In this document: one piece after another, positions 1-64,000 of the stretch
Layout of the letters: the number at the start of each line of letters is the position of its first letter
Position numbering within the stretch: the stretch's first letter is position 1
Source: Amycolatopsis nigrescens CSC17Ta-90
GTDB taxonomy: Bacteria > Actinomycetota > Actinomycetes > Mycobacteriales > Pseudonocardiaceae
Direction of reading: 5' to 3'
Assembly: GCF_000384315.1 (NCBI RefSeq)
Contig: NZ_ARVW01000001.1
Coordinates: 4,588,157-4,652,156, forward strand
DNA length: 64,000 nucleotides
Notes under the pieces: model-generated
Seen by the model: only the letters and a program-made list of their open reading frames with translations
Told to the model about the DNA's origin: nothing
The model's database searches: none
Program-made: the position numbers and the translations under genes

Positions 1-1749
1 CGCGCTCGCCGCACCCCGGGCCGACTCACGTCGGTAGCCGGTCACCTCCCGGGGCCGTCTGATTTCGCGCGGCCCGGTTCGGTGATCGCCGCCCTCGATC
101 ACGCCGCGCAGCGCGCCACACCTGGTCACGACACCGAGCCGGACGAGGACGATCGCGACGATGCCGTCGACCACAGCGTCACATCCGGCACCCTCGTGGC
201 CGGGCGGCGACGGGTCTGGCCGCCACCCGCACCCGTGATCACCGCCCACACCAGCGGCGGCGCCCTGGCGCTGGATCTGTCGGCCACGGCCGGGCTCGCG
301 CTGACTGGCCCCGGTGCCGCGTCTGCTGCCCGCGCGGTGCTGGCCACCGTGCTGGCCGTCGACGCACGCTACCCGGCCCGTGCGCTGCTGGCCGATCCCG
401 CCACCGCCGAGCTGGTCGCCGGAGGCGCTGGCCTGGCCGTGCTGCAGCAGGCTCCCGGGGTCGAGGTCACCGACGACGAGACCGCGGCGCTGGCGCGGTT
501 GCGCACCGAGCTCGCCCGCCGTACCCGGCTGCGCGACGACGACCAACTCGACGCCGACCTCCACGGCGACGAAGGCCACCAGGAGCGGCTCGGCGGCAGC
601 GCCGGCCCGGTGCCGCTGCTGGTGGTGGCAGCCCGTCCGACTCCGCAGTACCGGCGGGAATGGGCCACGATCGGCGACCAAGGCCGCACGGTCGGCATCC
701 ACGCCCTGCTCCTGAGCGACGACCAGCTTCACGAGACCGGCGACCTCACGCAGCTGGCCCTCGACGCCGACGGCACCATCACCGCCGCGCACGGCCCCGG
801 CACCGAATCGGTGGCCGGAGCACGCGCCGAAACCCTCACCCCAGCTGAAGCAGGCGAGATCTGGCACCTGCTGGCCGCCGCCCGCACCCCCGAGCCCCGC
901 CAACCCCACGACGACACCACCGTGGACGGCGCCCACGGCGACCGCGGCGTGGACTCCGCTGCCGCTGCCGGCACCCCGCAGGGCAAGGGGCACGCCACGA
1001 CGGCGGCAGACGAGGACGAACCGGCCGTGGTGATGCGGCTGCTTGGCGGGGTGCGCATGCACGCGCACGGCGGCCACGTCCGCGGGCTGCGTGCCCGCGC
1101 CCGGGAGGTCCTGGCCTACCTCGCCGCCCACCCCCGCGGCATCACCGCGGACACGCTGCGCGAGGCAGTCCTGCCCGACCAACCCGCTGCGCGGCTGCAT
1201 GAGGCCATCTCCTACGCCCGCTCCGCGCTGCGCACAGCCACCGGCGAACACGGGGCCGTGTTCGTGGTCGCCGAGTCCGGCCGCTACCGCCTCGACCCGG
1301 ATATCGTCACCGCCGACGTGTGGGAGTTGGAAGACGTGCTTACCCGCGCCCGCACCACCAACGACCCCGGCACTCGCATGGAGGCGCTGCGCCGCCTCGT
1401 TCGTGTGTGCCGGGCCGGAGCACCGCTGGACGGGGCACCGTACTCGTGGGCCGAACCTGTGGCCGAGCACTGGCGCAGCCAGGCCGTCGACGCCCTCGTC
1501 GCCCTTGCCTGCGAAGTCCGCGAGACCAACCCCGACGAGGCGCTCGACGCCCTCGCCGTCGCCATCACCTGGGATCCCTACACCGAAGCCCTCTACCGCC
1601 GCACCATCGCGCTGCAGCGCGACCTCGGCCGCCTCGACGCCGCCCACACCACCTACCGGCGCCTGCACACCACTCTGCGCGATATCGACCTCGAACCCGA
1701 TCCCGACACCACCGCACTACTCGATAAGACGCCCGTACCGCAGCGGTAG
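1..1749 (+). CDS. BTAD-domain transcriptional regulator, C-terminal part
   Basis: The frame is open from base 1 with no stop, so the 5' end of the gene lies outside the window; a GTG at 82 is only an internal option. The last ~240 residues form a winged-helix plus BTAD/TPR-like module of the SARP/AfsR type: a wHTH around GGVRMHAHGGHVRGLRAR, then a helical repeat region ending near DLEPDPDTTALLDK. The middle is Ala/Asp/Glu-rich. Plasmid and ICE members of this family are often near 1000 residues with N-terminal membrane or LysM parts, so about half may be missing. Regulation of element genes is an inference from family and position. Confidence 0.8.
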   Translation, partial: RARRTPGRLTSVAGHLPGPSDFARPGSVIAALDHAAQRATPGHDTEPDEDDRDDAVDHSVTSGTLVAGRRRVWPPPAPVITAHTSGGALALDLSATAGLALTGPGAASAARAVLATVLAVDARYPARALLADPATAELVAGGAGLAVLQQAPGVEVTDDETAALARLRTELARRTRLRDDDQLDADLHGDEGHQERLGGSAGPVPLLVVAARPTPQYRREWATIGDQGRTVGIHALLLSDDQLHETGDLTQLALDADGTITAAHGPGTESVAGARAETLTPAEAGEIWHLLAAARTPEPRQPHDDTTVDGAHGDRGVDSAAAAGTPQGKGHATTAADEDEPAVVMRLLGGVRMHAHGGHVRGLRARAREVLAYLAAHPRGITADTLREAVLPDQPAARLHEAISYARSALRTATGEHGAVFVVAESGRYRLDPDIVTADVWELEDVLTRARTTNDPGTRMEALRRLVRVCRAGAPLDGAPYSWAEPVAEHWRSQAVDALVALACEVRETNPDEALDALAVAITWDPYTEALYRRTIALQRDLGRLDAAHTTYRRLHTTLRDIDLEPDPDTTALLDKTPVPQR

Positions 1750-2215
1750 TTACCCCGCTTCCGCTTTACATAAAGGTGTGCTCCACTGCGGTCCCAGACC
1801 ACAACGAAATACCCAGCACCGGCAAACCAGGTACGCGCAATGAACAAGTTCGCTTTCTCTCGACAGAACTACATTGCCCGGCCGCAATGGTGGGCAAAGT
1901 TGAAGTCTGCGCCCGGATGCCTTTATGTCGCAATGAGTGCAGATCTCTCGGCGAGCGCCCGCGGCAACAGCAGGCCGTTCGAGGGCGAGACAGCCGCCAA
2001 TCCCGGTGTCGGGAGGGGGTCGTCCGGGGCGTCGTCCTGGACGTCGACGGCACGTCATCTCAAGGATGACCCCCCACTGACCCCCTTGCACTCCACAACA
2101 CCGCAGCTCAACCCGCCTTGCGCTAGGAGGCTGGCGAGCCAGACTGGTCACGATAACCACTCCGTACGGACCTCTCACCTCACATACTGGTCACCTCGCT
2201 GCGGCTTTCGCCGCT

Positions 2216-2244
2216 GTTGTGTGTCGCAGAATGCGACACACAAC
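2216..2244. repeat. Perfect 13-bp inverted repeat, probable operator or hairpin
   Basis: GTTGTGTGTCGCA at 2216-2228 is followed by GAA and its exact reverse complement at 2232-2244. The core TGTCGCA-n3-TGCGACA is a typical dyad operator shape. It lies about 250 bp upstream of the first small accessory gene. No T-tract follows, so a terminator is less likely. Confidence 0.6.
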
Positions 2245-2248
2245 CTGT

Positions 2249-2265
2249 CCGCCGAAAAACGGCGG
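2249..2265. repeat. Short GC hairpin
   Basis: CCGCCG, five A residues, then CGGCGG. It sits 4 bp after the 13-bp inverted repeat, giving a compact tandem-hairpin arrangement. Function unknown. Confidence 0.4.
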
Positions 2266-2496
2266 AAACGCGCAATAATTCCCCCGTGCGGCCGGCCCCT
2301 ACGTGCGCGCGGGCGCGCATTCGCGCACGTCATGCGCGCGACACGGCTAGTCAAAAACCCCCGAAAAATCCGCGCCCGGTCATTGCGTGCCCTGCCGCAT
2401 CGAGCTAGCGTGGAAATATCAGCGGGAACGGAAACCGCAAACCCAACAATTACGCACCTCGCCGGAAATGTGTCCGAACGACAAACGGGAAAACGC

Positions 2497-2844
2497 ATGA
2501 GCACCTACGCCCAATTTGTAACCAAGGTCAATGGCGCCTGGTTCGGCACCCTGCACCGTGACAGCTACCCGGCGGGCGTGGCCGCGGTCGGCCCCGGGCG
2601 CCTGGCCCTGACCGCCACCGACCCGGACACCTTCCGCGACGCGGTCGACGACCTGCTGACCGTGTGGGAGGACGACGGGCACGGAGCTGCGATCTACCCG
2701 CGGCACCGCGGCGACACCCCGCCGCTGGATACCGACTACGTGTACGCCTTCGACGGCACCCGGGTCTGGATCCGGCGACCCGATCACACCTGGCTACCGG
2801 CGGCTGACCACCCCGACGTCAAAGCCGCCCTCGACCCCAAATGA
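2497..2844 (+). CDS. Small accessory protein, VWIRR paralogue family
   Basis: A 115-residue acidic protein of unknown function. The ATG at 2497 is used because the longer open frame upstream has no protein-like composition. The N-terminus (MSTYAQFVTKVNG) and the C-terminal pattern YAFDGTRVWIRR resemble the product of the gene at 4777, and more distantly that at 4237, so these are paralogues within the element. No catalytic motif or membrane segment is seen. It is followed directly by a copy of the leader palindrome and the next small gene. Confidence 0.75.
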   Translation: MSTYAQFVTKVNGAWFGTLHRDSYPAGVAAVGPGRLALTATDPDTFRDAVDDLLTVWEDDGHGAAIYPRHRGDTPPLDTDYVYAFDGTRVWIRRPDHTWLPAADHPDVKAALDPK

Positions 2845-2871
2845 GTCCACAGTAGATGCTGAGGAGAAGTC

Positions 2872-3294
2872 ATGACGAAGATCATGTTCGACTACTTCCG
2901 GATACTCGAAGGCTACGAATTCGAGCCCGATGACGACTACGAAACATTCCACAGCCCAGGCGGCCAGGTCACGGTGACCATCACCGACCGCGAAGGCTCG
3001 CTCACCGTGACCGCCCTCACCGCCGACCGCGCCCGCCTGATCCGCTGGACAACCCTGATCAACGGCGCACCCCCCGAGGTGCTCGACGCCACCCTGCGCG
3101 CAGCCGAACCCGACCTAGCCACCAACGTCCACAGTGGACAGCAGACGACGACCGGAACCGTGCGCCCCGGGCGGCATTGGACCAATCAAGAAATCGACGC
3201 GGCGCTGACTCGGATTGCCGACCGCAAGTACCCGCGTGCGCATCCCCGGCGACGGACAGGTCCGGACGGGCGAATCTACCCGGACGGCGTCTGA
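2872..3294 (+). CDS. Small accessory protein, unknown function
   Basis: A 140-residue acidic N-terminal half (FEPDDDYETFHSPGGQ) with alternating beta-like segments is followed by a basic C-terminus (YPRAHPRRRTGPDGR). The start ATG has a GAGGAG ribosome-binding site. A copy of the leader palindrome precedes it and another lies within its coding sequence at 3127. Domain not recognised. It belongs to the run of small plus-strand genes from 2497 to 5112. Confidence 0.65.
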   Translation: MTKIMFDYFRILEGYEFEPDDDYETFHSPGGQVTVTITDREGSLTVTALTADRARLIRWTTLINGAPPEVLDATLRAAEPDLATNVHSGQQTTTGTVRPGRHWTNQEIDAALTRIADRKYPRAHPRRRTGPDGRIYPDGV

Positions 3295-3330
3295 AAACCC
3301 ATATGTCCATAGTAGACAGAAAGAGGCGTA

Positions 3331-3576
3331 GTGACCATGAACGAGGCGTTCAAGGCCGGCATGAAGGCTCTCCGTGAGCACATGGCCCGCGAGGTCGAAC
3401 AGGCACCCGTACCCCCGGCTGACGTGCTCGCCCGCACGATCACCCGGCGCGACGTCCGACAGTACGACGTCTACTTCATCTGGGGACCGGGTCGGGATAT
3501 CGCTAGCCGGACCGACTGCGGGCACGGCTACTGCCTGACCGATTCATGCCCCTGCTGCGACGCCGACGACGACTAG
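3331..3576 (+). CDS. Small cysteine-rich accessory protein
   Basis: An 81-residue product. GTG at 3331 follows AAAGAGG with good spacing; an ATG at 3337 in the same frame is the alternative. The N-terminal half is helical, and the C-terminus has four Cys and a His in DCGHGYCLTDSCPCC, a possible metal-binding tail. The leader palindrome lies at 3305. No known family recognised. Confidence 0.6.
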   Translation: MTMNEAFKAGMKALREHMAREVEQAPVPPADVLARTITRRDVRQYDVYFIWGPGRDIASRTDCGHGYCLTDSCPCCDADDD

Positions 3577-3620
3577 ACCAGAGTCCACAGTGGACTTAAA
3601 TTCGGAAAGGGGTGGCGCCG

Positions 3621-3860
3621 ATGGCTACCACTGAAGACAGCTGCTCACCTGCAAGTGTGGCAGGCGCCACCGACATCGTCATCCAGACCGTGCGCCTGCT
3701 GTGCGGGCACGAGTTCCGCTACCGGATTCCCCGAACGCTCGCGGAGTCCGGCTTCGCACGAATCGGCGTGGCATGGCGCTGCGTGAGGTGTAACCCGACC
3801 GGCGATACCGCACGGCGGATCACTGCCCTGCACAACGCGCCCGCCGACACTGACCACTAG
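3621..3860 (+). CDS. Small accessory protein with CGH / CxxC motifs
   Basis: A 79-residue protein with LLCGHEFRYRIP and WRCVRCNP, that is three cysteines and a histidine that could bind a metal. ATG at 3621 follows GGAAAGG; GTG at 3612 is an in-frame alternative. It is preceded by an exact copy of the leader palindrome at 3583. Function unknown. Confidence 0.6.
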   Translation: MATTEDSCSPASVAGATDIVIQTVRLLCGHEFRYRIPRTLAESGFARIGVAWRCVRCNPTGDTARRITALHNAPADTDH

Positions 3861-3890
3861 CCGCACATCGTCGCAACCCGGGAGGGCCCC

Positions 3891-4181
3891 GTGACCGCAA
3901 ATACCGCCACCCGCGAAATCACTCCGCTGGACTACGGCATCCACGTGGAGTTCCTTACGGGGTACCTGCGCACCGCCTACGGGCACCCGACGGCCATCGC
4001 CTACTACGCGGGCCGCTCGTGAGTCGCGTGCCGGATGGTCGATTTTCTGCCTGACCAGCCCGGCCCGCACGGCCGGTGGAGGTACCCCAGGCGAGAAGTG
4101 ACCGCCGACACCTACGAGGAGGCCTTCGCCGTGCTCGGGTTCCCGCACGACCTCGACCTCGACCGCCCCCAGAACGTGTAA
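3891..4181 (+). pseudogene. Small gene interrupted by in-frame TGA
   Basis: GTG at 3891 follows GGGAGGG and reads 43 codons to TGA at 4020-4022. The same frame continues with protein-like sequence (VACRMVDFLPDQPG onward to LDRPQNV) to TAA at 4179-4181. A 96-codon gene split by one nonsense codon is the simplest reading. A restart at ATG 4033, or a sequencing error, cannot be excluded. The product would be a small acidic protein like its neighbours; function unknown. Confidence 0.55.
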
Positions 4182-4236
4182 GGCAACCGCAACCAGCAGC
4201 AGTGAGTCCACAGTGGACTCATGTAAGGAGGTTCCC

Positions 4237-4704
4237 ATGCTCCACAGCGTAGAGATCTACCTCGGGCGCGACCCCGACGACGCCATCTGGCTAGCGACGA
4301 TGTACGCGATCAACGTCCACCCCGACCGGCTGCCGATCATGATCGCCTCCCTCGACCCCGGCCGGGACGCGCTCGAAGCCACCGACCTCGGCACCTACCT
4401 CGCCGGTATCACCGACCTCGTCGACGAATGGGAGGACCTCCACGGGCCTGGTCGCGACCCCGCCAGCATGGGTCCGGGATTGGTGCTGCCCTCCTACAGC
4501 CTTACCTACGCCGCCGGACGCACCTGGCTACGCCGCCACTCCGGCTCCTGGGCACGCCGCCACGCCGACACCTGGCAGCAGGCGACCACCGACCCGGCCG
4601 GGCCACCGGAAACCCGCGAGAACTTTAACCGCGTGCTCGACGGCTTCGCGGGTGTCCCCGGCGACCCCTGCGAGGTGCTGCTCCGCGAAGAAGCCTGCCG
4701 CTAG
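4237..4704 (+). CDS. Small accessory protein, distant VWIRR paralogue
   Basis: A 155-residue protein. ATG at 4237 has an ideal AAGGAGG ribosome-binding site and a palindrome copy 31 bp upstream. The pattern YAAGRTWLRRHSGSW near residue 90 matches the YTFDGGRVWIRR region of the gene at 4777, and DLVDEWEDL parallels the DDLLTVWEDD segment of the gene at 2497. This indicates divergent paralogues. No enzyme motif seen. Confidence 0.7.
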   Translation: MLHSVEIYLGRDPDDAIWLATMYAINVHPDRLPIMIASLDPGRDALEATDLGTYLAGITDLVDEWEDLHGPGRDPASMGPGLVLPSYSLTYAAGRTWLRRHSGSWARRHADTWQQATTDPAGPPETRENFNRVLDGFAGVPGDPCEVLLREEACR

Positions 4705-4776
4705 CGCCCCGCACGACACCGAACACGCCAGCTCCACAACTCGCTGTATGTCCATAGTGGATAGAAAGGATCTGTC

Positions 4777-5112
4777 ATGACGAACTACGCCGCCTTCTAT
4801 GTCGGCCGAGGCGAGAACGCCGAGTGGATCGGCACCGTGCGGGGCGACGGGGTGACCGGCGGGCTGGCCGCCGCAGAGGCCGAGCACCAACCGCTCGACG
4901 CCACCACCGAGAACGGCTACCGCGTCGCGGTCACAGCGTTCCTGCGGATATGGGAGCAATGGGTAGGCCACGCCTACCTGCCCGACCAAGTCGACCGGTA
5001 CGACTACAGCGAGCTGGCCGACCTCGCGTACACCTTCGACGGCGGCCGGGTGTGGATCCGCCGCACCCGCACCGCCGCGTGGGAACCGGCGCACGCCCTG
5101 AACCAGAACTGA
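4777..5112 (+). CDS. Small accessory protein, VWIRR paralogue family
   Basis: A 111-residue acidic protein that resembles the 2497 product along its length: MTNYAAF start, central FLRIWEQW, and YTFDGGRVWIRR near the end. ATG at 4777 has AAAGGA upstream and a palindrome copy at 4750. Function unknown. It is the last intact gene of the plus-strand small-gene block. Confidence 0.7.
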   Translation: MTNYAAFYVGRGENAEWIGTVRGDGVTGGLAAAEAEHQPLDATTENGYRVAVTAFLRIWEQWVGHAYLPDQVDRYDYSELADLAYTFDGGRVWIRRTRTAAWEPAHALNQN

Positions 5113-5164
5113 CTTCCTTCGCCGGCGCGAAACGTACCGGGATCGCTCCGCACGCCATGCGCGC

Positions 5165-5446
5165 ATGCGCTACGACGGCCCAGCGTGCCGACAGTGCGCC
5201 GACCCCACCTCGGACGCCCTAGGTCGCCGCGCCCGGCTACGGCCAGGTCCGCGTCTACAAGGCCGGACACGCCAAGGAACTGAGCCCGTGCGGCATCCTC
5301 GATCTTGAAGAAGTCCGCTAGACGAGTGAGGCCGAGTTGCAGCACGCTGAGCTGGCTGACTCCTCCGACGAACTCCGCGCACTCGAAGGCTCACACGCCA
5401 TGGCCGCGCACCGAGCAACGCGCGTACACATCCGGAGTCCACAATG
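5165..5446 (+). pseudogene. Probable decayed small gene
   Basis: ATG at 5165 begins a protein-like stretch (MRYDGPACRQCADPTSDALG). A +1 shift near 5230 gives GYGQVRVYKAGHAKELSPCG up to a TAG at 5320-5322. Beyond it, the same frame is again protein-like (ELQHAELADSSDELRALEGSH). At least one frameshift and one stop are needed to rebuild a gene, so this looks like a remnant. The reconstruction is tentative. Confidence 0.35.
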
Positions 5447-5522
5447 GACGGTGGGTGTAAGCGTGGGCCGGCGTACTCCGCCCTGCTGACCGGTCACGGT
5501 CTTATCCCGCGTCTCGGTAGAC

Positions 5523-5569
5523 GTGCTGTTACCCCGACGGCCCGCGGTGGGTCGTCGGGGTAGCAGCAC
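5523..5569. terminator. Strong hairpin between convergent genes
   Basis: GTGCTGTTACCCCGACG at 5523-5539 pairs with CGTCGGGGTAGCAGCAC at 5553-5569 (16 of 17), with a 13-nt loop. It sits just beyond the stop of the minus-strand gene ending at 5574 and after the plus-strand block, as expected for a bidirectional terminator. Confidence 0.65.
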
Positions 5570-5573
5570 GCCC

Positions 5574-5873
5574 TTACGCGGTCCAGGTGAAGCTGGCGGG
5601 GCTGTCGCCGTCGTCGGTCGGGGTGATGGTGATGGTCCAGGGCCAGTCGCATCCCCCATGGCCGGGCAGCTTGCGGTGGTCATAACGGCGCCCGCACCAC
5701 ATGACCAGGGGCCGGTCGGGTACCAGCCAGTGGTAGGCCAGCAGGGCGACGTCGACCCAGGTCCGGCTGCCGCAGCACGGGTAGGTCAGCACGGCGTAGC
5801 GGATGCCGGCGCGGCGCAGGAGCACGGCGGGCTCGGTGGTGGTGTCGCCGCGCCGGTACGTGCGGCGGGTCAC
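5574..5873 (-). CDS. Small hypothetical protein with Cys/His clusters
   Basis: A 99-residue product. GTG at 5873 overlaps the TGA of the upstream gene in a GTGA arrangement, implying translational coupling. YPCCGSRTW and CGRRYDHRKLPGHGGC provide Cys/His pairs that could bind zinc. Family not recognised. Confidence 0.6.
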   Translation of the reverse strand: MTRRTYRRGDTTTEPAVLLRRAGIRYAVLTYPCCGSRTWVDVALLAYHWLVPDRPLVMWCGRRYDHRKLPGHGGCDWPWTITITPTDDGDSPASFTWTA

Positions 5874-6127
5874 CGCTGCCGCTCCCGTTCGACGGTCGCG
5901 TGGGTGATCCACGCAGCATGGATGTCCTCGACCAGCCGACCGGTTGCGCGGTCGTGCACGCTGATCAGTGACCCGATCCCGATCACCGGCCCGGACACCC
6001 AGCGGGGTATGTCGGCGGCACGGTGGGCCTGAGGGATCGCGGCCACGACGGTGAGTTCGTGGCCGCGGTCGGTCCCGCGGTGGGCCGCCCGCAAGAGGGG
6101 CAGCGGATAGGGCGGGGTGAGCTGCAC
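5870..6127 (-). CDS. Small hypothetical protein
   Basis: An 85-residue product. GTG at 6127 follows AAGAAGGGA at suitable spacing. A central hydrophobic segment (WVSGPVIGIGSLISV) is too short and mixed to call a membrane helix. It is coupled to the gene at 5574 by a 4-bp overlap. Domain not recognised. Confidence 0.55.
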   Translation of the reverse strand: MQLTPPYPLPLLRAAHRGTDRGHELTVVAAIPQAHRAADIPRWVSGPVIGIGSLISVHDRATGRLVEDIHAAWITHATVERERQR

Positions 6128-6227
6128 GGCAAAGTCCCTTCTTCGACGAGGCATCGACGGCAATGCCGGATCGGGGCGCGCCGCCGGGTGGTCGGTGGCG
6201 CGCCCCGTACCTCCGGGTGGTGGTGGG

Positions 6228-6848
6228 TCAGTGGGCGGCGAGCTGGTAGCGGCGCGGCTCGTCCTGGACCAGGGCGACGGTGCCCTGCTCGGTGAGCTTG
6301 TCCAGCGCGTTGCGCACCGCCCCGGAGGATCGGACCAGCTTGCGGCCGATCTCGCCGGCGGTGTAGGCGTTGTCACGCCGCTCGGGCTCGGACAGGAAGT
6401 CCTCGACCAGGCCGTGCAGCGCGCCCTTGGGCAGCCTGCCGCTCGGCGGCGTGCCGGTGCCCGACTTCGCCGCAGTCGCCGCGGTCACCGTGTTCTCGGC
6501 GGTGTCGGCCTTCGTCTGCCGTGTCGAGGTCGTCTCGCGCTGGCGGGGCTTCGGGCTGTCGTCGACCGGCTCCGGGGCCGACCAGCGGGCGGTGGCCTTG
6601 CGTCCGCCGGTGTCCTCGTCGGGCTGCCGCACGGCCTGCCCGTCGGTCACCCAGGCGGCGAGGAGCTTGGTCGCGGTCGAGCCGCCGATGCCCGCCAGCT
6701 CGGCCAGCTCGCGGGCGGTCGTGCCCGGGTTGCGGCGCAACGCGGTGCGCAGCTTGTCCGCGGCCGACGGGCCGGTGTTGCCGTTCGCGGTGGCTTTCGT
6801 CGCCGTCGCGGCTTTCGCGGTGTTGGTGGTTTTCGTGGTGCGTGGCAT
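6228..6848 (-). CDS. Winged-helix/HTH DNA-binding protein
   Basis: A 206-residue protein with two helix-turn-helix-like regions separated by a Thr/Ala-rich linker. The first is DKLRTALRRNPGTTARELAE onward (GIGGSTATKLLAAW). The second is near the C-terminus, around YTAGEIGRKLVRSSGAVRNA. ATG at 6848 is preceded by GGGGG at 9 bp. A DNA-binding regulatory role for the element is inferred from the fold pattern; the target is unknown. It is probably the first gene of a short minus-strand operon with the two small genes below it. Confidence 0.65.
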   Translation of the reverse strand: MPRTTKTTNTAKAATATKATANGNTGPSAADKLRTALRRNPGTTARELAELAGIGGSTATKLLAAWVTDGQAVRQPDEDTGGRKATARWSAPEPVDDSPKPRQRETTSTRQTKADTAENTVTAATAAKSGTGTPPSGRLPKGALHGLVEDFLSEPERRDNAYTAGEIGRKLVRSSGAVRNALDKLTEQGTVALVQDEPRRYQLAAH

Positions 6849-7037
6849 GACGATGCACCCCCTTTGATCGGGTGTTGGTTGTGGATGGTCATGCCCCCGG
6901 GGGCTTGTAGCCCTCCGGCGCGCTACCGGGGTCGTGCGGGCTACGCGTCCATCAACGCTCGATCCCGACATGAAGTCAACGGCCCCGTCCAAACAAGACA
7001 GTCATCTTTCTACCGTGGCCGTTTTTCGTTGTGCCGC

Positions 7038-7072
7038 TTGACATTACGTGCGAGTCGAGCGTCCATGTGGAC
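7038..7072 (+). promoter_or_regulatory. Promoter-like element with AGTCGAGCG motif
   Basis: TTGACATT at 7038 is followed 7 nt later by AGTCGAGCG and then the near-palindrome GTCCATGTGGAC at 7061-7072, upstream of the gene at 7117. The same TTGACATT ... AGTCGAGCGTC arrangement recurs at 8714, and a variant at 25868. The -35 is clear; no good -10 is visible at 17 bp, so the second block may be an operator or an unusual -10. Confidence 0.5.
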
Positions 7073-7116
7073 GCGCGGGAACCGCGCAACACCCCCACGG
7101 AAAGGAAACCGCAACC

Positions 7117-7545
7117 ATGCTGCACACCGACCCCGCGACCACGGCCGAACAGCCCGTGGATTACGTGATCGGCGACCAGTACGACGACACGGCCACCCTG
7201 TCGCTGCCCGAGGTAGCGAAACTGCTGGACCGCGACCTCCTCGACGTCCAGGGCGATGACCTGATCGCCCGCGGGGCCGAGTTCGACGTCACGGCCGACG
7301 AATCCGGCCCACAGGGCGTCGTGCGGGTCGCGGTGTCCGGGCTGGCGATCCCGTCCGCGCCCACCGGGACCGAGAGCGACGTCATCGACGACACGATCAG
7401 GAGCGTGTTCGAGCTGGCTAGCCACTACAACCGGGTTGAGCGCCTGCGGCCCGACCGGTGCCGGTTCCTCATCGCGGTCGAGGTCATGTCCGACTCCGGC
7501 GCCGTTATCGGCGGGTTCATCGGAACCATGCGTTACTACGATTGA
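7117..7545 (+). CDS. Hypothetical accessory protein
   Basis: A 142-residue acidic protein. ATG at 7117 follows AAAGGAAA. The leader GGAAACCGCAA just before the start also occurs near 2440 and at 21839. The N-terminal half is Asp-rich; the C-terminus has beta-like segments (RCRFLIAVEVMSD, GGFIGTMRYY). No known domain is recognised. A promoter-like element precedes it. Confidence 0.6.
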   Translation: MLHTDPATTAEQPVDYVIGDQYDDTATLSLPEVAKLLDRDLLDVQGDDLIARGAEFDVTADESGPQGVVRVAVSGLAIPSAPTGTESDVIDDTIRSVFELASHYNRVERLRPDRCRFLIAVEVMSDSGAVIGGFIGTMRYYD

Positions 7546-7650
7546 TGACTCGACGCCGTGTGCCGTGGTCGCCCGTTCGAGACGACCGTGTGACCGCCAC
7601 CGACATCTGCCACCGCACGCCTGGGTCGACCTGGACTTTCAGGCCCGGTG

Positions 7651-7720
7651 GTCACCGCTGGTTGTCACCGACGGCCAGCCCTACTTGTCACCAAACGCGG
7701 ATGCCAGCCTTGTTGTCACC
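7651..7720. repeat. TTGTCACC repeats beside the left inverted repeat
   Basis: GTCACC at 7651 and TTGTCACC at 7662, 7685 and 7713 lie just outside the 32-bp repeat at 7739. The matching orientation-reversed motifs GGTGACA (8625) and GTGACAA (8639) lie outside the right repeat. Repeated short motifs next to inverted repeats on both sides resemble transposase or recombinase binding-site arrays. Confidence 0.5.
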
Positions 7721-7738
7721 AGCTCGACCAGCGCCGAT

Positions 7739-7770
7739 GTGACTGAGCGTTCCGGTTGGCTAGTTGAGCG
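7739..7770 (+). repeat. Left 32-bp inverted repeat of a one-gene cassette
   Basis: GTGACTGAGCGTTCCGGTTG begins the repeat. It matches the reverse complement of 8568-8599 at 30 of 32 positions. The pair encloses about 800 bp that contain only the membrane-protein gene at 7826-8449. Confidence 0.75.
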
Positions 7771-7825
7771 GCCTGGTTGGCCAGGGTCGCGCTGCCCGGC
7801 ATGGGCGGTCAATGCCGGGAGTTCG

Positions 7826-8449
7826 TCAGGGGCGGTCGATGGCGAGCGGTTCGTCGATGCTGGGTATCCAGAAGCACACCTCCAGGGTCTTCAGCCTGGA
7901 CACGTGTTGGAGCTTTCGCCCCTCCCGCATCGCGCCCAGCGCGGCGACGAGCAACAATGCCGCGCAGCAGCCCGCGAGCAGCTTGTGTCCGCCGACAGCG
8001 AGTTCGGCCAGCGCGGCCACCATCGCGACGATGAGCGTGAACGCGATGTTGCGCAGCATGACCGACAGCGCGCGCATCCTGCCGATGTCGCCGACCGCGT
8101 CCTTGTTGTGCTGTTCGGCCGCGGCCAGCAGCAAGGCCGGGTCGGCGTGCACGTAGGGCCGATCCTGCGCCTGGGGAACCCTGGCGAGGAACTCCCGCCT
8201 GGCCGCGTCCGGGCGCACACGCCAGCGGGGCAGCAGCCGCTCCAGTTGGGCGCCCAGGGGATGGAAGATATTCCCCAGCACGTAGCTGGCCGCTACGGCG
8301 GCGACCACGAGCAGTGCCGCGGGCATGGCGGCCACGGCGCTGAGGCCCGCAATGTGCAGTCGGCTGAGCACATAGACGATGAGTGACAGTTGCAAGGCTC
8401 CCGGGATCGCGAAGCTGAACAGGTCGAAGAAGCCGACCGCGAAGGTCAC
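7826..8449 (-). CDS. Four-helix membrane protein inside inverted repeats
   Basis: A 207-residue product. GTG at 8449 has an ideal GGAGG ribosome-binding site. Hydrophobic segments at about residues 3-30, 36-60, 128-150 and 155-175 predict four membrane helices, with a charged soluble loop (about 65-125) that includes ERLLPRWRVRPDAARREFLA. No signal peptide or known catalytic motif is seen. The gene is alone on its strand and bounded by 32-bp inverted repeats, so it probably moved as a unit. The 2+2 helix layout is compatible with several effector or immunity families, but none can be assigned. Confidence 0.65.
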   Translation of the reverse strand: MTFAVGFFDLFSFAIPGALQLSLIVYVLSRLHIAGLSAVAAMPAALLVVAAVAASYVLGNIFHPLGAQLERLLPRWRVRPDAARREFLARVPQAQDRPYVHADPALLLAAAEQHNKDAVGDIGRMRALSVMLRNIAFTLIVAMVAALAELAVGGHKLLAGCCAALLLVAALGAMREGRKLQHVSRLKTLEVCFWIPSIDEPLAIDRP

Positions 8450-8567
8450 GGCGTACCTCCTGGAGTGTGGGGCCATGCTGGCCTTCGTAGCGTGGGCACA
8501 GATCAGTGATCTTCGCACGGCCTGCACCCCTTCATCGAACCGAGAGTTCGGGCACGTACTCCTACCA

Positions 8568-8599
8568 CGCTCGACTGGCCAACCGGAACGCTCAGTCAC
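8568..8599 (-). repeat. Right 32-bp inverted repeat of a one-gene cassette
   Basis: Reverse complement of the repeat at 7739-7770 with two mismatches. It lies about 120 bp upstream of the GTG of the membrane-protein gene, so the cassette includes its own promoter region. Confidence 0.75.
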
Positions 8600-8713
8600 A
8601 GCCGACGATTCCGCACCGGATCTTGGTGACAGAAAGCAGTGACAAGTGAGAGATACCGCTGTCAGTCACAGACCGGCGACCACAGCACCACGAGCCCGTT
8701 TCCGTTGCGGTGC

Positions 8714-8743
8714 TTGACATTCCACGCCAAGTCGAGCGTCGAT
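8714..8743 (+). promoter_or_regulatory. Promoter-like element with AGTCGAGCG motif
   Basis: TTGACATT at 8714, then AAGTCGAGCGTC about 8 nt later, repeating the layout at 7038. It precedes the gene starting at 8792, which lacks other promoter signals. Shared control of the two operons is inferred. Confidence 0.5.
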
Positions 8744-8791
8744 CCGGTTGACCTGCCCTCGGCACCCCTGACACGGAAGGAACGCCGACCC

Positions 8792-9301
8792 ATGAATGCG
8801 CCCCTGTTCGCCACCCTGACGGTGTGCGCCGGTGACTTCGACGTGTACGGCACGTTCGGTTCGCACGGCGACGCGGCGGTGGCTGCCGACTGGCTCACCG
8901 ACGACGAGGGCACCTTCGCTCGCGCCGTCGCGTTGCACCCGCCGGACACCGACCCGCTCACCACCCGCGCCACCGCGGAGCTGACCGGCGACGTGATTGA
9001 ACTGCCCGCCCCGGTCGCGGACCTGCTCGCCGCGCACGACACCGACCCGGACACGGCGGGCGCGGTGGTGGTGTCGCTGCTGATCGACCCGCCCGCCCGG
9101 CGGCTCGCGCTGTTCGTCGGCCCGTTCACCACTGTCGCGGAGGCGCGGGGCTGGATCGCCGAGGCGGCGGGTGCCTCGCGGTCGGGTATCTACCGGGCCG
9201 GGTTACGGATTCACTCGGTGCGCCGCACCGACCTGGTCCCCGTGGCGACCGCCGCGCCCGGGCCGGATACCGCGTGGGGCGCGGTCGAGGGGGTGGCGTG
9301 A
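8792..9301 (+). CDS. Hypothetical accessory protein
   Basis: A 169-residue acidic protein that starts an operon with the genes at 9303 and 10105. ATG at 8792 follows GGAAGGA. The C-terminal half contains a beta-alpha pattern (RRLALFVGPFTTVAEARGWIAEA). No catalytic or nucleic-acid-binding motif is recognised. The stop is one base before the start of the RAMA gene, so coupled translation is likely. Confidence 0.65.
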   Translation: MNAPLFATLTVCAGDFDVYGTFGSHGDAAVAADWLTDDEGTFARAVALHPPDTDPLTTRATAELTGDVIELPAPVADLLAAHDTDPDTAGAVVVSLLIDPPARRLALFVGPFTTVAEARGWIAEAAGASRSGIYRAGLRIHSVRRTDLVPVATAAPGPDTAWGAVEGVA

Positions 9302-9302
9302 C

Positions 9303-10118
9303 GTGACCGTCCGGCTGGAGGTCGCCCCTGCCACACCCGACCCGGCGGGCGGCGGGCGACGCCTCGCGGACCTGCGGGTCGCGGAAGGGCTGGGCCGCGA
9401 GGCCGCGGTGCTGATCGCCGACGGCGGCATCCAGGCGGTCCCGATGCGGATGCCGCCCGGTGCCTGGGCGCTGCTGGTCACCGCCGCGGACCGGTGGGCT
9501 GCCAGCGGCGAGGTCGTGCTATTCGCCGGGCACTGGTGCGAGCATGCCTACCCGGCGTCCGGGTGCGATGGCGACCTCGTCCTCCAGTTGGCCCTGCCCG
9601 CCGCGGACGAGGCGGCCGAGGCCGGCGCCGATGCGGTGGCTGTGCGGCTCGCGGTGGCCGACCACGGCCGGTGGATGCCCGCGGGAACGTGGCCTCGCCT
9701 CGGTCGCGACTGGCCCGCCGTGGTAGCCCCCGTCGCCGCGGCCATCATGGGCGCCTCCATCGCCGCCGGGGAAGCCGACCCGCCCGCGCGGCGGCCGATG
9801 CGGGTGTTCGGTAGCCGGTCGGCGCGGCGAGTCGGCTTGCGTGACCTGCTCGACGCGGGCCTGGTGGCCGCCGGTGACGAGCTTGTCTACCGGCGGCCCG
9901 GTCTCGGGGTGCACTGGACCGGTCAGGTAACCGCTCAGGGCATGCTGCGGCTGGACGACGGGCGGGTGTTCGCCACGCCCTCGGGCGCGACCGACGCGCT
10001 GGGCAGCCCGAACCAGACCGGCTGGAGGTTCTGGCGCCGCGCCCGCGACGGCCATACCCTTCTGGACCTCCGCACCGAATACAAGTCCACTATGGACGGA
10101 TTTCATGCCGCGGGGTGA
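9303..10118 (+). CDS. RAMA-domain protein (modified-DNA reader candidate)
   Basis: A 271-residue product; GTG at 9303 follows the preceding stop. The C-terminal ~80 residues (about 177-258) match the RAMA pattern: VGLRDLLDAGLVAAGDEL, a beta-strand pair around ATPSGATDALG, NQTGWRFW, and a final LLDLR. RAMA domains are proposed readers of modified bases in restriction and related systems. The N-terminal region is unassigned; it has a few Cys/His residues (HWCEHAYPASGC) but no nuclease motif. A role in sensing DNA modification, perhaps by the element's own methyltransferase, is inference. The 3' end overlaps the next gene by 14 bp. Confidence 0.7.
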   Translation: MTVRLEVAPATPDPAGGGRRLADLRVAEGLGREAAVLIADGGIQAVPMRMPPGAWALLVTAADRWAASGEVVLFAGHWCEHAYPASGCDGDLVLQLALPAADEAAEAGADAVAVRLAVADHGRWMPAGTWPRLGRDWPAVVAPVAAAIMGASIAAGEADPPARRPMRVFGSRSARRVGLRDLLDAGLVAAGDELVYRRPGLGVHWTGQVTAQGMLRLDDGRVFATPSGATDALGSPNQTGWRFWRRARDGHTLLDLRTEYKSTMDGFHAAG

Positions 10119-10629
10119 AGTGCCCCGCATGACCCCGGGCGCGGTCTGCCGAGTGTCCACGCCGGACGCGAAGCGGGCCGTGCTCGCCACCTTCCGCAGC
10201 CCGCACTGGACCGCCCCGGTCCGTGATTCGCCGGGCTTGTTCCGCTATCGGCGCCACGACTGCGAACTACGCGTGCGCGCCGACGGCGTGGTCTGCTATG
10301 TCGCGTTCCACACCGCCAGCGAACCCGCCAGCCCGCGCCCGGCGCGCGTGCGGCCCGCGCCGGCACGCCGGCGCGGGCGCCGTGGTGGGGCCGGAACCGT
10401 CTGGCCGACCACCTGGCGCGAACTCCGCGCCCGCCTGCGTACGGCCGGGTGTGGGCTCGCCCGCCGCGGCAAGCACTGGCGGGTGGAGGTGCCCGGTGGG
10501 CAGATCTACACCCTCCCGTGTACCGCATCCGACCACCGCGCCTTGCGCAACGCCGCCCACGAGCTGGCCGGTCTCGGCATTGATCTTCGCCGCCCGAACA
10601 CACATCGCCACCGACGCGCGGCAGGGTGA
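10105..10629 (+). CDS. Basic hypothetical protein
   Basis: A 174-residue, Arg-rich product whose ATG lies inside the end of the RAMA gene. Two copies of a short motif are suggested: CELRVRADGVVCYVAFH and HWRVEVPGGQIYTLPCTASD, each followed by Arg-rich or helical sequence. The C-terminus (ALRNAAHELAGLGIDLRR) is helical. It may bind nucleic acid by charge, but no family is recognised. Confidence 0.6.
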   Translation: MPRGEVPRMTPGAVCRVSTPDAKRAVLATFRSPHWTAPVRDSPGLFRYRRHDCELRVRADGVVCYVAFHTASEPASPRPARVRPAPARRRGRRGGAGTVWPTTWRELRARLRTAGCGLARRGKHWRVEVPGGQIYTLPCTASDHRALRNAAHELAGLGIDLRRPNTHRHRRAAG

Positions 10630-10681
10630 CTGCTCCCTGGCTTGTTCATCGAACGCCCGCCTCGGATCTTGCGGTGTTCGC

Positions 10682-11647
10682 CTAAGTGCCGCACAGCGCC
10701 GGCCCGTTGTGCTGCCGGTAGAAGACCTTCGGATCAGCGGGTTGTCCGCCCGGCTCGACTTGGAAGTGCAGGTGCGCGCCGGTGGATGCGCCCCGGTTGC
10801 CGACCTCGGCGATCGGCTGACCGGGTTGGACGGTCTGGCCGGTGGTGACGAGGTTGCGGTTGTTGTGCCCGTAGGTGGTGATCACCCCGCCTGTGTGTTC
10901 GATGCGGATCCACAGGCCGTAGCCGCTGGCCGGGCCGGAGGCGATCACGCGCCCTCCGCTGGCGGCCACGACCGGGGTGCCGATCGGCGCGGCGATATCT
11001 TGTCCGCGGTGGAATTCTCCGCCTCGTGGCCCGAAGCCCGAGGTGCAGCGTCCCGCGGTCGGTGCGACCCAGCCTCCGCTGCTCGGCCCGGTGGGGGCGC
11101 AGGAGACTCCGGTGAGCGCGCCGACGATCTGCCGTGCGTCGGGTTCGAATTTGGCGTACCGGTCGGGGAAGCCGGAGGCTTGCACGGCCTGCGCGGCGGG
11201 AGCGAGTCCCATCTGTTGCCAGTTCGGTAGCGCGAGCAGGTGCTGGTAGAACTGGCCGGCGGCGTAAGTGGGATCAGTGACTTGCTGTGCGCTGCCCCAG
11301 CCCATCGAGGGCCGCTGCTGGAACAGCCCCAGGGAGTCCCGATCTCCAAAGTCGAGGTTGCGGAGACCGGACTCGGTGATGGCCGTGGCGATGGCGATAA
11401 CCCACCCATACTCGGGGACGCCCCGCTGTTTGCCGACGGCGACGATGGTGGCGGCGTTGGCCATCTGGTCGGGCCCGTACCCGGCCACGCTGCCGGTCGG
11501 TGTACCGGTTGTGGAGCAGGCAACTACGTCGCCCGAGCTGCTGGCGCTGTCGGTGCCCAGGATCGCGCCGAGGGTGGCGGAGAGGAACAGGACGGGCGCG
11601 AGCGCTACGCAGCCTGCGGCTACGGCGAGTTTCACGCTGGCTTTCAC
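10682..11647 (-). CDS. VirB1-like lytic transglycosylase plus M23 peptidase
   Basis: A 321-residue cell-wall hydrolase for the conjugation channel. GTG at 11647 follows GAGGAGG. Residues 8-30 form a signal anchor. Residues 60-180 resemble a transglycosylase-like fold (AIATAITESGLRNLDFGDRDSLGLFQQRP). Residues 195-315 are an M23 endopeptidase with H213, D217 and H292-x-H294 as zinc ligands. It is the last gene of the minus-strand transfer operon. Local opening of peptidoglycan for the secretion apparatus is the established role of such fusions. Confidence 0.85.
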   Translation of the reverse strand: MKASVKLAVAAGCVALAPVLFLSATLGAILGTDSASSSGDVVACSTTGTPTGSVAGYGPDQMANAATIVAVGKQRGVPEYGWVIAIATAITESGLRNLDFGDRDSLGLFQQRPSMGWGSAQQVTDPTYAAGQFYQHLLALPNWQQMGLAPAAQAVQASGFPDRYAKFEPDARQIVGALTGVSCAPTGPSSGGWVAPTAGRCTSGFGPRGGEFHRGQDIAAPIGTPVVAASGGRVIASGPASGYGLWIRIEHTGGVITTYGHNNRNLVTTGQTVQPGQPIAEVGNRGASTGAHLHFQVEPGGQPADPKVFYRQHNGPALCGT

Positions 11648-11657
11648 GCGGTCCTCC

Positions 11658-12590
11658 TCATCTGTCGACGCGGGTGCGGGCGAGGTCGGCCAGGTGTTGC
11701 CGTTGGTGGGCGTGCAGCGGCAGCCAGACCGGCCCGGCCGGGGTGGCGAGGTCGTTGGCGCTGGCGGTGGCGATGTGCCAGCCGACGTCCCCGTCGGCCA
11801 GCGCGGGTCCGGTGTGCTCGGCCGCGGCCAACCGGTCACGGAGGTTGGCTTCGCGGGCGGGTGAGTGGAGTCCGAACAGCACCCAAAACCCGTGGCGTTG
11901 CTGGGTTTTCCGTGCGGGGTGGGGGCCGCCGGCGCGGGCGAGTTCGGCGTAGCCGTCGAGTTTCTCGACTACGCGGGTGAGGGGTTCGGTGCCGGTGTCG
12001 TGCTCGTAACAGGCCACCAGCGTGGTGCCGTGCTCGCGGTAGACGATCACAGCGTCGGGCCGGGCCAGGCCACCGCAGTCAGCGGCGGCAGTGCGTTCGC
12101 CGTGCCACAACCGCAACTCCGCGTCGCCGTTGCGGGTGTGTGCGGCGAGGGCGGCGAGGACGTCGTTGATGCCGAGCAGGTGCGCCAGCCGGGGGTCGGT
12201 GGCCAGGCGCAGAACCTGCTCACGCACGGAGCTGGGCCGGGCCGGGGCGAGCCCGCGCATGGCGGCGAGCACGCCGTGTCCGGCGACGCCGAGGGTGTAG
12301 CGCCAGCCGGTGAGCGACCCGTTCGCGGCTGGGTGGCGGAACCGGTCGAGCACATGCCAGTGCCACAAACTGAGCAGGCGCCGCTGTGCCCGGTTGAGGT
12401 TCGGATACGGCAGCAGCTGCGCGATCTGGTTGCTGGTGAGGACGCGGTGCTCATCCAGCAGCCGCAGCAGGGCTCGGTCCCGCTCGGTGAGCCGGGACGC
12501 CAGCTCGACCGGGTCGGCGGCCCCGCCCCGGTAGCGAACCCGCCGACGCGCCCGAGCGCTCGGTGTGGGCGTGTTTTCGTTGTCAGACAT
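11658..12590 (-). CDS. Replic_Relax family protein
   Basis: A 310-residue product; ATG at 12590 follows GAGGATTCCT. The N-terminal winged helix (LASRLTERDRALLRLLDEHR, then VLTSNQIAQLLPYPNLNRAQRRLLSL) and the DAVIVYREHGTTLVACYEHDTGTEPL region match the replication-relaxation family found next to TraD-like genes in actinobacterial elements. That region resembles a degenerate nuclease fold. The family is proposed to act in DNA processing at transfer or replication; no classical relaxase histidine cluster is seen, so a nicking role is unproven. It lies between the TraD-like gene and the cell-wall hydrolase. Confidence 0.8.
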   Translation of the reverse strand: MSDNENTPTPSARARRRVRYRGGAADPVELASRLTERDRALLRLLDEHRVLTSNQIAQLLPYPNLNRAQRRLLSLWHWHVLDRFRHPAANGSLTGWRYTLGVAGHGVLAAMRGLAPARPSSVREQVLRLATDPRLAHLLGINDVLAALAAHTRNGDAELRLWHGERTAAADCGGLARPDAVIVYREHGTTLVACYEHDTGTEPLTRVVEKLDGYAELARAGGPHPARKTQQRHGFWVLFGLHSPAREANLRDRLAAAEHTGPALADGDVGWHIATASANDLATPAGPVWLPLHAHQRQHLADLARTRVDR

Positions 12591-12645
12591 AGGAATCCTC
12601 CAGTCACGGCCTGCGGGGTGACGACCAGTGCGCCCTGGATGTGCC

Positions 12646-14067
12646 TCAGTCGAGGTCGTCGTCACGATCGACGTCGGTGTCGTCGTACGGGGCGCGGGTG
12701 GCGAAGGTGCGGCGACTGCGGGCGCGGTCGCGGGTCGCCCGGTCGATGCCATGCGCACGGGCCGCGGCGCGCAGCTCGTCGGCCCGTCCGTCGATCACGG
12801 GCGGCGGTGGTTGGGTGCGGAGGGTGAAGCCGGTGGTGTCGCGGTTGTCGACCGATAACCGGCAGGCGGCTTGGTAGCGGGCCAGCCGGGTGAGGTCGCC
12901 GGCGTCGAGGTGCGGGCCGACGTGCGCGGCCAAATGCCGCGCGTCGTCCGGGGAGACGCCGAAGAACAGCTTGTTGCGGGCGTTGGCGTCCAGCGCCTTG
13001 GCCAGGGCGGGGGTGAGTTGGTCGAGGTGCTGGTGGGCGAGGATCCAGCCGACGTGGTAGCCGCGGGACTCGGCCAGCGCGTCCCCGAGCGGGGTGGGCA
13101 GGTTCAGGAAGTTCTGCGCCTCGTCGATCAGGATGGCGGCGTCCGCGCGCATGTGCTCGGGTTGGTGTGACCGGCCGGTCGCGGCCTGCCACAGCGAGGC
13201 CACCAGCAACGACCCGACCAGCCGCGCAGAATCTTCACCGAGCTCACCCTTGGGTAGGCGGGCGAGCAGGATCCCGCCGTCGAGGATGTCAGCCGGATCG
13301 AAGGAACTGGTGGCTGTGCCGTAGAGGTCGGCGACGAAACGGCGGGCGGTGACCGCGCGCAGCTTGGACAGCACCGGACCCGCCTGCTGCGCCGCAGCTG
13401 AGGGGGTGAGCTTGTCGTAGGCGCTCCAGAACGCCCCGATCCCGGTGGGGTCTTCCCGCCGGATGCGGCGGGTGGCTTCCTTGCGGAAGCGGGAATGGGT
13501 GAGCAGCAGCGGAATGTCGGCCAGGGTGGACCCGGGCCGCCCGGTGAGGGTGTAGGCCGCGGCGCGCAGGGTGTCTTCGACCCGCGGCCCCCACCACGCC
13601 TGGTAGATGCGGTGCAGGGTGGACACCAGGTGCTCGGCGACGGTCTCGCCGCCGAGCCCGGCCGGGTCCAGCACGTTCAGCGCCGCGGGAGCGAGCTGTT
13701 CGTCGGGGTCGATGAGCACAAGCCGCTCGCCGGCCTCTTCGGGCATCCGGTCGAGCAGGTCCCGGATGAGATCGCCGCGAGGCTCGATCACGGCGACTCC
13801 GCGCCCGGCGTCGATGTCGGCGAGCGCGAGGTTCAGCAACTCGGTCGACTTGCCTTTGCCGGTGGTGCCCGCGAGGTGCAGGTGGTGGCGGGCATCGACC
13901 ACGGGCAGCACCACGCGCCGTGCTGGCCCGGCGTCGGTGATCCCGAGCGGTTTCGGCGCACGGCGGCGGCGGTCACTGGCCGGGCGCAGCGTGAGCCGCG
14001 CCGGACCAGCCACCTCCGCGGAGTCCGTGCCTCGGACAGTCGATGCGGGCTTCTTGGTGGTGGGCAA
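12646..14067 (-). CDS. TraD/VirD4-like coupling ATPase
   Basis: A 473-residue product with Walker A GTTGKGKST (67-75) and Walker B ILIDEAQNF (about 312-320). This is the arrangement of type IV coupling proteins that feed DNA to the secretion channel. TTG at 14067 is chosen because AGAGGAG lies 6 bp upstream; the longer frame runs into the neighbouring gene. No N-terminal membrane helices are present, and the adjacent gene at 14093 supplies a membrane anchor, so the pair may act together. The C-terminus is Arg/Asp-rich. Confidence 0.85.
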   Translation of the reverse strand: MPTTKKPASTVRGTDSAEVAGPARLTLRPASDRRRRAPKPLGITDAGPARRVVLPVVDARHHLHLAGTTGKGKSTELLNLALADIDAGRGVAVIEPRGDLIRDLLDRMPEEAGERLVLIDPDEQLAPAALNVLDPAGLGGETVAEHLVSTLHRIYQAWWGPRVEDTLRAAAYTLTGRPGSTLADIPLLLTHSRFRKEATRRIRREDPTGIGAFWSAYDKLTPSAAAQQAGPVLSKLRAVTARRFVADLYGTATSSFDPADILDGGILLARLPKGELGEDSARLVGSLLVASLWQAATGRSHQPEHMRADAAILIDEAQNFLNLPTPLGDALAESRGYHVGWILAHQHLDQLTPALAKALDANARNKLFFGVSPDDARHLAAHVGPHLDAGDLTRLARYQAACRLSVDNRDTTGFTLRTQPPPPVIDGRADELRAAARAHGIDRATRDRARSRRTFATRAPYDDTDVDRDDDLD

Positions 14068-14092
14068 CGACAACTCCTCTCGCTGCGGGCAG

Positions 14093-15334
14093 TCAGATGC
14101 GGCGGGTGGTGTGCGGGGGCGCGGGCACGCTGCGGGCCTGGCCGCTGGCCAGCGCCTCGGTGCGGGCAGGCAGGTGCGCCAGCGCCGACAGCTCCCCGGC
14201 CGACAGCAGCGCACCGCGCCGCAGTCGCCGCGCAGCGATCACGACCCGGGGTCTGGGCAGGCGGTGGCGGGCCAGGGCGTTGCGCCCCGCTAGCAGCGCG
14301 AAGGCACCGAACAGCGAGTCGGCGATCCCGCGGACTCGGTCGGCGGCCTGCGGGCCGTGGGCGGTGGTGGCGGCGTAGTAGCGCAGTACGACCTCCCATT
14401 GCGGCTGCTGCTTCTTGCTGCGGATCTCGCGCAGTTCCTCGGTCTGCTGCGGGTCCAGTCGCCGCGGCGTCTCGCTGGTGCCGTGGGTGCTGGCGGTGGA
14501 CTTGCTGCCGGTGACGATCTCCATCAGCTCGCGCGTCAGCACCGACACGAAGCTGGCCAGCGCGGAGCGGCGGCCCGGGCGGCCGGAGTGCAACCGGTCC
14601 ACGGTGTGGCGGTAGCGGCGCAATCGGCGGCCGACCGCGGGCCGGGCCAGGATTTGCACCACCGCGGACTCGCCGTCGGCGAGTTGCCCGGTCACCGCTT
14701 CCAGCGCCCGCAAGGGATCGACGGACTCGTCGCGCGGGTCGGGGACGCGCAGCGGCAGGTGCTCGGGCCGTTCCGGGCGCACGGTGCCCCCGGTGACCAC
14801 CAGCCCCGCCATGCCCGCGGGCGCCGACTCGCCGTCCTGCCCGGATCGGGACGTGGTGGGGGCGTGGTCGAGGACTAGGGTGCCGGGCCAGGCGGCGCGC
14901 AGCGCGGCATCGATCCGGCTGGTCGGCACCGGCCCCGGCAGCCACAGGCGAACGGCGAGGTCCTCGCCCCCAGCGAGGTGGTACTCGACGGCCAGGTGCG
15001 GCACCCCCGCGAAGAGCCGTTTCCAACGGGGCGGGGCGAGGCTGGGCAGGTCCCACCACAACCGGCGCGCCCCGGCCACCGCGACGGCGGGGTCGAGTCC
15101 GGCCGGGGGCAACACGGTCACCACCCGCGCCCCCGCGTACCACCGGCGCCGCGCCAAGAGCCGCAGCCTTGCCAGCACGGCGAGGCAGGCGGCAGTGAGA
15201 ACGGCGAGCACGATCAGCAGCACGAGATGCTGCTGTATCCACGCGCCGGCGCGTTCGGCGGCCGTGGTGAGCGCGTCGGCAATCCCAGACGTAGGGTTGG
15301 TGATCGAGGCGAGAGTGTTCGAGGTTGCGCTCAT
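14093..15334 (-). CDS. Membrane-anchored conjugation protein
   Basis: A 413-residue protein with a strong N-terminal membrane helix at about residues 35-58 (HLVLLIVLAVLTAACLAVLA). A cytoplasmic domain with Ser/Gln-rich and basic stretches follows. ATG at 15334 overlaps the VirB4 stop by 4 bp. It always sits between VirB4-like and TraD-like genes in such actinobacterial clusters as far as I know, so a scaffold or coupling role is likely. No enzymatic motif seen. Confidence 0.7.
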   Translation of the reverse strand: MSATSNTLASITNPTSGIADALTTAAERAGAWIQQHLVLLIVLAVLTAACLAVLARLRLLARRRWYAGARVVTVLPPAGLDPAVAVAGARRLWWDLPSLAPPRWKRLFAGVPHLAVEYHLAGGEDLAVRLWLPGPVPTSRIDAALRAAWPGTLVLDHAPTTSRSGQDGESAPAGMAGLVVTGGTVRPERPEHLPLRVPDPRDESVDPLRALEAVTGQLADGESAVVQILARPAVGRRLRRYRHTVDRLHSGRPGRRSALASFVSVLTRELMEIVTGSKSTASTHGTSETPRRLDPQQTEELREIRSKKQQPQWEVVLRYYAATTAHGPQAADRVRGIADSLFGAFALLAGRNALARHRLPRPRVVIAARRLRRGALLSAGELSALAHLPARTEALASGQARSVPAPPHTTRRI

Positions 15335-17211
15335 GGTTCGAGGTCGTCCTCTGCGTCGGTCAGGATTTCTGACAGGAACTCCGGGTTTGTCGTGATCAAG
15401 CGGTCTTCCTCGTCGGAAGCCAAGGCGTGAAAGGCAACTCGATTCGTGCCGGAGACCAGGAGCGCTTCACCCGGTCCCGCGGCGAGCAGATAAGCGCGTT
15501 CCCCATCGGACAGGCGGAAGGCGTCGGCGATGGTGTCGATGGCCTGAGTGGACTGTCGCAACAGGACTTGCGTCGAGGCGTTGGACACGATCGCCTTGCC
15601 CAAGTCGCTGGAGAGGACGTCTCCGGCGTCCTGGGAGACGAACGCCAGCCCGGCCCAATACTTGCGCGCCGACTTCGCCAGCCGGTAGAGGAACTTCGCC
15701 GCTTCGGGCTGGTGCATCAACAACCACGCCTCATCGACCACAACCAGGCGGCGGCGCCGGTGGTGCGGGTCGAGCACGCGCCGCCACACCGCATCGAGCG
15801 CGATCAGCGTGCCGACCGACTTGAGCTCGTCGGGCAGGTCCCGCAACGAGATCGCCACCAGATGCCCGTCCGGCGCACGCGTGGTCGGGCCGTCGAACAA
15901 GCCGGAGAACGAGCCCGACACATACGGCGTGAGCCGTGCGGCCAGATCGGTACCGGCTGGGTCTCCGGTCTCGGTGCTGTCGTCGGTGAGGACCTCGGCG
16001 AGGTCCGCGAGCAGCGGCGCGGGCCTGCTCCAGGTGCGGCGGTCGGCGGTGATCCCGACCCGGGCGTAGGTCGCGGTGACCGCCCGGTCGAGCACCGCCC
16101 GCTCAGCCGGTGTCAACGGCTCGCCCAGCATGACCGCGAGCAGGGTGTGGATGAACAGCGACCGGCGAGTCAGCGCGTCCGGGATCCGCTGCGCCCCGGC
16201 CGGAAGGTCAAACGGATTGAGCCGGACATCCGGCGCGCCGAGGTGCAGGTAGGTGCCGCCGACCGCCTCGGCAAGGCGCTGGTATTCGTCTTCGGGGTCG
16301 ATGACGAACACCTGCACCCCGACCTCGCCCTCGGGCGTAGGCCGGTGCGGATCCGGGTAGAGCGAGCGCAGCGCTTCGAGCTTGGTGAAGTACGACTTCC
16401 CCGCGCCGCTCGTGGCCAGAATCACGGAGTTGTAGTTGTCGCAGCTCCAGCGATCCCACAACACCAACCCGTTGCTGGAGGCGTTGACGCCATACAACCG
16501 GCCGGTCAGCGGGGCGTGCGGCGACGGATCCGCCGCGGGCAGATCAGGGCTGGTGAAGGGGAAACTCGCAGCGAGGGCGGGGGTGTCGAGGGTGCGGCGC
16601 ATCCCGAGCAGGTCGACCCCGAGCGGCAGGGTGGAGGTCCAGCCCTGCACCGACCGCCACGCCGCCGGCTGCGCGTCCAGCAGCAGCGAGGACGCCAGCG
16701 ACCGGACCTCCTCGACCTCGGCGTCGAGATCCTCGCGCGTGGGGGCGTGCACCGTGAGATACAGCCCGACCCGGAACAGCTTCGACTCGCCGCGCGCCAA
16801 CGCGAAGGCCATGTCCGCGGCGTCGGCCGCGGCGGCGTCGGTCTCCGGGTCGTCCAGTCTGCGTTTCTCCGCCAGAGAGTTGCGCGCGGACTCTAACCGG
16901 CCTCGTTGCCTACGCAGCCGTTTCGCCGCGGTCGCGGGGTGGATCGGGTCGACGTGCAACGCGACATCCAGCCGGCCTGGGTAGGACAGGAGCGGCTCCA
17001 GCCACCCGGCGCCGACTTCGGCCGGATACCCGGTGATCGCGAGGGTGGCGGTGTAGCCGTCCCCGACGCGCAGCGAGCGCGGCCCGACTTCGACCCCGTC
17101 CGGCCCGGCCACCGCCCCCGCCCCGGTCCCGGCAGCGCCGGACTGCGGGGTGCGGTCGAGTACGCGGCGGGCAGCGCGGCGCAGGAGGCCGCTGGTGCTC
17201 TGTGAGTTCAT
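15331..17211 (-). CDS. VirB4-family conjugation ATPase
   Basis: A 626-residue product. Walker A ATSGAGKS lies at about 266-273 and Walker B LVVVDEAWLL at about 489-498, followed by the family-typical segments ASTQVLLRQSTQAID and FRLSDGERAYLLAAGPGEAL. VirB4 proteins energise type IV secretion and pilus assembly at the inner face of the membrane. It starts 3 bp after the PrgI-like gene and overlaps the next gene. Length fits actinobacterial VirB4/TraC-like proteins. Confidence 0.92.
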   Translation of the reverse strand: MNSQSTSGLLRRAARRVLDRTPQSGAAGTGAGAVAGPDGVEVGPRSLRVGDGYTATLAITGYPAEVGAGWLEPLLSYPGRLDVALHVDPIHPATAAKRLRRQRGRLESARNSLAEKRRLDDPETDAAAADAADMAFALARGESKLFRVGLYLTVHAPTREDLDAEVEEVRSLASSLLLDAQPAAWRSVQGWTSTLPLGVDLLGMRRTLDTPALAASFPFTSPDLPAADPSPHAPLTGRLYGVNASSNGLVLWDRWSCDNYNSVILATSGAGKSYFTKLEALRSLYPDPHRPTPEGEVGVQVFVIDPEDEYQRLAEAVGGTYLHLGAPDVRLNPFDLPAGAQRIPDALTRRSLFIHTLLAVMLGEPLTPAERAVLDRAVTATYARVGITADRRTWSRPAPLLADLAEVLTDDSTETGDPAGTDLAARLTPYVSGSFSGLFDGPTTRAPDGHLVAISLRDLPDELKSVGTLIALDAVWRRVLDPHHRRRRLVVVDEAWLLMHQPEAAKFLYRLAKSARKYWAGLAFVSQDAGDVLSSDLGKAIVSNASTQVLLRQSTQAIDTIADAFRLSDGERAYLLAAGPGEALLVSGTNRVAFHALASDEEDRLITTNPEFLSEILTDAEDDLEP

Positions 17212-17214
17212 CGC

Positions 17215-18222
17215 TTAGACCTCCACGTCCTCGGCGGCGGTGTCGCTATCGGCAAGGTGAAGCAAGTCGGGGTGGGCGGTGACCACGCCGGAGGCGGTGC
17301 CCACGCGGGTGGCCTGCGGCCCACCGTTGGGGTCGGCCGCGGCACCGAGCACGGCATGAGCCTGGGCACCGTCGAGCGGGGCGACCACGACCTCGCACCC
17401 CCGCAACGCCCGAGCCGCCTCCTGCGCACGGCGGGCCACGGTCTGCGCCGCGCTCACGTCGCGGCCGTGCCGTCCGGTGACGGGTTGGCGTAAGACGACC
17501 GTGACGTGGCGACGCAACAAATCCCGGCTGGCCGAAAGCTCACGCAGGAACTCCACATGCCCCAGGCACGCCGCTTCCAGCGCGGGGTGGGGAAGCCCGC
17601 CGGCCTCGTCGGCGAGCACATCCAAATAGGGCTCCAGGTCGAGGTGCTGGGCGCGCACGACGATCTGCACTGGACCCGACAGCGAGTGCAGCCAGCGGGA
17701 AAACCCGCCGATGAGGCTGTTCTGCTCCCCGGCGGTGCGCAGCCCGAAGTTCACCGTGGAGCAGGCCGCCGCGTGCGCCGTGCCCTGCTCACCGAGATCG
17801 ATCACGCCCTCGACCGAGATCGCCTCCGCGGGAAGCCGCAGCGGCGCGGGCAGCGGCCCGGCCTTGACTCCCACCCAGGCGGGCGCGTCGGGCACGCTGT
17901 CGCCGCGCACGCTGTCGGCAGGCACCAGCCGCTTCGGACTCCGCCGCTGCTTCAGCGCGGCCAGCAGCCAGGCATCCAACGTGAGCCCGTCCCGGCGCAC
18001 AGTCACCACCGCGAACGCGAGCCCAGCGATCGGGATCGCCACCGCGGCGAACACCACCGGCGACACGAAGCTGTGCGTGGCCTGGTAGCCGGCCCACAGC
18101 AGCAGGCCGGTGACGGCGAGGATCGCGGCCTGCCGCGCGGTCAACCCGAACACGATCTTGTCCGGTTTCTCCACATCGGCAGGCACCCGCGCCGACATCG
18201 GTACGTCCTCATCGCTGCGCAT
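17215..18222 (-). CDS. PrgI/VirB3-like conjugation membrane protein
   Basis: A 335-residue product. ATG at 18222 follows AGAGAGG and overlaps the preceding stop. Residues 1-100 carry the PrgI pattern (ARVPADVEKPDKIVFGLTARQ) with two membrane helices at about 33-51 and 56-75. The C-terminal 200 residues are a soluble domain of unknown role. Longer upstream frames are shadows of the gene before it. VirB3/PrgI proteins partner VirB4 in type IV channels. Confidence 0.8.
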   Translation of the reverse strand: MRSDEDVPMSARVPADVEKPDKIVFGLTARQAAILAVTGLLLWAGYQATHSFVSPVVFAAVAIPIAGLAFAVVTVRRDGLTLDAWLLAALKQRRSPKRLVPADSVRGDSVPDAPAWVGVKAGPLPAPLRLPAEAISVEGVIDLGEQGTAHAAACSTVNFGLRTAGEQNSLIGGFSRWLHSLSGPVQIVVRAQHLDLEPYLDVLADEAGGLPHPALEAACLGHVEFLRELSASRDLLRRHVTVVLRQPVTGRHGRDVSAAQTVARRAQEAARALRGCEVVVAPLDGAQAHAVLGAAADPNGGPQATRVGTASGVVTAHPDLLHLADSDTAAEDVEV

Positions 18223-20297
18223 CAGCGACCTCTCTTCTTCGGAGTGCGTGGTGTGGGCTTCGCCGCCCCGGCCCGCGGCGCACCCGGCTGCCGCGCCGCA
18301 CCGGTGGCTTTGCCGGCGCGCCCGCCCCGTCCCGTCGCCGCGCTCGGCGTGGACGGCGCAGCACCGGGCGCTTGGAACGTGGGTGTCTGAAAGCGGGGCG
18401 GCTGGTTTGACACCGGCGTCCTGTGCGCGGCCGGAGCCGCGCGGGGCATGGTTCGGTCGCGTGCTTGGCTCGCGGTCGCCGGGCGCGGCGTCCGCGCCGC
18501 CGCCGATCGCGCCCCCGCTCTGGCAGGAGAGGGAGCGGAGCGGCGTCGGGGATCCGGTGAACCCCAGCGGGTGGACTCGATCGGTGGCGCCACGCTGGCC
18601 GCGGTCGGCGTGGCCGCCATAGGTGCGGGCATGTACGCGCGGGAGGTCGGGGTGAACCCGCCATCGCTGAGTGGCTGCTTGCGGTCGCGGGCGGCAGCAC
18701 GCGCATCGCGGGCCATGCGTGCGGGCGCGGCCCACGCGTGGGCAGCCCGCTCCCGCGCTGCCCGTGCGGCACCGTGGGCCATGCGCGGCCCGCCCGCGCC
18801 AGCGCGGCGACGGGGCGCCGCACCGCCGGAACGCGGGCCACCGGTCGGGCCACGACCCCGCGACCGTGCCGATGCGTCACCGGAACCGGAGCGACCGCTC
18901 CTGCCGCGAGTTGCGGCGGCACCGGCGCCCTTGCCGACGCCGAGCATCCCGAGGCCCTTGGCGAGCAGTGCGTACTTCACGATCGAGGCGATCGTCGACC
19001 GCCCGCCAAGGCCGACTTGCTGCATCACCCAGCTGGGGATTTTGATCAGGATGAACAGCAGGACGACTGAGATGACCAGGTTCATCAGCCCGCCCGAGAC
19101 GCCGAGCAGTTGGTGGGCGCCGGGGCCGGAGGTGCCTTGGACGAAGAACACCTTCACGAACACGACCAGCGTGATCGCCTGCAACACCTGGATCGCCAGC
19201 ACCCCGAACAGCGCCCGCCACCAGAGCTTGGCGATGCCCTCGGTATAAGGCGAGGCGTGGCAGACCAGCGCGAGTGGCCCGGCCACGACGATGACGATGG
19301 TGATCGTCAGCCGCACGACGTACAGCGCCAACAGGACCACGGCCAGGACCAGTACGACGAGGGCGATCAGGATCATGAAGATCCCGCCCTGGTCGAGCTG
19401 GCGGTGGATCTCGTCTTTCACACCCGTGCTGATGCTGCCGGAGGAGTCGCCGGCCAGGATCCCGGTGGCGATCCCGTTGACGAAGGTGATCGCGAGTCCG
19501 ACCAGCGACAGCGAGGCGTTGACGGCGATGAAGCCGACCACGATCCGCGGCAGCGTCTCCTTCACCGTCACCCGGGTCTGCAACGTCTCATGGCTGGCGA
19601 CCACGATCCCGCCGACGATCACGAACAGGATGAACAGCGAGTTCGCCACCCACCGGGTGATGTCCCACAACTGGGAGATCTGCGCGTTGCCCGCGAGGTT
19701 CGGGGTGGTCATCGAGGTCCGGCCGACCAGGTCGAGCACCGGGTCCATCGCCGAGGTGACCAGGTTGGTGAACCACTTGTTGATCGCCTGCCCGGCCTTG
19801 CACACGATGTCCAGCCACCCGCACTCATTGGACTCGGCTTCTGGCTGCGGCCCCTGCTGCGGCGGCGGTGCCGGTGCCACCGGCTGGTTCGGGTCGACCA
19901 CGATCGGCGGCGGCTGCTGCGCCGAGCTCGACGGAGGCGGAAGCGGCGGGTTCCACGTTGGCACTGACCCGCCTGGGCTCGGGGGTGGGGGAAGCTCGCT
20001 CGGCCACCCTGCGTCGGGGTTCGGCGGCAGCGGGAGCGGAACCGACGGGTTCACCGTCGGCGGCACCGGCGTCGGTGCGGGCGGAGGAGACGGCAACGGA
20101 ATCTCCGGGCCAGGGGTAGCCACCGGCGGCAGCGGCAGCACCGGCGGCTGCGCCTGCGCGTGCCCGGAGGAAGCGGTCAGCAGTGCCGCGACGAACGCGC
20201 AGACGAGCCCGGCCGGCACCGTAATGCGCAGCCGCGCGGCCACGCGCCGAGCAAGGCGTTGGGTAGCGCTGGTGGTTGAGGTGTTAGGCGTCGTCAT
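18222..20297 (-). CDS. VirB6/TrbL-like polytopic channel protein
   Basis: A 691-residue product. An N-terminal signal sequence precedes a Pro-rich extracellular stretch (about 50-155). A membrane domain follows (about 210-440), with several helices including LFILFVIVGGIVVASHE and MILIALVVLVLAVVLLALYVV. The C-terminal 240 residues are Ala/Gly/Arg/Pro-rich, basic and probably disordered in the cytoplasm. The order after the pilin gene and before PrgI/VirB4 matches VirB6-type proteins. The long low-complexity tail is unusual and its role unknown. Confidence 0.82.
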   Translation of the reverse strand: MTTPNTSTTSATQRLARRVAARLRITVPAGLVCAFVAALLTASSGHAQAQPPVLPLPPVATPGPEIPLPSPPPAPTPVPPTVNPSVPLPLPPNPDAGWPSELPPPPSPGGSVPTWNPPLPPPSSSAQQPPPIVVDPNQPVAPAPPPQQGPQPEAESNECGWLDIVCKAGQAINKWFTNLVTSAMDPVLDLVGRTSMTTPNLAGNAQISQLWDITRWVANSLFILFVIVGGIVVASHETLQTRVTVKETLPRIVVGFIAVNASLSLVGLAITFVNGIATGILAGDSSGSISTGVKDEIHRQLDQGGIFMILIALVVLVLAVVLLALYVVRLTITIVIVVAGPLALVCHASPYTEGIAKLWWRALFGVLAIQVLQAITLVVFVKVFFVQGTSGPGAHQLLGVSGGLMNLVISVVLLFILIKIPSWVMQQVGLGGRSTIASIVKYALLAKGLGMLGVGKGAGAAATRGRSGRSGSGDASARSRGRGPTGGPRSGGAAPRRRAGAGGPRMAHGAARAARERAAHAWAAPARMARDARAAARDRKQPLSDGGFTPTSRAYMPAPMAATPTAASVAPPIESTRWGSPDPRRRSAPSPARAGARSAAARTPRPATASQARDRTMPRAAPAAHRTPVSNQPPRFQTPTFQAPGAAPSTPSAATGRGGRAGKATGAARQPGAPRAGAAKPTPRTPKKRGR

Positions 20298-20300
20298 CGG

Positions 20301-20672
20301 TCAGCCCACCAAGCCCCGAAGAACGTTGACGATCAGCGGCGCGAGCATCGCAAAGCCGTAGCCGATCAAGGCATTGCGCAGACTCTTCTTCGCCCGCTCG
20401 ACCTCCCCCGGATCACCGTCCGCGGCCAAGTAGCGGACACCGCCGATCGTCAGGAAGAGGGTGGCCAGCCCGACCAGCAGACCGATCAGGAAGTCGCGCA
20501 GGTTGGTGATGACCTGATCCAACGAGCCGGGAGGCGCGGCGAGGACGAGCGGGGCGGCCGACGCGGGCACGGCGGCGACGAGCAGCACCGCAACAACCGC
20601 GCCGAGGAGGGTGACGGTGCGTAGCGTTCGTGGGGGTGTGCCGCGCGGGTGGCGCGGTGATCGCAGCAACAT
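20301..20672 (-). CDS. VirB2/TrbC-like pilin
   Basis: A 123-residue product. ATG at 20672 follows GGGAGGG. It has a signal peptide ending near VPASAAP and two hydrophobic helices (LRDFLIGLLVGLATLFLTIG and LIGYGFAMLAPLIVNVLRGL) separated by a short charged loop, the classic VirB2 two-helix layout. It is the first structural gene of the transfer operon and has a long structured leader. Confidence 0.82.
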   Translation of the reverse strand: MLLRSPRHPRGTPPRTLRTVTLLGAVVAVLLVAAVPASAAPLVLAAPPGSLDQVITNLRDFLIGLLVGLATLFLTIGGVRYLAADGDPGEVERAKKSLRNALIGYGFAMLAPLIVNVLRGLVG

Positions 20673-20718
20673 CCAGGATCCCTCCCGAGGACACCGGTGG
20701 CGGGTGGGCGCGGTGGAG

Positions 20719-20837
20719 GTGAGGGGAATCAGGGAGCCGGCCACCGGCCCCGCGGCCCGGGGTGCCCGGTGGGTGCGGCGGTGGCGGGCGTCTGCCGTGG
20801 TGGCCGTGTGCCCGGTTCTCGACCTGATTCCCCTCAC
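20719..20837. promoter_or_regulatory. Perfect 15-bp inverted repeat in the pilin leader
   Basis: GTGAGGGGAATCAGG at 20719-20733 and its exact reverse complement at 20823-20837 enclose 89 nt of very GC-rich sequence. The structure lies between the shared upstream module and the pilin start codon, so it would be in the transcript leader. It could be an attenuator, an RNA stabiliser or a two-site operator. Confidence 0.55.
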
Positions 20838-20900
20838 ACTGTTCTAAAAGGGGGTTTCAGGTCGTTTTTTTGCAGACGGGTTCCGACTTTTTTTCGGGCG
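20833..20900 (-). promoter_or_regulatory. Shared upstream module, transfer-operon copy
   Basis: Read on the minus strand, this ~68-bp block aligns with 22755-22824 on the plus strand: CGCCC, an A-run, CGTCTGCAAAA and a near-identical CCCCTTTTAGAACAGTGT. The two copies face opposite operons in the same relative orientation. A promoter with an atypical core, or a regulator-binding module, is inferred. It overlaps the 3' end of the sigma-like gene. Confidence 0.6.
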
Positions 20901-21705
20901 CTCGACAGTCGAGCCAGGAAAGGAGTGCGGCCTCGGCCTTTTTCCGGGCGCGAAGAACTCGGAAATACGACTCGCCGAGTTCTTCGGCGGCCTTGTGCAG
21001 GCGCATGTCCTCGAGGCGGGTCGACAGGATCAGGGAGGCTTCGTCGGCGGTGAGCACGTGCTCGCGGACCGCCTCGGCGAGCACCAGATCTTCGTGTCCC
21101 TGGTCGGGCTGGCGTGGTTCGAACGACTCCCACTGCGGCGTCGTGCGGGTGGCGTAGTCCCACTCGGCCGCGCGTACCGTGGCCCCGGCGCTCTGGGCTG
21201 CCTGCACCAGCCGTGTGGCCAGTGACCCCGCGTCCGGGTCGACTTCCTTGAGCCGGGCGGTGAACCCCGCCAGCACCTCGGAGTCGATGTCGTCAGGGTC
21301 GCCGGTGTAGTCCTTCATCAGCTTGCCGGCGGCCTTGCGCAGCCCGGGCAGCGCGACGCCGACTGCGCCGAGCACCCACGCCGGACCGTCGTTCTGCGCG
21401 GCGATCACCAGTTGGCGCCACACGGCCTCCCGCGCGGCCTTCGTGGTCGCCCGAGCCAGCAGTAGGTTGCGCAGCTCGACCAACGGCACGCGCTGGCGCG
21501 GCAACCCGTGTCCGATGCGCGCGCAGTCGATGGTGAGTGGCTGCGGGCCGGTGCACAACAGACGGAACGCTGACTCCGCGGCGTTCATCGCCGAGGTGGA
21601 TTCGACCGCCCCGGAGTCGGGGTCACGATCGTGACGGTGGGTGCGGAGGCCGTTGACACGAGAGGGCCCCGGGCGAGGGGCGTCGGGGGGTGGCGTGGTC
21701 GGCAT
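20857..21705 (-). CDS. Sigma-region-4-like HTH protein
   Basis: A 282-residue product. ATG at 21705 (AAGGGAG upstream) is preferred to one ten codons earlier. Residues ~225-275 (LTADEASLILSTRLEDMRLH, then AAEELGESYFRVLRARKKAEAAL) resemble the region-4 helix-turn-helix of sigma factors. The rest is helical and has no recognisable region 2, so it is not a standard sigma factor. It lies immediately upstream of the transfer operon on the same strand, and the shared upstream module begins in its last codons. A role in switching on transfer genes is inference. Confidence 0.6.
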   Translation of the reverse strand: MPTTPPPDAPRPGPSRVNGLRTHRHDRDPDSGAVESTSAMNAAESAFRLLCTGPQPLTIDCARIGHGLPRQRVPLVELRNLLLARATTKAAREAVWRQLVIAAQNDGPAWVLGAVGVALPGLRKAAGKLMKDYTGDPDDIDSEVLAGFTARLKEVDPDAGSLATRLVQAAQSAGATVRAAEWDYATRTTPQWESFEPRQPDQGHEDLVLAEAVREHVLTADEASLILSTRLEDMRLHKAAEELGESYFRVLRARKKAEAALLSWLDCRAPEKKSEPVCKKTT

Positions 21706-21831
21706 CGCGGGACTCCCTTGTGCGAGCCGGTCCACCCGACATAGCGGGTGGGAAACGGCGTGATCACTTGACGCCGTCCATGCCGCCGGACACTGCTTGC
21801 GCTTTCCTTACCTGTTGATCTTGAAATTCGG

Positions 21832-21931
21832 GGTGCAAGGAAACCGCAAGGGATCACCCCGGCTGCTCATCGCCGGGTGCCGAGCGGACTCGCGTACCCC
21901 TCTGAGCTGCGGTGCAAGGAATCCGTAAGGG
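21832..21931. repeat. Two 21-bp direct repeats, 79 bp apart
   Basis: GGTGCAAGGAAACCGCAAGG (from 21832) and GGTGCAAGGAATCCGTAAGG (from 21911), each followed by G; 19 of 21 positions agree. The GGAAACCGCAA part also occurs in the leader of the gene at 7117. Iteron-like spacing suggests protein binding, but two copies are few. Confidence 0.5.
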
Positions 21932-22754
21932 GTGTGTCTCGCGGTGGACGATCCCGCCGACGAGGTCCGCGAAAGAATCTTGAACACCCGGTTGCCGAGC
22001 CGCTTGCAGGCTGATTGCGTGCGCAGGCAGGCACGGGAGAAGGCCACGGCGGAGCGTGCCGCAGTGGGGCCGCAGTGGGCCGGGCTCGGGGGGTGAACAC
22101 CGGCCCGCGACCGATCGCCCGGCACGGCCCCGTGGGCACCGTCGGCGGCGCCCTCGGTCGAGTTGGGTGATCGCCCCGGCGGCGCCGGTGGACACACGAT
22201 GCGTGCGCGCTTGGTGCGGTCGTTGCGTCGCGGTTCGCAGCGGTGCCAGCGGGCAAGTGGCGTCGGTGCGCCGCCACCGTCCGAACCCGGAGTTCGCGGT
22301 GGCTCGACCGTGGCGACGGAAGGATGTGCGGCGCGTCTCGCGGTCGGGATGACGCTCGCGCACCGGGCGCCACGCTCGCAGGCGATGCCGCCGTTGGGGC
22401 GGGTGTTGTCCGGTCTCAGCCCGTGCATCTCGGGCGCGAACAGGTGCCCTGGCTGTCACCTCCGGGCGCGAGCACTGGGCACTGGAAGCGATCGCTTCGC
22501 GGAGCGGATCCGCCAGGGTGACCGATCCGGTGCCTCGGTGCGCAGGCCGCCCGCGGCGCGCGGTGGCGAGGGCTCGACAAGGGCGGGCGCGCCTGCCGGG
22601 CCGCGCCTCGTGCTGACGCGGACGGAGACGCTTCTGGCCGGGGTACACGCACTCGTGGTCTCGACCCCTCAGGGCGGTCGCAGGAGTCGCCGCGACACTC
22701 GGGATCGGCCGTGGGCGGACTGCAGCGGCACGCCACCGAGCAGAGCGCGCCGCA

Positions 22755-22824
22755 CGCCCAGAGAAAAAAGTTCAAACTCGTCTGCAAAATCCGGCACAAA
22801 AAACCCCTTTTAGAACAGTGTCAG
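22755..22824 (+). promoter_or_regulatory. Shared upstream module, plus-operon copy
   Basis: Counterpart of 20833-20900. It ends 34 bp before the ATG at 22859. CCCCTTTTAGAACAGTGT is identical in both copies and the central CGTCTGCAAAA is also conserved. This placement fits a promoter region. Confidence 0.6.
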
Positions 22825-22858
22825 AGCCCGCAACCGCGAATTGCGAGGACACTCCACA

Positions 22859-23575
22859 ATGAGCGTTGTTCCCTTCACGCCGGATACCGCAACAGAAATC
22901 GACACACACCCGCAACCACGGCCGCGGAAAACCGCAGCCGTGCCGCTGGGAATCTGGCTGTGCGCACCCGCCCCGGGCGACGAGCATGGCCTGCCGCCGC
23001 TGATCGAGGGGCTCACCCGCAGCTTGGTCACTCAGGCCGTGATCGCCTTCACCACGCGCGGGAACACGGTCGCGGTGACCGGGCCGGACGCCGCCCGGAT
23101 CGCCGCGGTCGCCGACACGGTCGGCGACCGCACGGTGCTCTGCGTCGACCCCGAGACCATCACCGTCGGTAGCCGCCGTAACCAGGTCGGCGGTGGCGCG
23201 CGCACGCCCGAACCCGGCTCGGTGGACTTGCTGCTGGCCGCCGAGTTGCCCGCCCCGTGGATCGACACCGACGGCCAGCCCTACCTGTCCTGGGCGCGCT
23301 GGCTGGCGCCCGGCGGGGTGCTCGCCGTGGCCACCCGCAACCCGGCCGGGCAGGGCCGGTTCGCCGACCACGCCGGGGCGGTGGTCACCGCCGCGACCAA
23401 CGCCGGGCTGACCTACCTCCAGCACATCATCGCCGTGCTCGCCCACGTCCAGGGTGACCGGCTTCTGATCTCGAGTCCGCCGGCCTCGGTCACGCTGCCC
23501 GCCGACGCGGTGCACGCCGACGCCCACACCGACCTGCTCGTGTTCCACACCGACTTCGGAGGCGCCGCCCGATGA
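22859..23575 (+). CDS. Degenerate methyltransferase-fold protein
   Basis: A 238-residue product. ATG at 22859 follows GAGGAC. The C-terminal half aligns by eye with the next gene's product: ARWLAPGGVLAVATRN against AVPLLRPGGVVAITTR, then AATNAGLTYLQ against AAINAGLDPVQ and GDRLL against DGKLV. In place of the catalytic TSPPY there is DLLLAAELP, and the SAM-binding DPMCGxG loop is absent. It therefore looks like a catalytically dead paralogue that may form a complex with the active enzyme; it overlaps that gene by 4 bp. Function is inferred. Confidence 0.65.
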   Translation: MSVVPFTPDTATEIDTHPQPRPRKTAAVPLGIWLCAPAPGDEHGLPPLIEGLTRSLVTQAVIAFTTRGNTVAVTGPDAARIAAVADTVGDRTVLCVDPETITVGSRRNQVGGGARTPEPGSVDLLLAAELPAPWIDTDGQPYLSWARWLAPGGVLAVATRNPAGQGRFADHAGAVVTAATNAGLTYLQHIIAVLAHVQGDRLLISSPPASVTLPADAVHADAHTDLLVFHTDFGGAAR

Positions 23576-24588
23576 GCACCCACGAGCCGATTCCGCAGCA
23601 GGCGCTGACCCGCGGCAGCGACGCCCTGGTTGAGCTTCCGGTCACCGTGTGGCCGACCGCCCAGCAACCCGCGCGCACCCAACGCGGTGACCGGTACGTG
23701 CCCGAAGGCACAGCGCATCCGGCGAAGATGCTGCCCGCCATCGCGCGGCACGCCATCGACACCTTCACCGCGCCCGGCGATCTCGTCCTCGACCCCATGT
23801 GCGGGGTCGGCACCACCCTGGTCGAAGCCGTCCGCAAAGGCCGCGACGCCCTCGGCATCGAGTACGAACACCGCTGGGCCGAGGTCACCGAAGCCAACCT
23901 CACCCTCGCCGCCCTACAAGAGGAAACAACCGGTCGCGGTGCGGTGCACGTCGGCGACGCCCGCCAGGTGCTGCCCGACCTCGCCGAGCGCTACGCCGGG
24001 CGGGCCGGGTTGCTGGTGACCTCCCCGCCCTACGGGGCCAGCGTCCACGGCCAGGTGCACGCACCCGGGCACCGCCCGGTGCGCAAGCACGACAACCGCT
24101 ACGGCCGCGACCGGGCGAACCTCGCGCACCGCAGCCTGCCGATGTTGCTGCGCGGGTTCACCGACATCCTGCGCCGCGCCGTACCGCTACTGCGCCCCGG
24201 CGGCGTCGTGGCCATCACCACCCGGCCCTTCCGCATCGACGGCGAACTCATCGACTTCCCATCACTCACACTCGACGCCGCGATCAACGCCGGACTCGAC
24301 CCCGTCCAACGCTGCGTCGGCCTGCTCGCCGGACTCCGCGACGGCAAGCTCGTCCCGCGCTCGTCGTTCTTCCAGCTCGACTATGTGCGCAAGCTCCGTG
24401 ACCGTGGAGTGCCCGCCTGGGTGATAGCGCACGAGGATGTGCTGGTTCTCCGCGTCAGCCGGACCTGCCCGAGTTCAGGAAAACTGAAGCACCGTCGCGC
24501 CGGCCCGGAGAGCGGATCTCGGTCTATGCCGGACGCCGACAGTGTGGACGGTGGGGGCGCCGGGGGCTCGGCCGGGGTGCGGTCGTGA
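23572..24588 (+). CDS. DNA methyltransferase (N6-adenine or N4-cytosine)
   Basis: A 338-residue product. LDPMCGVGTT (73-82) is the SAM-binding motif and TSPPYG (150-155) the catalytic motif of amino-methyltransferases. The SAM motif precedes the catalytic motif, with HPAKM near residue 49 as a motif-X-like segment. The C-terminal ~40 residues are Gly/Ser/Arg-rich. No restriction nuclease gene adjoins it, so it may be a solitary enzyme that protects or marks the element. ATG overlaps the upstream stop, and the gene at 24585 overlaps its own end. Confidence 0.85.
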   Translation: MSTHEPIPQQALTRGSDALVELPVTVWPTAQQPARTQRGDRYVPEGTAHPAKMLPAIARHAIDTFTAPGDLVLDPMCGVGTTLVEAVRKGRDALGIEYEHRWAEVTEANLTLAALQEETTGRGAVHVGDARQVLPDLAERYAGRAGLLVTSPPYGASVHGQVHAPGHRPVRKHDNRYGRDRANLAHRSLPMLLRGFTDILRRAVPLLRPGGVVAITTRPFRIDGELIDFPSLTLDAAINAGLDPVQRCVGLLAGLRDGKLVPRSSFFQLDYVRKLRDRGVPAWVIAHEDVLVLRVSRTCPSSGKLKHRRAGPESGSRSMPDADSVDGGGAGGSAGVRS

Positions 24589-24917
24589 TGGGCATGGAGA
24601 CGGCGGTCGGTCTCGATCGCGCCGCGCCGCCCGCCCAGGGCGTGCCACACGGGCGAGAGCGACCGCGAGGTGGCCGTCGCCAGCGGCTTCCCCGGCAGCG
24701 GCTCCCGCGGTTCTTGCGGCGCGTGCAGTGTGCTTCCGGCCTGCGGGCGTATGGCAGTCGCGCGCAGGCCGACCAGGTGCTGGGCCACATCTGGTCCCGC
24801 CCGCGTCCGGGTCGGCGTCTGGCATGCCGCACCTACCGCTGTCACCGCTGCTGGTGCTGGCACCTCACCCACGAGCCCCTCGCCCGCCGCCGCGATCCGA
24901 GGGGAGCGTCGAGCTGA
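24588..24917 (+). CDS. Small zinc-ribbon-like protein
   Basis: A 109-residue Arg-rich product. CRTYRCHRCWCWHLTHEP near the C-terminus matches the small actinobacterial zinc-ribbon pattern YxC-xxC-xxWHLT. GTG at 24585 or ATG at 24588 overlaps the methyltransferase stop, and the TGATG at 24915-24919 couples it to the next gene. Nucleic-acid binding is plausible; exact role unknown. Confidence 0.6.
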   Translation: MGMETAVGLDRAAPPAQGVPHGRERPRGGRRQRLPRQRLPRFLRRVQCASGLRAYGSRAQADQVLGHIWSRPRPGRRLACRTYRCHRCWCWHLTHEPLARRRDPRGASS

Positions 24918-25660
24918 TGACGATCACACCGCCGGCACGGTCGACCGGCACCAACCACGACGCTCCCGTCGTCGTGGAACACGACGACGGGTGGGCACCG
25001 TGGAGCGCGTCTGTTAAGGACAAGCCCCGCCCGGTGCGCACCTGGCTTTACCACCTCGTGTGCGAGCTGGCGTGGCCGGTCTTCGTGCAAGAACGGCACC
25101 GTCTGGAGACCGCGGCGATCCGCGACTATCAACACGAACTCGCGTTCCGCGCGTGGTACCGCCGCTACCTCGACGCGATCGACGGATGGTGGGCGGGACC
25201 GCCACCGTATGGCTACCAGGTCCACCTCCATCGCATCACCGACGACGACGGGCGCACCCGCACGCTCCGGCGTCTCGAGCCCGACGAAGACCGCGCCCAC
25301 GTTGTTCCGGTGATCTTCGGCTGGTACCTCAACGGACACGGGCCGTCCGCGATCGCCGCACGCTTGGCGGCCGAGCCCGACCTCTACCCGCCGCCGGGAC
25401 GGTGGACGGTCAAGGTCGTGCGCGGGCTGCTTACCAATCCGGCCTATCTGGGCTATGTTGTCCACGGCCGCACCCACCGCGGAGTCCCGCAACCCCCGCG
25501 GCAGTGGACCTGGTCGCTGGATCAAGCCCACCCCGCGCTGGTCGGCCCCGCGCAGTTCTGGGGCAGCTACTACCGGCTCCACCCGGGGCGCCGAACGCAG
25601 CCAGCAGAAGTTGGACCGCAGCGGCTAGGCGCGGCGTCTGCCGACGGGCCGTCTCAGTGA
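24917..25660 (+). CDS. Recombinase-domain-only protein (no catalytic domain)
   Basis: A 247-residue product. From about residue 95 it carries the serine-recombinase DNA-binding 'Recombinase' domain: PPYGYQVHLHRI, HGPSAIAARLAAEPDLYPPP, WTVKVVRGLLTNPAYLGYVV. It aligns with the same domain of the recombinase at 26420. No resolvase catalytic domain precedes it; instead there is an unrelated ~90-residue segment with a YxxELAFRAWYRRY helix. It may be a partner or accessory factor of the integrase. ATG overlaps the upstream stop and the downstream GTG overlaps its TGA. Confidence 0.75.
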   Translation: MTITPPARSTGTNHDAPVVVEHDDGWAPWSASVKDKPRPVRTWLYHLVCELAWPVFVQERHRLETAAIRDYQHELAFRAWYRRYLDAIDGWWAGPPPYGYQVHLHRITDDDGRTRTLRRLEPDEDRAHVVPVIFGWYLNGHGPSAIAARLAAEPDLYPPPGRWTVKVVRGLLTNPAYLGYVVHGRTHRGVPQPPRQWTWSLDQAHPALVGPAQFWGSYYRLHPGRRTQPAEVGPQRLGAASADGPSQ

Positions 25661-25857
25661 GCGGCGGACGACGTAGTTACCGCCGGCCGGAGGTGACCGT
25701 CGAGCCGCCGACCGTGCTGCCGATGCCCGAGGCCGATCGGCCCGCCGCGGTCGCCGTGCTCGCGCAGTGGCTGGCAGAGGTGCTGGCGGACGAGTCGTTC
25801 CAGCAGCGGCATCAGCAGCGCCTCGCCGAGCGCGGTGACCACCGCCGAAGCACCTGA
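25657..25857 (+). CDS. Small coupled protein
   Basis: A 66-residue product. GTG at 25657 overlaps the TGA of the recombinase-domain gene (GTGA). The first third is basic (SGGRRSYRRPEV), and the rest forms an amphipathic helix (AVLAQWLAEVLADESFQQRHQQ). It is likely translated with its upstream neighbour; function unknown. It could be a small DNA-binding or oligomerisation factor, such as a directionality factor, but there is no direct evidence. Confidence 0.5.
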   Translation: MSGGRRSYRRPEVTVEPPTVLPMPEADRPAAVAVLAQWLAEVLADESFQQRHQQRLAERGDHRRST

Positions 25858-25867
25858 ACAAAGCAGC

Positions 25868-25933
25868 TTGCTCTTTACCGAGGAGTCGAGCGTTCGTCGT
25901 TGGCCCCAGGCCGACCGGCCTGGGGCCAACGAC
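25868..25933 (+). promoter_or_regulatory. AGTCGAGCG motif followed by perfect 17-bp hairpin
   Basis: GCTTGCTCTTT and AGTCGAGCGTTC repeat the layout seen at 7038 and 8714. Immediately after, GTCGTTGGCCCCAGGCC (25896-25912), a GACC loop and the exact reverse complement (25917-25933) form a perfect hairpin 20 bp upstream of the next start codon. It may be a terminator/anti-terminator or recombinase binding site. Confidence 0.6.
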
Positions 25934-25952
25934 GTCACCAAGGGACGGTCTC

Positions 25953-26420
25953 ATGAGCCACCACCACGCGCCGCAACCCGATCCGGCACCGCGCACCTCG
26001 CGGACCCGCGTCGCGGTCTACCTCGTCGACACCGGCATCACCACCGCGATCCGCGCCTGCCTCGACGCACACCCCACCTGGCGGCAGATCCGCCGCACCT
26101 ACCGCGACTCCCAACCCGGCCCGCTGGCCACCCGCCCCGAGCTGCGGCGCGCGCTCACCGACGCCCGCGCCGGCAAGTTCGACCTGCTCCTCGTCCGCAG
26201 CGTCAGCCAGGTCTCCCGGTCGCTGAACGAGCTGAGCGAGATCCTCACCGAGCTGGACGACGCGGGCGTGGCGTTCCGGTCGGCCACCGAACCGCACTTC
26301 GACACCACCAGCCTCACCGGCCGGATGCTCACCCAGCTCATGGTCACCCTCGCCCAGTACGAGCACGAGCACCGCGAGCGGGTGCGCCGCAGGCAGGTGC
26401 GTCGCCGGGCGGTGCGGTGA
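25953..26420 (+). CDS. Catalytically degenerate resolvase-domain protein
   Basis: A 155-residue protein resembling only the N-terminal domain of serine recombinases. Shared segments with the recombinase at 26420 include DARAGKFDLLLVRSVSQVSRS and SEILTELDDAGVAFRSATEP. Key residues are lost: YLRIS becomes YLVDT (catalytic Ser to Thr, Arg to Val), and VDRLSRS becomes VSQVSRS. It cannot be expected to cut DNA. ATG at 25953 has AGGGA upstream, and the TGA overlaps the start of the recombinase. A regulatory or heteromeric partner role is inferred. Confidence 0.75.
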   Translation: MSHHHAPQPDPAPRTSRTRVAVYLVDTGITTAIRACLDAHPTWRQIRRTYRDSQPGPLATRPELRRALTDARAGKFDLLLVRSVSQVSRSLNELSEILTELDDAGVAFRSATEPHFDTTSLTGRMLTQLMVTLAQYEHEHRERVRRRQVRRRAVR

Positions 26421-28132
26421 TGTCGGCACCCACCGCGCCCAAGCGCCGCCAGCGGCGCCCCCGGGTTCGGACCCAGCAGGCCACCCAGCCACAGACGACT
26501 ATCGGCGCCGAAGAGGGGAACAGTCAACCGTTGCGGGTGGCGATCTACCTGCGGATCTCCACCGACGAGCTGCACCAGCCCTTCTCGCTGGAAGCCCAAC
26601 ACCTCAAGCTGTGCAACTACGTCACCTCGCAAGACAACTGGGAACTCGTCGGCAAGCCCTACATCGACGAGAAATCCGGGGCCACCACCGACCGGCCCGC
26701 CCTGAAACGCGCCCTGGCTGCCGCCAGGGCCGGAAAATTCGACGTGCTGCTGGTCTACCGCGTGGACCGGCTATCCCGATCCATCCGGGGCCTGTCGGAG
26801 ATCCTCGCCGACCTCGAAGACGCGGGCGCGGCGTTCCGGTCCGCGACCGAACCCTTCGACACCGCCACCCCCGCCGGACGCATGATGGTGCAGATGCTGG
26901 CGGTGTTCGCCGAGTTCGAACGCGCCACCATCATCGACCGCGTCATCAACGGCATGGAACGCAAAGCCGCCCGAGGCGAATGGCCCGGCGGCTACCGTCC
27001 CCACGGCTACGAAGTCGGCAGCAGCGGCAAGCTCACCATCATCGACGACGAGAAGCCCGTCGTGGAACGCATCTTCACTACCTATGTCCGCGACAAACTC
27101 GGTGCAGCCGCCATTGCCAAACGCCTCACCGCCGACGGCTACCGCACCAAAGCCGGGAACCCCTGGTCCCAAGCCGCCGTGCTCACCGTACTGCGCAACC
27201 GCACCTACCTCGGCGAAATTTGGTTCCGCGACCGCTGGTACAAAGCCGAAGACCACCACCCGGCGATCATCGGCGAGAAGCTATTCAACGACGCCCAGGA
27301 CATCCTCGACGCCCGCGGCGACGCCACCACCCACCGCGCCGTCGCCAACTCCGACTACCACCTCGCCGGGCGCCTGTTCTGCAGCCACTGCGGCAAGCGC
27401 TACCTCGGCACAGCGGCGAAAGGCAACAAGTACCGGTACCGCTACTACACCTGCTTCACCCGGCACCGCTACGGCACCGAACACTGCTCCGCCGACCGGC
27501 TGCCCGCCGACTAACTCGAACACGCCGTACTGACCTCACTGCTGGACACCCTGACCCGCAGCGACCTCATCGCGCAGAGCCTGGCCAATACCACCAGCGA
27601 GGTCGAGGACCAGCGCGCCACCTACACCGCCGAACTCTCCGCCCTCGAACGCGACATCACCAAGAACGAGGACGCCATCGACCGCTACCTCAACGCGTTC
27701 GAGAACGGCACGATGGACGAGGACACCTGCTCGCCCCGAGTCAAGAAACTCGCCACCCAGCTCACTGAACAACGCGCCCGCCGCGACGAACTCGGACTGC
27801 TGGTGGACGAAGCCGCCACACCGGAAATGCCCGACCCCACTGCCCTGGAAACCCTCCGCGCGGACATCGAAGCCGCAGCCGACGCTGGCAGCGACGAAGC
27901 CCTCCGCCGCGTCATGCAGACCTTCGTCCACCGAGTCGACATCACCAGCCGCGAAACGGCTGCGCCCACGTTCATCATCCCCGACGCGGCCAATGTGCCA
28001 ACCCAACGCTCCGCAGCCGCGTCACCAGGCGCGACTACGGAGCGAAAGGTTCGCACATTGCCTGGATCGGTGCCCTCGGCAGGATTCGAACCTGCGACCC
28101 TTCGCTTAGGAGGCGAACGCTCTATCCCCTGA
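26420..28132 (+). pseudogene. Large serine recombinase (integrase) interrupted by TAA
   Basis: ATG at 26420 starts a serine recombinase with YLRIS (Ser47), RVDRLSRS, the Recombinase domain (HGYEVGSSGKL, AAIAKRLTADGYRT) and a zinc ribbon (CSHCGKRY ... CFTRHRYGTEHC). TAA at 27512-27514 stops it after 364 residues, right after RLPAD. The same frame continues as a good coiled coil (LEHAVLTSLLDTL onward) to TGA at 28130, total 570 codons, the usual size. The last ~20 codons read through tRNA-Arg antisense. A CAA/CAG-to-TAA change is the simplest cause; the product may be inactive or truncated. Confidence 0.8.
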
Positions 28133-28143
28133 GCTACGAGGGC
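28071..28143 (-). tRNA. tRNA-Arg (CCT anticodon)
   Basis: The 73-nt minus-strand gene folds into a full cloverleaf: acceptor GCCCTCG pairs with CGAGGGC, and the anticodon loop contains CCT. The T arm is GCAGG-TTCGAAT-CCTGC. Discriminator A; no encoded CCA. Its 3' end faces the conjugative element, so the element regenerated this end on insertion. Confidence 0.95.
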
Positions 28144-28295
28144 ATGTGCAGCTGCCGACAGCCTAGCGGGCGCCGGGGTGGGCTGGGCGTTGAGGGTGAC
28201 TCGGGTGTGGTTCGTTTCGGATCTGCCAATCCCACTAGGTAGCCTTCCCTGCACGGAACGCGGGGAAACCGCTCCACGGCTGCCGGAGGGCTTCG

Positions 28296-28949
28296 TTGAT
28301 CAAGCTCATGTTCGCCGACGACGAGGAACTGGTCCGATCGGGCCTGCGCGCGATGATGGCCGGGGCGCCGGACATTGAGGTGGTCGGCGAGGCGAGCGAC
28401 GGCAGATCGGCGGTCGAGGCGGTTCGCCGGCTGCATCCCGACGTGGTGCTGCTGGACATCAAGATGCGCGCGCCGGACGACGGGATCAGGGCGCTGCGCG
28501 CGATACTGGCGCTGCCGGACCCGCCGAGGGTGGCCATGCTGACCACCTTCGACATCGACGAGTACGTCAGCCTCGCCCTGCAACTTGGCGCGAACGGCTT
28601 CCTGCTCAAGGACGTCGACCCGGCGGCCCTGCTGCGGGCGGTGCGCGACCTGGCCCGTGGCGGCGCGGTGCTCGACCCCGGGGTGGCCGCCAGGATGGTC
28701 CAGTCCCACCGCGACGAGCAGCGTGCCGCGCAGCCGGCGCGCAAGCTGCTCGCCTCGCTGTCCGAGCGGGAGCGCGAGGTGGTCGCGCTGATCGGGCAGG
28801 GCCTGTCCAACGCCGAGATCGGCGGGCAGCTGCATCTGTCCGAGGCCACCGTCAAGGGCTATGTCTCCGCGGTGCTGTCCAAGATCGGCGCGGCGAACCG
28901 GGTGCAGGCCGCGTTGCTCGCCTATCGCGGTGGGCTGCTGGATCAGTAG
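28296..28949 (+). CDS. NarL/LuxR-type response regulator
   Basis: A 217-residue product. TTG at 28296 follows GGAGGG. The receiver domain has DD at 8-9, phospho-acceptor D54 (VVLLDIKM) and K near 103. The LuxR HTH is LSEREREVVALIGQGLSNAE and onward. No histidine kinase gene adjoins it: upstream is tRNA-Arg and the element. The partner may lie beyond the element's left end or elsewhere. The target is unknown. Confidence 0.9.
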   Translation: MIKLMFADDEELVRSGLRAMMAGAPDIEVVGEASDGRSAVEAVRRLHPDVVLLDIKMRAPDDGIRALRAILALPDPPRVAMLTTFDIDEYVSLALQLGANGFLLKDVDPAALLRAVRDLARGGAVLDPGVAARMVQSHRDEQRAAQPARKLLASLSEREREVVALIGQGLSNAEIGGQLHLSEATVKGYVSAVLSKIGAANRVQAALLAYRGGLLDQ

Positions 28950-28951
28950 CG

Positions 28952-29551
28952 GTGCTGGCCGCGCTGGAGATGGTGGGCCTGGTGGCCTTCGCGGCCTCTG
29001 GCGCGCTGGCCGCGGTGCGGGCGCGGCTTGACCTGTTCGGCGTGGTGGTGCTCGGCCTGACCACCGCGCTCGGCGGCGGCATCATCCGCGACGTGCTGCT
29101 CGGCGTGCATCCGCCGGTGACCTTGCGCACGTGGCCCTACCTCGCGGTCGGTGCGGCGACCGCGCTGCTCGTGTTCGCTTTCCATCCGCAGGTGGCCAGG
29201 CTGCGCCGGGCGGTGCTGCTCGCGGACGCGCTCGGGTTGGGGGTCTTCGCCACCGCCGGCACGTCCACCGCGCTGGCCGCCGGCACCCCGGTGTACACCG
29301 CTTGCCTGATCGGGATGACCACCGGCATCGGCGGCGGCGCCCTGCGTGACCTGCTGCTGCGGGAGATCCCGCTGGTGCTGCGCAAGGAGATCTACGCGGT
29401 GGCGGCGCTGGCCGGCGCCGTGCTGGTCGGCCTCGGCCAGCTGCTGCGGCTGCCGCCGGGGCCGGTCACCGTGGTCGCCGCGGTGACCGTGGTGGCGATC
29501 AGGGTGCTGGCGCTCTGGCGGCGCTGGAACGCGCCGGTCGCGCGCGGCTGA
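28952..29551 (+). CDS. TRIC-type (UPF0126) membrane channel
   Basis: A 199-residue, seven-helix membrane protein. Two homologous halves each carry the glycine-rich signature: [15 protein letters not shown] and [15 protein letters not shown]. This is the trimeric intracellular cation channel family, once called UPF0126 glycine transporter. GTG at 28952 lies 2 bp after the response-regulator stop, suggesting co-transcription. Cation permeation is the family assignment; the physiological role is not evident. Confidence 0.85.
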
Positions 29552-29624
29552 GCAAGATAAACCCCCATGCGTGAATTCAGCGTGTTCTAAGGCCGGTCTC
29601 AGCACGGCGGGTAAGACTGTGGCC

Positions 29625-30317
29625 ATGCGCATTCTCGTTGTCGACGACGACCGGGCCGTTCGTGAGTCGTTGCGGCGCTCGCTGGAGTTCAACGGCTACC
29701 AGGTCGAGCTGGCCCACGACGGGGCACAGGCACTGGAGTCGATCGTGGCCAACCGGCCGGACGCGATGGTGCTCGACGTGATGATGCCGAGACTGGACGG
29801 CCTGGAGGTGGCCCGCCGGCTGCGCAGCACCGGCGACGACCTGCCGATCCTGGTGCTGACCGCGCGCGACACGGTCTCCGACCGGGTGTCCGGCCTTGAC
29901 GCCGGTGCCGACGACTACCTGCCGAAGCCGTTCGCGCTGGAGGAGCTGCTCGCCAGGCTCCGGGCGCTGCTGCGCCGCGCCAGCCCGGAGGCCCAGCCGG
30001 GGCCGGACGCCGAGGTGCTGTCCTTCGCCGATCTCACGCTGGACCCCGGCACCCGCGAGGTGCGCCGCGGGGAGCGGGAGATCAGCCTGACCAGGACCGA
30101 GTTCGCGCTGCTCGAACTGTTCCTCTCCTACCCGAAGCACGTGCTCACCAGGGGACGGATCTTGGAGGAGGTGTGGGGCTACGACTTCCCGACCTCCGGT
30201 AACGCGCTGGAGGTCTACGTCGGCTACCTGCGGCGCAAGACCGAGGCCGACGGCGAGCCGAGGCTGATCCACACCGTGCGCGGAGTGGGCTACGTGCTGC
30301 GGGAAACCCCGCCGTGA
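29625..30317 (+). CDS. mprA: Response regulator MprA
   Basis: A 230-residue OmpR-type regulator. The receiver has D8-D9 and phospho-acceptor D51 ([12 protein letters not shown]), and the C-terminal winged helix ends with [23 protein letters not shown] at 29625 is preferred to upstream starts because it begins at the conserved RILVVDDD. Paired by a 4-bp overlap with its kinase. In mycobacteria MprAB respond to envelope stress and control pepD, which also lies downstream here. Confidence 0.85.
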
Positions 30318-31720
30318 GCCAAAGCGTGACCTCGCTCGACGTGACCGAGGCGGAAAAGGGGCCGAAGCGGCAGTTCTCGCTCAGGTTCCGGGTCGCGATG
30401 CTGGCCGCGGCCTGTGTGGCCGGCGTGGTCGCGCTGGCCGCGCTCGGCGCCTACTGGACCGTCCGGGACAACCTCTACCAGCAGGTGGACGACTCGCTGG
30501 TCACCCGCGCGCAGGCCGCGGTGAAGACCCCGCCGGTGCAGTCCAGGCTGCGCTCGATTCCCGGCGCCTTCCTGACCAGCAGTGACCTGCAGATCGGGGT
30601 GCTATACGCGAGCAACGACATCGCCTATCCGACCGACGGCAGCCCGCCGCCCACCGGCAAGGACGAGCTCGCGGTGGCCCAGGGCTCGGCCGACTACTCC
30701 ATCCGCACCGATGTCAAAACCGACACCAGGGTGATCGCGCTGCCCGCGGGCGACGGCCAGGCCATGGTGCTCGCGCAGTCGCTCGGGCCGACCAAGCAGA
30801 CCTTGAACGAGCTGTCCGTGGTGCTGTTCCTGATCGGCGGGGCCGGCATCCTGGTCGCCGCGCTGGCCGGCACCGCGGTGGCCCGCACCGGCCTGCGCCC
30901 GGTGGAGCGGCTGACCTCGGCCACCGAGCGGGTAGCGCGCACCGGTGACCTGCGGCCGATCCCGGTCAGCGGAGACGACGAGCTGGCCAGGCTGACGCAC
31001 AGCTTCAACACCATGCTCGGCACCGTCGCCGAGTCGCAGGAGCGGCAGCGGCAACTGGTCGCGGATGCCGGCCACGAGCTGCGCACCCCGCTCACGTCGC
31101 TGCGCACCAATCTCGAGCTGCTGCTCTCCGCAAGCCGTTCCGGCGCGCCCAGCCTGTCCGAGCGGGACAGGGCGGATATCGAGGAGGACATCCGCGGGCA
31201 GCTGGACGAGCTGACCCAGCTGATCGGCGACCTGGTGGAGCTGGCGCGGCAGGACGAGCCGCGGGCCGAGTTCGAGCGGGTCGAGCTGATCGAGGTGGTG
31301 GAGCGGGCGCTGGACCGGGCCCGCCGCCGGGCCGGGGAGATCGAGTTCGATGTCGCGCTGCAGCCGTGGGTGCTCACCGGCGACTCCAGCTCGCTGGAGC
31401 GGGCGGTGCTGAACCTGCTGGACAACGCGGTCAAGTTCTCCCCGGAGGGCACCGCGGTGCGGCTGCGGATGTACCCGCTCGGCGACGGCACCGCGGTGAT
31501 CGAGGTCGCCGACTCGGGGCCGGGCATCGCCGACGACGATCTGCCCAAGGTGTTCGACCGGTTCTACCGTTCCTCCGAGGCGCGTACCTTGCCCGGTTCG
31601 GGACTCGGCCTTGCCATCGTCAAACAGGCCGCGGAACGGCACGGCGGCGCGGCCTACGCCGCGCGCGGGCTGGAGGGCGGTGCGGTGATGACCATCCGGC
31701 TACCCGGCGCACCCGGTTAG
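30314..31720 (+). CDS. mprB: Sensor histidine kinase MprB
   Basis: A 468-residue kinase. Membrane helices lie at about 28-50 and 168-190 and flank an extracytoplasmic sensor domain. HAMP (about 190-243), H254 in [13 protein letters not shown], and the ATPase N/G boxes ([29 protein letters not shown]) follow. Start overlaps the mprA stop. Gene order with pepD downstream and the family resemblance support MprB; envelope-stress sensing is known for the mycobacterial orthologue. Confidence 0.85.
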
Positions 31721-31765
31721 GCTCGGTCAGCGACCTTCCGGCTCACGTTAACCCCGGCGTCATGT

Positions 31766-31792
31766 TTGATCGTGTAGGATTTTGTGTAGTTA
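31766..31792 (+). promoter_or_regulatory. AT-rich promoter/operator of the deoR-galT pair
   Basis: TTGATC at 31766 with TAGTTA at 31787 forms a promoter-like pair with a short spacer; TAGGAT lies at 31775. GTGTAG occurs twice, 12 bp apart (31772, 31784), a possible DeoR-type direct-repeat operator for autoregulation. Confidence 0.4.
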
Positions 31793-31819
31793 ACGGGGTG
31801 TTTGCGAGACGGAGTGAGC

Positions 31820-32632
31820 GTGCTGGCGCGGCAGCGGCAAGCGGTGATTCTCGAAGAGGCAAGGCGAACCGGTGCGGTCCGGGTGAGCGACCTGGTCGGC
31901 AGGCTCGGCGTGTCCGATATGACCGTGCGCCGGGACCTGGACGTGCTGGCCAGCCGTGGCCTGGTGGAGAAGGTCTACGGCGGCGCCACCTCGGTGATCG
32001 GCAAGAGCACCGACGAGCCCGGCTTCGAGGCGAAGTCCGTGCGCCAGCGGGCGCAGAAGGAGGCCATCGCGTCGGTGGCCGCCGGGCTGGTCCGCCCCGG
32101 CACCGCGATCGGCATCTCGGCGGGCACCACCACCTGGACGCTGGCCAGGGCGCTGGACCCGGTGCCCGGCCTGACCATCGTGACCAACTCGATCCAGGTC
32201 GCGGACGTGCTGCGCGGCTCCAGCCAGGGCGACCGGACCGTGGTGCTCACCGGCGGGGTGCGCACCCCCTCGGACGCGCTGGTCGGGCCGGTCGCCGTGC
32301 AGAGCCTGCGCAGCCTGCACCTGGACCTGGTCTTCCTCGGGGTGCACGGGATGGCCGACGGCCCCGGGTTTACCACCCCGAACCTCACCGAGAGCGAGAC
32401 GGACCGCGCGCTGGTCGAAGCCGGTCGCCGGCTCATCGTGCTGGCCGACCACACCAAGTGGGGGACCGTGGGCATCTCCACCATCGCCGACCTCGACGAG
32501 GCGCATGTCGTGGTCAGCGACGACGGCCTGCCCGAGCACGCGCGCGACGCGCTCGCCGAGCAGGTCGGTGAGCTGATGGTCGCGCCGGTGGCGATGGACG
32601 AGCTGGACGACGTGGCCGGTGAGCAGGCATGA
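31820..32632 (+). CDS. DeoR-family transcriptional regulator
   Basis: A 270-residue product. GTG at 31820 follows GGAG at 5 bp; GTG 31814 and TTG 31802 are in-frame alternatives. The N-terminal DeoR HTH is RVSDLVGRLGVSDMTVRRDL. The C-terminal sugar-phosphate sensor domain has ISAGTTT and VLTGG. ATGA-type overlap with galT suggests it represses galactose metabolism and responds to a sugar phosphate. Confidence 0.88.
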   Translation: MLARQRQAVILEEARRTGAVRVSDLVGRLGVSDMTVRRDLDVLASRGLVEKVYGGATSVIGKSTDEPGFEAKSVRQRAQKEAIASVAAGLVRPGTAIGISAGTTTWTLARALDPVPGLTIVTNSIQVADVLRGSSQGDRTVVLTGGVRTPSDALVGPVAVQSLRSLHLDLVFLGVHGMADGPGFTTPNLTESETDRALVEAGRRLIVLADHTKWGTVGISTIADLDEAHVVVSDDGLPEHARDALAEQVGELMVAPVAMDELDDVAGEQA

Positions 32633-33714
32633 GGCGCACGTCGCGCCGGCTCGCGGACGGCCGGGAGATCCTCTATTTCGACGAGAAGCCGGACGCGCCG
32701 GAGCGGGTCGCGGTGGACACCAGGGACCTGCCGCCGGTCGCCGCTGCCTCGGAGATCCGGCTCGACCCGCTGACCGGCGAGTGGGTCGCGATGGCCGCGC
32801 ACCGGCAGACCAGGACCTACAAGCCGCCGGCGGACCTCTGCCCGCTCTGCCCGAGCAAACCGGGGAAGCCGAGCGAGATCCCGGAGTCCGACTACGACGT
32901 AGCGGTCTTCGAGAACCGGTTCCCCTCCTTCGCGCAGGGCGTCCCCGGTGAGCGGTCTACTTTGGACGGAGCGTCGCTGGTACCGGTCGCGCCGGGACGC
33001 GGCCGGTGCGAGGTGGTCTGCTTCACCAGTGAGCACGACGGGTCCTTCGCCGGGCTGAACCCCGGCCGGGTGCGCACGGTGCTGGACGCCTGGGCCGACC
33101 GGACCAGCTTTTTGTCCACTGTGGATGGTGTCGAGCAGGTCTTCCCCTTCGAGAACAGGGGCGAGGAGATCGGGGTGACGCTGCACCACCCGCACGGCCA
33201 GATCTACGGCTACCCGTTCGTGACCCCGAAGACCGAGCGGATGCTGGAGGTGGCCCGCGCCTACCGCGCCGAACACGGCCGGCCGGTGCTCGGCGACGTG
33301 CTGGCCGCCGAGCGCGCGTCCGGCGCCAGGGTGCTGGCGGAGGGCCGGTACTGGACGGCGTTCGTGCCGCCCGCGGCCCGCTGGCCGGTGCACGTGCAGG
33401 TCGTCCCGCACCGCCAGGTGCCGGACCTGCCGGAGCTGACCGGCGCCGAGCGCGACGACTTCGCCGAGGTGTACCTGCGGGTGCTGCGCAGCTGCGACGC
33501 GCTCTACGGCAGGCCGCTGCCCTACATCGCGGGCTGGCACCAGGCGCCGGTGCACCGCGACCGCGACCTCGGCTGGCTGCACCTGGAGCTGTTCTCCGTG
33601 CTGCGGTCCCCGGACAAGCTGAAGTACCTGGCCGGTTCCGAGTCGGGCATGGCGGTGTGGATCAACGACGCGACTCCCGAGCAGATCGCGGAGCGGCTTC
33701 GTTCGGCTATCTGA
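32629..33714 (+). CDS. galT: Galactose-1-phosphate uridylyltransferase
   Basis: A 361-residue Leloir-pathway enzyme. The active-site motif HHPHGQIYGYPF is at about 186-197, the metal-binding CPLC at 71-74, and later WHQAPVHRD and HLELFSVLRSP. It exchanges UMP between UDP-glucose and galactose-1-phosphate. Translationally coupled to the DeoR gene. galK and galE are not in the window; galU, which makes UDP-glucose, is at 46.9 kb. Confidence 0.93.
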   Translation: MRRTSRRLADGREILYFDEKPDAPERVAVDTRDLPPVAAASEIRLDPLTGEWVAMAAHRQTRTYKPPADLCPLCPSKPGKPSEIPESDYDVAVFENRFPSFAQGVPGERSTLDGASLVPVAPGRGRCEVVCFTSEHDGSFAGLNPGRVRTVLDAWADRTSFLSTVDGVEQVFPFENRGEEIGVTLHHPHGQIYGYPFVTPKTERMLEVARAYRAEHGRPVLGDVLAAERASGARVLAEGRYWTAFVPPAARWPVHVQVVPHRQVPDLPELTGAERDDFAEVYLRVLRSCDALYGRPLPYIAGWHQAPVHRDRDLGWLHLELFSVLRSPDKLKYLAGSESGMAVWINDATPEQIAERLRSAI

Positions 33715-33835
33715 GTGCCCGCGATGATCGGCACTGTGCTCTTCCGGGGCTACCGGCATACTTCAGGTAGGACTTCATGTAGGAAGCACAGCTTCGGCTC
33801 AGCAACCTCTCAGGACCGACGCGCATGGTGGTGAC

Positions 33836-35287
33836 ATGACCGAGAACGACCCCAGTGCCCAGCAGGATCCCGGCGCTAGCGAGCGGCCGGCTCAGCAAGA
33901 GCCCAGCACGCCGCCCCGGGGTACGCCCGCCGGCTCCGAGTACTCCGAGTACCAGGCCGGCGCGCCGAGCCCATGGGCAGCACCGTCCGCACCGTCGGCG
34001 CAGTCCGCGCCTGGTCAGCAGGGGACAGGGCAGGAGGGCGTGCTCTTCGGCTCGGCGACCCAGCAGGCGCACCAGGCCCAGCCAGGTCAGGCGCATCCAG
34101 GTCAGCAGAATCCCTACGGCCAGTACGGCCTTCCGCAGAGCACCGCGACCTTCGCCGCGCCGGTGACCCAGCAGCAGCGCCCGACTTCCCGCGGCAGCGG
34201 CAGGCTGGTCGCCGGGGTGGCGGTACTGGCCCTGCTGGTCGGCGGCGCCGCCGGCGGGATCGGCGGCTACCTCGCTTCGGATGGCGTCAGCGGCGGGTCC
34301 TCGGTGACCGCGCTGGACCAGCAGCCGCCGGCGAGGCAGACGGCCAACGCGCAGCCGGGCTCGGTGGAGGCGGTGGCCGAGAAGCTCTCCCCGAGCGTGG
34401 TCCAGCTGCGGGTCGCGGGCCGGTCGGGTGCCGGTGAGGGCTCCGGGTTCGTGCTCAGCGAAGACGGCTACATCCTGACCAACAACCACGTGGTGGAGGC
34501 AGCCGCGGACGGCGGCCAGATCCAGGCGGTGTTCCAGAACGGCAAGAAGGCCACGGCCAAGATCATCGGTAGGGACCCGACCACCGACATCGCGGTGGTC
34601 AAGGCGGACAGCGTCAGCGGGCTGACCCCGGTCGAGCTCGGCCGCTCCGACGACCTGAAGGTCGGCCAGGGCGTGGTCGCGATCGGCTCGCCGTTCGAGC
34701 TGGCCGGCACCGTCACCTCCGGCATCGTCAGCTCGCTGCACCGGCCGGTCAGCGCCGGCGGCGGGGAGAGCGCGCAGAGCACGGTGATGGACGCGGTGCA
34801 GACCGACGCGGCGATCAACCCCGGCAACTCCGGCGGGCCGCTGGCGAACACCGCCGGTCAGGTGATCGGCATCAACTCGGCGATCTACAGCCCCCAGCAG
34901 GGCGGCTCGGGCGGGATGCCGGGGCAGCAGTCCGAGGGCGGCAACGTCGGCATCGGCTTCGCCATCCCGATCGACCAGGCGCGCCGCACCGCGGACGACA
35001 TCATCAAGAACGGCAAGGCCACGCAGACCTTCATCGGCGCGGGGGTGCTCGACGCCCCGGAGGGCGGCGCGCAGCTCGGGCAGATCACCCCGGGCAGCCC
35101 GGCCGAGGCGGCCGGTCTGAAGCCCGGCGACGTGGTCACCAAGATCGACGACCGGGTGGTGGACGACGCGAACACGTTGGTCGCCGCCATCCGCACCAGG
35201 GCACCCGGCGAGAAGGTCAAGCTGACCGTCGGTGACTCGCAGGTGGTCGAGGTTTCCCTCGGCGGCCAGCCGGTGACGATCAACTAA
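33836..35287 (+). CDS. pepD: HtrA-like serine protease PepD
   Basis: A 483-residue membrane-anchored protease. A Pro/Gln-rich cytoplasmic N-terminus of ~120 residues is followed by one helix (about 124-145). The trypsin-like domain has H218 (TNNHVVEA), D251 (TTDIAVVK) and S332 (NPGNSGGPL). The C-terminal PDZ domain includes ITPGSPAEAAGLKPGDVVTK. This is DegP/HtrA quality control outside the membrane. Downstream of mprAB as in mycobacteria, though separated from it by deoR-galT. Confidence 0.9.
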   Translation: MTENDPSAQQDPGASERPAQQEPSTPPRGTPAGSEYSEYQAGAPSPWAAPSAPSAQSAPGQQGTGQEGVLFGSATQQAHQAQPGQAHPGQQNPYGQYGLPQSTATFAAPVTQQQRPTSRGSGRLVAGVAVLALLVGGAAGGIGGYLASDGVSGGSSVTALDQQPPARQTANAQPGSVEAVAEKLSPSVVQLRVAGRSGAGEGSGFVLSEDGYILTNNHVVEAAADGGQIQAVFQNGKKATAKIIGRDPTTDIAVVKADSVSGLTPVELGRSDDLKVGQGVVAIGSPFELAGTVTSGIVSSLHRPVSAGGGESAQSTVMDAVQTDAAINPGNSGGPLANTAGQVIGINSAIYSPQQGGSGGMPGQQSEGGNVGIGFAIPIDQARRTADDIIKNGKATQTFIGAGVLDAPEGGAQLGQITPGSPAEAAGLKPGDVVTKIDDRVVDDANTLVAAIRTRAPGEKVKLTVGDSQVVEVSLGGQPVTIN

Positions 35288-35366
35288 GACGGAGGACACA
35301 GCGACCGATGCTCGCGCCAGCCCGGTTGCTGTGTCCGACCGGGTGCGGGTGTCCCGCAAATAAACG

Positions 35367-35389
35367 CTCGGCCGCAGCTCGCGGCCGAG
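35367..35389. terminator. Hairpin after pepD
   Basis: CTCGGCCGC and GCGGCCGAG form a perfect 9-bp stem with loop AGCTC, 80 bp after the pepD stop. No T-tract; typical of actinobacterial stem-loop terminators. Confidence 0.5.
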
Positions 35390-35478
35390 ACCAAACTCCG
35401 GCTTTGTCGCCCCAAAGCCGTGAGCAGAGCCGCGTCGGCCCGGATATCCCCTCTCCGGTCCGGCGCGGCTCACTTTAG

Positions 35479-35524
35479 GTCGTGAGTGGAAAACGTTGCT
35501 GGGACAACACTTTTCACTCACGAC
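35479..35524. repeat. Long imperfect hairpin, REP-like
   Basis: GTCGTGAGTGGAAAACGTTG and CAACACTTTTCACTCACGAC pair at 17 of 20 positions around a 6-nt loop. It overlaps the stop codon of the minus-strand gene at 35518 and separates convergent genes. It probably ends transcription from both sides. Hairpins of this type recur between genes in related actinomycetes, to my recollection. Confidence 0.55.
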
Positions 35525-35931
35525 GCCGCGTGCTGACGGGTAACTCCAGCTATCAGCACGACTAGCCATACCACGCCGACCGAGAGCAGCAGGCCGAGCC
35601 AGGTGTTGCCATCGTGCAGGCCAGGCAGCGGCGGTGCGCCGTAGGACCGCCACAGCAGGGGCAGTGCCAGCAGGCCGAGCACACCGGTGACCACCGCCCC
35701 GCCCGCGACCGGCGCCTGCCAGGCGGCGGGCAGGATCCGGCTCAGCCCGACCCCGGCCAGGCCGGTCAGCGGGGCGACCAGCCCGTCGTGCAGCAGCGGC
35801 CCGGCGAGCAGCCAGCCGGCCGCCACGAAGCTGTGCGGACCGAGCGGCAGCCCGAACTCGATCAGCAGCAGCACGCCCCAGCCGAGCGCGGCCAGCCCGG
35901 GCAGCACCAGCAGCAGCCGCAACAGTTTCAT
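35518..35931 (-). CDS. Small polytopic membrane protein
   Basis: A 137-residue protein with four hydrophobic helices (residues ~2-28, 33-65, 73-98, 112-132). ATG at 35931 follows GGAGACGGT and overlaps the stop of the oxidoreductase gene. It may anchor or assist that enzyme, but no conserved motif is seen. Last gene of a five-gene minus-strand operon from 39026. Confidence 0.65.
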   Translation of the reverse strand: MKLLRLLLVLPGLAALGWGVLLLIEFGLPLGPHSFVAAGWLLAGPLLHDGLVAPLTGLAGVGLSRILPAAWQAPVAGGAVVTGVLGLLALPLLWRSYGAPPLPGLHDGNTWLGLLLSVGVVWLVVLIAGVTRQHAAS

Positions 35932-37055
35932 ACCGTCTCCAGCCGTCGTACCCATTTGGTCTGCAGCACACCTGGTCGGTTCGGCGCGATGATCCGGCAC
36001 GGGAACCCGTGGTCCAGCGCGAGCACTTCGCCGTTCAGCCGCAACGCCAGCAGGGTCAGCGGGTCGGTGGTGTGCTCCCCGGGCAGCACGCTATTCGCGT
36101 ACAGCCCGTTCTGCTCCATGGACGACACGTTGACCGTCGAACCGGGCCGGGCGCCGGCGGCCTGCAGCAGGTCCGGCAGCGAGACCCCGGTCCAGGTGGC
36201 CGACTGGCTCCACCCTTCGACGCAGGCGATGGGCAGTTCCGCGGTGGTCTGCGGCAGCTTCTGTAGTTCGGCCAGTGAGAAGCTCCGGCCACCGCCGGGG
36301 ACGACGACTTCCAGCCGCCAGGCCGGATCCTGTGCTGCGTCGAGTACTCCGGCCCCGGCCGCGGACCGGTTCACCGGCACGCCCTGCGGCCCGTTCCCCG
36401 ATCGCCAAGACAGGCCGGAAACGTTGCGCAGGAAGGGAACCGTCGCCCCCGCGGTGGCCAGTACGGCGGCACCGGCGGTCAGCCCGGTGGTGCGCAGAAA
36501 CCCGCGCCGGGAAAGTCCCCGCGCCTCGGGCTTTTCCCGGTCCTCCTCGTTCTCCGGGCCGAACGCGCGCCGGATGACCGGCAGCTTGACCGCGATGTGC
36601 AGCAGGATCGAGCCGATCGCCACCCAGGCCACCGCGTAGTGCACCTGCGGGAAGTAGAAGTTCCACGGGTAGTTCTGCGCCACGTTGAACAGCCCGGTGA
36701 GCAGCTCGAAGAAGACCGCCGCGGACAGCAGCAGGATGGACAGCCGTTCGATCAGGTGCGGCAGCGAACGGATCAGCGGCCGGTCGAACAGCTTCGGGTA
36801 GACGGTCCACAGTTTGGCCAGCAGCAACGGAATCGACGCGATCCCGGAGATCACGTGCAACCCCTGGGTGACCCGGTAGAGCCAGACCGGGCGGCTCGGC
36901 CAGACGAACCAGCCGGGCGGGTGCTGGATGAGATGGCTGATCAGCCCGGTCAGGAAGCAGATCCCGAAGGCGACGGCCAGCCAGACGCCGATCCGGGCGG
37001 TGACCCGCGGCGAATGGGCGGCGGCGGTGAACCGGGGTGCGGGCGGGGCTTTCAT
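35928..37055 (-). CDS. Membrane molybdopterin-dependent oxidoreductase
   Basis: A 375-residue product. The N-terminal ~165 residues form a four-helix membrane unit with histidines (cytochrome-b-like). The internal RGLSRRGFLRTTGL is a twin-arginine-like segment, and a sulfite-oxidase/MsrP-type Moco domain follows, with IACVEGWSQSATWTGVSL carrying the likely molybdenum-binding Cys. The fusion resembles an MsrP/MsrQ pair in one chain. Substrate unknown. Overlaps the methyltransferase gene upstream. Confidence 0.8.
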   Translation of the reverse strand: MKAPPAPRFTAAAHSPRVTARIGVWLAVAFGICFLTGLISHLIQHPPGWFVWPSRPVWLYRVTQGLHVISGIASIPLLLAKLWTVYPKLFDRPLIRSLPHLIERLSILLLSAAVFFELLTGLFNVAQNYPWNFYFPQVHYAVAWVAIGSILLHIAVKLPVIRRAFGPENEEDREKPEARGLSRRGFLRTTGLTAGAAVLATAGATVPFLRNVSGLSWRSGNGPQGVPVNRSAAGAGVLDAAQDPAWRLEVVVPGGGRSFSLAELQKLPQTTAELPIACVEGWSQSATWTGVSLPDLLQAAGARPGSTVNVSSMEQNGLYANSVLPGEHTTDPLTLLALRLNGEVLALDHGFPCRIIAPNRPGVLQTKWVRRLETV

Positions 37056-37672
37056 CGGCGCTCCAGTTCGGCGAACCAGCGTTGTTCCCACCGGGTGGTC
37101 CAGCGGACCCGGAGTGCGGTCTTCCCGATCACCTCGGTGAGCGCGTCCAGGCCGAGCCAGGCCCAGGTGAACCAGGAGGCGCCGGGAACCGCGGCGCCGG
37201 AGCGGATCCGGACCCGGTCGCGCCGCAGCCCACGCCCCGGCGGGTCGAGCTCGACCAGTGCGGTGCCCCGGCTGCCGAGCAGTTCGCCGACCCGGTGCAG
37301 CAGCGCGGCCGGATCGCCGCCGATGCCGATGTTGCCGTCGGCGAGCAGCACGTGCCGCCACCGCCCTTCGCCCGGCACCGGGCCGAACACGTCCCGGTGC
37401 AGGGCGGCCGCGCCGCGTTGCCTGGTCAGCCGGACCGCGGTGGGCGAGGTGTCGATGCCCAGCGCGGCCACCCCGCGGGTGGTCAACGCCGCGGTCAGCC
37501 TGCCCGGCCCGCAGCCGACGTCCAGGGTCGGGCCGGCGCAGCGGTCCAGCAGCAGGCCGTCCGCACCGGCTGGCGGGCGGATCCAGCGGTCGTGGGTGAG
37601 CTCGATGCGTTCGCCGGTGGCCAGTTCCAGCCAGCACCGGTTGCCGAGCAGCGCGGTGTCGAATTCGCTCAC
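37052..37672 (-). CDS. Class I SAM-dependent methyltransferase
   Basis: A 206-residue product. GTG at 37672 overlaps the stop of the upstream gene. The SAM site is TLDVGCGPGRLTAAL, with acidic LGIDTS at the end of strand 2. The substrate is not evident; the operon context with glycosyltransferases suggests a small molecule or lipid-linked sugar. Confidence 0.8.
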   Translation of the reverse strand: MSEFDTALLGNRCWLELATGERIELTHDRWIRPPAGADGLLLDRCAGPTLDVGCGPGRLTAALTTRGVAALGIDTSPTAVRLTRQRGAAALHRDVFGPVPGEGRWRHVLLADGNIGIGGDPAALLHRVGELLGSRGTALVELDPPGRGLRRDRVRIRSGAAVPGASWFTWAWLGLDALTEVIGKTALRVRWTTRWEQRWFAELERR

Positions 37673-38346
37673 CGGACCCGCTCCCCGAGCTCGGCCACCG
37701 CACGGGCGAAGCGCCCGGAGGTGAGGCCGGCGGCCACCGCGTGCGCGTCCGCCAGAGTGTCCACATCGGACAGCGTGGGCAGGGTGGCCGGGCTGACCCC
37801 GGCGCCGGCCAGCGCACGGCGGGTCAGTTCCCCGGTGTCCGGCCTCGACATCGGCACCCCGGCGAGCACCTCGGCCAGGCGGGGATCCCGCAGCCCGAGT
37901 GCCCACCAGCCGCCGTCCACGGCGGGCCCGAGCACCGCCTGCCGCCCGCCGAGCAGCCGCTCGGCCGAGCCCGTCAGCAGTTCCGGGGTGACCTGCGGGG
38001 TGTCCATGCCGATCTGGAGCACCGGCAGCCGCCGGTGCAGCAGGCCGACGTCGGCGTGCGCGTTCGCCAGCCTGACGGCGAAGTCCCGGCCGCGCTGGGC
38101 GATCACGGTGGTGGCCCGCAACCTGCCGGTCAGCTCGGCGGAATCACTTGCCGCCGCGAGGTCGCCGGTCATCGCCACCACCGGCACCGCGCCCGGGGTG
38201 GCGAGCACCGCGTCCAGGGTGTCCAGCAGCGCGGCCGCGGCGAGCCCGGCCGCCTGCTCCGGGGTCGCCGGCGGGCACAGCCGCGTCTTGGCGAACCCGG
38301 GCACCGGCGCCTTGGCCACCACCAGCAGGCAGAACCGGGCCGTCAT
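37669..38346 (-). CDS. TIGR04282/DUF2064-type glycosyltransferase
   Basis: A 225-residue product. The nucleotide-binding start CLLVVAKAPVPGFAKTRL and the GMDTPQVTPELL segment match the family once linked to arsenosugar synthesis, which has a GT-A nucleotidyl/glycosyltransferase fold. ATG at 38346 overlaps the stop of the adjacent GT2 gene. Activity on this pathway's substrate is unproven. Confidence 0.8.
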   Translation of the reverse strand: MTARFCLLVVAKAPVPGFAKTRLCPPATPEQAAGLAAAALLDTLDAVLATPGAVPVVAMTGDLAAASDSAELTGRLRATTVIAQRGRDFAVRLANAHADVGLLHRRLPVLQIGMDTPQVTPELLTGSAERLLGGRQAVLGPAVDGGWWALGLRDPRLAEVLAGVPMSRPDTGELTRRALAGAGVSPATLPTLSDVDTLADAHAVAAGLTSGRFARAVAELGERVR

Positions 38347-39026
38347 CGGGTGGGCTCGTTTCGCGACCGCGCCAGCACCCGGCCGAAGTCGCGGATCGCG
38401 CGGGCCGTGCCGCGCACCGACCCGGACACCTTCGACTTCGTGCCCTTCGCGCGCTTGCCGTAGGCGACGTCGAACTCCTGAACCCGCCAGCCCGCCCGCG
38501 CCGCCTTGACCAGCAGCTCCAGCGGGTAGCCGAAGGCGCGGTCGGCCACCCCGAGCGCGGTCAGCGCCTCCCGGCGCACGGCACGGACCGGGGCGATGTC
38601 GCGCACCGGCAGCCCGCGGCGGCGCAGCAGCACGGCCAGCAGCAGGTTGCCGGCCCTGGCGTGCCACGGCCAGACACCGCGCTCGACCGGCACCCGTCTG
38701 CCCACCGCCAGTTCGACCGCTCCGGTCCGCACCACGTCGACCAGTGCCGGCAACTCGGCGGGGTCCAGCGAGCCGTCGGCGTCGATGAAGCAGACGACGT
38801 CCGAGGTGGCCGCGGTCAGCCCGGCGTGCACCGCCGCGCCGTAACCGCGACGCGGCTCGCGCACCACGGTCGCGCCGAGCGCACCGGCGATCCCGGCCGA
38901 GCCGTCGGTCGATCCGTTGTCCACCACGATCGCCCGGAAACCGGGCGGCAGCGCGCCGAGCACGCCCGGCAGCGCACCGGCCTCGTCCAGACAGGGCAGC
39001 ACCACATCCACTTGGTCAGCGTTCAC
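38343..39026 (-). CDS. Family 2 glycosyltransferase
   Basis: A 227-residue GT-A enzyme. VVLPCLDEAGALPGVL, VDNGSTDGS and FIDADGSLDP (DxD metal site) are clear. No C-terminal membrane helices, so it acts at the cytoplasmic face, like dolichyl-phosphate-sugar synthases of the short type. It opens the minus-strand operon 39026 to 35518. Confidence 0.85.
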   Translation of the reverse strand: MNADQVDVVLPCLDEAGALPGVLGALPPGFRAIVVDNGSTDGSAGIAGALGATVVREPRRGYGAAVHAGLTAATSDVVCFIDADGSLDPAELPALVDVVRTGAVELAVGRRVPVERGVWPWHARAGNLLLAVLLRRRGLPVRDIAPVRAVRREALTALGVADRAFGYPLELLVKAARAGWRVQEFDVAYGKRAKGTKSKVSGSVRGTARAIRDFGRVLARSRNEPTR

Positions 39027-39183
39027 GCCGAAGACGCTAGGTCCACCGTGGACGGTGCAAAACCCTTGTGCTGCTTACCATTTCATGACATGACCTGTTG
39101 GAGTGAAGAGTTCTTACCAACTCGTGACGAACCTTCCCGCCCGCTGTCGGACGGCGGCGCGCGGCGTTATCGTCGGCATTCTG

Positions 39184-40563
39184 ATGCCCGAAATCTCCGA
39201 GGCCGCGCGGCCGGCCGAGCCGCGCACCCGCGGCCTGCGCCCAGACCTCGCCGCGGCCGGGCTGGCGCTGCTGCTCGTCGGCGCCGCGACGGCGGTCGGT
39301 GCCTACTTCAACCGGCCTGGTTCCGGCGTGGTCATCTGGGCGTTCGCACCGCCGCTGTACGGGGACTGGGGCCCGCATTTCGGGCCGGGGTCGGTTTTCG
39401 CGGTGCTGATCGCGCTGGCCGTGGTGTCGCAGGGACCTGCGCTGGCCGCGCGCCTGTCCTGGCGCGGCCTGCTCGGCGCCGGCTATCTGGCTACGCTGGG
39501 CTGGACCTTCTCGCTCGCCATGGTGGACGGCTGGGCGCGCGGGTTCGCCGACCGGCTGAGCCAGCCCTCCGAGTACCTGCACGAGGTGCCAGGGATCACC
39601 GACATTCCGTTGCTGCTGCGGGAGTTCTCCGGGCGCATCCTGGACTTCCAGCCGGACTCCTTGACCACGCACGTGTCCGGGCACCCGCCGGGCGCCACCC
39701 TGGTGTTCGTCTGGCTGGACCGGCTCGGCCTGCCGGGCGGGGCATGGGCGGCCGTGCTCTGCCTGCTCGTGGGCTGCCTGGTCACCGTCGCCGTGCCGGT
39801 CACCCTGGCCGCACTGGGCCGCGCCGAAGCGGCCAGGGCGGTGCTGCCCTTCTTGGTGCTCTTTCCGGGCGCGGTCTGGGTCGGTGTCTCCGCGGACGGA
39901 CTGTTCGCCGGGGTCACCGCCTGCGGTATCGCCCTGCTCGCGCTGGCCACGCGCCAGTTCCAGCGCGACCGCGGGACCGCGGTGCCGCTCGCCGTGCTGG
40001 CCGGGGTGCTGCTCGGTTTCGGCGCCTACCTGTCCTACGGCCTGGTGCTGCTGGGCCTGCTCGCGCTCGCGGTGGGGTGGCTCGGCCGCAGCGTGCGGGC
40101 GCTGGTCTTCGCGCTGCTCGGCGCACTGGCCGTGGTCGCCGTGTTCACCATGGCCGGTTTCTGGTGGCTGGACGGCTACCACCTGGTCGTTGAGCGCTAC
40201 TACCAGGGCATCGCGAGCGCGCGGCCGTACTCGTACTGGGTATGGGCGAACCTGGCCTGCCTGGCGCTGGTCACCGGGCCCGCCGTGGCGGCCGGCCTGC
40301 GCCGGAGCGCCGTGCGAGGCTTCCTGGACCCGCCGTGGCGCAGGGACCCGGTGCTGCTGATCGTCGCCGCGGCGGCGCTGACCGTGCTGTTCGCCGACCT
40401 CTCCGGGCTGTCCAAGGCCGAGACCGAGCGCATCTGGCTACCGTTCGCGGTATGGCTGCTGCCCGCGACCGCCCTGCTGCCCGCCGTTTCCCGCCGCTGG
40501 TGGCTGGCCGGGCAGGCGGCGGTCGCGCTGCTGGTGAATCATCTGGTGCTGACGTTCTGGTGA
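39184..40563 (+). CDS. Polytopic membrane protein, glycosyltransferase-C-like
   Basis: A 459-residue protein with about twelve hydrophobic helices. The extracytoplasmic loop after the first helices has DWGPHFGPGS and a second loop QPDSLTTHVSGHPPG, reminiscent of membrane sugar transferases. ATG at 39184 begins MPEISEA; TTATCGT about 12 bp upstream and no Shine-Dalgarno suggest a leaderless transcript. A longer start at 39103 is less likely. Divergent from the GT2 operon; may use its lipid-linked sugar. Confidence 0.65.
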   Translation: MPEISEAARPAEPRTRGLRPDLAAAGLALLLVGAATAVGAYFNRPGSGVVIWAFAPPLYGDWGPHFGPGSVFAVLIALAVVSQGPALAARLSWRGLLGAGYLATLGWTFSLAMVDGWARGFADRLSQPSEYLHEVPGITDIPLLLREFSGRILDFQPDSLTTHVSGHPPGATLVFVWLDRLGLPGGAWAAVLCLLVGCLVTVAVPVTLAALGRAEAARAVLPFLVLFPGAVWVGVSADGLFAGVTACGIALLALATRQFQRDRGTAVPLAVLAGVLLGFGAYLSYGLVLLGLLALAVGWLGRSVRALVFALLGALAVVAVFTMAGFWWLDGYHLVVERYYQGIASARPYSYWVWANLACLALVTGPAVAAGLRRSAVRGFLDPPWRRDPVLLIVAAAALTVLFADLSGLSKAETERIWLPFAVWLLPATALLPAVSRRWWLAGQAAVALLVNHLVLTFW

Positions 40564-40570
40564 GGTGCGC

Positions 40571-41272
40571 GTGAACGAGCTGTCCGGCCGGGTGCTGGTG
40601 GTCGACGACGACGAGACGGTGCGCGACGTGGTGCGCCGGTACCTCGAGGCGGCCGGGTTCGCCGTGGAGGTGGCCGGGGACGGCGCCGAGGGCCTGCGCC
40701 GGTTCGCTGAGACGCGGCCGGAGCTGGTGGTGCTGGACGTGATGATGCCTGGCATCAACGGCCTGGAGGTCTGCCGGCGGCTGCGTGCGGTCAGCGCCGT
40801 GCCGGTGGTGCTGCTGACCGCGCTCGGCGAGGAGGAGAACCGCATCGCCGGCCTGGAGCTCGGCGCGGATGACTACGTGACCAAGCCGTTCAGCCCGAAG
40901 GAGCTGGCGCTGCGGGTGTCCTCGGTGCTGCGCCGGGCGCGGATGCCGAGCCGGGCACCCGAGGTGGCCGAGCTGGTGGACGGCAACCTCCGGCTGCTGC
41001 TCGGCGCCCGCCAGGCCAGCTTGAACGGGGCCGAGCTGCCGTTGACCACCAGGGAGTTCGACCTGCTCGCCTTCTTCCTCGGCAATCCGGGCACCGCGTA
41101 CTCCAGGTCCGACCTGCTGGAGAAGGTCTGGGGCTGGGACTTCGGCGACCAGTCCACGGTGACCGTCCACGTGCGACGGCTGCGCGAGAAGATCGAGCGC
41201 GAGCCGGCCAAACCGGTCCGGGTGGCCACCGTGTGGGGCATCGGCTACCGCTACGACCTCGGCCGATCATGA
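40571..41272 (+). CDS. OmpR-family response regulator
   Basis: A 233-residue product. The receiver has D12-D13-D14 and phospho-acceptor D56 ([12 protein letters not shown]), and the C-terminal winged helix has [23 protein letters not shown] at 40571 follows TGAGG; GTG 40565 is alternative. Partner kinase overlaps its stop. Likely controls the adjacent surface cluster. Confidence 0.88.
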
Positions 41273-42312
41273 TCGAGTCCGGCGAGTCCTTCGACGACCT
41301 GCTCACGCATGTCTGGCACATCCTGCCGCTGGCGCTGGCCTTCGCGCTGCCGGTCGCGCTGCTCGGCGGGCTGGTGCTGTTCTGGCTGCGGCGGGGGTCG
41401 CTGGCCAGCACGATGACCGTGCTGGTGCTGATCCCGGTGCTGGCCACCCTTGTCGGCGTGCTCGGCGTCAGCGGGTTCATGTTCACCACGGCGTTGACCA
41501 CGATGCTGATCGTCTGCCTGCTGGTCGCGTTGATCACCGTGCCGGCCGCGATCGTGCTCGGCAGGGCGATCGCCCTGCGCAGTGTCTGGGAACGGGAGGC
41601 CCGGAGCCGGGAACGGGCCGCCGAGGCCTCCCGCCGCGAGCTGGTGGCCTGGATCAGCCACGACCTGCGCAGCCCGCTGGCCGGGATACAGGCGATGGCC
41701 GAGGCGCTGGCCGACGGGATCGTCTCCGAACCCGGGGAAGTCGCCGGGTACGCGCAGCGGATCAGCGGCGAGACCACCCGCCTGTCCGGCATGGTCGGGG
41801 ACCTGTTCGAACTGTCCAGGATCACCGCCGGCGCCCTGCAGCTCACCTTGTCCGCGGTACCGCTGCGGGATGTGGTCAGCGACGCGCTGGCCGCGCAGAC
41901 CCCGGTCGCGGAGCGGAAGAAGGTGCGCGTGCTGGCCAGCGAGAACGGGCAGCCGGTGGTGGCGGGCAGCGACCCCGAGCTGGCCAGGGTGGTGCGGAAC
42001 CTGGTGTCCAACGCGATCCGGCACACCCCGCCGGACGGCACGGTCGCGGTGCAGATCGGTATCGACGGCGGCGACGCGCTGCTCGCCGTGGACGACTCGT
42101 GCGGCGGGATCCCGGAGGACGAACTGCCCAGGGTCTTCGACGTGGCCTTCCGCGGCACCCAGGCGCGCACCCCGGACCGCAGCGGCACCACCTCCGGCGG
42201 CGGCCTCGGCCTCGCCATCACGAAGGGCCTGGTGGAGGCGCACCGCGGTCGGATCGGCGTGCACAACCACGGCCCCGGCTGCCGGTTCGAAGTCCGCCTC
42301 CCCCTCGCCTGA
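41269..42312 (+). CDS. Sensor histidine kinase
   Basis: A 347-residue kinase. Three membrane helices lie within residues 18-100 with almost no extracytoplasmic loop, so the signal is probably sensed in the membrane. H131 in [15 protein letters not shown] box [13 protein letters not shown] boxes and [11 protein letters not shown]. It overlaps the response regulator by 4 bp. Confidence 0.88.
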
Positions 42313-42343
42313 CCCAACCGGCAAATAGCCGACTTCTTGCCCG

Positions 42344-43405
42344 TCAGGCGGGGACGGGGTCGCGCAGCCGGTCGGTGGCGAACGCGGCGATGCCCTCGGT
42401 GAAGCCGGTGCGCGCGGTGAAGCCGAGCAGCCGCTCGGCCCGCGCGGGGTCGGCGACCACGTGCCGCACGTCCGCCGGGCGGGCGCCGCCCAGCACCACC
42501 GGGGCCGGCCCGCCGCAGGCAGCGGCCAACTCGGTGGCCAGCTCGCCGACCGTGTGCGGGGTACCGGAGCAGATGTTCACCGGGATCAGCTCGCCGGACT
42601 CCCCGGCGGTGCGCAGGGCGAGCAGGTTCGCCCGCGCCACGTCGTGCACGTGGACGAAGTCGCGGCGCTGGTTGCCGTCCTCGAGCACTGTGGGCGCTTC
42701 GCCGCGCAGCAGCGCCGACCGGAACAACGACGCGACCCCGGCATACGGCGTGTTCTGCGGCATACGCGGCCCGTACACGTTGTGGTAGCGCATCGCCCAG
42801 ACCGTGCCGCCGGTCTGCCTCGCCCAGGCGCCCGCCAGATGCTCCTGCGCCAGCTTGGTGGCGGCGTAGGTGCTGCGCGGCAGCAGCGGCGCGTCCTCGG
42901 GCACCAGTTCGGAGACCAGTTCGCCGCCGCACCGCCGGCAGCACGGCTCGAACCTGCCCTGGTCCACATCGGACTGCCGGCGCGGGGCCGGTGGCACGAT
43001 GCCGTGGTCAGGGCAGGAATAGCGGCCCTCGCCGTAGACGACCATGGACGAGGCCAGCACCAGCTCGGACACCCCGGCCGCGTACATCTCGGCGAGCAGC
43101 ACCGCGGTGCCGTAGTCGTTCTGCAGCGCGTACGAAGGCGCGTCCGATGGGTCCACACCGTGCCCGACCACGGCCGCCTGGTGGCAGACCGCGTCCACTT
43201 CGGTCAGCAACTCGCGCAGCAGCCCGGCGTCGCGGACGTCGCCCCGCACGAACCGGTGCGCCGAGGTGTAGTCCGGCGCGCCGACCGGGCCGTGTGCCGA
43301 GGGCAGCAGGCTGTCCAGCAGCACCGGTTCGTCCCCGGACGCGGCCAGCTGGTCGGCGATCTGGGAACCGATGAAACCGGCGCCGCCGGTCACGAGAACT
43401 CGCAC
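42344..43405 (-). CDS. NAD-dependent epimerase/dehydratase with Cys-rich insert
   Basis: A 353-residue extended SDR. The Rossmann motif is GGAGFIGSQ and the catalytic YAATK motif lies near 160. Between them is an unusual Cys-rich insertion (YSCPDHG ... CCRRCGGEL) that could bind zinc. The likely substrate is a nucleotide sugar. Convergent with the kinase gene; probably supplies the surface-glycan cluster. Confidence 0.85.
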   Translation of the reverse strand: MRVLVTGGAGFIGSQIADQLAASGDEPVLLDSLLPSAHGPVGAPDYTSAHRFVRGDVRDAGLLRELLTEVDAVCHQAAVVGHGVDPSDAPSYALQNDYGTAVLLAEMYAAGVSELVLASSMVVYGEGRYSCPDHGIVPPAPRRQSDVDQGRFEPCCRRCGGELVSELVPEDAPLLPRSTYAATKLAQEHLAGAWARQTGGTVWAMRYHNVYGPRMPQNTPYAGVASLFRSALLRGEAPTVLEDGNQRRDFVHVHDVARANLLALRTAGESGELIPVNICSGTPHTVGELATELAAACGGPAPVVLGGARPADVRHVVADPARAERLLGFTARTGFTEGIAAFATDRLRDPVPA

Positions 43406-43521
43406 GCCGGTGACGCTAGGCGCACCCCCGGCGGAACGCAGTACACCCGGCCGGTCCGTCAGGGTTCGGTAAGACTCGTGCTGTGTGCCCGCCGACGGCG
43501 AGACCGACTACGGTGGGCCTC

Positions 43522-44022
43522 ATGGAACGGAGTGCACAACGGCTTGGCCGCGCCCTTGTGGTGATCGTCGACGACCGCGCGGCGCACGGTGAGCATGAGG
43601 ACACCGCTGGCCCGCTGGTCACCGAACTGCTGGAGGAAGCCGGCTTCATCGTGGACGGCGTCGTGGTGGTGCACGGCGAGACCGTGGCCATCCGCAACGC
43701 GCTGAACACCGCGGTGATCGGCGGCGTGGATCTGGTGATCACCGTGGGCGGCACCGGTGTGCTGCCGCGTGACGTCACGCCGGACGCCACCGCCGGCGTG
43801 CTGGACCGCCCGATCCCCGGGATCGGCGAGGCGCTGCGCTCCTCCGGCCTCGCCGCCGGAGCCGTGGACGCCGGGATCTCGCGCGGCCTGGTCGGGGTCT
43901 CCGGCAGCACGCTCGTGGTCAACCTCGCCGGCTCGCGAGCGGCCGTGCGCGACGGCATGGCCACCCTGTCCTCGCTGGTGCCGCACGTCATCGACGAGCT
44001 GTCCGTGCTGGACAACGCCTAG
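43522..44022 (+). CDS. moaB: MoaB/Mog-family molybdopterin protein
   Basis: A 166-residue product. VITVGGTGVLPRDVTPDAT and the PIPGIGEALRSSGL segment match MoaB/MogA proteins, which adenylylate molybdopterin. ATG at 43522 is chosen at the family-typical N-terminus. Corresponds in position to moaB2 downstream of pepD in mycobacteria, with a ~8-kb insertion here. Confidence 0.85.
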   Translation: MERSAQRLGRALVVIVDDRAAHGEHEDTAGPLVTELLEEAGFIVDGVVVVHGETVAIRNALNTAVIGGVDLVITVGGTGVLPRDVTPDATAGVLDRPIPGIGEALRSSGLAAGAVDAGISRGLVGVSGSTLVVNLAGSRAAVRDGMATLSSLVPHVIDELSVLDNA

Positions 44023-44025
44023 CGG

Positions 44026-44289
44026 CTAACTCCCGGGGGTGTGCTCCTGGCCGGGCTTGTCCTTGCCGAGCACACCCTCGACTTTTTCGCTGACCCCGCT
44101 GATCGTCTCCTCGAACCGCCCGCCGGTCACCTTGTTCGCGCCGGCCGCGGTCACGTGCACGCCCTTGGCCGCCAGGTCGCCGGCACGCTCCGTCAGCGGT
44201 GTCGCCTTTTCTGCCACTTCGCCGGCGACCTCGGTCGCCTTTCCGGCCGCTTGCGCCGCCAGGTCCTTGGCCTTGTCGAACAAACTCAT
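44026..44289 (-). CDS. MT0933-like antitoxin-family protein
   Basis: An 87-residue helical protein starting MSLFDKAKDLAAQAAGKATE, the pattern of the Rv0909/MT0933 antitoxin family. No toxin gene adjoins it, so a stand-alone role is likely; many such proteins are annotated as antitoxins only by similarity. Convergent with moaB. Confidence 0.6.
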   Translation of the reverse strand: MSLFDKAKDLAAQAAGKATEVAGEVAEKATPLTERAGDLAAKGVHVTAAGANKVTGGRFEETISGVSEKVEGVLGKDKPGQEHTPGS

Positions 44290-44321
44290 CGCATACCTTT
44301 CTCTGGTGGGATCATGGGTCC

Positions 44322-44495
44322 ATGGCAGGTGACGAGGAACGGAAGACACCACGCAAGCCCGATCGACGGCAGGTCGACGCGGTCTTCGGCGACGTGCTGC
44401 CGGACACCACCTCCGACGAGCGGGACCCGGAGGCCGCCCGTGAGAACACCGATTCGTGGTACCTGGAGAACCGCCCGCCCCATCACGGCGATTAG
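44322..44495 (+). CDS. Small conserved actinobacterial protein
   Basis: A 57-residue acidic protein ending ENRPPHHGD, with DAVFGDVLPDTTSDERDP in the middle; this ending is typical of a widely conserved actinobacterial small protein. Function unknown. Its stop overlaps the end of mscL on the other strand. Confidence 0.7.
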   Translation: MAGDEERKTPRKPDRRQVDAVFGDVLPDTTSDERDPEAARENTDSWYLENRPPHHGD

Positions 44496-44920
44496 TGCCG
44501 GCCGTCGCTGCGGGTCGCGGAGGCACCTCCCTGCTGCTGGCGGAGCAGGTCGCGGATCTCGGTGAGCAGTTCCACGTCGGTCGGCTCGGACGGCCCGGCC
44601 TCCTTGCCGCGCTTGCGGCGTTCCTGAACCTTCTGCACCGGCAGCACGATGGCGAAGTAGACCACCGCCGCGATGATCACGAAGTTGACCACCGCGTTGA
44701 TCACCCCGCCGAAGTCCAGGAACGTGGCGTCGTTACCGGCGAAGATCTGGTAGCCGAGCCCCTTCGCCGCGTCGGAACCACCGATGGCGTTGATCAACGG
44801 TTTGACCAGGCCGTTCGTGAAGGCGGTGACGATGGCGGTGAAGGCGGTGCCGATGACCACCGCTACCGCGAGGTCGACGACGTTGCCGCGCATCAGGAAG
44901 TCCTTGAAACCCTTGATCAC
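44492..44920 (-). CDS. mscL: Large-conductance mechanosensitive channel MscL
   Basis: A 142-residue product. GTG at 44920 follows AGGAG. The N-terminal GFKDFLMRGNVVDLAVAVVIG is the MscL signature; a second helix (NAVVNFVIIAAVVYFAIVLP) and a charged C-terminal bundle follow. It opens under membrane tension to release solutes. Confidence 0.95.
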   Translation of the reverse strand: MIKGFKDFLMRGNVVDLAVAVVIGTAFTAIVTAFTNGLVKPLINAIGGSDAAKGLGYQIFAGNDATFLDFGGVINAVVNFVIIAAVVYFAIVLPVQKVQERRKRGKEAGPSEPTDVELLTEIRDLLRQQQGGASATRSDGRH

Positions 44921-44978
44921 AGTCGCGCTCCTGTTCTGTCCGGACCGTGTTTTCCGTTGCCGCGCAAAGAAAATGGCG

Positions 44979-45656
44979 CTAGCGGAGGGTAACGGTTACC
45001 GGCCTTCCCAGCGAGGCGGCGGCGACCTGGGTGGCGATCTCCACGGGTACCGCGATCAGCACCAACGGCCCTTTCGAGGTGCCGCCGCCGATGCGCTGCG
45101 GACCCTCGGGCGGAGTGCTCACAGTCACAACCGCCGCCTTACTCGCCAGTACACGGCGGTCTTGCTCGGCGGCGTCCAAGGTCACCACGTCCACCCGGAC
45201 ACCGGGACGGAGCAGTTCGGCGACGCCGGGGTCGGCCAGCCGGACCGGCACCGTGGCCGACTCAGGTTCACCCGTATCGGGGACGTTCGGACCGCTCCCG
45301 ATCAGCCGCGCGTCGGTGATCGGTTCACCGGTACGAGCGGCGCCGGTGAGCAACCGGCCGAGCACCGCCGCCGGTTCGGTGAAGGCGCCTTCCGGTCGCA
45401 ACGGAGCCGGCATGGAGACCACCCGGAGGTCCTCGGCGGTCAGGGTGCGACCGGCCGGCAGATCGCGGCTGCTGACCAGCGCGGGAAGACCGGGGTCGTC
45501 TCCCGCCGACGCCGGCAGCACGGCGACGAACGCGGAGGCCAGCAGCAGTGCCACGGCGAGCCCGCGGCGGAACAGCAGCAGCGGGCGGCCGCGGATCCGC
45601 GGCCAGCGGCGCTGCCACCACGCCATCGCCGAGCGGGGCAGTTCGGACAGGTCCAT
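44979..45656 (-). CDS. SAF-domain (CpaB/RcpC-like) protein
   Basis: A 225-residue product with an N-terminal membrane helix (about 28-52) and a SAF domain: PALVSSRDLPAGRTLTAEDL. A beta-rich CpaB-like region follows (RPGVRVDVVTLD). Such proteins assist Flp-pilus assembly, but no pilus genes are nearby, so the role is open. 31 bp separate it from a DnaA-box-like repeat region beyond its start. Confidence 0.7.
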   Translation of the reverse strand: MDLSELPRSAMAWWQRRWPRIRGRPLLLFRRGLAVALLLASAFVAVLPASAGDDPGLPALVSSRDLPAGRTLTAEDLRVVSMPAPLRPEGAFTEPAAVLGRLLTGAARTGEPITDARLIGSGPNVPDTGEPESATVPVRLADPGVAELLRPGVRVDVVTLDAAEQDRRVLASKAAVVTVSTPPEGPQRIGGGTSKGPLVLIAVPVEIATQVAAASLGRPVTVTLR

Positions 45657-45752
45657 CGCGTCCTCCTGGCTTCCAGACCTGCGAGGACGGTGGGTTCCGT
45701 GCTCGCAAGATCGAAGCTAGGCGGGTGCGTGAGGGGTGCGGAAGAGCGGAAC

Positions 45753-45787
45753 ACCCCGGCTGTGGATAACCGGGGTGCTGTGCATAA
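45753..45787. repeat. DnaA-box-like 9-mers in a hairpin
   Basis: TGTGGATAA (45761-45769), the reverse complement of the consensus DnaA box TTATCCACA, lies in the loop of CACCCCGG/CCGGGGTG. A one-mismatch copy TGTGCATAA follows at 45779. Both are followed by CCGGGG. Probably a terminator or DnaA-titration site. Confidence 0.4.
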
Positions 45788-45795
45788 CCGGGGGC

Positions 45796-46176
45796 TCAGG
45801 GAGCCGCGGCAGAGGTTTTTGTCGGGGTGCTGGAGGAGGATGAAGAGTTCGCACTCGAAGAGCTGGAGTCCGATTTGCCGGACTTGCCCGAGTCGCTCGA
45901 TGAACTCGAAGAGCTGGACGAGTTCGACGACGAAGAGTCGGCCGTCTTGCTGTCACCGCCGTTGGTGCTGCTCGCCGCGGTGCTGCCCGACTTCGCGTCG
46001 GAACGGGAGTCATTGCGATAGAAGCCGCTGCCCTTGAAGATGACGCCGACGGAGCCGAACAGCTTGCGCAGCGTCCCGGTGCACTGCGGGCACTCGGTCA
46101 GGCTCGCATCGGAAAACGACTGCACCGCTTCGAAGCGGTGGCCGCAGTCCTTGCAGGCGTACTGGTAGGTGGGCAC
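45796..46176 (-). CDS. FmdB-family zinc ribbon with Ser-rich tail
   Basis: A 126-residue product. GTG at 46176 follows AAGGAG and gives the family-standard start PTYQYACKDCGHRF. Two CxxC pairs (CKDC, CPQC) form a zinc ribbon; FKGSGFYRNDSR is also conserved. The last ~65 residues are almost all Ser with Thr, Lys and Asp, a long low-complexity tail. Corresponds to the FmdB gene next to the cyclo-ligase gene in mycobacteria. Confidence 0.85.
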   Translation of the reverse strand: MPTYQYACKDCGHRFEAVQSFSDASLTECPQCTGTLRKLFGSVGVIFKGSGFYRNDSRSDAKSGSTAASSTNGGDSKTADSSSSNSSSSSSSSSDSGKSGKSDSSSSSANSSSSSSTPTKTSAAAP

Positions 46177-46264
46177 GGGCACTCCTTCGCGCGTTGGCAC
46201 TCAACCCCTGCGAGTGCTAACACGATTGTGCGTTATGACATTCCTTCCGCGCAAACCTATGTGG

Positions 46265-46861
46265 TCAACTAGACGGCAGCTTTGTCAGACCTCCGCCGGG
46301 CGTGAGCGCGCCGGTCATCCGGAGATCATGCGGCTCGGCGGGCAGCCGGTCGACCAGCTCGGCGTCCCGCACCACCGCGACCAGCGCGGAGTCCGGGGCG
46401 GCGAAACCGAGCGAGCGGTCGTAGTAGCCGGCGCCCCTGCCCAGCCGGACGCCGGACCGGTCCACCGCCAGCGCCGGCACCAGCACCAGGCTCGCGGCGC
46501 CGATCGCGGCCGTCCCGAGCCGCCGGCCGGACGGCTCCAGCAGCCCGCGGAACTTGCCTTCGACCAGGGTGGCCGGGCCGTCGTAGGCGGCCCAGTCCAG
46601 CGCGCCCGGCGTCGGTGGCACGATCGGCAGCAGTACCTGTGCGCCGCTGTCGCGGAGGGCGTCCAGCAGCGCCGTGGACCCCGGTTCGGTGCCGAACGGC
46701 AGGTAGGCGCCCACGATGGCGCCGAAAACCAGCCCGGCCGCCGCCTCGGCCAGCGCGGCGGCCTCGGCTGCGCGCAGGTCCGGCGGTACCGCCGACCTCG
46801 ATGCGAGCAGCGTGGCTCGCCACTCCGCCTTGCCGGGGTGCTCATTGCCGCAAGCGTGCAC
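46265..46861 (-). CDS. 5-formyltetrahydrofolate cyclo-ligase
   Basis: A 198-residue product. GKAEWRATLLASRSAV at the N-terminus and the signature GRGAGYYDRSLGF near the C-terminus match the family. It uses ATP to convert 5-formyl-THF to 5,10-methenyl-THF, recycling folate. GTG at 46861; divergent from galU. Confidence 0.88.
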   Translation of the reverse strand: MHACGNEHPGKAEWRATLLASRSAVPPDLRAAEAAALAEAAAGLVFGAIVGAYLPFGTEPGSTALLDALRDSGAQVLLPIVPPTPGALDWAAYDGPATLVEGKFRGLLEPSGRRLGTAAIGAASLVLVPALAVDRSGVRLGRGAGYYDRSLGFAAPDSALVAVVRDAELVDRLPAEPHDLRMTGALTPGGGLTKLPSS

Positions 46862-46885
46862 GGGCCCAGGTTAGGCTTTGCGCCT

Positions 46886-47785
46886 ATGACGGGCGCCGCA
46901 TCAACCCAGACGTTCCGAACCGCGATCGTGCCGGCCGCAGGCCTCGGCACGCGTTTCCTGCCGGCCACCAAAGCCGTGCCCAAGGAGCTCCTACCGGTGG
47001 TGGACACCCCAGGCATCGAGCTGGTGGCCACCGAAGCCGCGGAGTCCGGGGCCGAACGGCTGGTGATAGTCACCTCACCCGGCAAGGAGTCCGTGGTCAA
47101 CTACTTCCGTCCCGCACCCGAGCTGGAATCGGCACTGGAGCGCAAGGGCAAGACCGCACTTCTGGAGAAGATCCGCCGCGGGCCGGCGCTGCTCGACGTC
47201 GAGGTCGCCATCCAGAAGGAGGCCCTCGGTCTCGGGCACGCGGTCGCGCAGGCCGAGCCCAACCTGACCGACGCCGACGAAGCCGTCGCCGTACTGCTGC
47301 CGGATGACCTCGTGCTGCCTTCGGGGGTGCTCTCCCGGATGTCCGCGGTGCGGGCCGAGTACGGCGGCAGCGTGCTGTGCGCGTTCGACATCCCCAAGGA
47401 GCAGATCTCGCCGTACGGCGTGTTCGACGTGACCGACACCGCGGACCCGGACGTCAAGCAGGTGCACGGCATGGTGGAGAAGCCGGCGCCGGAGGACGCG
47501 CCCTCCACCTTCGCCGCGGCCGGCCGCTACCTGCTGGACCGCGCGATCTTCGACGCGCTGCGCCGGATCACCCCCGGCTCCGGCGGCGAGCTGCAGCTCA
47601 CCGACGCGGTGGCGCTGCTGATCAAGGAAGGCCACCCCGTGCACATCGTGGTGCACCACGGCGACCGGCACGACCTCGGCAACCCCGGGGGTTTCCTGCG
47701 TGCCGCGGTGGACTTCGCGCTGGACGACCCGGAGTACGGCCCGGCGCTGCGGACCTGGCTGACCGACCGAATCGAGAAGCCCTGA
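46886..47785 (+). CDS. galU: UTP-glucose-1-phosphate uridylyltransferase
   Basis: A 299-residue product. GLGTRFLPATKAVPKE is the nucleotide-binding signature, followed by ALGLGHAVAQAEP, LLPDDLVL and VEKPAPEDAPS. It makes UDP-glucose for glycans and the Leloir pathway. No Shine-Dalgarno, and TAGGCT lies 8 bp before ATG 46886, so the transcript is probably leaderless. First of a galU-glp-rimJ-sepX run. Confidence 0.92.
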   Translation: MTGAASTQTFRTAIVPAAGLGTRFLPATKAVPKELLPVVDTPGIELVATEAAESGAERLVIVTSPGKESVVNYFRPAPELESALERKGKTALLEKIRRGPALLDVEVAIQKEALGLGHAVAQAEPNLTDADEAVAVLLPDDLVLPSGVLSRMSAVRAEYGGSVLCAFDIPKEQISPYGVFDVTDTADPDVKQVHGMVEKPAPEDAPSTFAAAGRYLLDRAIFDALRRITPGSGGELQLTDAVALLIKEGHPVHIVVHHGDRHDLGNPGGFLRAAVDFALDDPEYGPALRTWLTDRIEKP

Positions 47786-47787
47786 CC

Positions 47788-49068
47788 ATGACCGAACCGA
47801 CCCCCGAGCCCGCCGAGATCACCGGAACCGGGCAAGACCCCGAGTTCCGGTCCGTGGCGGCGCAGATCGCGCTCGCGCTGGACGCCGCGGTGCGTCCACG
47901 GCCGGTCCGGGTGGCCATTTCGGAGGCGCAGGGCCTGCTCTGCGCCGAAGAGGTGATCGCCGAACACGCGCTGCCCGGTTTCGACCAGGCGGCCGTGGAC
48001 GGCTACGCGGTGCGCAGCGTGGACGTGCGCACCGCGGGGCAGGAAGAGATCCAGCTGCCGGTGGTCGGCGAGATCCCGGCCGGCTCCCGGCAGCCGCGGC
48101 GGCTGCAGCCCGGCCAGGCGGTCCGGGTGGCCACCGGCGCGCCGCTGCCGACGCTGGCGGACGCCGTGGTGCCCACCGCCTACACCGACGGCCACCACGC
48201 CAAGGTGACGGTGAACCGCGCAGTGCCCTCCGCCGGGTACGTCCGCCGGACCGGCGAGGACGTGCAGATCGGTGACGTGGCGGTGCGCAAGGGCGACACC
48301 ATCGGCTCGGCGCAGGTGGGGCTGCTGGCCGCGGTCGGCAGGGCCAAGGTGCTGGTCTATCCGAGGCCGCGGGTGTCCATCGTGTCCGTCGGCGACGAGT
48401 TGGTGGACGTCGACCGGGCGCCCTCGGTTGGCCAGGTCTACGACGTCAACTCCTACGCGCTGGCCGCGGCGGCCAGGGACGCAGGTGCCGAGGTGAACCG
48501 GGTCGGCATCGTGCCCACCGATCCGAAGCGGCTGCGCGAGGTCGTCGAGGGCCGGTTGCTGATGTCCGAGATCGTGGTGGTCGCGGGCGGGGCGGGCGGC
48601 AGCGCCGGCGACGAGGTGCACGCCGCGCTCTCCGACCTCGGCCGGATCGATCTGACCAGGGTCGCCATGCACCCGGGTTCGGTGCAGGGCTTCGGCAGGC
48701 TGGGGCCGGATTCGGTGCCGACCTTCCTGATCCCGGGCAACCCGATGAGCGCGCTGGTGGTGTTCGAGGTACTGATCCGGCCGTTGATCAGGGCGGCCCG
48801 CGGCACCCGCAACCCGCATCGCCGGATGGTCGGCGCCCGGCTGCTTTCGCCCATCACCTCCACCAAGGGGCGCAAGGGTTTCCTGCGCGGGCAGCTGCTG
48901 CGGGACGAGGGCAACGGGGAGTACCTGGTGCAGCCGCTCGGCACGTCCGGAGCACACCTGCTGGCCTCCCTCGCCGAGGCGAACTGCCTGGTCAATGTGG
49001 ACGAGGATCTGACCGAAGTGGCGGCGGGTGAGCAGGTCAAGGTCACTTTCCTGGCCCAGCGAGGGTAG
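47788..49068 (+). CDS. glp: MoeA-like divisome protein Glp
   Basis: A 426-residue MoeA-fold protein: FDQAAVDGYAVRS, RTGEDVQIGDV, VGDELVD, PGNPMSALVVFE. The molybdopterin-binding loop, normally TTGGVSxGDxD, reads VAGGAGGSAGDE, so Moco chemistry may be lost. In corynebacteria the equivalent gephyrin-like Glp binds FtsZ and the membrane receptor GlpR; the glpR/sepX gene is two genes downstream here, which supports this assignment. A housekeeping MoeA role is the alternative. Confidence 0.75.
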   Translation: MTEPTPEPAEITGTGQDPEFRSVAAQIALALDAAVRPRPVRVAISEAQGLLCAEEVIAEHALPGFDQAAVDGYAVRSVDVRTAGQEEIQLPVVGEIPAGSRQPRRLQPGQAVRVATGAPLPTLADAVVPTAYTDGHHAKVTVNRAVPSAGYVRRTGEDVQIGDVAVRKGDTIGSAQVGLLAAVGRAKVLVYPRPRVSIVSVGDELVDVDRAPSVGQVYDVNSYALAAAARDAGAEVNRVGIVPTDPKRLREVVEGRLLMSEIVVVAGGAGGSAGDEVHAALSDLGRIDLTRVAMHPGSVQGFGRLGPDSVPTFLIPGNPMSALVVFEVLIRPLIRAARGTRNPHRRMVGARLLSPITSTKGRKGFLRGQLLRDEGNGEYLVQPLGTSGAHLLASLAEANCLVNVDEDLTEVAAGEQVKVTFLAQRG

Positions 49069-49087
49069 CCGGGAGCACAAGGACGGG

Positions 49088-49759
49088 ATGGCCCAGCGGG
49101 TGCAGGGTTCGACCTACGACATGGAGAGCAGGCATCCCGGCTGGCCGGCCAGGCTGGGCGGGCTGGCGGTGCCGGCCGGGGTGGTCGAGGTGCGGCCAGT
49201 GCGGCTACGCGACGGCCGCGACTGGAGCCGGGTCCGGTTGCGCGACCGCGGCCACCTGGAGAAATGGGAACCCACCGCGCCGGGGACTTGGACCGACCGC
49301 AACGCGTTCTGGTCGTGGCCGCCGCAGTGGGCCGCGCTGCGCTCGCTGGCCAGGCGCGGGCAGTGCATGCCGTTCACGATCACCCTCGACGGCGAGTTCG
49401 CCGGGCAGATCACCGTGGGCAACGTGATCAGGGGCTCGCTGCGTTCGGCATGGGTCGGTTATTGGGTGTCCTCCTCGGCGGTCGGCGGCGGGGTGGCCAC
49501 GGCCGCGGTGGCGCTGGTCGCGGACCACGTGTTCACGCTCGCCGGGCTGCACCGGCTGGAGGCCACCGTGCGGCCGGAGAACCAGGCCAGCCTGCGGGTG
49601 CTGGCGAAGGTGGGGTTCCGGCAGGAGGGCCTGTTCCAGCGCTATCTGGACGTCGCCGGGGACTGGCGCGACCACCTGTGTTTCGCGGTCACCGTGGAGG
49701 AGATCGGGGACGGGCTGGCGGCCAGGCTGATAGCAGCAGGCCGCGCTTCGCGTGTCTGA
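49088..49759 (+). CDS. rimJ: GNAT acetyltransferase, RimJ-like
   Basis: A 223-residue product. RDRGHLEKWEPTAPGTW, VGYWVSSSAVGGGVATAAVA and the acceptor-site segment HRLEATVRPENQASLRVLAKVGF are typical of RimJ/RimL N-acetyltransferases. ATG at 49088 follows AAGGACGGG; ATG 49121 is an alternative. Substrate protein not determined. Conserved neighbour of galU and glp. Confidence 0.82.
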   Translation: MAQRVQGSTYDMESRHPGWPARLGGLAVPAGVVEVRPVRLRDGRDWSRVRLRDRGHLEKWEPTAPGTWTDRNAFWSWPPQWAALRSLARRGQCMPFTITLDGEFAGQITVGNVIRGSLRSAWVGYWVSSSAVGGGVATAAVALVADHVFTLAGLHRLEATVRPENQASLRVLAKVGFRQEGLFQRYLDVAGDWRDHLCFAVTVEEIGDGLAARLIAAGRASRV

Positions 49760-49920
49760 GTTCGGTAAAATCGCCGCCGAAAAGAGAGCGTTACCACACC
49801 GGGTGAGAATCACCTAATCCGGTGACGACTTTTCAAGTTCCCCGGCGGCGTGCCTCCGCCCGATCTGTGACTGCTGTGACTAGCGTGACGACAGCAGTGG
49901 ATCGGGGGAGGTGACGGGAG

Positions 49921-50748
49921 ATGCCCAGTTCGTTGATCATCGTCGCGCTGGCGGCAGCGTGGCTCGTCGTCCTTGTGCCCATGATCGCTCGCAAACGCCA
50001 GGAGATCGCGCGGACCACCGACTCCGCACTGGCCGCGAGGGTCGTGCGAAGCGGGAGTGCGCGCGCCGCCGAGCGAGGGGAGTTCGCCATGTCCGAGACC
50101 GGCAAACCAGAAGCCGAGGACGACGATCTGGCCGATCCCGAAGACCTTGAGGCCGAACTAGACGCGGAGCTGGAAGAGCTCGAGGCCGAACTCGACGAAC
50201 CCGCGCCGGCCCGCCCGCCTCGCGAGGAGCGCGAAGGCAGCCGTAGGTACCGACCCGGCCGGGGTGGCTTCGACCCGGAGGCCGCGGAGATCGCCGCCCG
50301 CGCCAAGTACGTGCACCGCCAGCGGGTGGTGCTCGGGCTGATCATCGCCGCGATCGTCTCCGCGGTGGTCGCCGGCTTCGTCTGGTCGACCGCATGGTGG
50401 GCACACGGCGCGATCGACGCCGGGCTGGTCTGCTACCTGGGCTACCTGCGCCGGCAGGTGCGCATCGAGGACGGGATCCGCGAGCGCCGGCTCGCCAGGT
50501 ACAACGGCGGTGGCGCGGAACCCGCCCGCCCCGGCCGCCGCGCGCCCGAAAGCGACGACGGTCACCCCGACGATGTCGAAGTGGTCGCCGAAAGCCGCCG
50601 TGAGCTGGTCGGATCCGAGCGCAAACCCTCGCCGACCTCCCGCCTCCGACGCCAGGCCGTGGTCGTCGACCTCGACGACGAGGACCCCGCGTTCCACGAG
50701 TTGGACGAACCGGGGCAGCAATCCTTCCGGCGGGCGTCCGGCGAGTAA
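49921..50748 (+). CDS. sepX: Divisome membrane protein SepX/GlpR
   Basis: A 275-residue product. An N-terminal helix (SSLIIVALAAAWLVVLVPM) is followed by a basic stretch, a long acidic linker (DDDLADPEDLEAELDAELEE), and two central helices (GLIIAAIVSAVVAGFVWSTA and the next). A charged disordered tail ends the protein. ATG follows GGGGGAGG. The start sequence and the position after rimJ match the SepX/GlpR family, which stabilises the FtsZ ring and binds Glp. Confidence 0.75.
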   Translation: MPSSLIIVALAAAWLVVLVPMIARKRQEIARTTDSALAARVVRSGSARAAERGEFAMSETGKPEAEDDDLADPEDLEAELDAELEELEAELDEPAPARPPREEREGSRRYRPGRGGFDPEAAEIAARAKYVHRQRVVLGLIIAAIVSAVVAGFVWSTAWWAHGAIDAGLVCYLGYLRRQVRIEDGIRERRLARYNGGGAEPARPGRRAPESDDGHPDDVEVVAESRRELVGSERKPSPTSRLRRQAVVVDLDDEDPAFHELDEPGQQSFRRASGE

Positions 50749-50799
50749 CCCCCTCGCCGGGCGCCCGCCGCCCACTGTTATAGTTTCCGAGTTCCACAA

Positions 50800-50872
50800 G
50801 GGGCTGTAGCGCAGTTGGTAGCGCGTCTCGTTCGCATCGAGAAGGTCAGGGGTTCGATTCCCCTCAGCTCCA
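50800..50872 (+). tRNA. tRNA-Ala (CGC anticodon)
   Basis: Full cloverleaf: acceptor GGGGCTG pairs with CAGCTCC; anticodon loop TTCGCAT gives CGC; T arm AGGGG-TTCGATT-CCCCT. The CCA is not encoded. Intact, followed by its own terminator. Confidence 0.95.
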
Positions 50873-50922
50873 CCGGAAGTTCGATTTTTATGCTCTGACC
50901 TGCGGATTTGTTTGCAGAGTAG

Positions 50923-50955
50923 CCCTCCCGCTCAGAACATGAGCGGGAGGGTTTT
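50923..50955 (+). terminator. Rho-independent terminator after tRNA-Ala
   Basis: CCCTCCCGCTCA, loop GAACA, TGAGCGGGAGGG: a perfect 12-bp stem followed by TTTT. Marks the end of the core block. Confidence 0.9.
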
Positions 50956-51028
50956 CTGCTGGGCAGGGCCTGTTTCTATGTTCTATCCCCGTAAGGTGTC
51001 GTGCTTGTTGTGGCTGGTGTTGTTTAGG

Positions 51029-52375
51029 TCAGGGTGCCGCTGACCGTGGTTCATGGTTGGTGATGCGGCCGTCGGCGAGGTAGAGCCGGCAGAAGATCGC
51101 ATGGTTGAGTTGCTGGCGCTGGTCGTCGTTGCAGATCCGATAGATCTGGACCGGAGGAAGGGCTTGGCCGAGTTCGTTGCTGGCGATATCGCCCGTGGCG
51201 AGCCTGGCTACCGCGTCGGCGACCTGCTGATGGCTGACGGTGGTGTAGTAGCGCTCGACGGCATGTTCAGCGATGGCGACGTTGACGTATGGGGCTGGAC
51301 AGTTGCCCTGCTGGCGGTTGCGGCAGAAGAAGTAGGTGTACTCGTCGCGACGGCGGGTGATGGTGTGCTGGATGATCATCCGTCCAGCGACGCCGGCTTG
51401 GTGGCAGTGTCCGCAGTACAGGGTGCCTTTGAGGTAGTGATGGTGCGTCCGCCTTCGCTCTCCGGATGTAGTGCGGGCGTCGAACACGGCTTGGACGCGG
51501 TCGAACAGGAACTGGTCGACGAGTGGTTTGTGGCGCCCGAGAACTTCTTCGCCGCGGTAGGTGACGTACCCGAGGTAGTAGCGATCGCGCAGCATCCGGG
51601 CGAGCTTGCTGATAGACACTCGCTGTGCGGGGTACCGGGCGGTGGGGCGGGTGCGTAGCCCGCGCTCGTAGAGCCGCTGGGACAGCTGGTCGAGGGTGAA
51701 GTTGCCGATGGCAAAGAGTTCAAAACCGAGTTGGACCAATGGTGCGCGTTCTGGGTCGACCATGATGGTGCGGATGTCGCGGCCATCAGTGCGGTCGATG
51801 TGGTTGAGGTAGCCGAGCCGGGCGCGGCCGATGGTGCCGCCGTTGCGAGCCTTCTGTCCCATCTTGTAGGCGATGTCAGCGCCGGACTCGCGAGACTGGT
51901 ACTCGTTGAACGTGGCGAGGATGCCGTGCATGAGTTGGCCGACTGGTGTGTCGTCGACGGACTCGGTGGCCGAGATCAGGCTGACGCCGCGCTGTCGTAG
52001 GTCGGCCATGATGAGCGCGTCATCGACCCGGTTGCGGGCCATTCGGGACAGCTTGTAGACGATCACATGGTCGACGTCGCCAGCATGGCGGATCCGGGCC
52101 AGCATTCGCTGGAACGCGGTGCGTTTGGACATCTCCAGTGCTGACCGGCCAGGTTCGACGTACTCTCCCACGATCGTCAATCCGAGTTGCTCGGCTTTGC
52201 GGCGGCAAGCCTCGCGCTGCGCCGGGATCGAGATGCCCTCCGGGTCGTAGTCCCGCCCGACTTGCCGGGTCGAGGACACCCGTAGGTAGAGGACCGTTGC
52301 TCGACCAGTGCCCGGGTGTGCTCCGTTCAGGAGCGGATTCTCCACATACAACGAAGATGAGGTCGCGTTGTTCAT
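51029..52375 (-). CDS. Large serine recombinase
   Basis: A 448-residue site-specific recombinase. The resolvase domain has YLRVSS (Ser34 catalytic) and YKLSRMARN. The Recombinase domain includes RARLGYLNHIDRTDG and SKLARMLRDRYYLGYVTYRG. A zinc ribbon (CGHCHQAG ... CRNRQQGNCP) and a short C-terminal coiled region complete the family layout. All catalytic residues look intact. Its position between tRNA-Ala and the restriction genes suggests it mobilised part of this island. Confidence 0.9.
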   Translation of the reverse strand: MNNATSSSLYVENPLLNGAHPGTGRATVLYLRVSSTRQVGRDYDPEGISIPAQREACRRKAEQLGLTIVGEYVEPGRSALEMSKRTAFQRMLARIRHAGDVDHVIVYKLSRMARNRVDDALIMADLRQRGVSLISATESVDDTPVGQLMHGILATFNEYQSRESGADIAYKMGQKARNGGTIGRARLGYLNHIDRTDGRDIRTIMVDPERAPLVQLGFELFAIGNFTLDQLSQRLYERGLRTRPTARYPAQRVSISKLARMLRDRYYLGYVTYRGEEVLGRHKPLVDQFLFDRVQAVFDARTTSGERRRTHHHYLKGTLYCGHCHQAGVAGRMIIQHTITRRRDEYTYFFCRNRQQGNCPAPYVNVAIAEHAVERYYTTVSHQQVADAVARLATGDIASNELGQALPPVQIYRICNDDQRQQLNHAIFCRLYLADGRITNHEPRSAAP

Positions 52376-52421
52376 AGCGGAGAGCCGAGCAGCGCGTCGC
52401 GTCGTGCGCGACTACGTTGGC

Positions 52422-52798
52422 TCACCAGGTGCCCAACGTCACGCTATCGGGTGGCGGGGTCGTCAGATGTAACACCAATGCACCAAGGCTGTCGGGATTG
52501 TCAAAGAACGACTGGCTGACACCTGTGGGAAGCGTCTCGCGCGCAGCCCATATCAGCGCCTCGCTCTCGACGGGAGGACGACCGCCGGGTATCTATCTGA
52601 CTGTGATCCCAACTTACTGATGTCGCGCCACGTATTCAGGTTCAACCCGCCGCACTCAAGGTGTTGACGCCGTGGCAGGTCGTCGAAGGGTTCTCGGTCG
52701 TCAGAGACTACGAACCCTAGATCGACATTGCCTGGGACGCGGTTGTCGAATGCCTCGCCGCCGAAGCGAAGTGGCTGGATCGTGCAGTGGCATGTCAC
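52422..52798 (-). pseudogene. Degraded reading frame, possible gene remnant
   Basis: GTG at 52798 opens a frame to a stop at 52553 (CHCTIQPLRFGGEAFDNRVP and onward). A shifted frame then gives ESEALIWAARETLPTGVSQ ending at TGA 52424. Both parts look protein-like, and one frameshift plus a stop separates them. Origin unknown; tentative. Confidence 0.3.
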
Positions 52799-53207
52799 GT
52801 CGTGCGGCCGGGAGGAGGTGCCGATTCGTGGGGAACAAGGACATCTGAGCCACCTTGACGGTCTCCGGCTCGCGCTGCGGTGAACGACCGCGACACCACA
52901 CCCCGAGGCCGACCGCACACACCACACCCACGGCTCCGACCAGGGCGACCGTGTGGAACAAGCCGATCTCGTCCGCGGCCACCCCGGCCGCGAGGATCGC
53001 CGCGCCCTGCGCGGCGTAAAGCGAGGTCGCGACCCACTCCATGACCCGGCCGCGTCGCGCGTCCGGCACCACGGCCTTGACCATTGCCTGTGCGTGGATC
53101 AGGCACGTGGTTGACAGCGCTCCGGACACCGCCCACAGCCCGTCCGACACCCACAACCCGGGCCCGGGCCGCCCGGTCGGGAAGGCGATCACCGAGCTGT
53201 TCTCCAC
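52701..53207 (-). pseudogene. C-terminal fragment of an MFS transporter
   Basis: The frame encodes the last two to three helices of a major facilitator transporter (DARRGRVMEWVATSLYAAQG, AGVAADEIG, VALVGAVGVVCAVGLGVW). The N-terminal ~250 residues are missing; upstream the frame closes near 53229, where the hsdM control repeats begin. This looks like a gene cut by insertion of the restriction island. Any product would be non-functional. Confidence 0.65.
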
Positions 53208-53250
53208 AGGCTGACCCCGGTGGGCATGTTAGATCTTTGAAATGTTACGT

Positions 53251-53296
53251 TTCTGATACGTGGATCTGTGTGATGATTCTGATACATCGACCTGTG
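53251..53296 (+). promoter_or_regulatory. Tandem 20-bp repeats upstream of hsdM
   Basis: TTCTGATACGTGGATCTGTG (53251) and TTCTGATACATCGACCTGTG (53277) agree at 17 of 20 positions and are 26 bp apart, just before the hsdM ribosome-binding site. They look like paired operators, possibly for the XRE protein encoded after hsdR. Confidence 0.55.
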
Positions 53297-53312
53297 AGGC
53301 GAGCGGGAGAGC

Positions 53313-55259
53313 ATGGCAGAACCGAAGGTAGCGACCACGGCCACGACGGCACGGATCGTCTGGGACACAGCGGACAAGTTCCTGCGCAACGTTGTCGACG
53401 AGGAGGACTACGGCGACTTCATCCTGCCGTTCACCGTGCTGCGCCGCCTCGAGTGCATGCTGGCGGACACCAAGGACGAGGTCGCGAAGTTCGTGGCCGC
53501 GCTCGGAGGGATGCCTTCGCACCTGATCGACATCGCGGTCAAGGACAGGTTCAACCTCAGCTTCTACAACGTCTCGCCGCTGGACCTGAAGACGATCGCC
53601 TCGGTAGACGACAACGTGGCGAAGTCCTTGAAGTCCTACGTCGAAGGCTTCTCCAACAATGTCGCCGACATCTGGGTCGCCTTCGACTTCAACAGGCGGG
53701 CTAAGGTTCTCGCCGACTCCAACCGGCTGCACGCCGTGGTCAAGCACTTCTCGGTGCTGGATCTGTCGCCGGGAAGCCTCCCGAACACCGCAATGGGTGA
53801 CGTCTTCGAGGACGTCATGTACCGCGCCTTCAACAAGAAGGGGAAGGCAGCGGGCAACTTCTACACGCCGCGCGACGCGATCAAGCTGATGGTCGACATC
53901 CTGATCACGAACGACGACGAGACGCTCGCGGGCGACAGCGCGCTGCGCTCGATCTATGACCCTACGGCTGGCTCTGGCGGCATGCTGCTCGTCGCGCAGG
54001 AGGCACTGCGGCGGATGAACGACAAGATCGACGTCACGCTGTACGGCCAGGAACTGATGCCCTCGGCGTTCGGCCTCGGCAAGGCCGACCTGCTGATCCA
54101 GGGCGGGCGGCCTGACGCCATCAAGCAGGGCAACACGCTCGTCGAGGACCTCTACGAGGGGCAAACGTTCGACTATGTGCTGTCAAATCCGCCGTTCGGC
54201 TCCGACTGGTCGGCCGACGAGAAGGCGGTCCGCGACCAGGCGAAGGTCAAGGGCTCCCGCTTCAGCCACGGTCTGCCAAGCACCGCCGACGGCCAGATGC
54301 TCTTCCTGGCGCACTGCGCCTCGAAACTCACGCCCGCGTCCAGAAACGGACAGGGCGGTCGTGCCGCCGTGGTCTCCAACGCCTCGCCGCTGTTCAACAG
54401 CGACAACGGGCCGACGTCCATCCGCCAGTGGCTCCTCGAAGGGGACCTGATCGACGCGATCGTCTCTCTGCCGCCAAGCATGTTCTACGGCACCGGCATC
54501 CCGGCGTTCGTGTGGATCCTCGACACGGACAAGGCCCCGAAGCGCAAGGGCAAGGTCCAGCTGATCGACGGCTCCGGCGAATGGGCCCTGCTTCGGAGGC
54601 CGATGGGCGAGAAGCGCCGAGAGATGCAACAGCAGCACCGCGAGACCCTGGTCCGGGCGTACCAGGACTTCGAGGACGCGGACCCTGCGATCTCTCGTGT
54701 CCTAACCCCCGAGGACTTCATGTTCCGCGATGTGCCCGTCTTCAAACAGGCCCGCTTGGCGGCGCGCTACAGCGAAGACGTCGTCGAGGCGCTTCGAGGC
54801 CGGAAGGACTTTACTGACGGGCACGTCGATGTCCTCAAGTCGCTCGATGGCACGCCGTGGAACGACCTCTCCATCAACTTCGCGGCGGCCGCGAAGGCGG
54901 CCAGTCTGAACAGCCCTGTCGGTCTTGTGGACGCAGTCATGAAGGCGATGGCTGTGCCCGAGGAAGATGCGCCGCTGGCGGTCGACCGCAAGGGGCAGCC
55001 CGTCGCCGCCAGCACTTGGAAGATCACTGAGCGCGCGCCTCTCAGCGAGGGCCTGGCAGAGCACATGAAGCGCGAGGTCCTACCCTTCTCACCCGACGCG
55101 CTGTGGGATGCGAGCAAAGCCAAGCACGGCAACGAGATTCCGTTCACCCGCATCTTCTACGCACCGGCTGAGCCTCGGCCGTTGGCCGAGATCGACGCCG
55201 AGGTGAAGAAGCTCATGGGTGAACTGGGCGAGATGTTTAGCGCTGTGAGCGACGAGTGA
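53313..55259 (+). CDS. hsdM: Type I restriction-modification methylase HsdM
   Basis: A 648-residue N6-adenine methyltransferase subunit. N-terminal HsdM helical domain, SAM motif DPTAGSGGM (216-224) and catalytic NPPF (292-295). The C-terminal region includes a PVFKQARLAARYSEDV segment. ATG follows GGGAGA. It forms M2S with HsdS to methylate the bipartite site and joins HsdR for restriction. GTGA-type overlap with hsdS. Confidence 0.95.
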   Translation: MAEPKVATTATTARIVWDTADKFLRNVVDEEDYGDFILPFTVLRRLECMLADTKDEVAKFVAALGGMPSHLIDIAVKDRFNLSFYNVSPLDLKTIASVDDNVAKSLKSYVEGFSNNVADIWVAFDFNRRAKVLADSNRLHAVVKHFSVLDLSPGSLPNTAMGDVFEDVMYRAFNKKGKAAGNFYTPRDAIKLMVDILITNDDETLAGDSALRSIYDPTAGSGGMLLVAQEALRRMNDKIDVTLYGQELMPSAFGLGKADLLIQGGRPDAIKQGNTLVEDLYEGQTFDYVLSNPPFGSDWSADEKAVRDQAKVKGSRFSHGLPSTADGQMLFLAHCASKLTPASRNGQGGRAAVVSNASPLFNSDNGPTSIRQWLLEGDLIDAIVSLPPSMFYGTGIPAFVWILDTDKAPKRKGKVQLIDGSGEWALLRRPMGEKRREMQQQHRETLVRAYQDFEDADPAISRVLTPEDFMFRDVPVFKQARLAARYSEDVVEALRGRKDFTDGHVDVLKSLDGTPWNDLSINFAAAAKAASLNSPVGLVDAVMKAMAVPEEDAPLAVDRKGQPVAASTWKITERAPLSEGLAEHMKREVLPFSPDALWDASKAKHGNEIPFTRIFYAPAEPRPLAEIDAEVKKLMGELGEMFSAVSDE

Positions 55260-56473
55260 CCGCGTACGCTGTCCACGAGTCCCTGCTTGAGGCCTCGGCG
55301 TTCCCGCTCGCACCCATTGGCTCGATCGTTGTCGAGCGAAACGAGAAGGTCAGTGAGGCCGACTTTCCGCCTCTGTCTGTTGGCAAGCTTGGGGTGACAC
55401 CGCAGCTCGCAGGGGTCGCGAAGACTCAGACCGAGGGCGAGCGGAAGCTCGTGCGTGCCGGAGATCTGGTCATCAACTCTCGGTCGGACCGGCGGGGCGC
55501 TTCTGGGCTCGCCCGAATGGACGGGGGTGTCTCCCCGGTATACACGGTGATGACGCCCAAGCCGGGCCTCCTGGTCGCCGAGTACGGCCACCACCTGTTG
55601 CGCAGCACGGCGTTCCAGGACGAGTTCTTCCGATGGGGCACAGGCATCGTGGACGACCTGTGGTCAACGAACTTCACGCGCATGTCCCGGATCCGCGTCC
55701 CTCTGCCGCCGCTGGACCTCCAGCATCGGATCGCCGCACGACTCAGCGAAGTCGAGGCGATGGTCAGGAAGCTCGACGAGCTGGCCGAAGCCCTTCGGCA
55801 GCGGTCGACGGACACCGCCGCGGTGTTCGGGCTCGCGGACGGTCACCCTGGACACGTAAAGGACGCCCATTCGCCGTTGTCCGGCATCCCCGACCATTGG
55901 CAGCGCACCAAGTTCGGCTACGACTTCTTCGAAAGCACCGAGCGGAACGGCGACAACCCGCCCGGCCCGCTGCTCTCGATCTCCGAGTACCGAGGCGTCG
56001 AGATCAACACCCGAACCGACGGACAGCAGGCGTCGTCGGACGTGTCGAACTACCGGGTTGTTCGACCGAACCAACTGGCCGCCAACATGATGTGGCTGAA
56101 CCACGGCGGCCTCGGAGTCTCGTCGCTGACCGGCTACATCAGCCCCGACTACAAGGCTTTTTGGATCTCACCGCGGTTTTATCCGCGCTACGTCCACCAC
56201 CTGTTCCGCAGCCAGCGCTACGTCGACTACTTCGGCACCATCGGCACGGGCGTCAGGCCGAATGCCCAGCGGGTCACGAAGACCGCTCTCGACATGATGC
56301 CGGTGCCTTTGCCTCCGATCGACGAGCAGCGGCTCATCGCTGACTACCTCGACAAGGTCACCGACAATGTCGATGACATGCTCGCGAAGGTCGCGACCTT
56401 GCGTGAATTGCTGGTCGAGCGATCGTCAGCCCTGTTGCTCGACGTCGTGACCGGACGGATGGAATTGGCATGA
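55256..56473 (+). CDS. hsdS: Type I specificity subunit HsdS
   Basis: A 405-residue product. Two target-recognition domains are each followed by a conserved helix: IRVPLPPLDLQHRIAARLSE and MPVPLPPIDEQRLIADYLD. This is the normal two-half-site layout. GTG at 55256 overlaps hsdM. The recognised sequence cannot be read from the protein. Confidence 0.93.
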   Translation: MTAYAVHESLLEASAFPLAPIGSIVVERNEKVSEADFPPLSVGKLGVTPQLAGVAKTQTEGERKLVRAGDLVINSRSDRRGASGLARMDGGVSPVYTVMTPKPGLLVAEYGHHLLRSTAFQDEFFRWGTGIVDDLWSTNFTRMSRIRVPLPPLDLQHRIAARLSEVEAMVRKLDELAEALRQRSTDTAAVFGLADGHPGHVKDAHSPLSGIPDHWQRTKFGYDFFESTERNGDNPPGPLLSISEYRGVEINTRTDGQQASSDVSNYRVVRPNQLAANMMWLNHGGLGVSSLTGYISPDYKAFWISPRFYPRYVHHLFRSQRYVDYFGTIGTGVRPNAQRVTKTALDMMPVPLPPIDEQRLIADYLDKVTDNVDDMLAKVATLRELLVERSSALLLDVVTGRMELA

Positions 56474-59400
56474 GCCACGCACAGCTGATGGAGCTCGAGT
56501 TCGAGACGAACCTCTGCACAGAACTCTCCGAGCGAGGATGGCTTTACGAAGACGACGGCAAGCCGACCGGCTGGGACGTCGGTCTAGCGATGGTTTCCGA
56601 GGACGTCCTCCACTGGCTCAGCATGCAGTATCCCGACGAGTACGACAAGGCCGTGCCGGCCGACCTGGTCAACGGCCAGCGCACCGACGCCGAGAAGAAG
56701 CTCCTGCTGCACATCACCAAGGAACTGGCGAAGGCGACCAAGATGGACGCCACCACAGGCCACCCCGTCGGCGGTCTTCTCGGCGTTCTGCGTAAGGGTT
56801 TCACCTACGCCCAGGTGGGACGTCCCGCTGCGAAGTTCGGCCCGATGATGGAGTTCCCTCCGGCGAACCCGAACCTCGCCGAGGTGGTCGAAGCCGCCGA
56901 GGCAGTACGGCTGCGGATCCTGCGGCAAGTGCGCTTCGACACCACGAGCAACGAGACGATCGACGTGGTGCTCACCGCCAACGGCATCCCGGTGGTGACG
57001 CTGGAGCTGAAGACCGACAACACGCAGACCGTTCAACACGCGATCCGCCAGTACCGCGCGGACCGCAAGCCCGGGAAGAACCGGCCGCTGCTGGCACCGG
57101 GGCGGGCACTCGTCCACTTCGCGGTCTCCAACGACCTCGTCTATATGACCACCAAGCTCGAGGGAGGCGACACCGTCTTCCTGCCGTTCAACCAGGGCAA
57201 CGACGGCCACGAGGGTAACCCGCCCTCGCCGACCGGCTCGCCGACCAATTATCTGTGGAACGAGATCCTCGCCCGACCGATGTTCATGCGGATCTTGAAG
57301 GATTTCGCGCAGTTCGAGTCGTCCAAGTCCGGCAGGAAGGGAGAGGGGCGCCTGGTTTTCCCGCGTTTTCACCAGCTGCGCGCCGTCGAGCGCATCATCG
57401 CCGACATCGAGGCCAATGGCACCGGCCGGCGCTACCTGGTCTGGCATTCCGCTGGCTCGGGCAAGACCAAGACGATCGCGTGGCTGAGCCATCGGCTGAT
57501 CCGGCACATGAGCGCTGACTCGAAGTCGACTTTTGACTCGGTCATCGTCGTCACCGACCGCACGGCGCTCGACGAGAACATCCGCCACGACATGAACCTG
57601 ATGCAGTCCAGCCAGGGCCTCGTGGTGTCTGTGGGGGAGAAGAAGTCGCAGGCCAAGTCGCCGCACCTCAAGAAGGCGCTCATGGAGGGTGACCACATCG
57701 TCACCTGCACCCTGCAGACCTTCCCCGAGGTCATGATGCTGATCGAGGACACAAGGGAGCTGCGCGGCCGTCGCTGGGCCGTGGTCGCCGACGAGGCCCA
57801 CTCGTCGCAGTCGGGCTCCGCGGCGCGGCAGTTGAAGGAGCTGCTCGCGGACGTGGAGCTGGACGAGGACGAGGACATCAGTGCCGATGACCTGCTGGCC
57901 GCCAAGGACTCGGCGATCGCCGCCTCCAGCAACATCACCTTCGTGGCGCTCACGGCGACCCCGAAGGCGAAGACACTGCGCCTGTTCGGCACCAAGCGGG
58001 ACGACCGCTGGGAGGCGTTCGATACGTACACGATGGCCCAGGCGATCGAGGAGGGCTTCATCCTCGACGTGCTGACCAATTACTCCACCTACGACATGTT
58101 CCTGCGGGTGAAGAACACCCTTGAGGGCGGCGAGGGCGAAGAGATCCAGGTCAACACCGGGGAGGCCGTCTCCGCCATCGTCAGGTACGCCCAACTGCAC
58201 CCGACGGCGATCGCGCAGAAGGTGCGGGTCGTCATCGAGCACTTCCGACGCAACGTCATGGGCATGCTCGGCGGCGCGGCCAAGGCGATGGTGGTGACCG
58301 GCTCCCGGCGGGAGGCGGTGACCTGGTCGCGCAAGTTGGGCGACTACATCACTGCCCAAGGCTACGACGACATGAGCACACTGGTGGCGTTCTCCGGCAC
58401 CCTGAAGGACGAGTCCGGCGATGAAGTCACCGAGATCGCGCTGAACGGGCACAGCGACGTCTCCAGGGCCTTCCGTGAGGAGGAGATCTACAAAGTCCTC
58501 GTCGTCGCCAACAAGTTCCAGACCGGGTTCGACGAACCGCGGCTCATGGCGATGTACGTCGACAAGAAGCTGACCGGCGTCGCCACGGTGCAGACGCTCT
58601 CGCGGCTCAACCGGATCTACCCCGGCAAGACCGCGCCGATGGTAGTCGACTTCCGCAACACGCCCGCGAGCATCCAGAAAGACTTCCAGGTCTACTATTC
58701 CGACGCCCACGTCGACGGCGACGTCGACCCGAACGCCCTGTACACGCTCGGCGAGCGGATGGACACCGCCGGGCTGTACAGCCAGGGGGACATGGACGCC
58801 GTCGCCGACGCCTTCCTGGCGGATTCGGGCGGAGAGGCCATCGCCAAGGCGCTCGCTCCGGTGAAGAACAACTGGACCGTCCAGTGGCGGGAGGCGCAGC
58901 TGTCGAAGGACAAGTTGAAGCGGGAGGCGCTTGAGCAGTTCCGCGCTGACGTGCTGGCCTATCGCAATGCCTGGCAGTTCTTGAGTCAGATCGTCGACTA
59001 CCAGGACCCCGAGCTGCACCGCCGGGCCATCCTGGCGACGTTGCTGGCCCGCAACCTGCACGTTCACGGGAACGAGTACGACGACAGCTATCTCGAGGGC
59101 GTCCAACTCTCAGGTGTGAAGCTGGTGCCGTCGGCGATTAACGAGGACCACTCGCTGGCCGACGGCAGCACCGACGGGATCAAGCTCCCGGAGTTCGACG
59201 GTGAGCGTCTCGGCTCGGGCACGCCGGTTCGCGGCCCGCTCGATGAGGCAATCGAGCGCGTCAACGAGATGTTCAAGGCCAAGGGGATGGACGTGCGGCC
59301 GGACAGTCTGTCGGGCTTCATCACGACATTTTGGGGTTTCCTGGATGCCAACGATGACGCGGTGGCCATGGCGCGGAATAACACCGTGGCCCAGCTGAAG

Positions 59401-59583
59401 GCGTCACAGGGCTTTAGTAACGCCGTCGGCCTCGCGGTGCTGCGGACGTGCCGGGAGTCGCAGGATCTCCAGTCCTACATGACCGACCCCGCGTTCATCG
59501 CCGAGATCGCGAACATCGCTGCCGAGGCCCTGCACTCGCACTACCACGGCGATCGGGGATCCGAGGCGAGCCGAGAGGCGTAG
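56470..59583 (+). CDS. hsdR: Type I restriction endonuclease HsdR
   Basis: A 1037-residue product. N-terminal PD-(D/E)xK nuclease (D165, E179-x-K181 in VVTLELK). SF2 translocase with Walker A WHSAGSGKTKT (about 325-335), DEAH in VVADEAHSSQ, TATPK motif, and QTLSRLNRIYPGK. A C-terminal helical domain binds HsdM. Complete and intact; overlaps hsdS by 4 bp. Confidence 0.95.
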   Translation: MSHAQLMELEFETNLCTELSERGWLYEDDGKPTGWDVGLAMVSEDVLHWLSMQYPDEYDKAVPADLVNGQRTDAEKKLLLHITKELAKATKMDATTGHPVGGLLGVLRKGFTYAQVGRPAAKFGPMMEFPPANPNLAEVVEAAEAVRLRILRQVRFDTTSNETIDVVLTANGIPVVTLELKTDNTQTVQHAIRQYRADRKPGKNRPLLAPGRALVHFAVSNDLVYMTTKLEGGDTVFLPFNQGNDGHEGNPPSPTGSPTNYLWNEILARPMFMRILKDFAQFESSKSGRKGEGRLVFPRFHQLRAVERIIADIEANGTGRRYLVWHSAGSGKTKTIAWLSHRLIRHMSADSKSTFDSVIVVTDRTALDENIRHDMNLMQSSQGLVVSVGEKKSQAKSPHLKKALMEGDHIVTCTLQTFPEVMMLIEDTRELRGRRWAVVADEAHSSQSGSAARQLKELLADVELDEDEDISADDLLAAKDSAIAASSNITFVALTATPKAKTLRLFGTKRDDRWEAFDTYTMAQAIEEGFILDVLTNYSTYDMFLRVKNTLEGGEGEEIQVNTGEAVSAIVRYAQLHPTAIAQKVRVVIEHFRRNVMGMLGGAAKAMVVTGSRREAVTWSRKLGDYITAQGYDDMSTLVAFSGTLKDESGDEVTEIALNGHSDVSRAFREEEIYKVLVVANKFQTGFDEPRLMAMYVDKKLTGVATVQTLSRLNRIYPGKTAPMVVDFRNTPASIQKDFQVYYSDAHVDGDVDPNALYTLGERMDTAGLYSQGDMDAVADAFLADSGGEAIAKALAPVKNNWTVQWREAQLSKDKLKREALEQFRADVLAYRNAWQFLSQIVDYQDPELHRRAILATLLARNLHVHGNEYDDSYLEGVQLSGVKLVPSAINEDHSLADGSTDGIKLPEFDGERLGSGTPVRGPLDEAIERVNEMFKAKGMDVRPDSLSGFITTFWGFLDANDDAVAMARNNTVAQLKASQGFSNAVGLAVLRTCRESQDLQSYMTDPAFIAEIANIAAEALHSHYHGDRGSEASREA

Positions 59584-59588
59584 AAGTT

Positions 59589-59804
59589 ATGACCGCTGAG
59601 AGGCCAGCACGCCCTGTGTTCGGAGAGGTGATTCGCGGGGCCCGCAGGAAGCGTGGTTGGTCGCAGGAGGAGCTGGGACGCGCCGCCGGCCTGTCAAGGC
59701 CAACCATCGCTAGAGTCGAGTCGGACAGCGACGTCAGCACTGCGACGATCGGCAAGATTGCGCAGGCGCTCGGGCTGAGGCTGGAGCTGACCGACCGCAG
59801 CTGA
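59589..59804 (+). CDS. Small XRE-family HTH regulator
   Basis: A 71-residue product; one HTH_3 domain: GEVIRGARRKRGWSQEELGR, AAGLSRPTIARVES, IGKIAQALGLRLEL. It starts 5 bp after hsdR and is probably co-transcribed. Size and position resemble controller proteins of restriction systems, so the tandem repeats before hsdM are a likely target. Confidence 0.85.
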   Translation: MTAERPARPVFGEVIRGARRKRGWSQEELGRAAGLSRPTIARVESDSDVSTATIGKIAQALGLRLELTDRS

Positions 59805-60071
59805 GCGGCAGTGCGGGGAGAACCTTCGCTGGGCCTGCGTAGCGTCGGAATGCCAGTCGGCACCGCCGGGCACCGGCACGAGGAACGGCCGAGAACACGG
59901 CGATCGGCGACATCCACTGTCCCGCTTCGAGTACGTCGAGCAGTGCCCGCAGGGCTGCGGAGCGTGGGCCGTGCCCCGACTTGCTCAGCGATACCTCATC
60001 GGTTCGTTCGACTGCGCTTGACAGAACGACCTGGCGCGGATGATTCGCGCTAGATCCGCTGGGTGTCTCTA

Positions 60072-60314
60072 TCACTGGGACCGAAGCCAGCGCACTCGCT
60101 GCATTGCGTCGAGCGGGTGCGTGGGTTCAACGTCATCGAGGAGCGTCGCCAGCACCGAGCGTCTCCTCGCCGCCAGGAGCCGTCTGTCGGCGATGGTGCG
60201 GGCCCGCACCGTGTGTGGACCCGCTGGAGAAGGCAGTGGATTGCCTGGCCCGCTCTGCGGCACCTGCCGGATCAAGGGGAGTGAGCGTCGTTTCGGTAGA
60301 CGGATCTTGTCCAT
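60072..60314 (-). CDS. Small basic protein coupled to the DUF2637 gene
   Basis: An 80-residue Arg-rich product. ATG at 60314 overlaps the TGA of the upstream gene (TGATG). The second half is helical (RRLLAARRRSVLATLLDD). Function unknown. Longer upstream frames here are shadows of the DUF2637 gene. Confidence 0.5.
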   Translation of the reverse strand: MDKIRLPKRRSLPLIRQVPQSGPGNPLPSPAGPHTVRARTIADRRLLAARRRSVLATLLDDVEPTHPLDAMQRVRWLRSQ

Positions 60315-61129
60315 CAGGCGGCCACAGGTTCGCCACCACGCTCTGCGTCTCGCGGGACGTTGCTCGATCGCTGATCGCCCTCGACGCGCGCTTGAAACTC
60401 GGAGCGCACGGCCTTGACCAGTCGCTGCGCCTGAGTCGCGCCGATGCCCAACTGGACACGGAGCGCATCTGCCGAAATCGGCTTCTGGTGAGCGGCACGA
60501 TGCGTAGCGTCCGCTTCTCGCGCCAGCTCCAAGAGCTTCTCTGGCGAACGCTTTGGCCGCGTCAAGCGGGGCCCATCCTGGCCGCCTGCCTCCTCCCAGT
60601 TGGTCTCGCGGCCTACCGGGCTCATTCCGGGCTGCTCCCGCACGAGCAACTCCGGCTGCCCTTCGGTAACCGCGGTGCGCGTGGCCGTCGAGGAATTGCA
60701 TTCACCGATCGCCTGCAGGAAGCCGGGGCCCACTTCAGCCCAGCCGATTAAGAGGAGCGGCCCGACCGCGTCGAAGGCTGCCTTTCCGTACTGACCTGCC
60801 ACTACCGGGTCGGCCACGTTCAACGTCAACGTGACCATGCTTGCGAAGGTCAGGAGCCGACGAGCTGGCCGTAGTACGTCCGCGGAGGCGCCAGCGAGCG
60901 CAAGATGCCGAGTACCCAGCAGCAGACCAAGGATCGACAGGTCGACTGCAGGCGCGACGAGCGGCGCGACCCAGACCAGGACTCCCAGCCGGAGAGCGAG
61001 GCTGAGGACGTTGCCGAAGCCGAACAGGAAGGTGAGGCCGACGACGGCGCCCATGATCACGGTGACGGCCTTAACGACGGTGGCCCCGTCCGAACTTGAT
61101 CGAACTGACATGGTTGCTGGCCGGGTCAT
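60314..61129 (-). CDS. DUF2637 membrane protein with C-terminal HTH-like region
   Basis: A 271-residue product. Four membrane helices within residues 20-145 ([40 protein letters not shown]) match the DUF2637 family of actinobacterial plasmids and AICEs. The cytoplasmic tail ends in a HTH-like segment ([20 protein letters not shown]). Plasmid spread or transfer is the usual suggestion for the family. Overlaps the HTH gene upstream. Confidence 0.75.
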
Positions 61130-61647
61130 CGAAGATCACCTGCTTCGACGCGCGGACGTCCATGGCTGTCTCGCGTGGGGATGCCGCGTTCACGCAGCTT
61201 GTTCAGCACGGTGGTGTGGTTGACGCCTAGGCGTTCGCCGACTCGCGCCAGGGACCAGCCGAGGTTGTAGAGGTGGATGGCGTGGTCGACCTGGTCGGGG
61301 GAGAGACCACGGCGGCGCATCGGTACGCCGTGCCGATGGAGGATGTTGCTGACCGTTCGCCGTTCGATGTCGAACCGGTCACCGAGTTCGTACACTGTCG
61401 CGCCGGACTGGTAGCCCGCGATCAACTCCACGACTTGATCGGCACCGAGTTGCCGGGCACGCCGGGGCCGATCGCGCTCGATCGACGGCGGCTCGGGGGT
61501 ATCGAGGCTGGGAAGCTTCCCACGGAGCTCTTTCAGGGCTCTGAACTGGTCTTTTATGTTCGAGTAAGGTCCCCTAACCTCCACGCATAGGTGGCCCGTG
61601 CCCGTGGAGGGCGCGGGGCTTACGTTCTGCGTGTCTTGCGGGGGCAC
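61126..61647 (-). CDS. Helix-turn-helix protein, recombinase-associated type
   Basis: A 173-residue maximum product with two HTH units in tandem: [20 protein letters not shown] and [20 protein letters not shown], each in a resolvase-like context. The start is uncertain: residues before VEVRGPYSN may not be translated, and a GTG near 61581 is possible. This type of protein is common beside actinobacterial serine recombinases, but none is adjacent here, so it may be a detached remnant or a regulator of the DUF2637 gene it overlaps. Confidence 0.65.
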
Positions 61648-61803
61648 GGCTCCCGCGCCCGCTCGGGGCGCGCCCCCGAGTCCCCGGCTGTGGTTGCGTC
61701 GCCTAGGTCAGGGTCGGCTAGGGCAGAGGGTGCGAGCCTCTGCCGGAGTAGGTTCGGAACGTGTTCGGGTCCGTTCGAGGCGGTCTTCGTTCGACTGGAT
61801 CGG

Positions 61804-63222
61804 CTAGGCCGGGTCGCGGTACTGATGCAGCAGCCGGTTGAACCTCCGTAGCGTGTCGACTGCGTCCTCGGGCACAGGGTCGGGATGGAAGTGCATGACC
61901 TTGTTACGGATGACCCGGATCGTCTCCAGCCGGGCTACAAAGGCGGAACGATCCAGCGGCCAGCCCAGCCTGCCCCAGGCGTCTTTGTTCTCCAGAACAC
62001 GTAGGTAGTCACCGATGGTGAGCTGATCGAAGCTTTCGATCTGCCTGTTGCAGAACGGTCGAATAGTTTCGGCGTCGAAGGAACGACTCAAGATCCAACG
62101 GAGCGTTTCTTCCAGCTCGCCCAGCTGGAAGAATGGCGTAGCCAGCTCGCCATAGCGCTGTGCCACATCCGCTGTGGTGACAATGCCCTTGATAGCCTTG
62201 CTTTCGTCCAAGACGAATACAAAATCGCGCTGTTGCAGCGTGGGAAGAACCTCGAAAAGGTCACGATCGTACGGGACGACCTCCACATGAGGATCGATCG
62301 CATCGGCGACGCTTGCGTCGGGCTTCTGATGTATCGACTGAGCGATCGAGCGCCATGTTACGGCACCACGCAGATTACGAGGACCGCTCAAGATCGCGAG
62401 CTGTGAGAAGTCGTTGAGAAGCATCTTCGTGATCGCCTCTTCAAGTGGGCTGTTGGGCCCGACGGACTCGACGCCGAGAAGGGGAGACAGATTTCCCACC
62501 GTCAAGCGGACATTCAGATCGCCACCCTCTTCATCGTCCTCGGCGACCGCCAAGTCGTCCATTTCGGATGGCCCCACCGTTGCGGCCTCCTCAGTCTCGT
62601 CGGGGGGCGTAGTCAGCGAAACCACAGTATCGAGTGTCACCGCCCTGAAGCTGGGTGAAGTCAACAGTCCGTGGTTGGCCAAGTCCGCTTCGATCTGGCT
62701 GACCTGGTCGCCACGATCTTTTGCTCCCCAAAGCGCCAGGAGATCACGGACAGAAACGCGCTCAGGGTCCCGCTCGTCCGCGCGCATGCGCGCTCGCCTC
62801 AGGCGCGCATGGATACGCTGACGCTCTGTGTCCTCGGTCTGTTGGTTGGCCGCGGCCGCCGCTCTCGAAATCGTTCGGTCAAGCAGCTCCTGGCGAACGG
62901 CGTCCAGCAACCGCTCCTGGTCGACCACCTGCCAGGCACGCCAGCCGTCGACAGCCCGCATGCCGGCTGCCACCATGGCTGCCCGCGAGGGCGAGCGGAA
63001 CTCCTCTCCGCCGGGCTCAAGCCGGATCCGCCCCTTTTCGGTCACTGTCGCGTTGTAGGTCACACCGATACGATTGCGCTCGAACCTGAGTTTCGTATCT
63101 GCCTGGACGAGTCCAGCATCCAACAGGTCTGAAACCCTGACACGGCGTCCGCCGATCAAGTACATCGAGCGACCTCCGGCCTCGTGCTGTCCTACCATCG
63201 TCTCGTCGGCCACGGCGCTCAC
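61804..63222 (-). CDS. RAMA-CBS-HEPN fusion protein
   Basis: A 472-residue product. GTG at 63222 overlaps the upstream TGA (GTGA). Residues ~19-105 are a RAMA domain (VRVSDLLDAGLVQADTKL, FRSPSRAAMVAAG, VDGWRAWQV), a proposed modified-DNA reader. Residues 110-205 are helical with a DNA-binding look (SVRDLLALWGAKDRG). Residues 245-360 form a CBS pair (NSPLEEAITKMLLNDFSQLA, FVLDESKAIKGIVTTADV). Residues 365-472 resemble a Swt1/HEPN domain with RNKVMH (439-444), the RxxxxH RNase motif. A sensor linking DNA modification and a nucleotide ligand to RNA cleavage is inferred. Confidence 0.75.
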   Translation of the reverse strand: MSAVADETMVGQHEAGGRSMYLIGGRRVRVSDLLDAGLVQADTKLRFERNRIGVTYNATVTEKGRIRLEPGGEEFRSPSRAAMVAAGMRAVDGWRAWQVVDQERLLDAVRQELLDRTISRAAAAANQQTEDTERQRIHARLRRARMRADERDPERVSVRDLLALWGAKDRGDQVSQIEADLANHGLLTSPSFRAVTLDTVVSLTTPPDETEEAATVGPSEMDDLAVAEDDEEGGDLNVRLTVGNLSPLLGVESVGPNSPLEEAITKMLLNDFSQLAILSGPRNLRGAVTWRSIAQSIHQKPDASVADAIDPHVEVVPYDRDLFEVLPTLQQRDFVFVLDESKAIKGIVTTADVAQRYGELATPFFQLGELEETLRWILSRSFDAETIRPFCNRQIESFDQLTIGDYLRVLENKDAWGRLGWPLDRSAFVARLETIRVIRNKVMHFHPDPVPEDAVDTLRRFNRLLHQYRDPA

Positions 63223-63965
63223 CACTTCCGCAACCCTGAGAACTTGCGTCGAGACCCGATCGCCTGTTTGAGCACCCTCTTCTCAAGCTCTGTCTGGTTC
63301 AGCCGATTCACACGCGTGAGCTGCAATTCGGCGGCAACAGCGAGCAGGCTCTCCCGGTCCAGGTGCTGTGCGTGGAGGTAGGCGGCGCCTTCTTCCTCGG
63401 TCTCCATTTCATGCAGGCGCAGGGCGATGGCCGCCATGTCCGTATTTGGCTTTGCGGTTCTGGCCGACGATGTTGCGTTCGACGGCCGCGCTTCCCGGGT
63501 GGTGGCCGGCTGTACGGTGCCTGAGCTGCCGTCGCTCGGACTGGAAGACGAAGGCGCCGAAGTCTTCGGTCTGCCCGTGAGTGTTTCGGCCGGGCCTGGG
63601 CCGTGTGAGACCAGTAGATCGACAAGTCTGTCGAGAGTGAGCCTGCTATACCTGGACAAGCCACGCAGCTTAGCCACCTCCTGCAGACCGCGCTTGGACA
63701 ACGAAGCCGCTTTCAAGTAGGTCCGGCGTTCCTGTTCTGTCGCCGGCTTCGACAGCTCTTGTGCCACCCGCGATGGATCACGGGAAGGCACCATGGTGAA
63801 GTTGGTCAGCGCCGGGCTGGGAGCGGAAGCCCGTGCGTCGTTGGTGTGAAGAACAGCCAATCGCGCCTTCCCGCTGGTTATTGCCTGCAGGGTGGTCTCG
63901 TCCTGTTGTTCCAGGAACTCGTACAACCGAACCTGAAGGGCGACGAATCTCCTCAAATCGTTCAC
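63219..63965 (-). CDS. Protein with two SAP/Rho-N-like segments
   Basis: A 248-residue product; GTG at 63965. Two related helical segments, 67-119 and 179-237, share the pattern L-x4-TE-E...YL-A--L....L--VA--L-L-R-xRL-x-x-L. They resemble SAP or Rho N-terminal nucleic-acid-binding folds and are separated by a Ser/Pro/Thr-rich linker. The first 40 residues are a separate helical part. Translationally coupled to the RAMA-CBS-HEPN gene, so it is probably its DNA/RNA-binding partner. No enzyme motif. Confidence 0.65.
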   Translation of the reverse strand: MNDLRRFVALQVRLYEFLEQQDETTLQAITSGKARLAVLHTNDARASAPSPALTNFTMVPSRDPSRVAQELSKPATEQERRTYLKAASLSKRGLQEVAKLRGLSRYSRLTLDRLVDLLVSHGPGPAETLTGRPKTSAPSSSSPSDGSSGTVQPATTREARPSNATSSARTAKPNTDMAAIALRLHEMETEEEGAAYLHAQHLDRESLLAVAAELQLTRVNRLNQTELEKRVLKQAIGSRRKFSGLRKW

Positions 63966-64000
63966 TGGTGATCACCCGACGGCAGTGCCAGCGCCCCCAG

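Follow-up and report, generated by a model that had tools for sequence, protein, structure and literature searches.

A RAMA-bearing CBS-HEPN protein related to DS-11 and its ParA-type and SAP-like partners form a candidate defence cassette in Amycolatopsis

Background

DS-11, validated in 2026, is a one-protein defence system of E. coli with CBS and HEPN domains. According to the passages on it in the DefensePredictor paper (PMC13092281), defence is abolished both by the Y157A substitution in the CBS domain and by HEPN catalytic mutations, and its ligand, an adenine derivative, is said to remain undiscovered. That CBS domains bind nucleotides and thereby gate HEPN RNases had been proposed for the HEPN-CBS(-HD) proteins of Anantharaman et al. 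2013 (PMC3710099), where the parts of the article devoted to these proteins mention no RAMA domain, ParA or SAP partner. The base specificity of RAMA domains is itself debated: their reading of m6A is in dispute in the relevant sections of two papers (PMC9963953, PMC11037411), one of which relates that a structural study of the MPND RAMA domain saw no 6mA preference and that the CcrM RAMA domain contacts the DNA backbone without specific base contacts (PMC9963953).

Here we report on an operon at one end of a 64,000-nucleotide stretch of the Amycolatopsis nigrescens CSC17Ta-90 genome, the whole of which we call the window. Its effector shares with DS-11 a match over the full length of the core, tandem CBS domains, an R-N-x3-H HEPN motif and an aromatic residue at the Y157 position; unlike DS-11, which acts alone, the cassette adds an N-terminal RAMA domain and translationally coupled genes for a ParA and a Rho_N/SAP-like protein. 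GmrSD and other type IV restriction systems likewise tie a putative modified-DNA reader to a nuclease effector, and relatives of the core are paired with GmrSD_N in 5 of the 24 places described below, but the cassette has no recognised DNA endonuclease domain and its effector is an expected RNase. The KGGVGKTT ParA followed by a DNA-binding-like protein recalls ParABS, from which the cassette differs in being chromosomal, in being coupled to a defence-type effector, and in having neither a repeat common to the ParA upstream regions of 10 loci nor a Pfam match of ORF2 to ParB.

An earlier reading of the letters alone (the sequence-only reading) knew of no described system with this architecture. 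That stands as regards the fused RAMA domain and the partner genes, which look new, but not for the CBS-HEPN core, which is known from DS-11. In the open-access PMC literature we found no description of the RAMA, CBS and HEPN architecture, nor of a ParA ATPase as the conserved partner of an RNase immune effector.

Results

The sequence-only reading had described a two-gene operon, and both ORFs are confirmed at their minus-strand positions, coupled by a GTGA overlap (Table 1). The pair is real but incomplete, and the observation is confirmed in part: the edge of the window cuts through the operon, and on the single 9.1-Mb contig of the genome a third gene, for a ParA-type ATPase, lies directly upstream, its end overlapping the ORF2 start by 4 nt. 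The order is ParA, Rho_N/SAP-like ORF2, RAMA-CBS-HEPN effector. We placed the ParA start at a conserved ATG (C1:4653062) following a purine-rich box, which is GGGGAG-like in most of the 19 loci compared below, and saw no small antitoxin-like gene within the operon.

Table 1. Features of the operon and the nearby tRNA gene. Positions are those of the window, except where C1 denotes the genome contig.
Feature	Position	Strand	Remarks
RAMA-CBS-HEPN effector gene	61804..63225	-	473 aa; alternative GTG start 63222
RAMA domain, effector residues 21-117	62875..63165	-	Pfam PF18755, E 2e-21
DS-11 core, residues 160-466 (linker, CBS pair, predicted HEPN)	61828..62748	-	NF053863
CBS pair, about residues 241-362	62140..62505	-	F273 aligned with DS-11 Y157
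HEPN motif R440-N441-x3-H445	61891..61908	-	invariant, 52/52 rows
ORF2, 248 aa	63219..63965	-	two Rho_N/SAP-like helical segments; conserved basic C-terminal tail
ParA-type ATPase gene, 3' end	63962..64000	-	last 39 bases inside the window
ParA gene, remainder	C1:4652118-4653062		beyond the window; 314 aa from conserved ATG
tRNA-Ala(CGC)	50800..50874	+	borders the variable hotspot in which genomes of this genus carry the cassette

Two of the domains proposed for the effector are borne out by Pfam, RAMA with 76.4 bits against a cut-off of 35.2 and the CBS pair as two domains (E 1.4e-9). The core also matches the NCBIfam equivalog model DS11_antiphage from end to end (model positions 1-305 of 305) with 271.3 bits; the cut-off is 260, and the margin of just 11 bits counts against our preferred reading. 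Judged from its sequence, the C-terminal half belongs to the DS-11 family, and the effector as a whole is predicted to be a DS-11 protein carrying an extra N-terminal head, the RAMA domain.

A tblastn search identified a relative in E. coli (32% and E 7e-40, across residues 157-467), within a 4.9-Mb sequence that is labelled a plasmid; the relative's DNA is present in 127 of 5426 E. coli genomes and always chromosomal. The protein has 365 aa, scores 404.9 bits to the same model, and in Pfam shows CBS only, RAMA being absent. By sequence it is very likely DS-11 itself, because it has a tyrosine (within HDYSQLP) at exactly position 157, the position mutated in DS-11. In an alignment of 52 relatives, which takes in E. 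coli, two alphaproteobacteria and one haloarchaeon, the column of this residue holds F in 25 rows, Y in 23 and V in 4.

The proposed HEPN domain with an RxxxxH-type motif stands as to the motif, R440, N441 and H445 being invariant in all 52 rows, while the profile match falls below cut-off: HEPN_Swt1 is matched below cut-off at E 0.064 and, among 11 members, in 3 (best E 0.014), and in one member the unrelated DCX scores better (0.0056). The C-terminus is all-helical. A sequence profile of this domain matched nothing among PDB sequences, and a fold search with the whole effector gave CBS-type matches alone among the best 50 listed. No DNA-nuclease family is among the effector's Pfam matches at E<=1, and its PADLOC matches are confined to the RAMA part.

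The upstream gene encodes a ParA-type ATPase (AAA_31, E 1.6e-33, 116.6 bits against a cut-off of 27) whose deviant Walker A motif, KGGVGKTT, is invariant in 12 of 12 rows; its closest solved structures include Soj/ParA proteins, and it is of the Soj/ParA partition type. The Rho_N/SAP profile is below cut-off for the window's ORF2 and above it (28.9 vs 24.9) in L010, one of three trio homologues scanned. ORF2 has no ParB among its Pfam matches and no Foldseek match at E<=0.001. The 700 bases upstream of ParA, compared for 10 loci, have no recurring direct repeat; four of these loci have two-copy repeats, each different.

The three genes travel together among close relatives. ParA and ORF2 lie directly upstream of a close effector homologue (identity about 61% or more) in 19 of 19 non-redundant loci on different contigs (the window, L005-L013, L016, L017, L045-L050 and L088), with interrupted genes in L013 and L016. 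Judged by tblastn ends, the exact 4-nt overlap of ParA stop and ORF2 start could be read in 17 of them, all but L017 and L049. The reverse search, with ParA at E<=1e-70, found 12 of 200 family genomes, 11 of which are exactly those with the trio loci. The twelfth (G094) has ParA, a 125-aa ORF2-like protein and a convergent gene (L080:6972-9448); the N-terminus of the latter is of PDC-S02 type (E 1.9e-26; 34% to the L054 N-terminus, described below), and its C-terminus matches HEPN_RiboL-PSP below cut-off (E 2.7e-4). ParA/ORF2 pairs were also found with no effector seen, in L087 and in a contig of a viral collection (L134), and these weigh against our preferred reading. The L087 ParA found 0 of 246 genomes of the class at E<=1e-70, a threshold that missed even the window's own ParA.

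The partner conservation expected of homologues therefore holds for the close ones and not for the distant ones. RAMA-CBS-HEPN homologues that are 40-44% identical from end to end, wherever they are intact (L014, L015, L051-L053 and L081), lack ParA and ORF2 within the 19 to 21 kb at each locus, which we also count against the preferred reading. Five of them (L014, L015, L051-L053) apparently sit among housekeeping genes, as suggested by gene sequences for L014 and L051 and by shared gene clusters for the other three. In a tree with several long branches, the RAMA-bearing rows form one branch (97/98) and the trio-type rows one branch inside it (92/100), the trio label of the P-id rows being assumed from similarity.

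In L051 the RAMA-CBS-HEPN gene and an ATPase-like gene (cluster 61; L051:8309-11991) are flanked by two pieces, of 225 aa and 75 aa, that belong to a single gene family, as if the pair had been inserted into that split gene, which we take to be metallo-beta-lactamase-like. The 225-aa piece is also found upstream in L052 and L053, and the ATPase-like gene also in L053.

With the effector as query at E<=1e-30, we found 24 places in 23 of 200 genomes of the same family, and all 24 carry a putative DNA sensor: a RAMA fusion in 14, a PDC-S02-type fusion in 5 and a separate GmrSD_N gene in 5. The RAMA fusions, assigned by alignment, comprise the 11 trio loci together with L029, L030 and L031, which are without ParA; L031 has an in-frame stop. 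The PDC-S02-type N-termini are those of L032, L033, L037, L039 and L041 (long loci L054-L056, L060 and L062). In L054, the one member scanned, this region is hit by PADLOC PDC-S02 and by a model for a type II restriction enzyme, and a PDB search with it returned nothing credible; we presume a kinship with EVE/PUA readers. In L056 a distant ParA (26%) follows about 1.2 kb after the effector, past an integrase-like gene. In the remaining five places (L034-L036, L038 and L040) a short CBS-HEPN protein adjoins a gene for GmrSD_N, which is part of type IV restriction systems; the single such protein scanned gave Pfam E 2.6e-26.

In L057, L058, L059, L061 and L063 the unit has two genes, one for a GmrSD_N protein of about 600 aa and one for a short CBS-HEPN protein of DS-11 type, and in L057 and L061 they overlap by 4 nt. 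This unit makes a second DS-11 variant.

The cassette is mobile, uncommon and unevenly distributed, and in the window's genus it occupies a tRNA-Ala hotspot. Of 25 genomes sampled from the genus, all have moeA and four have a trio-type effector, always at a distance of about 2 to 13 kb from that gene; one more genome has a 44% relative on another contig. A tRNA-Ala(CGC) stands at about equal distance from moeA in 20 of the 20 sites compared (out of the 25 sampled), and among the first six ORFs beyond it no gene family is common to at least 3 of these 20 sites. In G805 about 50 bp separate the end of the effector from the tRNA. Across the 19 trio loci, tRNA-Ala is present in the stretch examined in seven (six CGC, one TGC), and flanks are common to L010, L011 and L047 and to L045 and L046 but otherwise mostly differ. 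Phylum-wide, the core was found in 3 of 396 genomes including the window's, which alone exceeds the DS-11 cut-off.

No plasmid record covers 80% of the effector; seven match at E<=1e-10, all through the C-terminal part. Short CBS-HEPN relatives (about 255 aa; L067, L068) occur on haloarchaeal plasmids of Haloarcula and Halobaculum. The phage genomes of INPHARED gave no match. Seven IMG/VR contigs, phage or prophage (L127-L133), carry DS-11-like single proteins, several of them among what we take to be P2-like structural genes, as cargo would be.

The type I restriction genes noted beside the operon do end about 2 kb from it in the window, but beside the other trio loci no type I genes were seen among the families listed (25 of 32). 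With PADLOC at E<=1e-15, the 147 proteins flanking the 19 trio loci (up to four per side) matched 32 families. Sixteen of the 25 listed belong to type I S and R and score as the window's own two genes do; the remaining nine are WYL (two), mad2, mad3, a type IV restriction enzyme, UzuA (two), PD-Lambda-4_B and Csa3, the protein matched by the last being an ArsR-type regulator in Pfam. A control of 147 proteins from 19 arbitrary places in 11 of the trio genomes matched nine families: mad3, mad8, SspH (two), PolA-like, subtilase, PDC-S03 (two) and PDC-S33. The expected enrichment in defence islands is thus not clear against the control once the window's own restriction-modification genes are set aside. 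By Pfam, with 25 of 127 families listed, the trio neighbours are mainly ordinary genes, a further point against the preferred reading.

Between the type I genes and the operon (window 60314-61647, minus strand) lie genes for a predicted membrane-type protein with no Pfam match and an HTH protein, which presumably resemble plasmid or integrative-element genes. A second RAMA protein of 271 aa is encoded at 9303-10118 on the plus strand; RAMA (E 1.4e-20, C-terminal residues 170-262) is its sole Pfam match at E<=0.001, and the surrounding region, in the left part of the window, looks like an integrative element.

Discussion

Based on these observations, we consider it somewhat probable that the trio is an anti-phage or anti-mobile-DNA cassette, a variant of DS-11 in which RAMA and the ParA/SAP-like pair provide sensing and the effector acts as a nucleotide-gated HEPN RNase; its defence activity and the role of ParA are what we infer here. 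The ParA ATPase and the SAP-like protein would keep the effector on DNA or search DNA together with it, and RAMA would engage foreign DNA, possibly through a base modification, although the reading of modified DNA by this domain is putative. By homology to DS-11, an adenine ligand in the CBS pair would control HEPN activity. Once DNA is engaged and the CBS pair has an adenine nucleotide bound, the HEPN domains might rearrange or dimerise, and the activated RNase would cut cellular RNA, arrest the cell and so stop phage growth. The logic of reader, CBS gate and HEPN executioner offered by the sequence-only reading is accordingly partly supported, namely for the effector and by homology: the DS-11 model's cut-off is passed, and DS-11 mutants lose defence.

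The same core could serve DS-11-type defence with no modification reading at all, RAMA being a general dsDNA tether, the trigger a change in adenine nucleotides upon infection, and ParA and ORF2 setting dosage or location. That DS-11 works as a single protein in the published passages (PMC13092281), that RAMA is absent from the Pfam matches of the E. coli relative, and that the MPND and CcrM domains, as described in part of one paper (PMC9963953), show no 6mA preference and backbone contacts with no specific base contacts, respectively, all speak for it. We nevertheless judge it rather unlikely, since the same core bears putative sensors of three unrelated types, among them a type IV component, in 24 of 24 places in the family, and a mere tether would not need such substitutes.

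Alternatively, ParA and the SAP-like protein may partition or tether DNA in chromosomal or mobile-element maintenance, with HEPN as an addiction toxin, as the Soj/ParA type of the ATPase and the ParA/ORF2 pairs standing alone in L087 and L134 would suggest. This is improbable in our view: the ParA upstream regions of 10 loci have no recurring repeat, 80% coverage of the effector is reached by no plasmid record, the trio sits at a tRNA-Ala site in this genus, and no small antitoxin-like gene was seen in the operon. Most doubtful of all, and in our estimate very improbable, is a guard over the neighbouring type I restriction genes, in which the HEPN protein fires upon restriction inhibition; the distance of about 2 kb in the window invites the idea, but within the 147 flanking proteins every type I family listed (25 of the 32 families are listed) has a single match, at the score seen for the window's genes.

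Conclusions

The reading that we prefer, a DS-11 variant with added sensing partners, bears on DS-11 itself. In actinobacterial relatives the DS-11 core is joined to putative DNA sensors of three kinds, which suggests that foreign DNA is an input, and these sensor-linked relatives supply constructs for testing it. More tentatively, ParA and the SAP-like protein could be a portable, ATP-dependent DNA-scanning module that delivers varied HEPN executioners to foreign DNA recognised by a reader domain fused to them. We would entertain, as a possibility of the same tentative kind, that the executioners are of DS-11-type CBS-HEPN here and of RiboL-PSP type in L080, with DNA engagement and a nucleotide signal as its two keys. 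If this were true, a partition-type ATPase would be the search engine of an RNA-cutting immune system.
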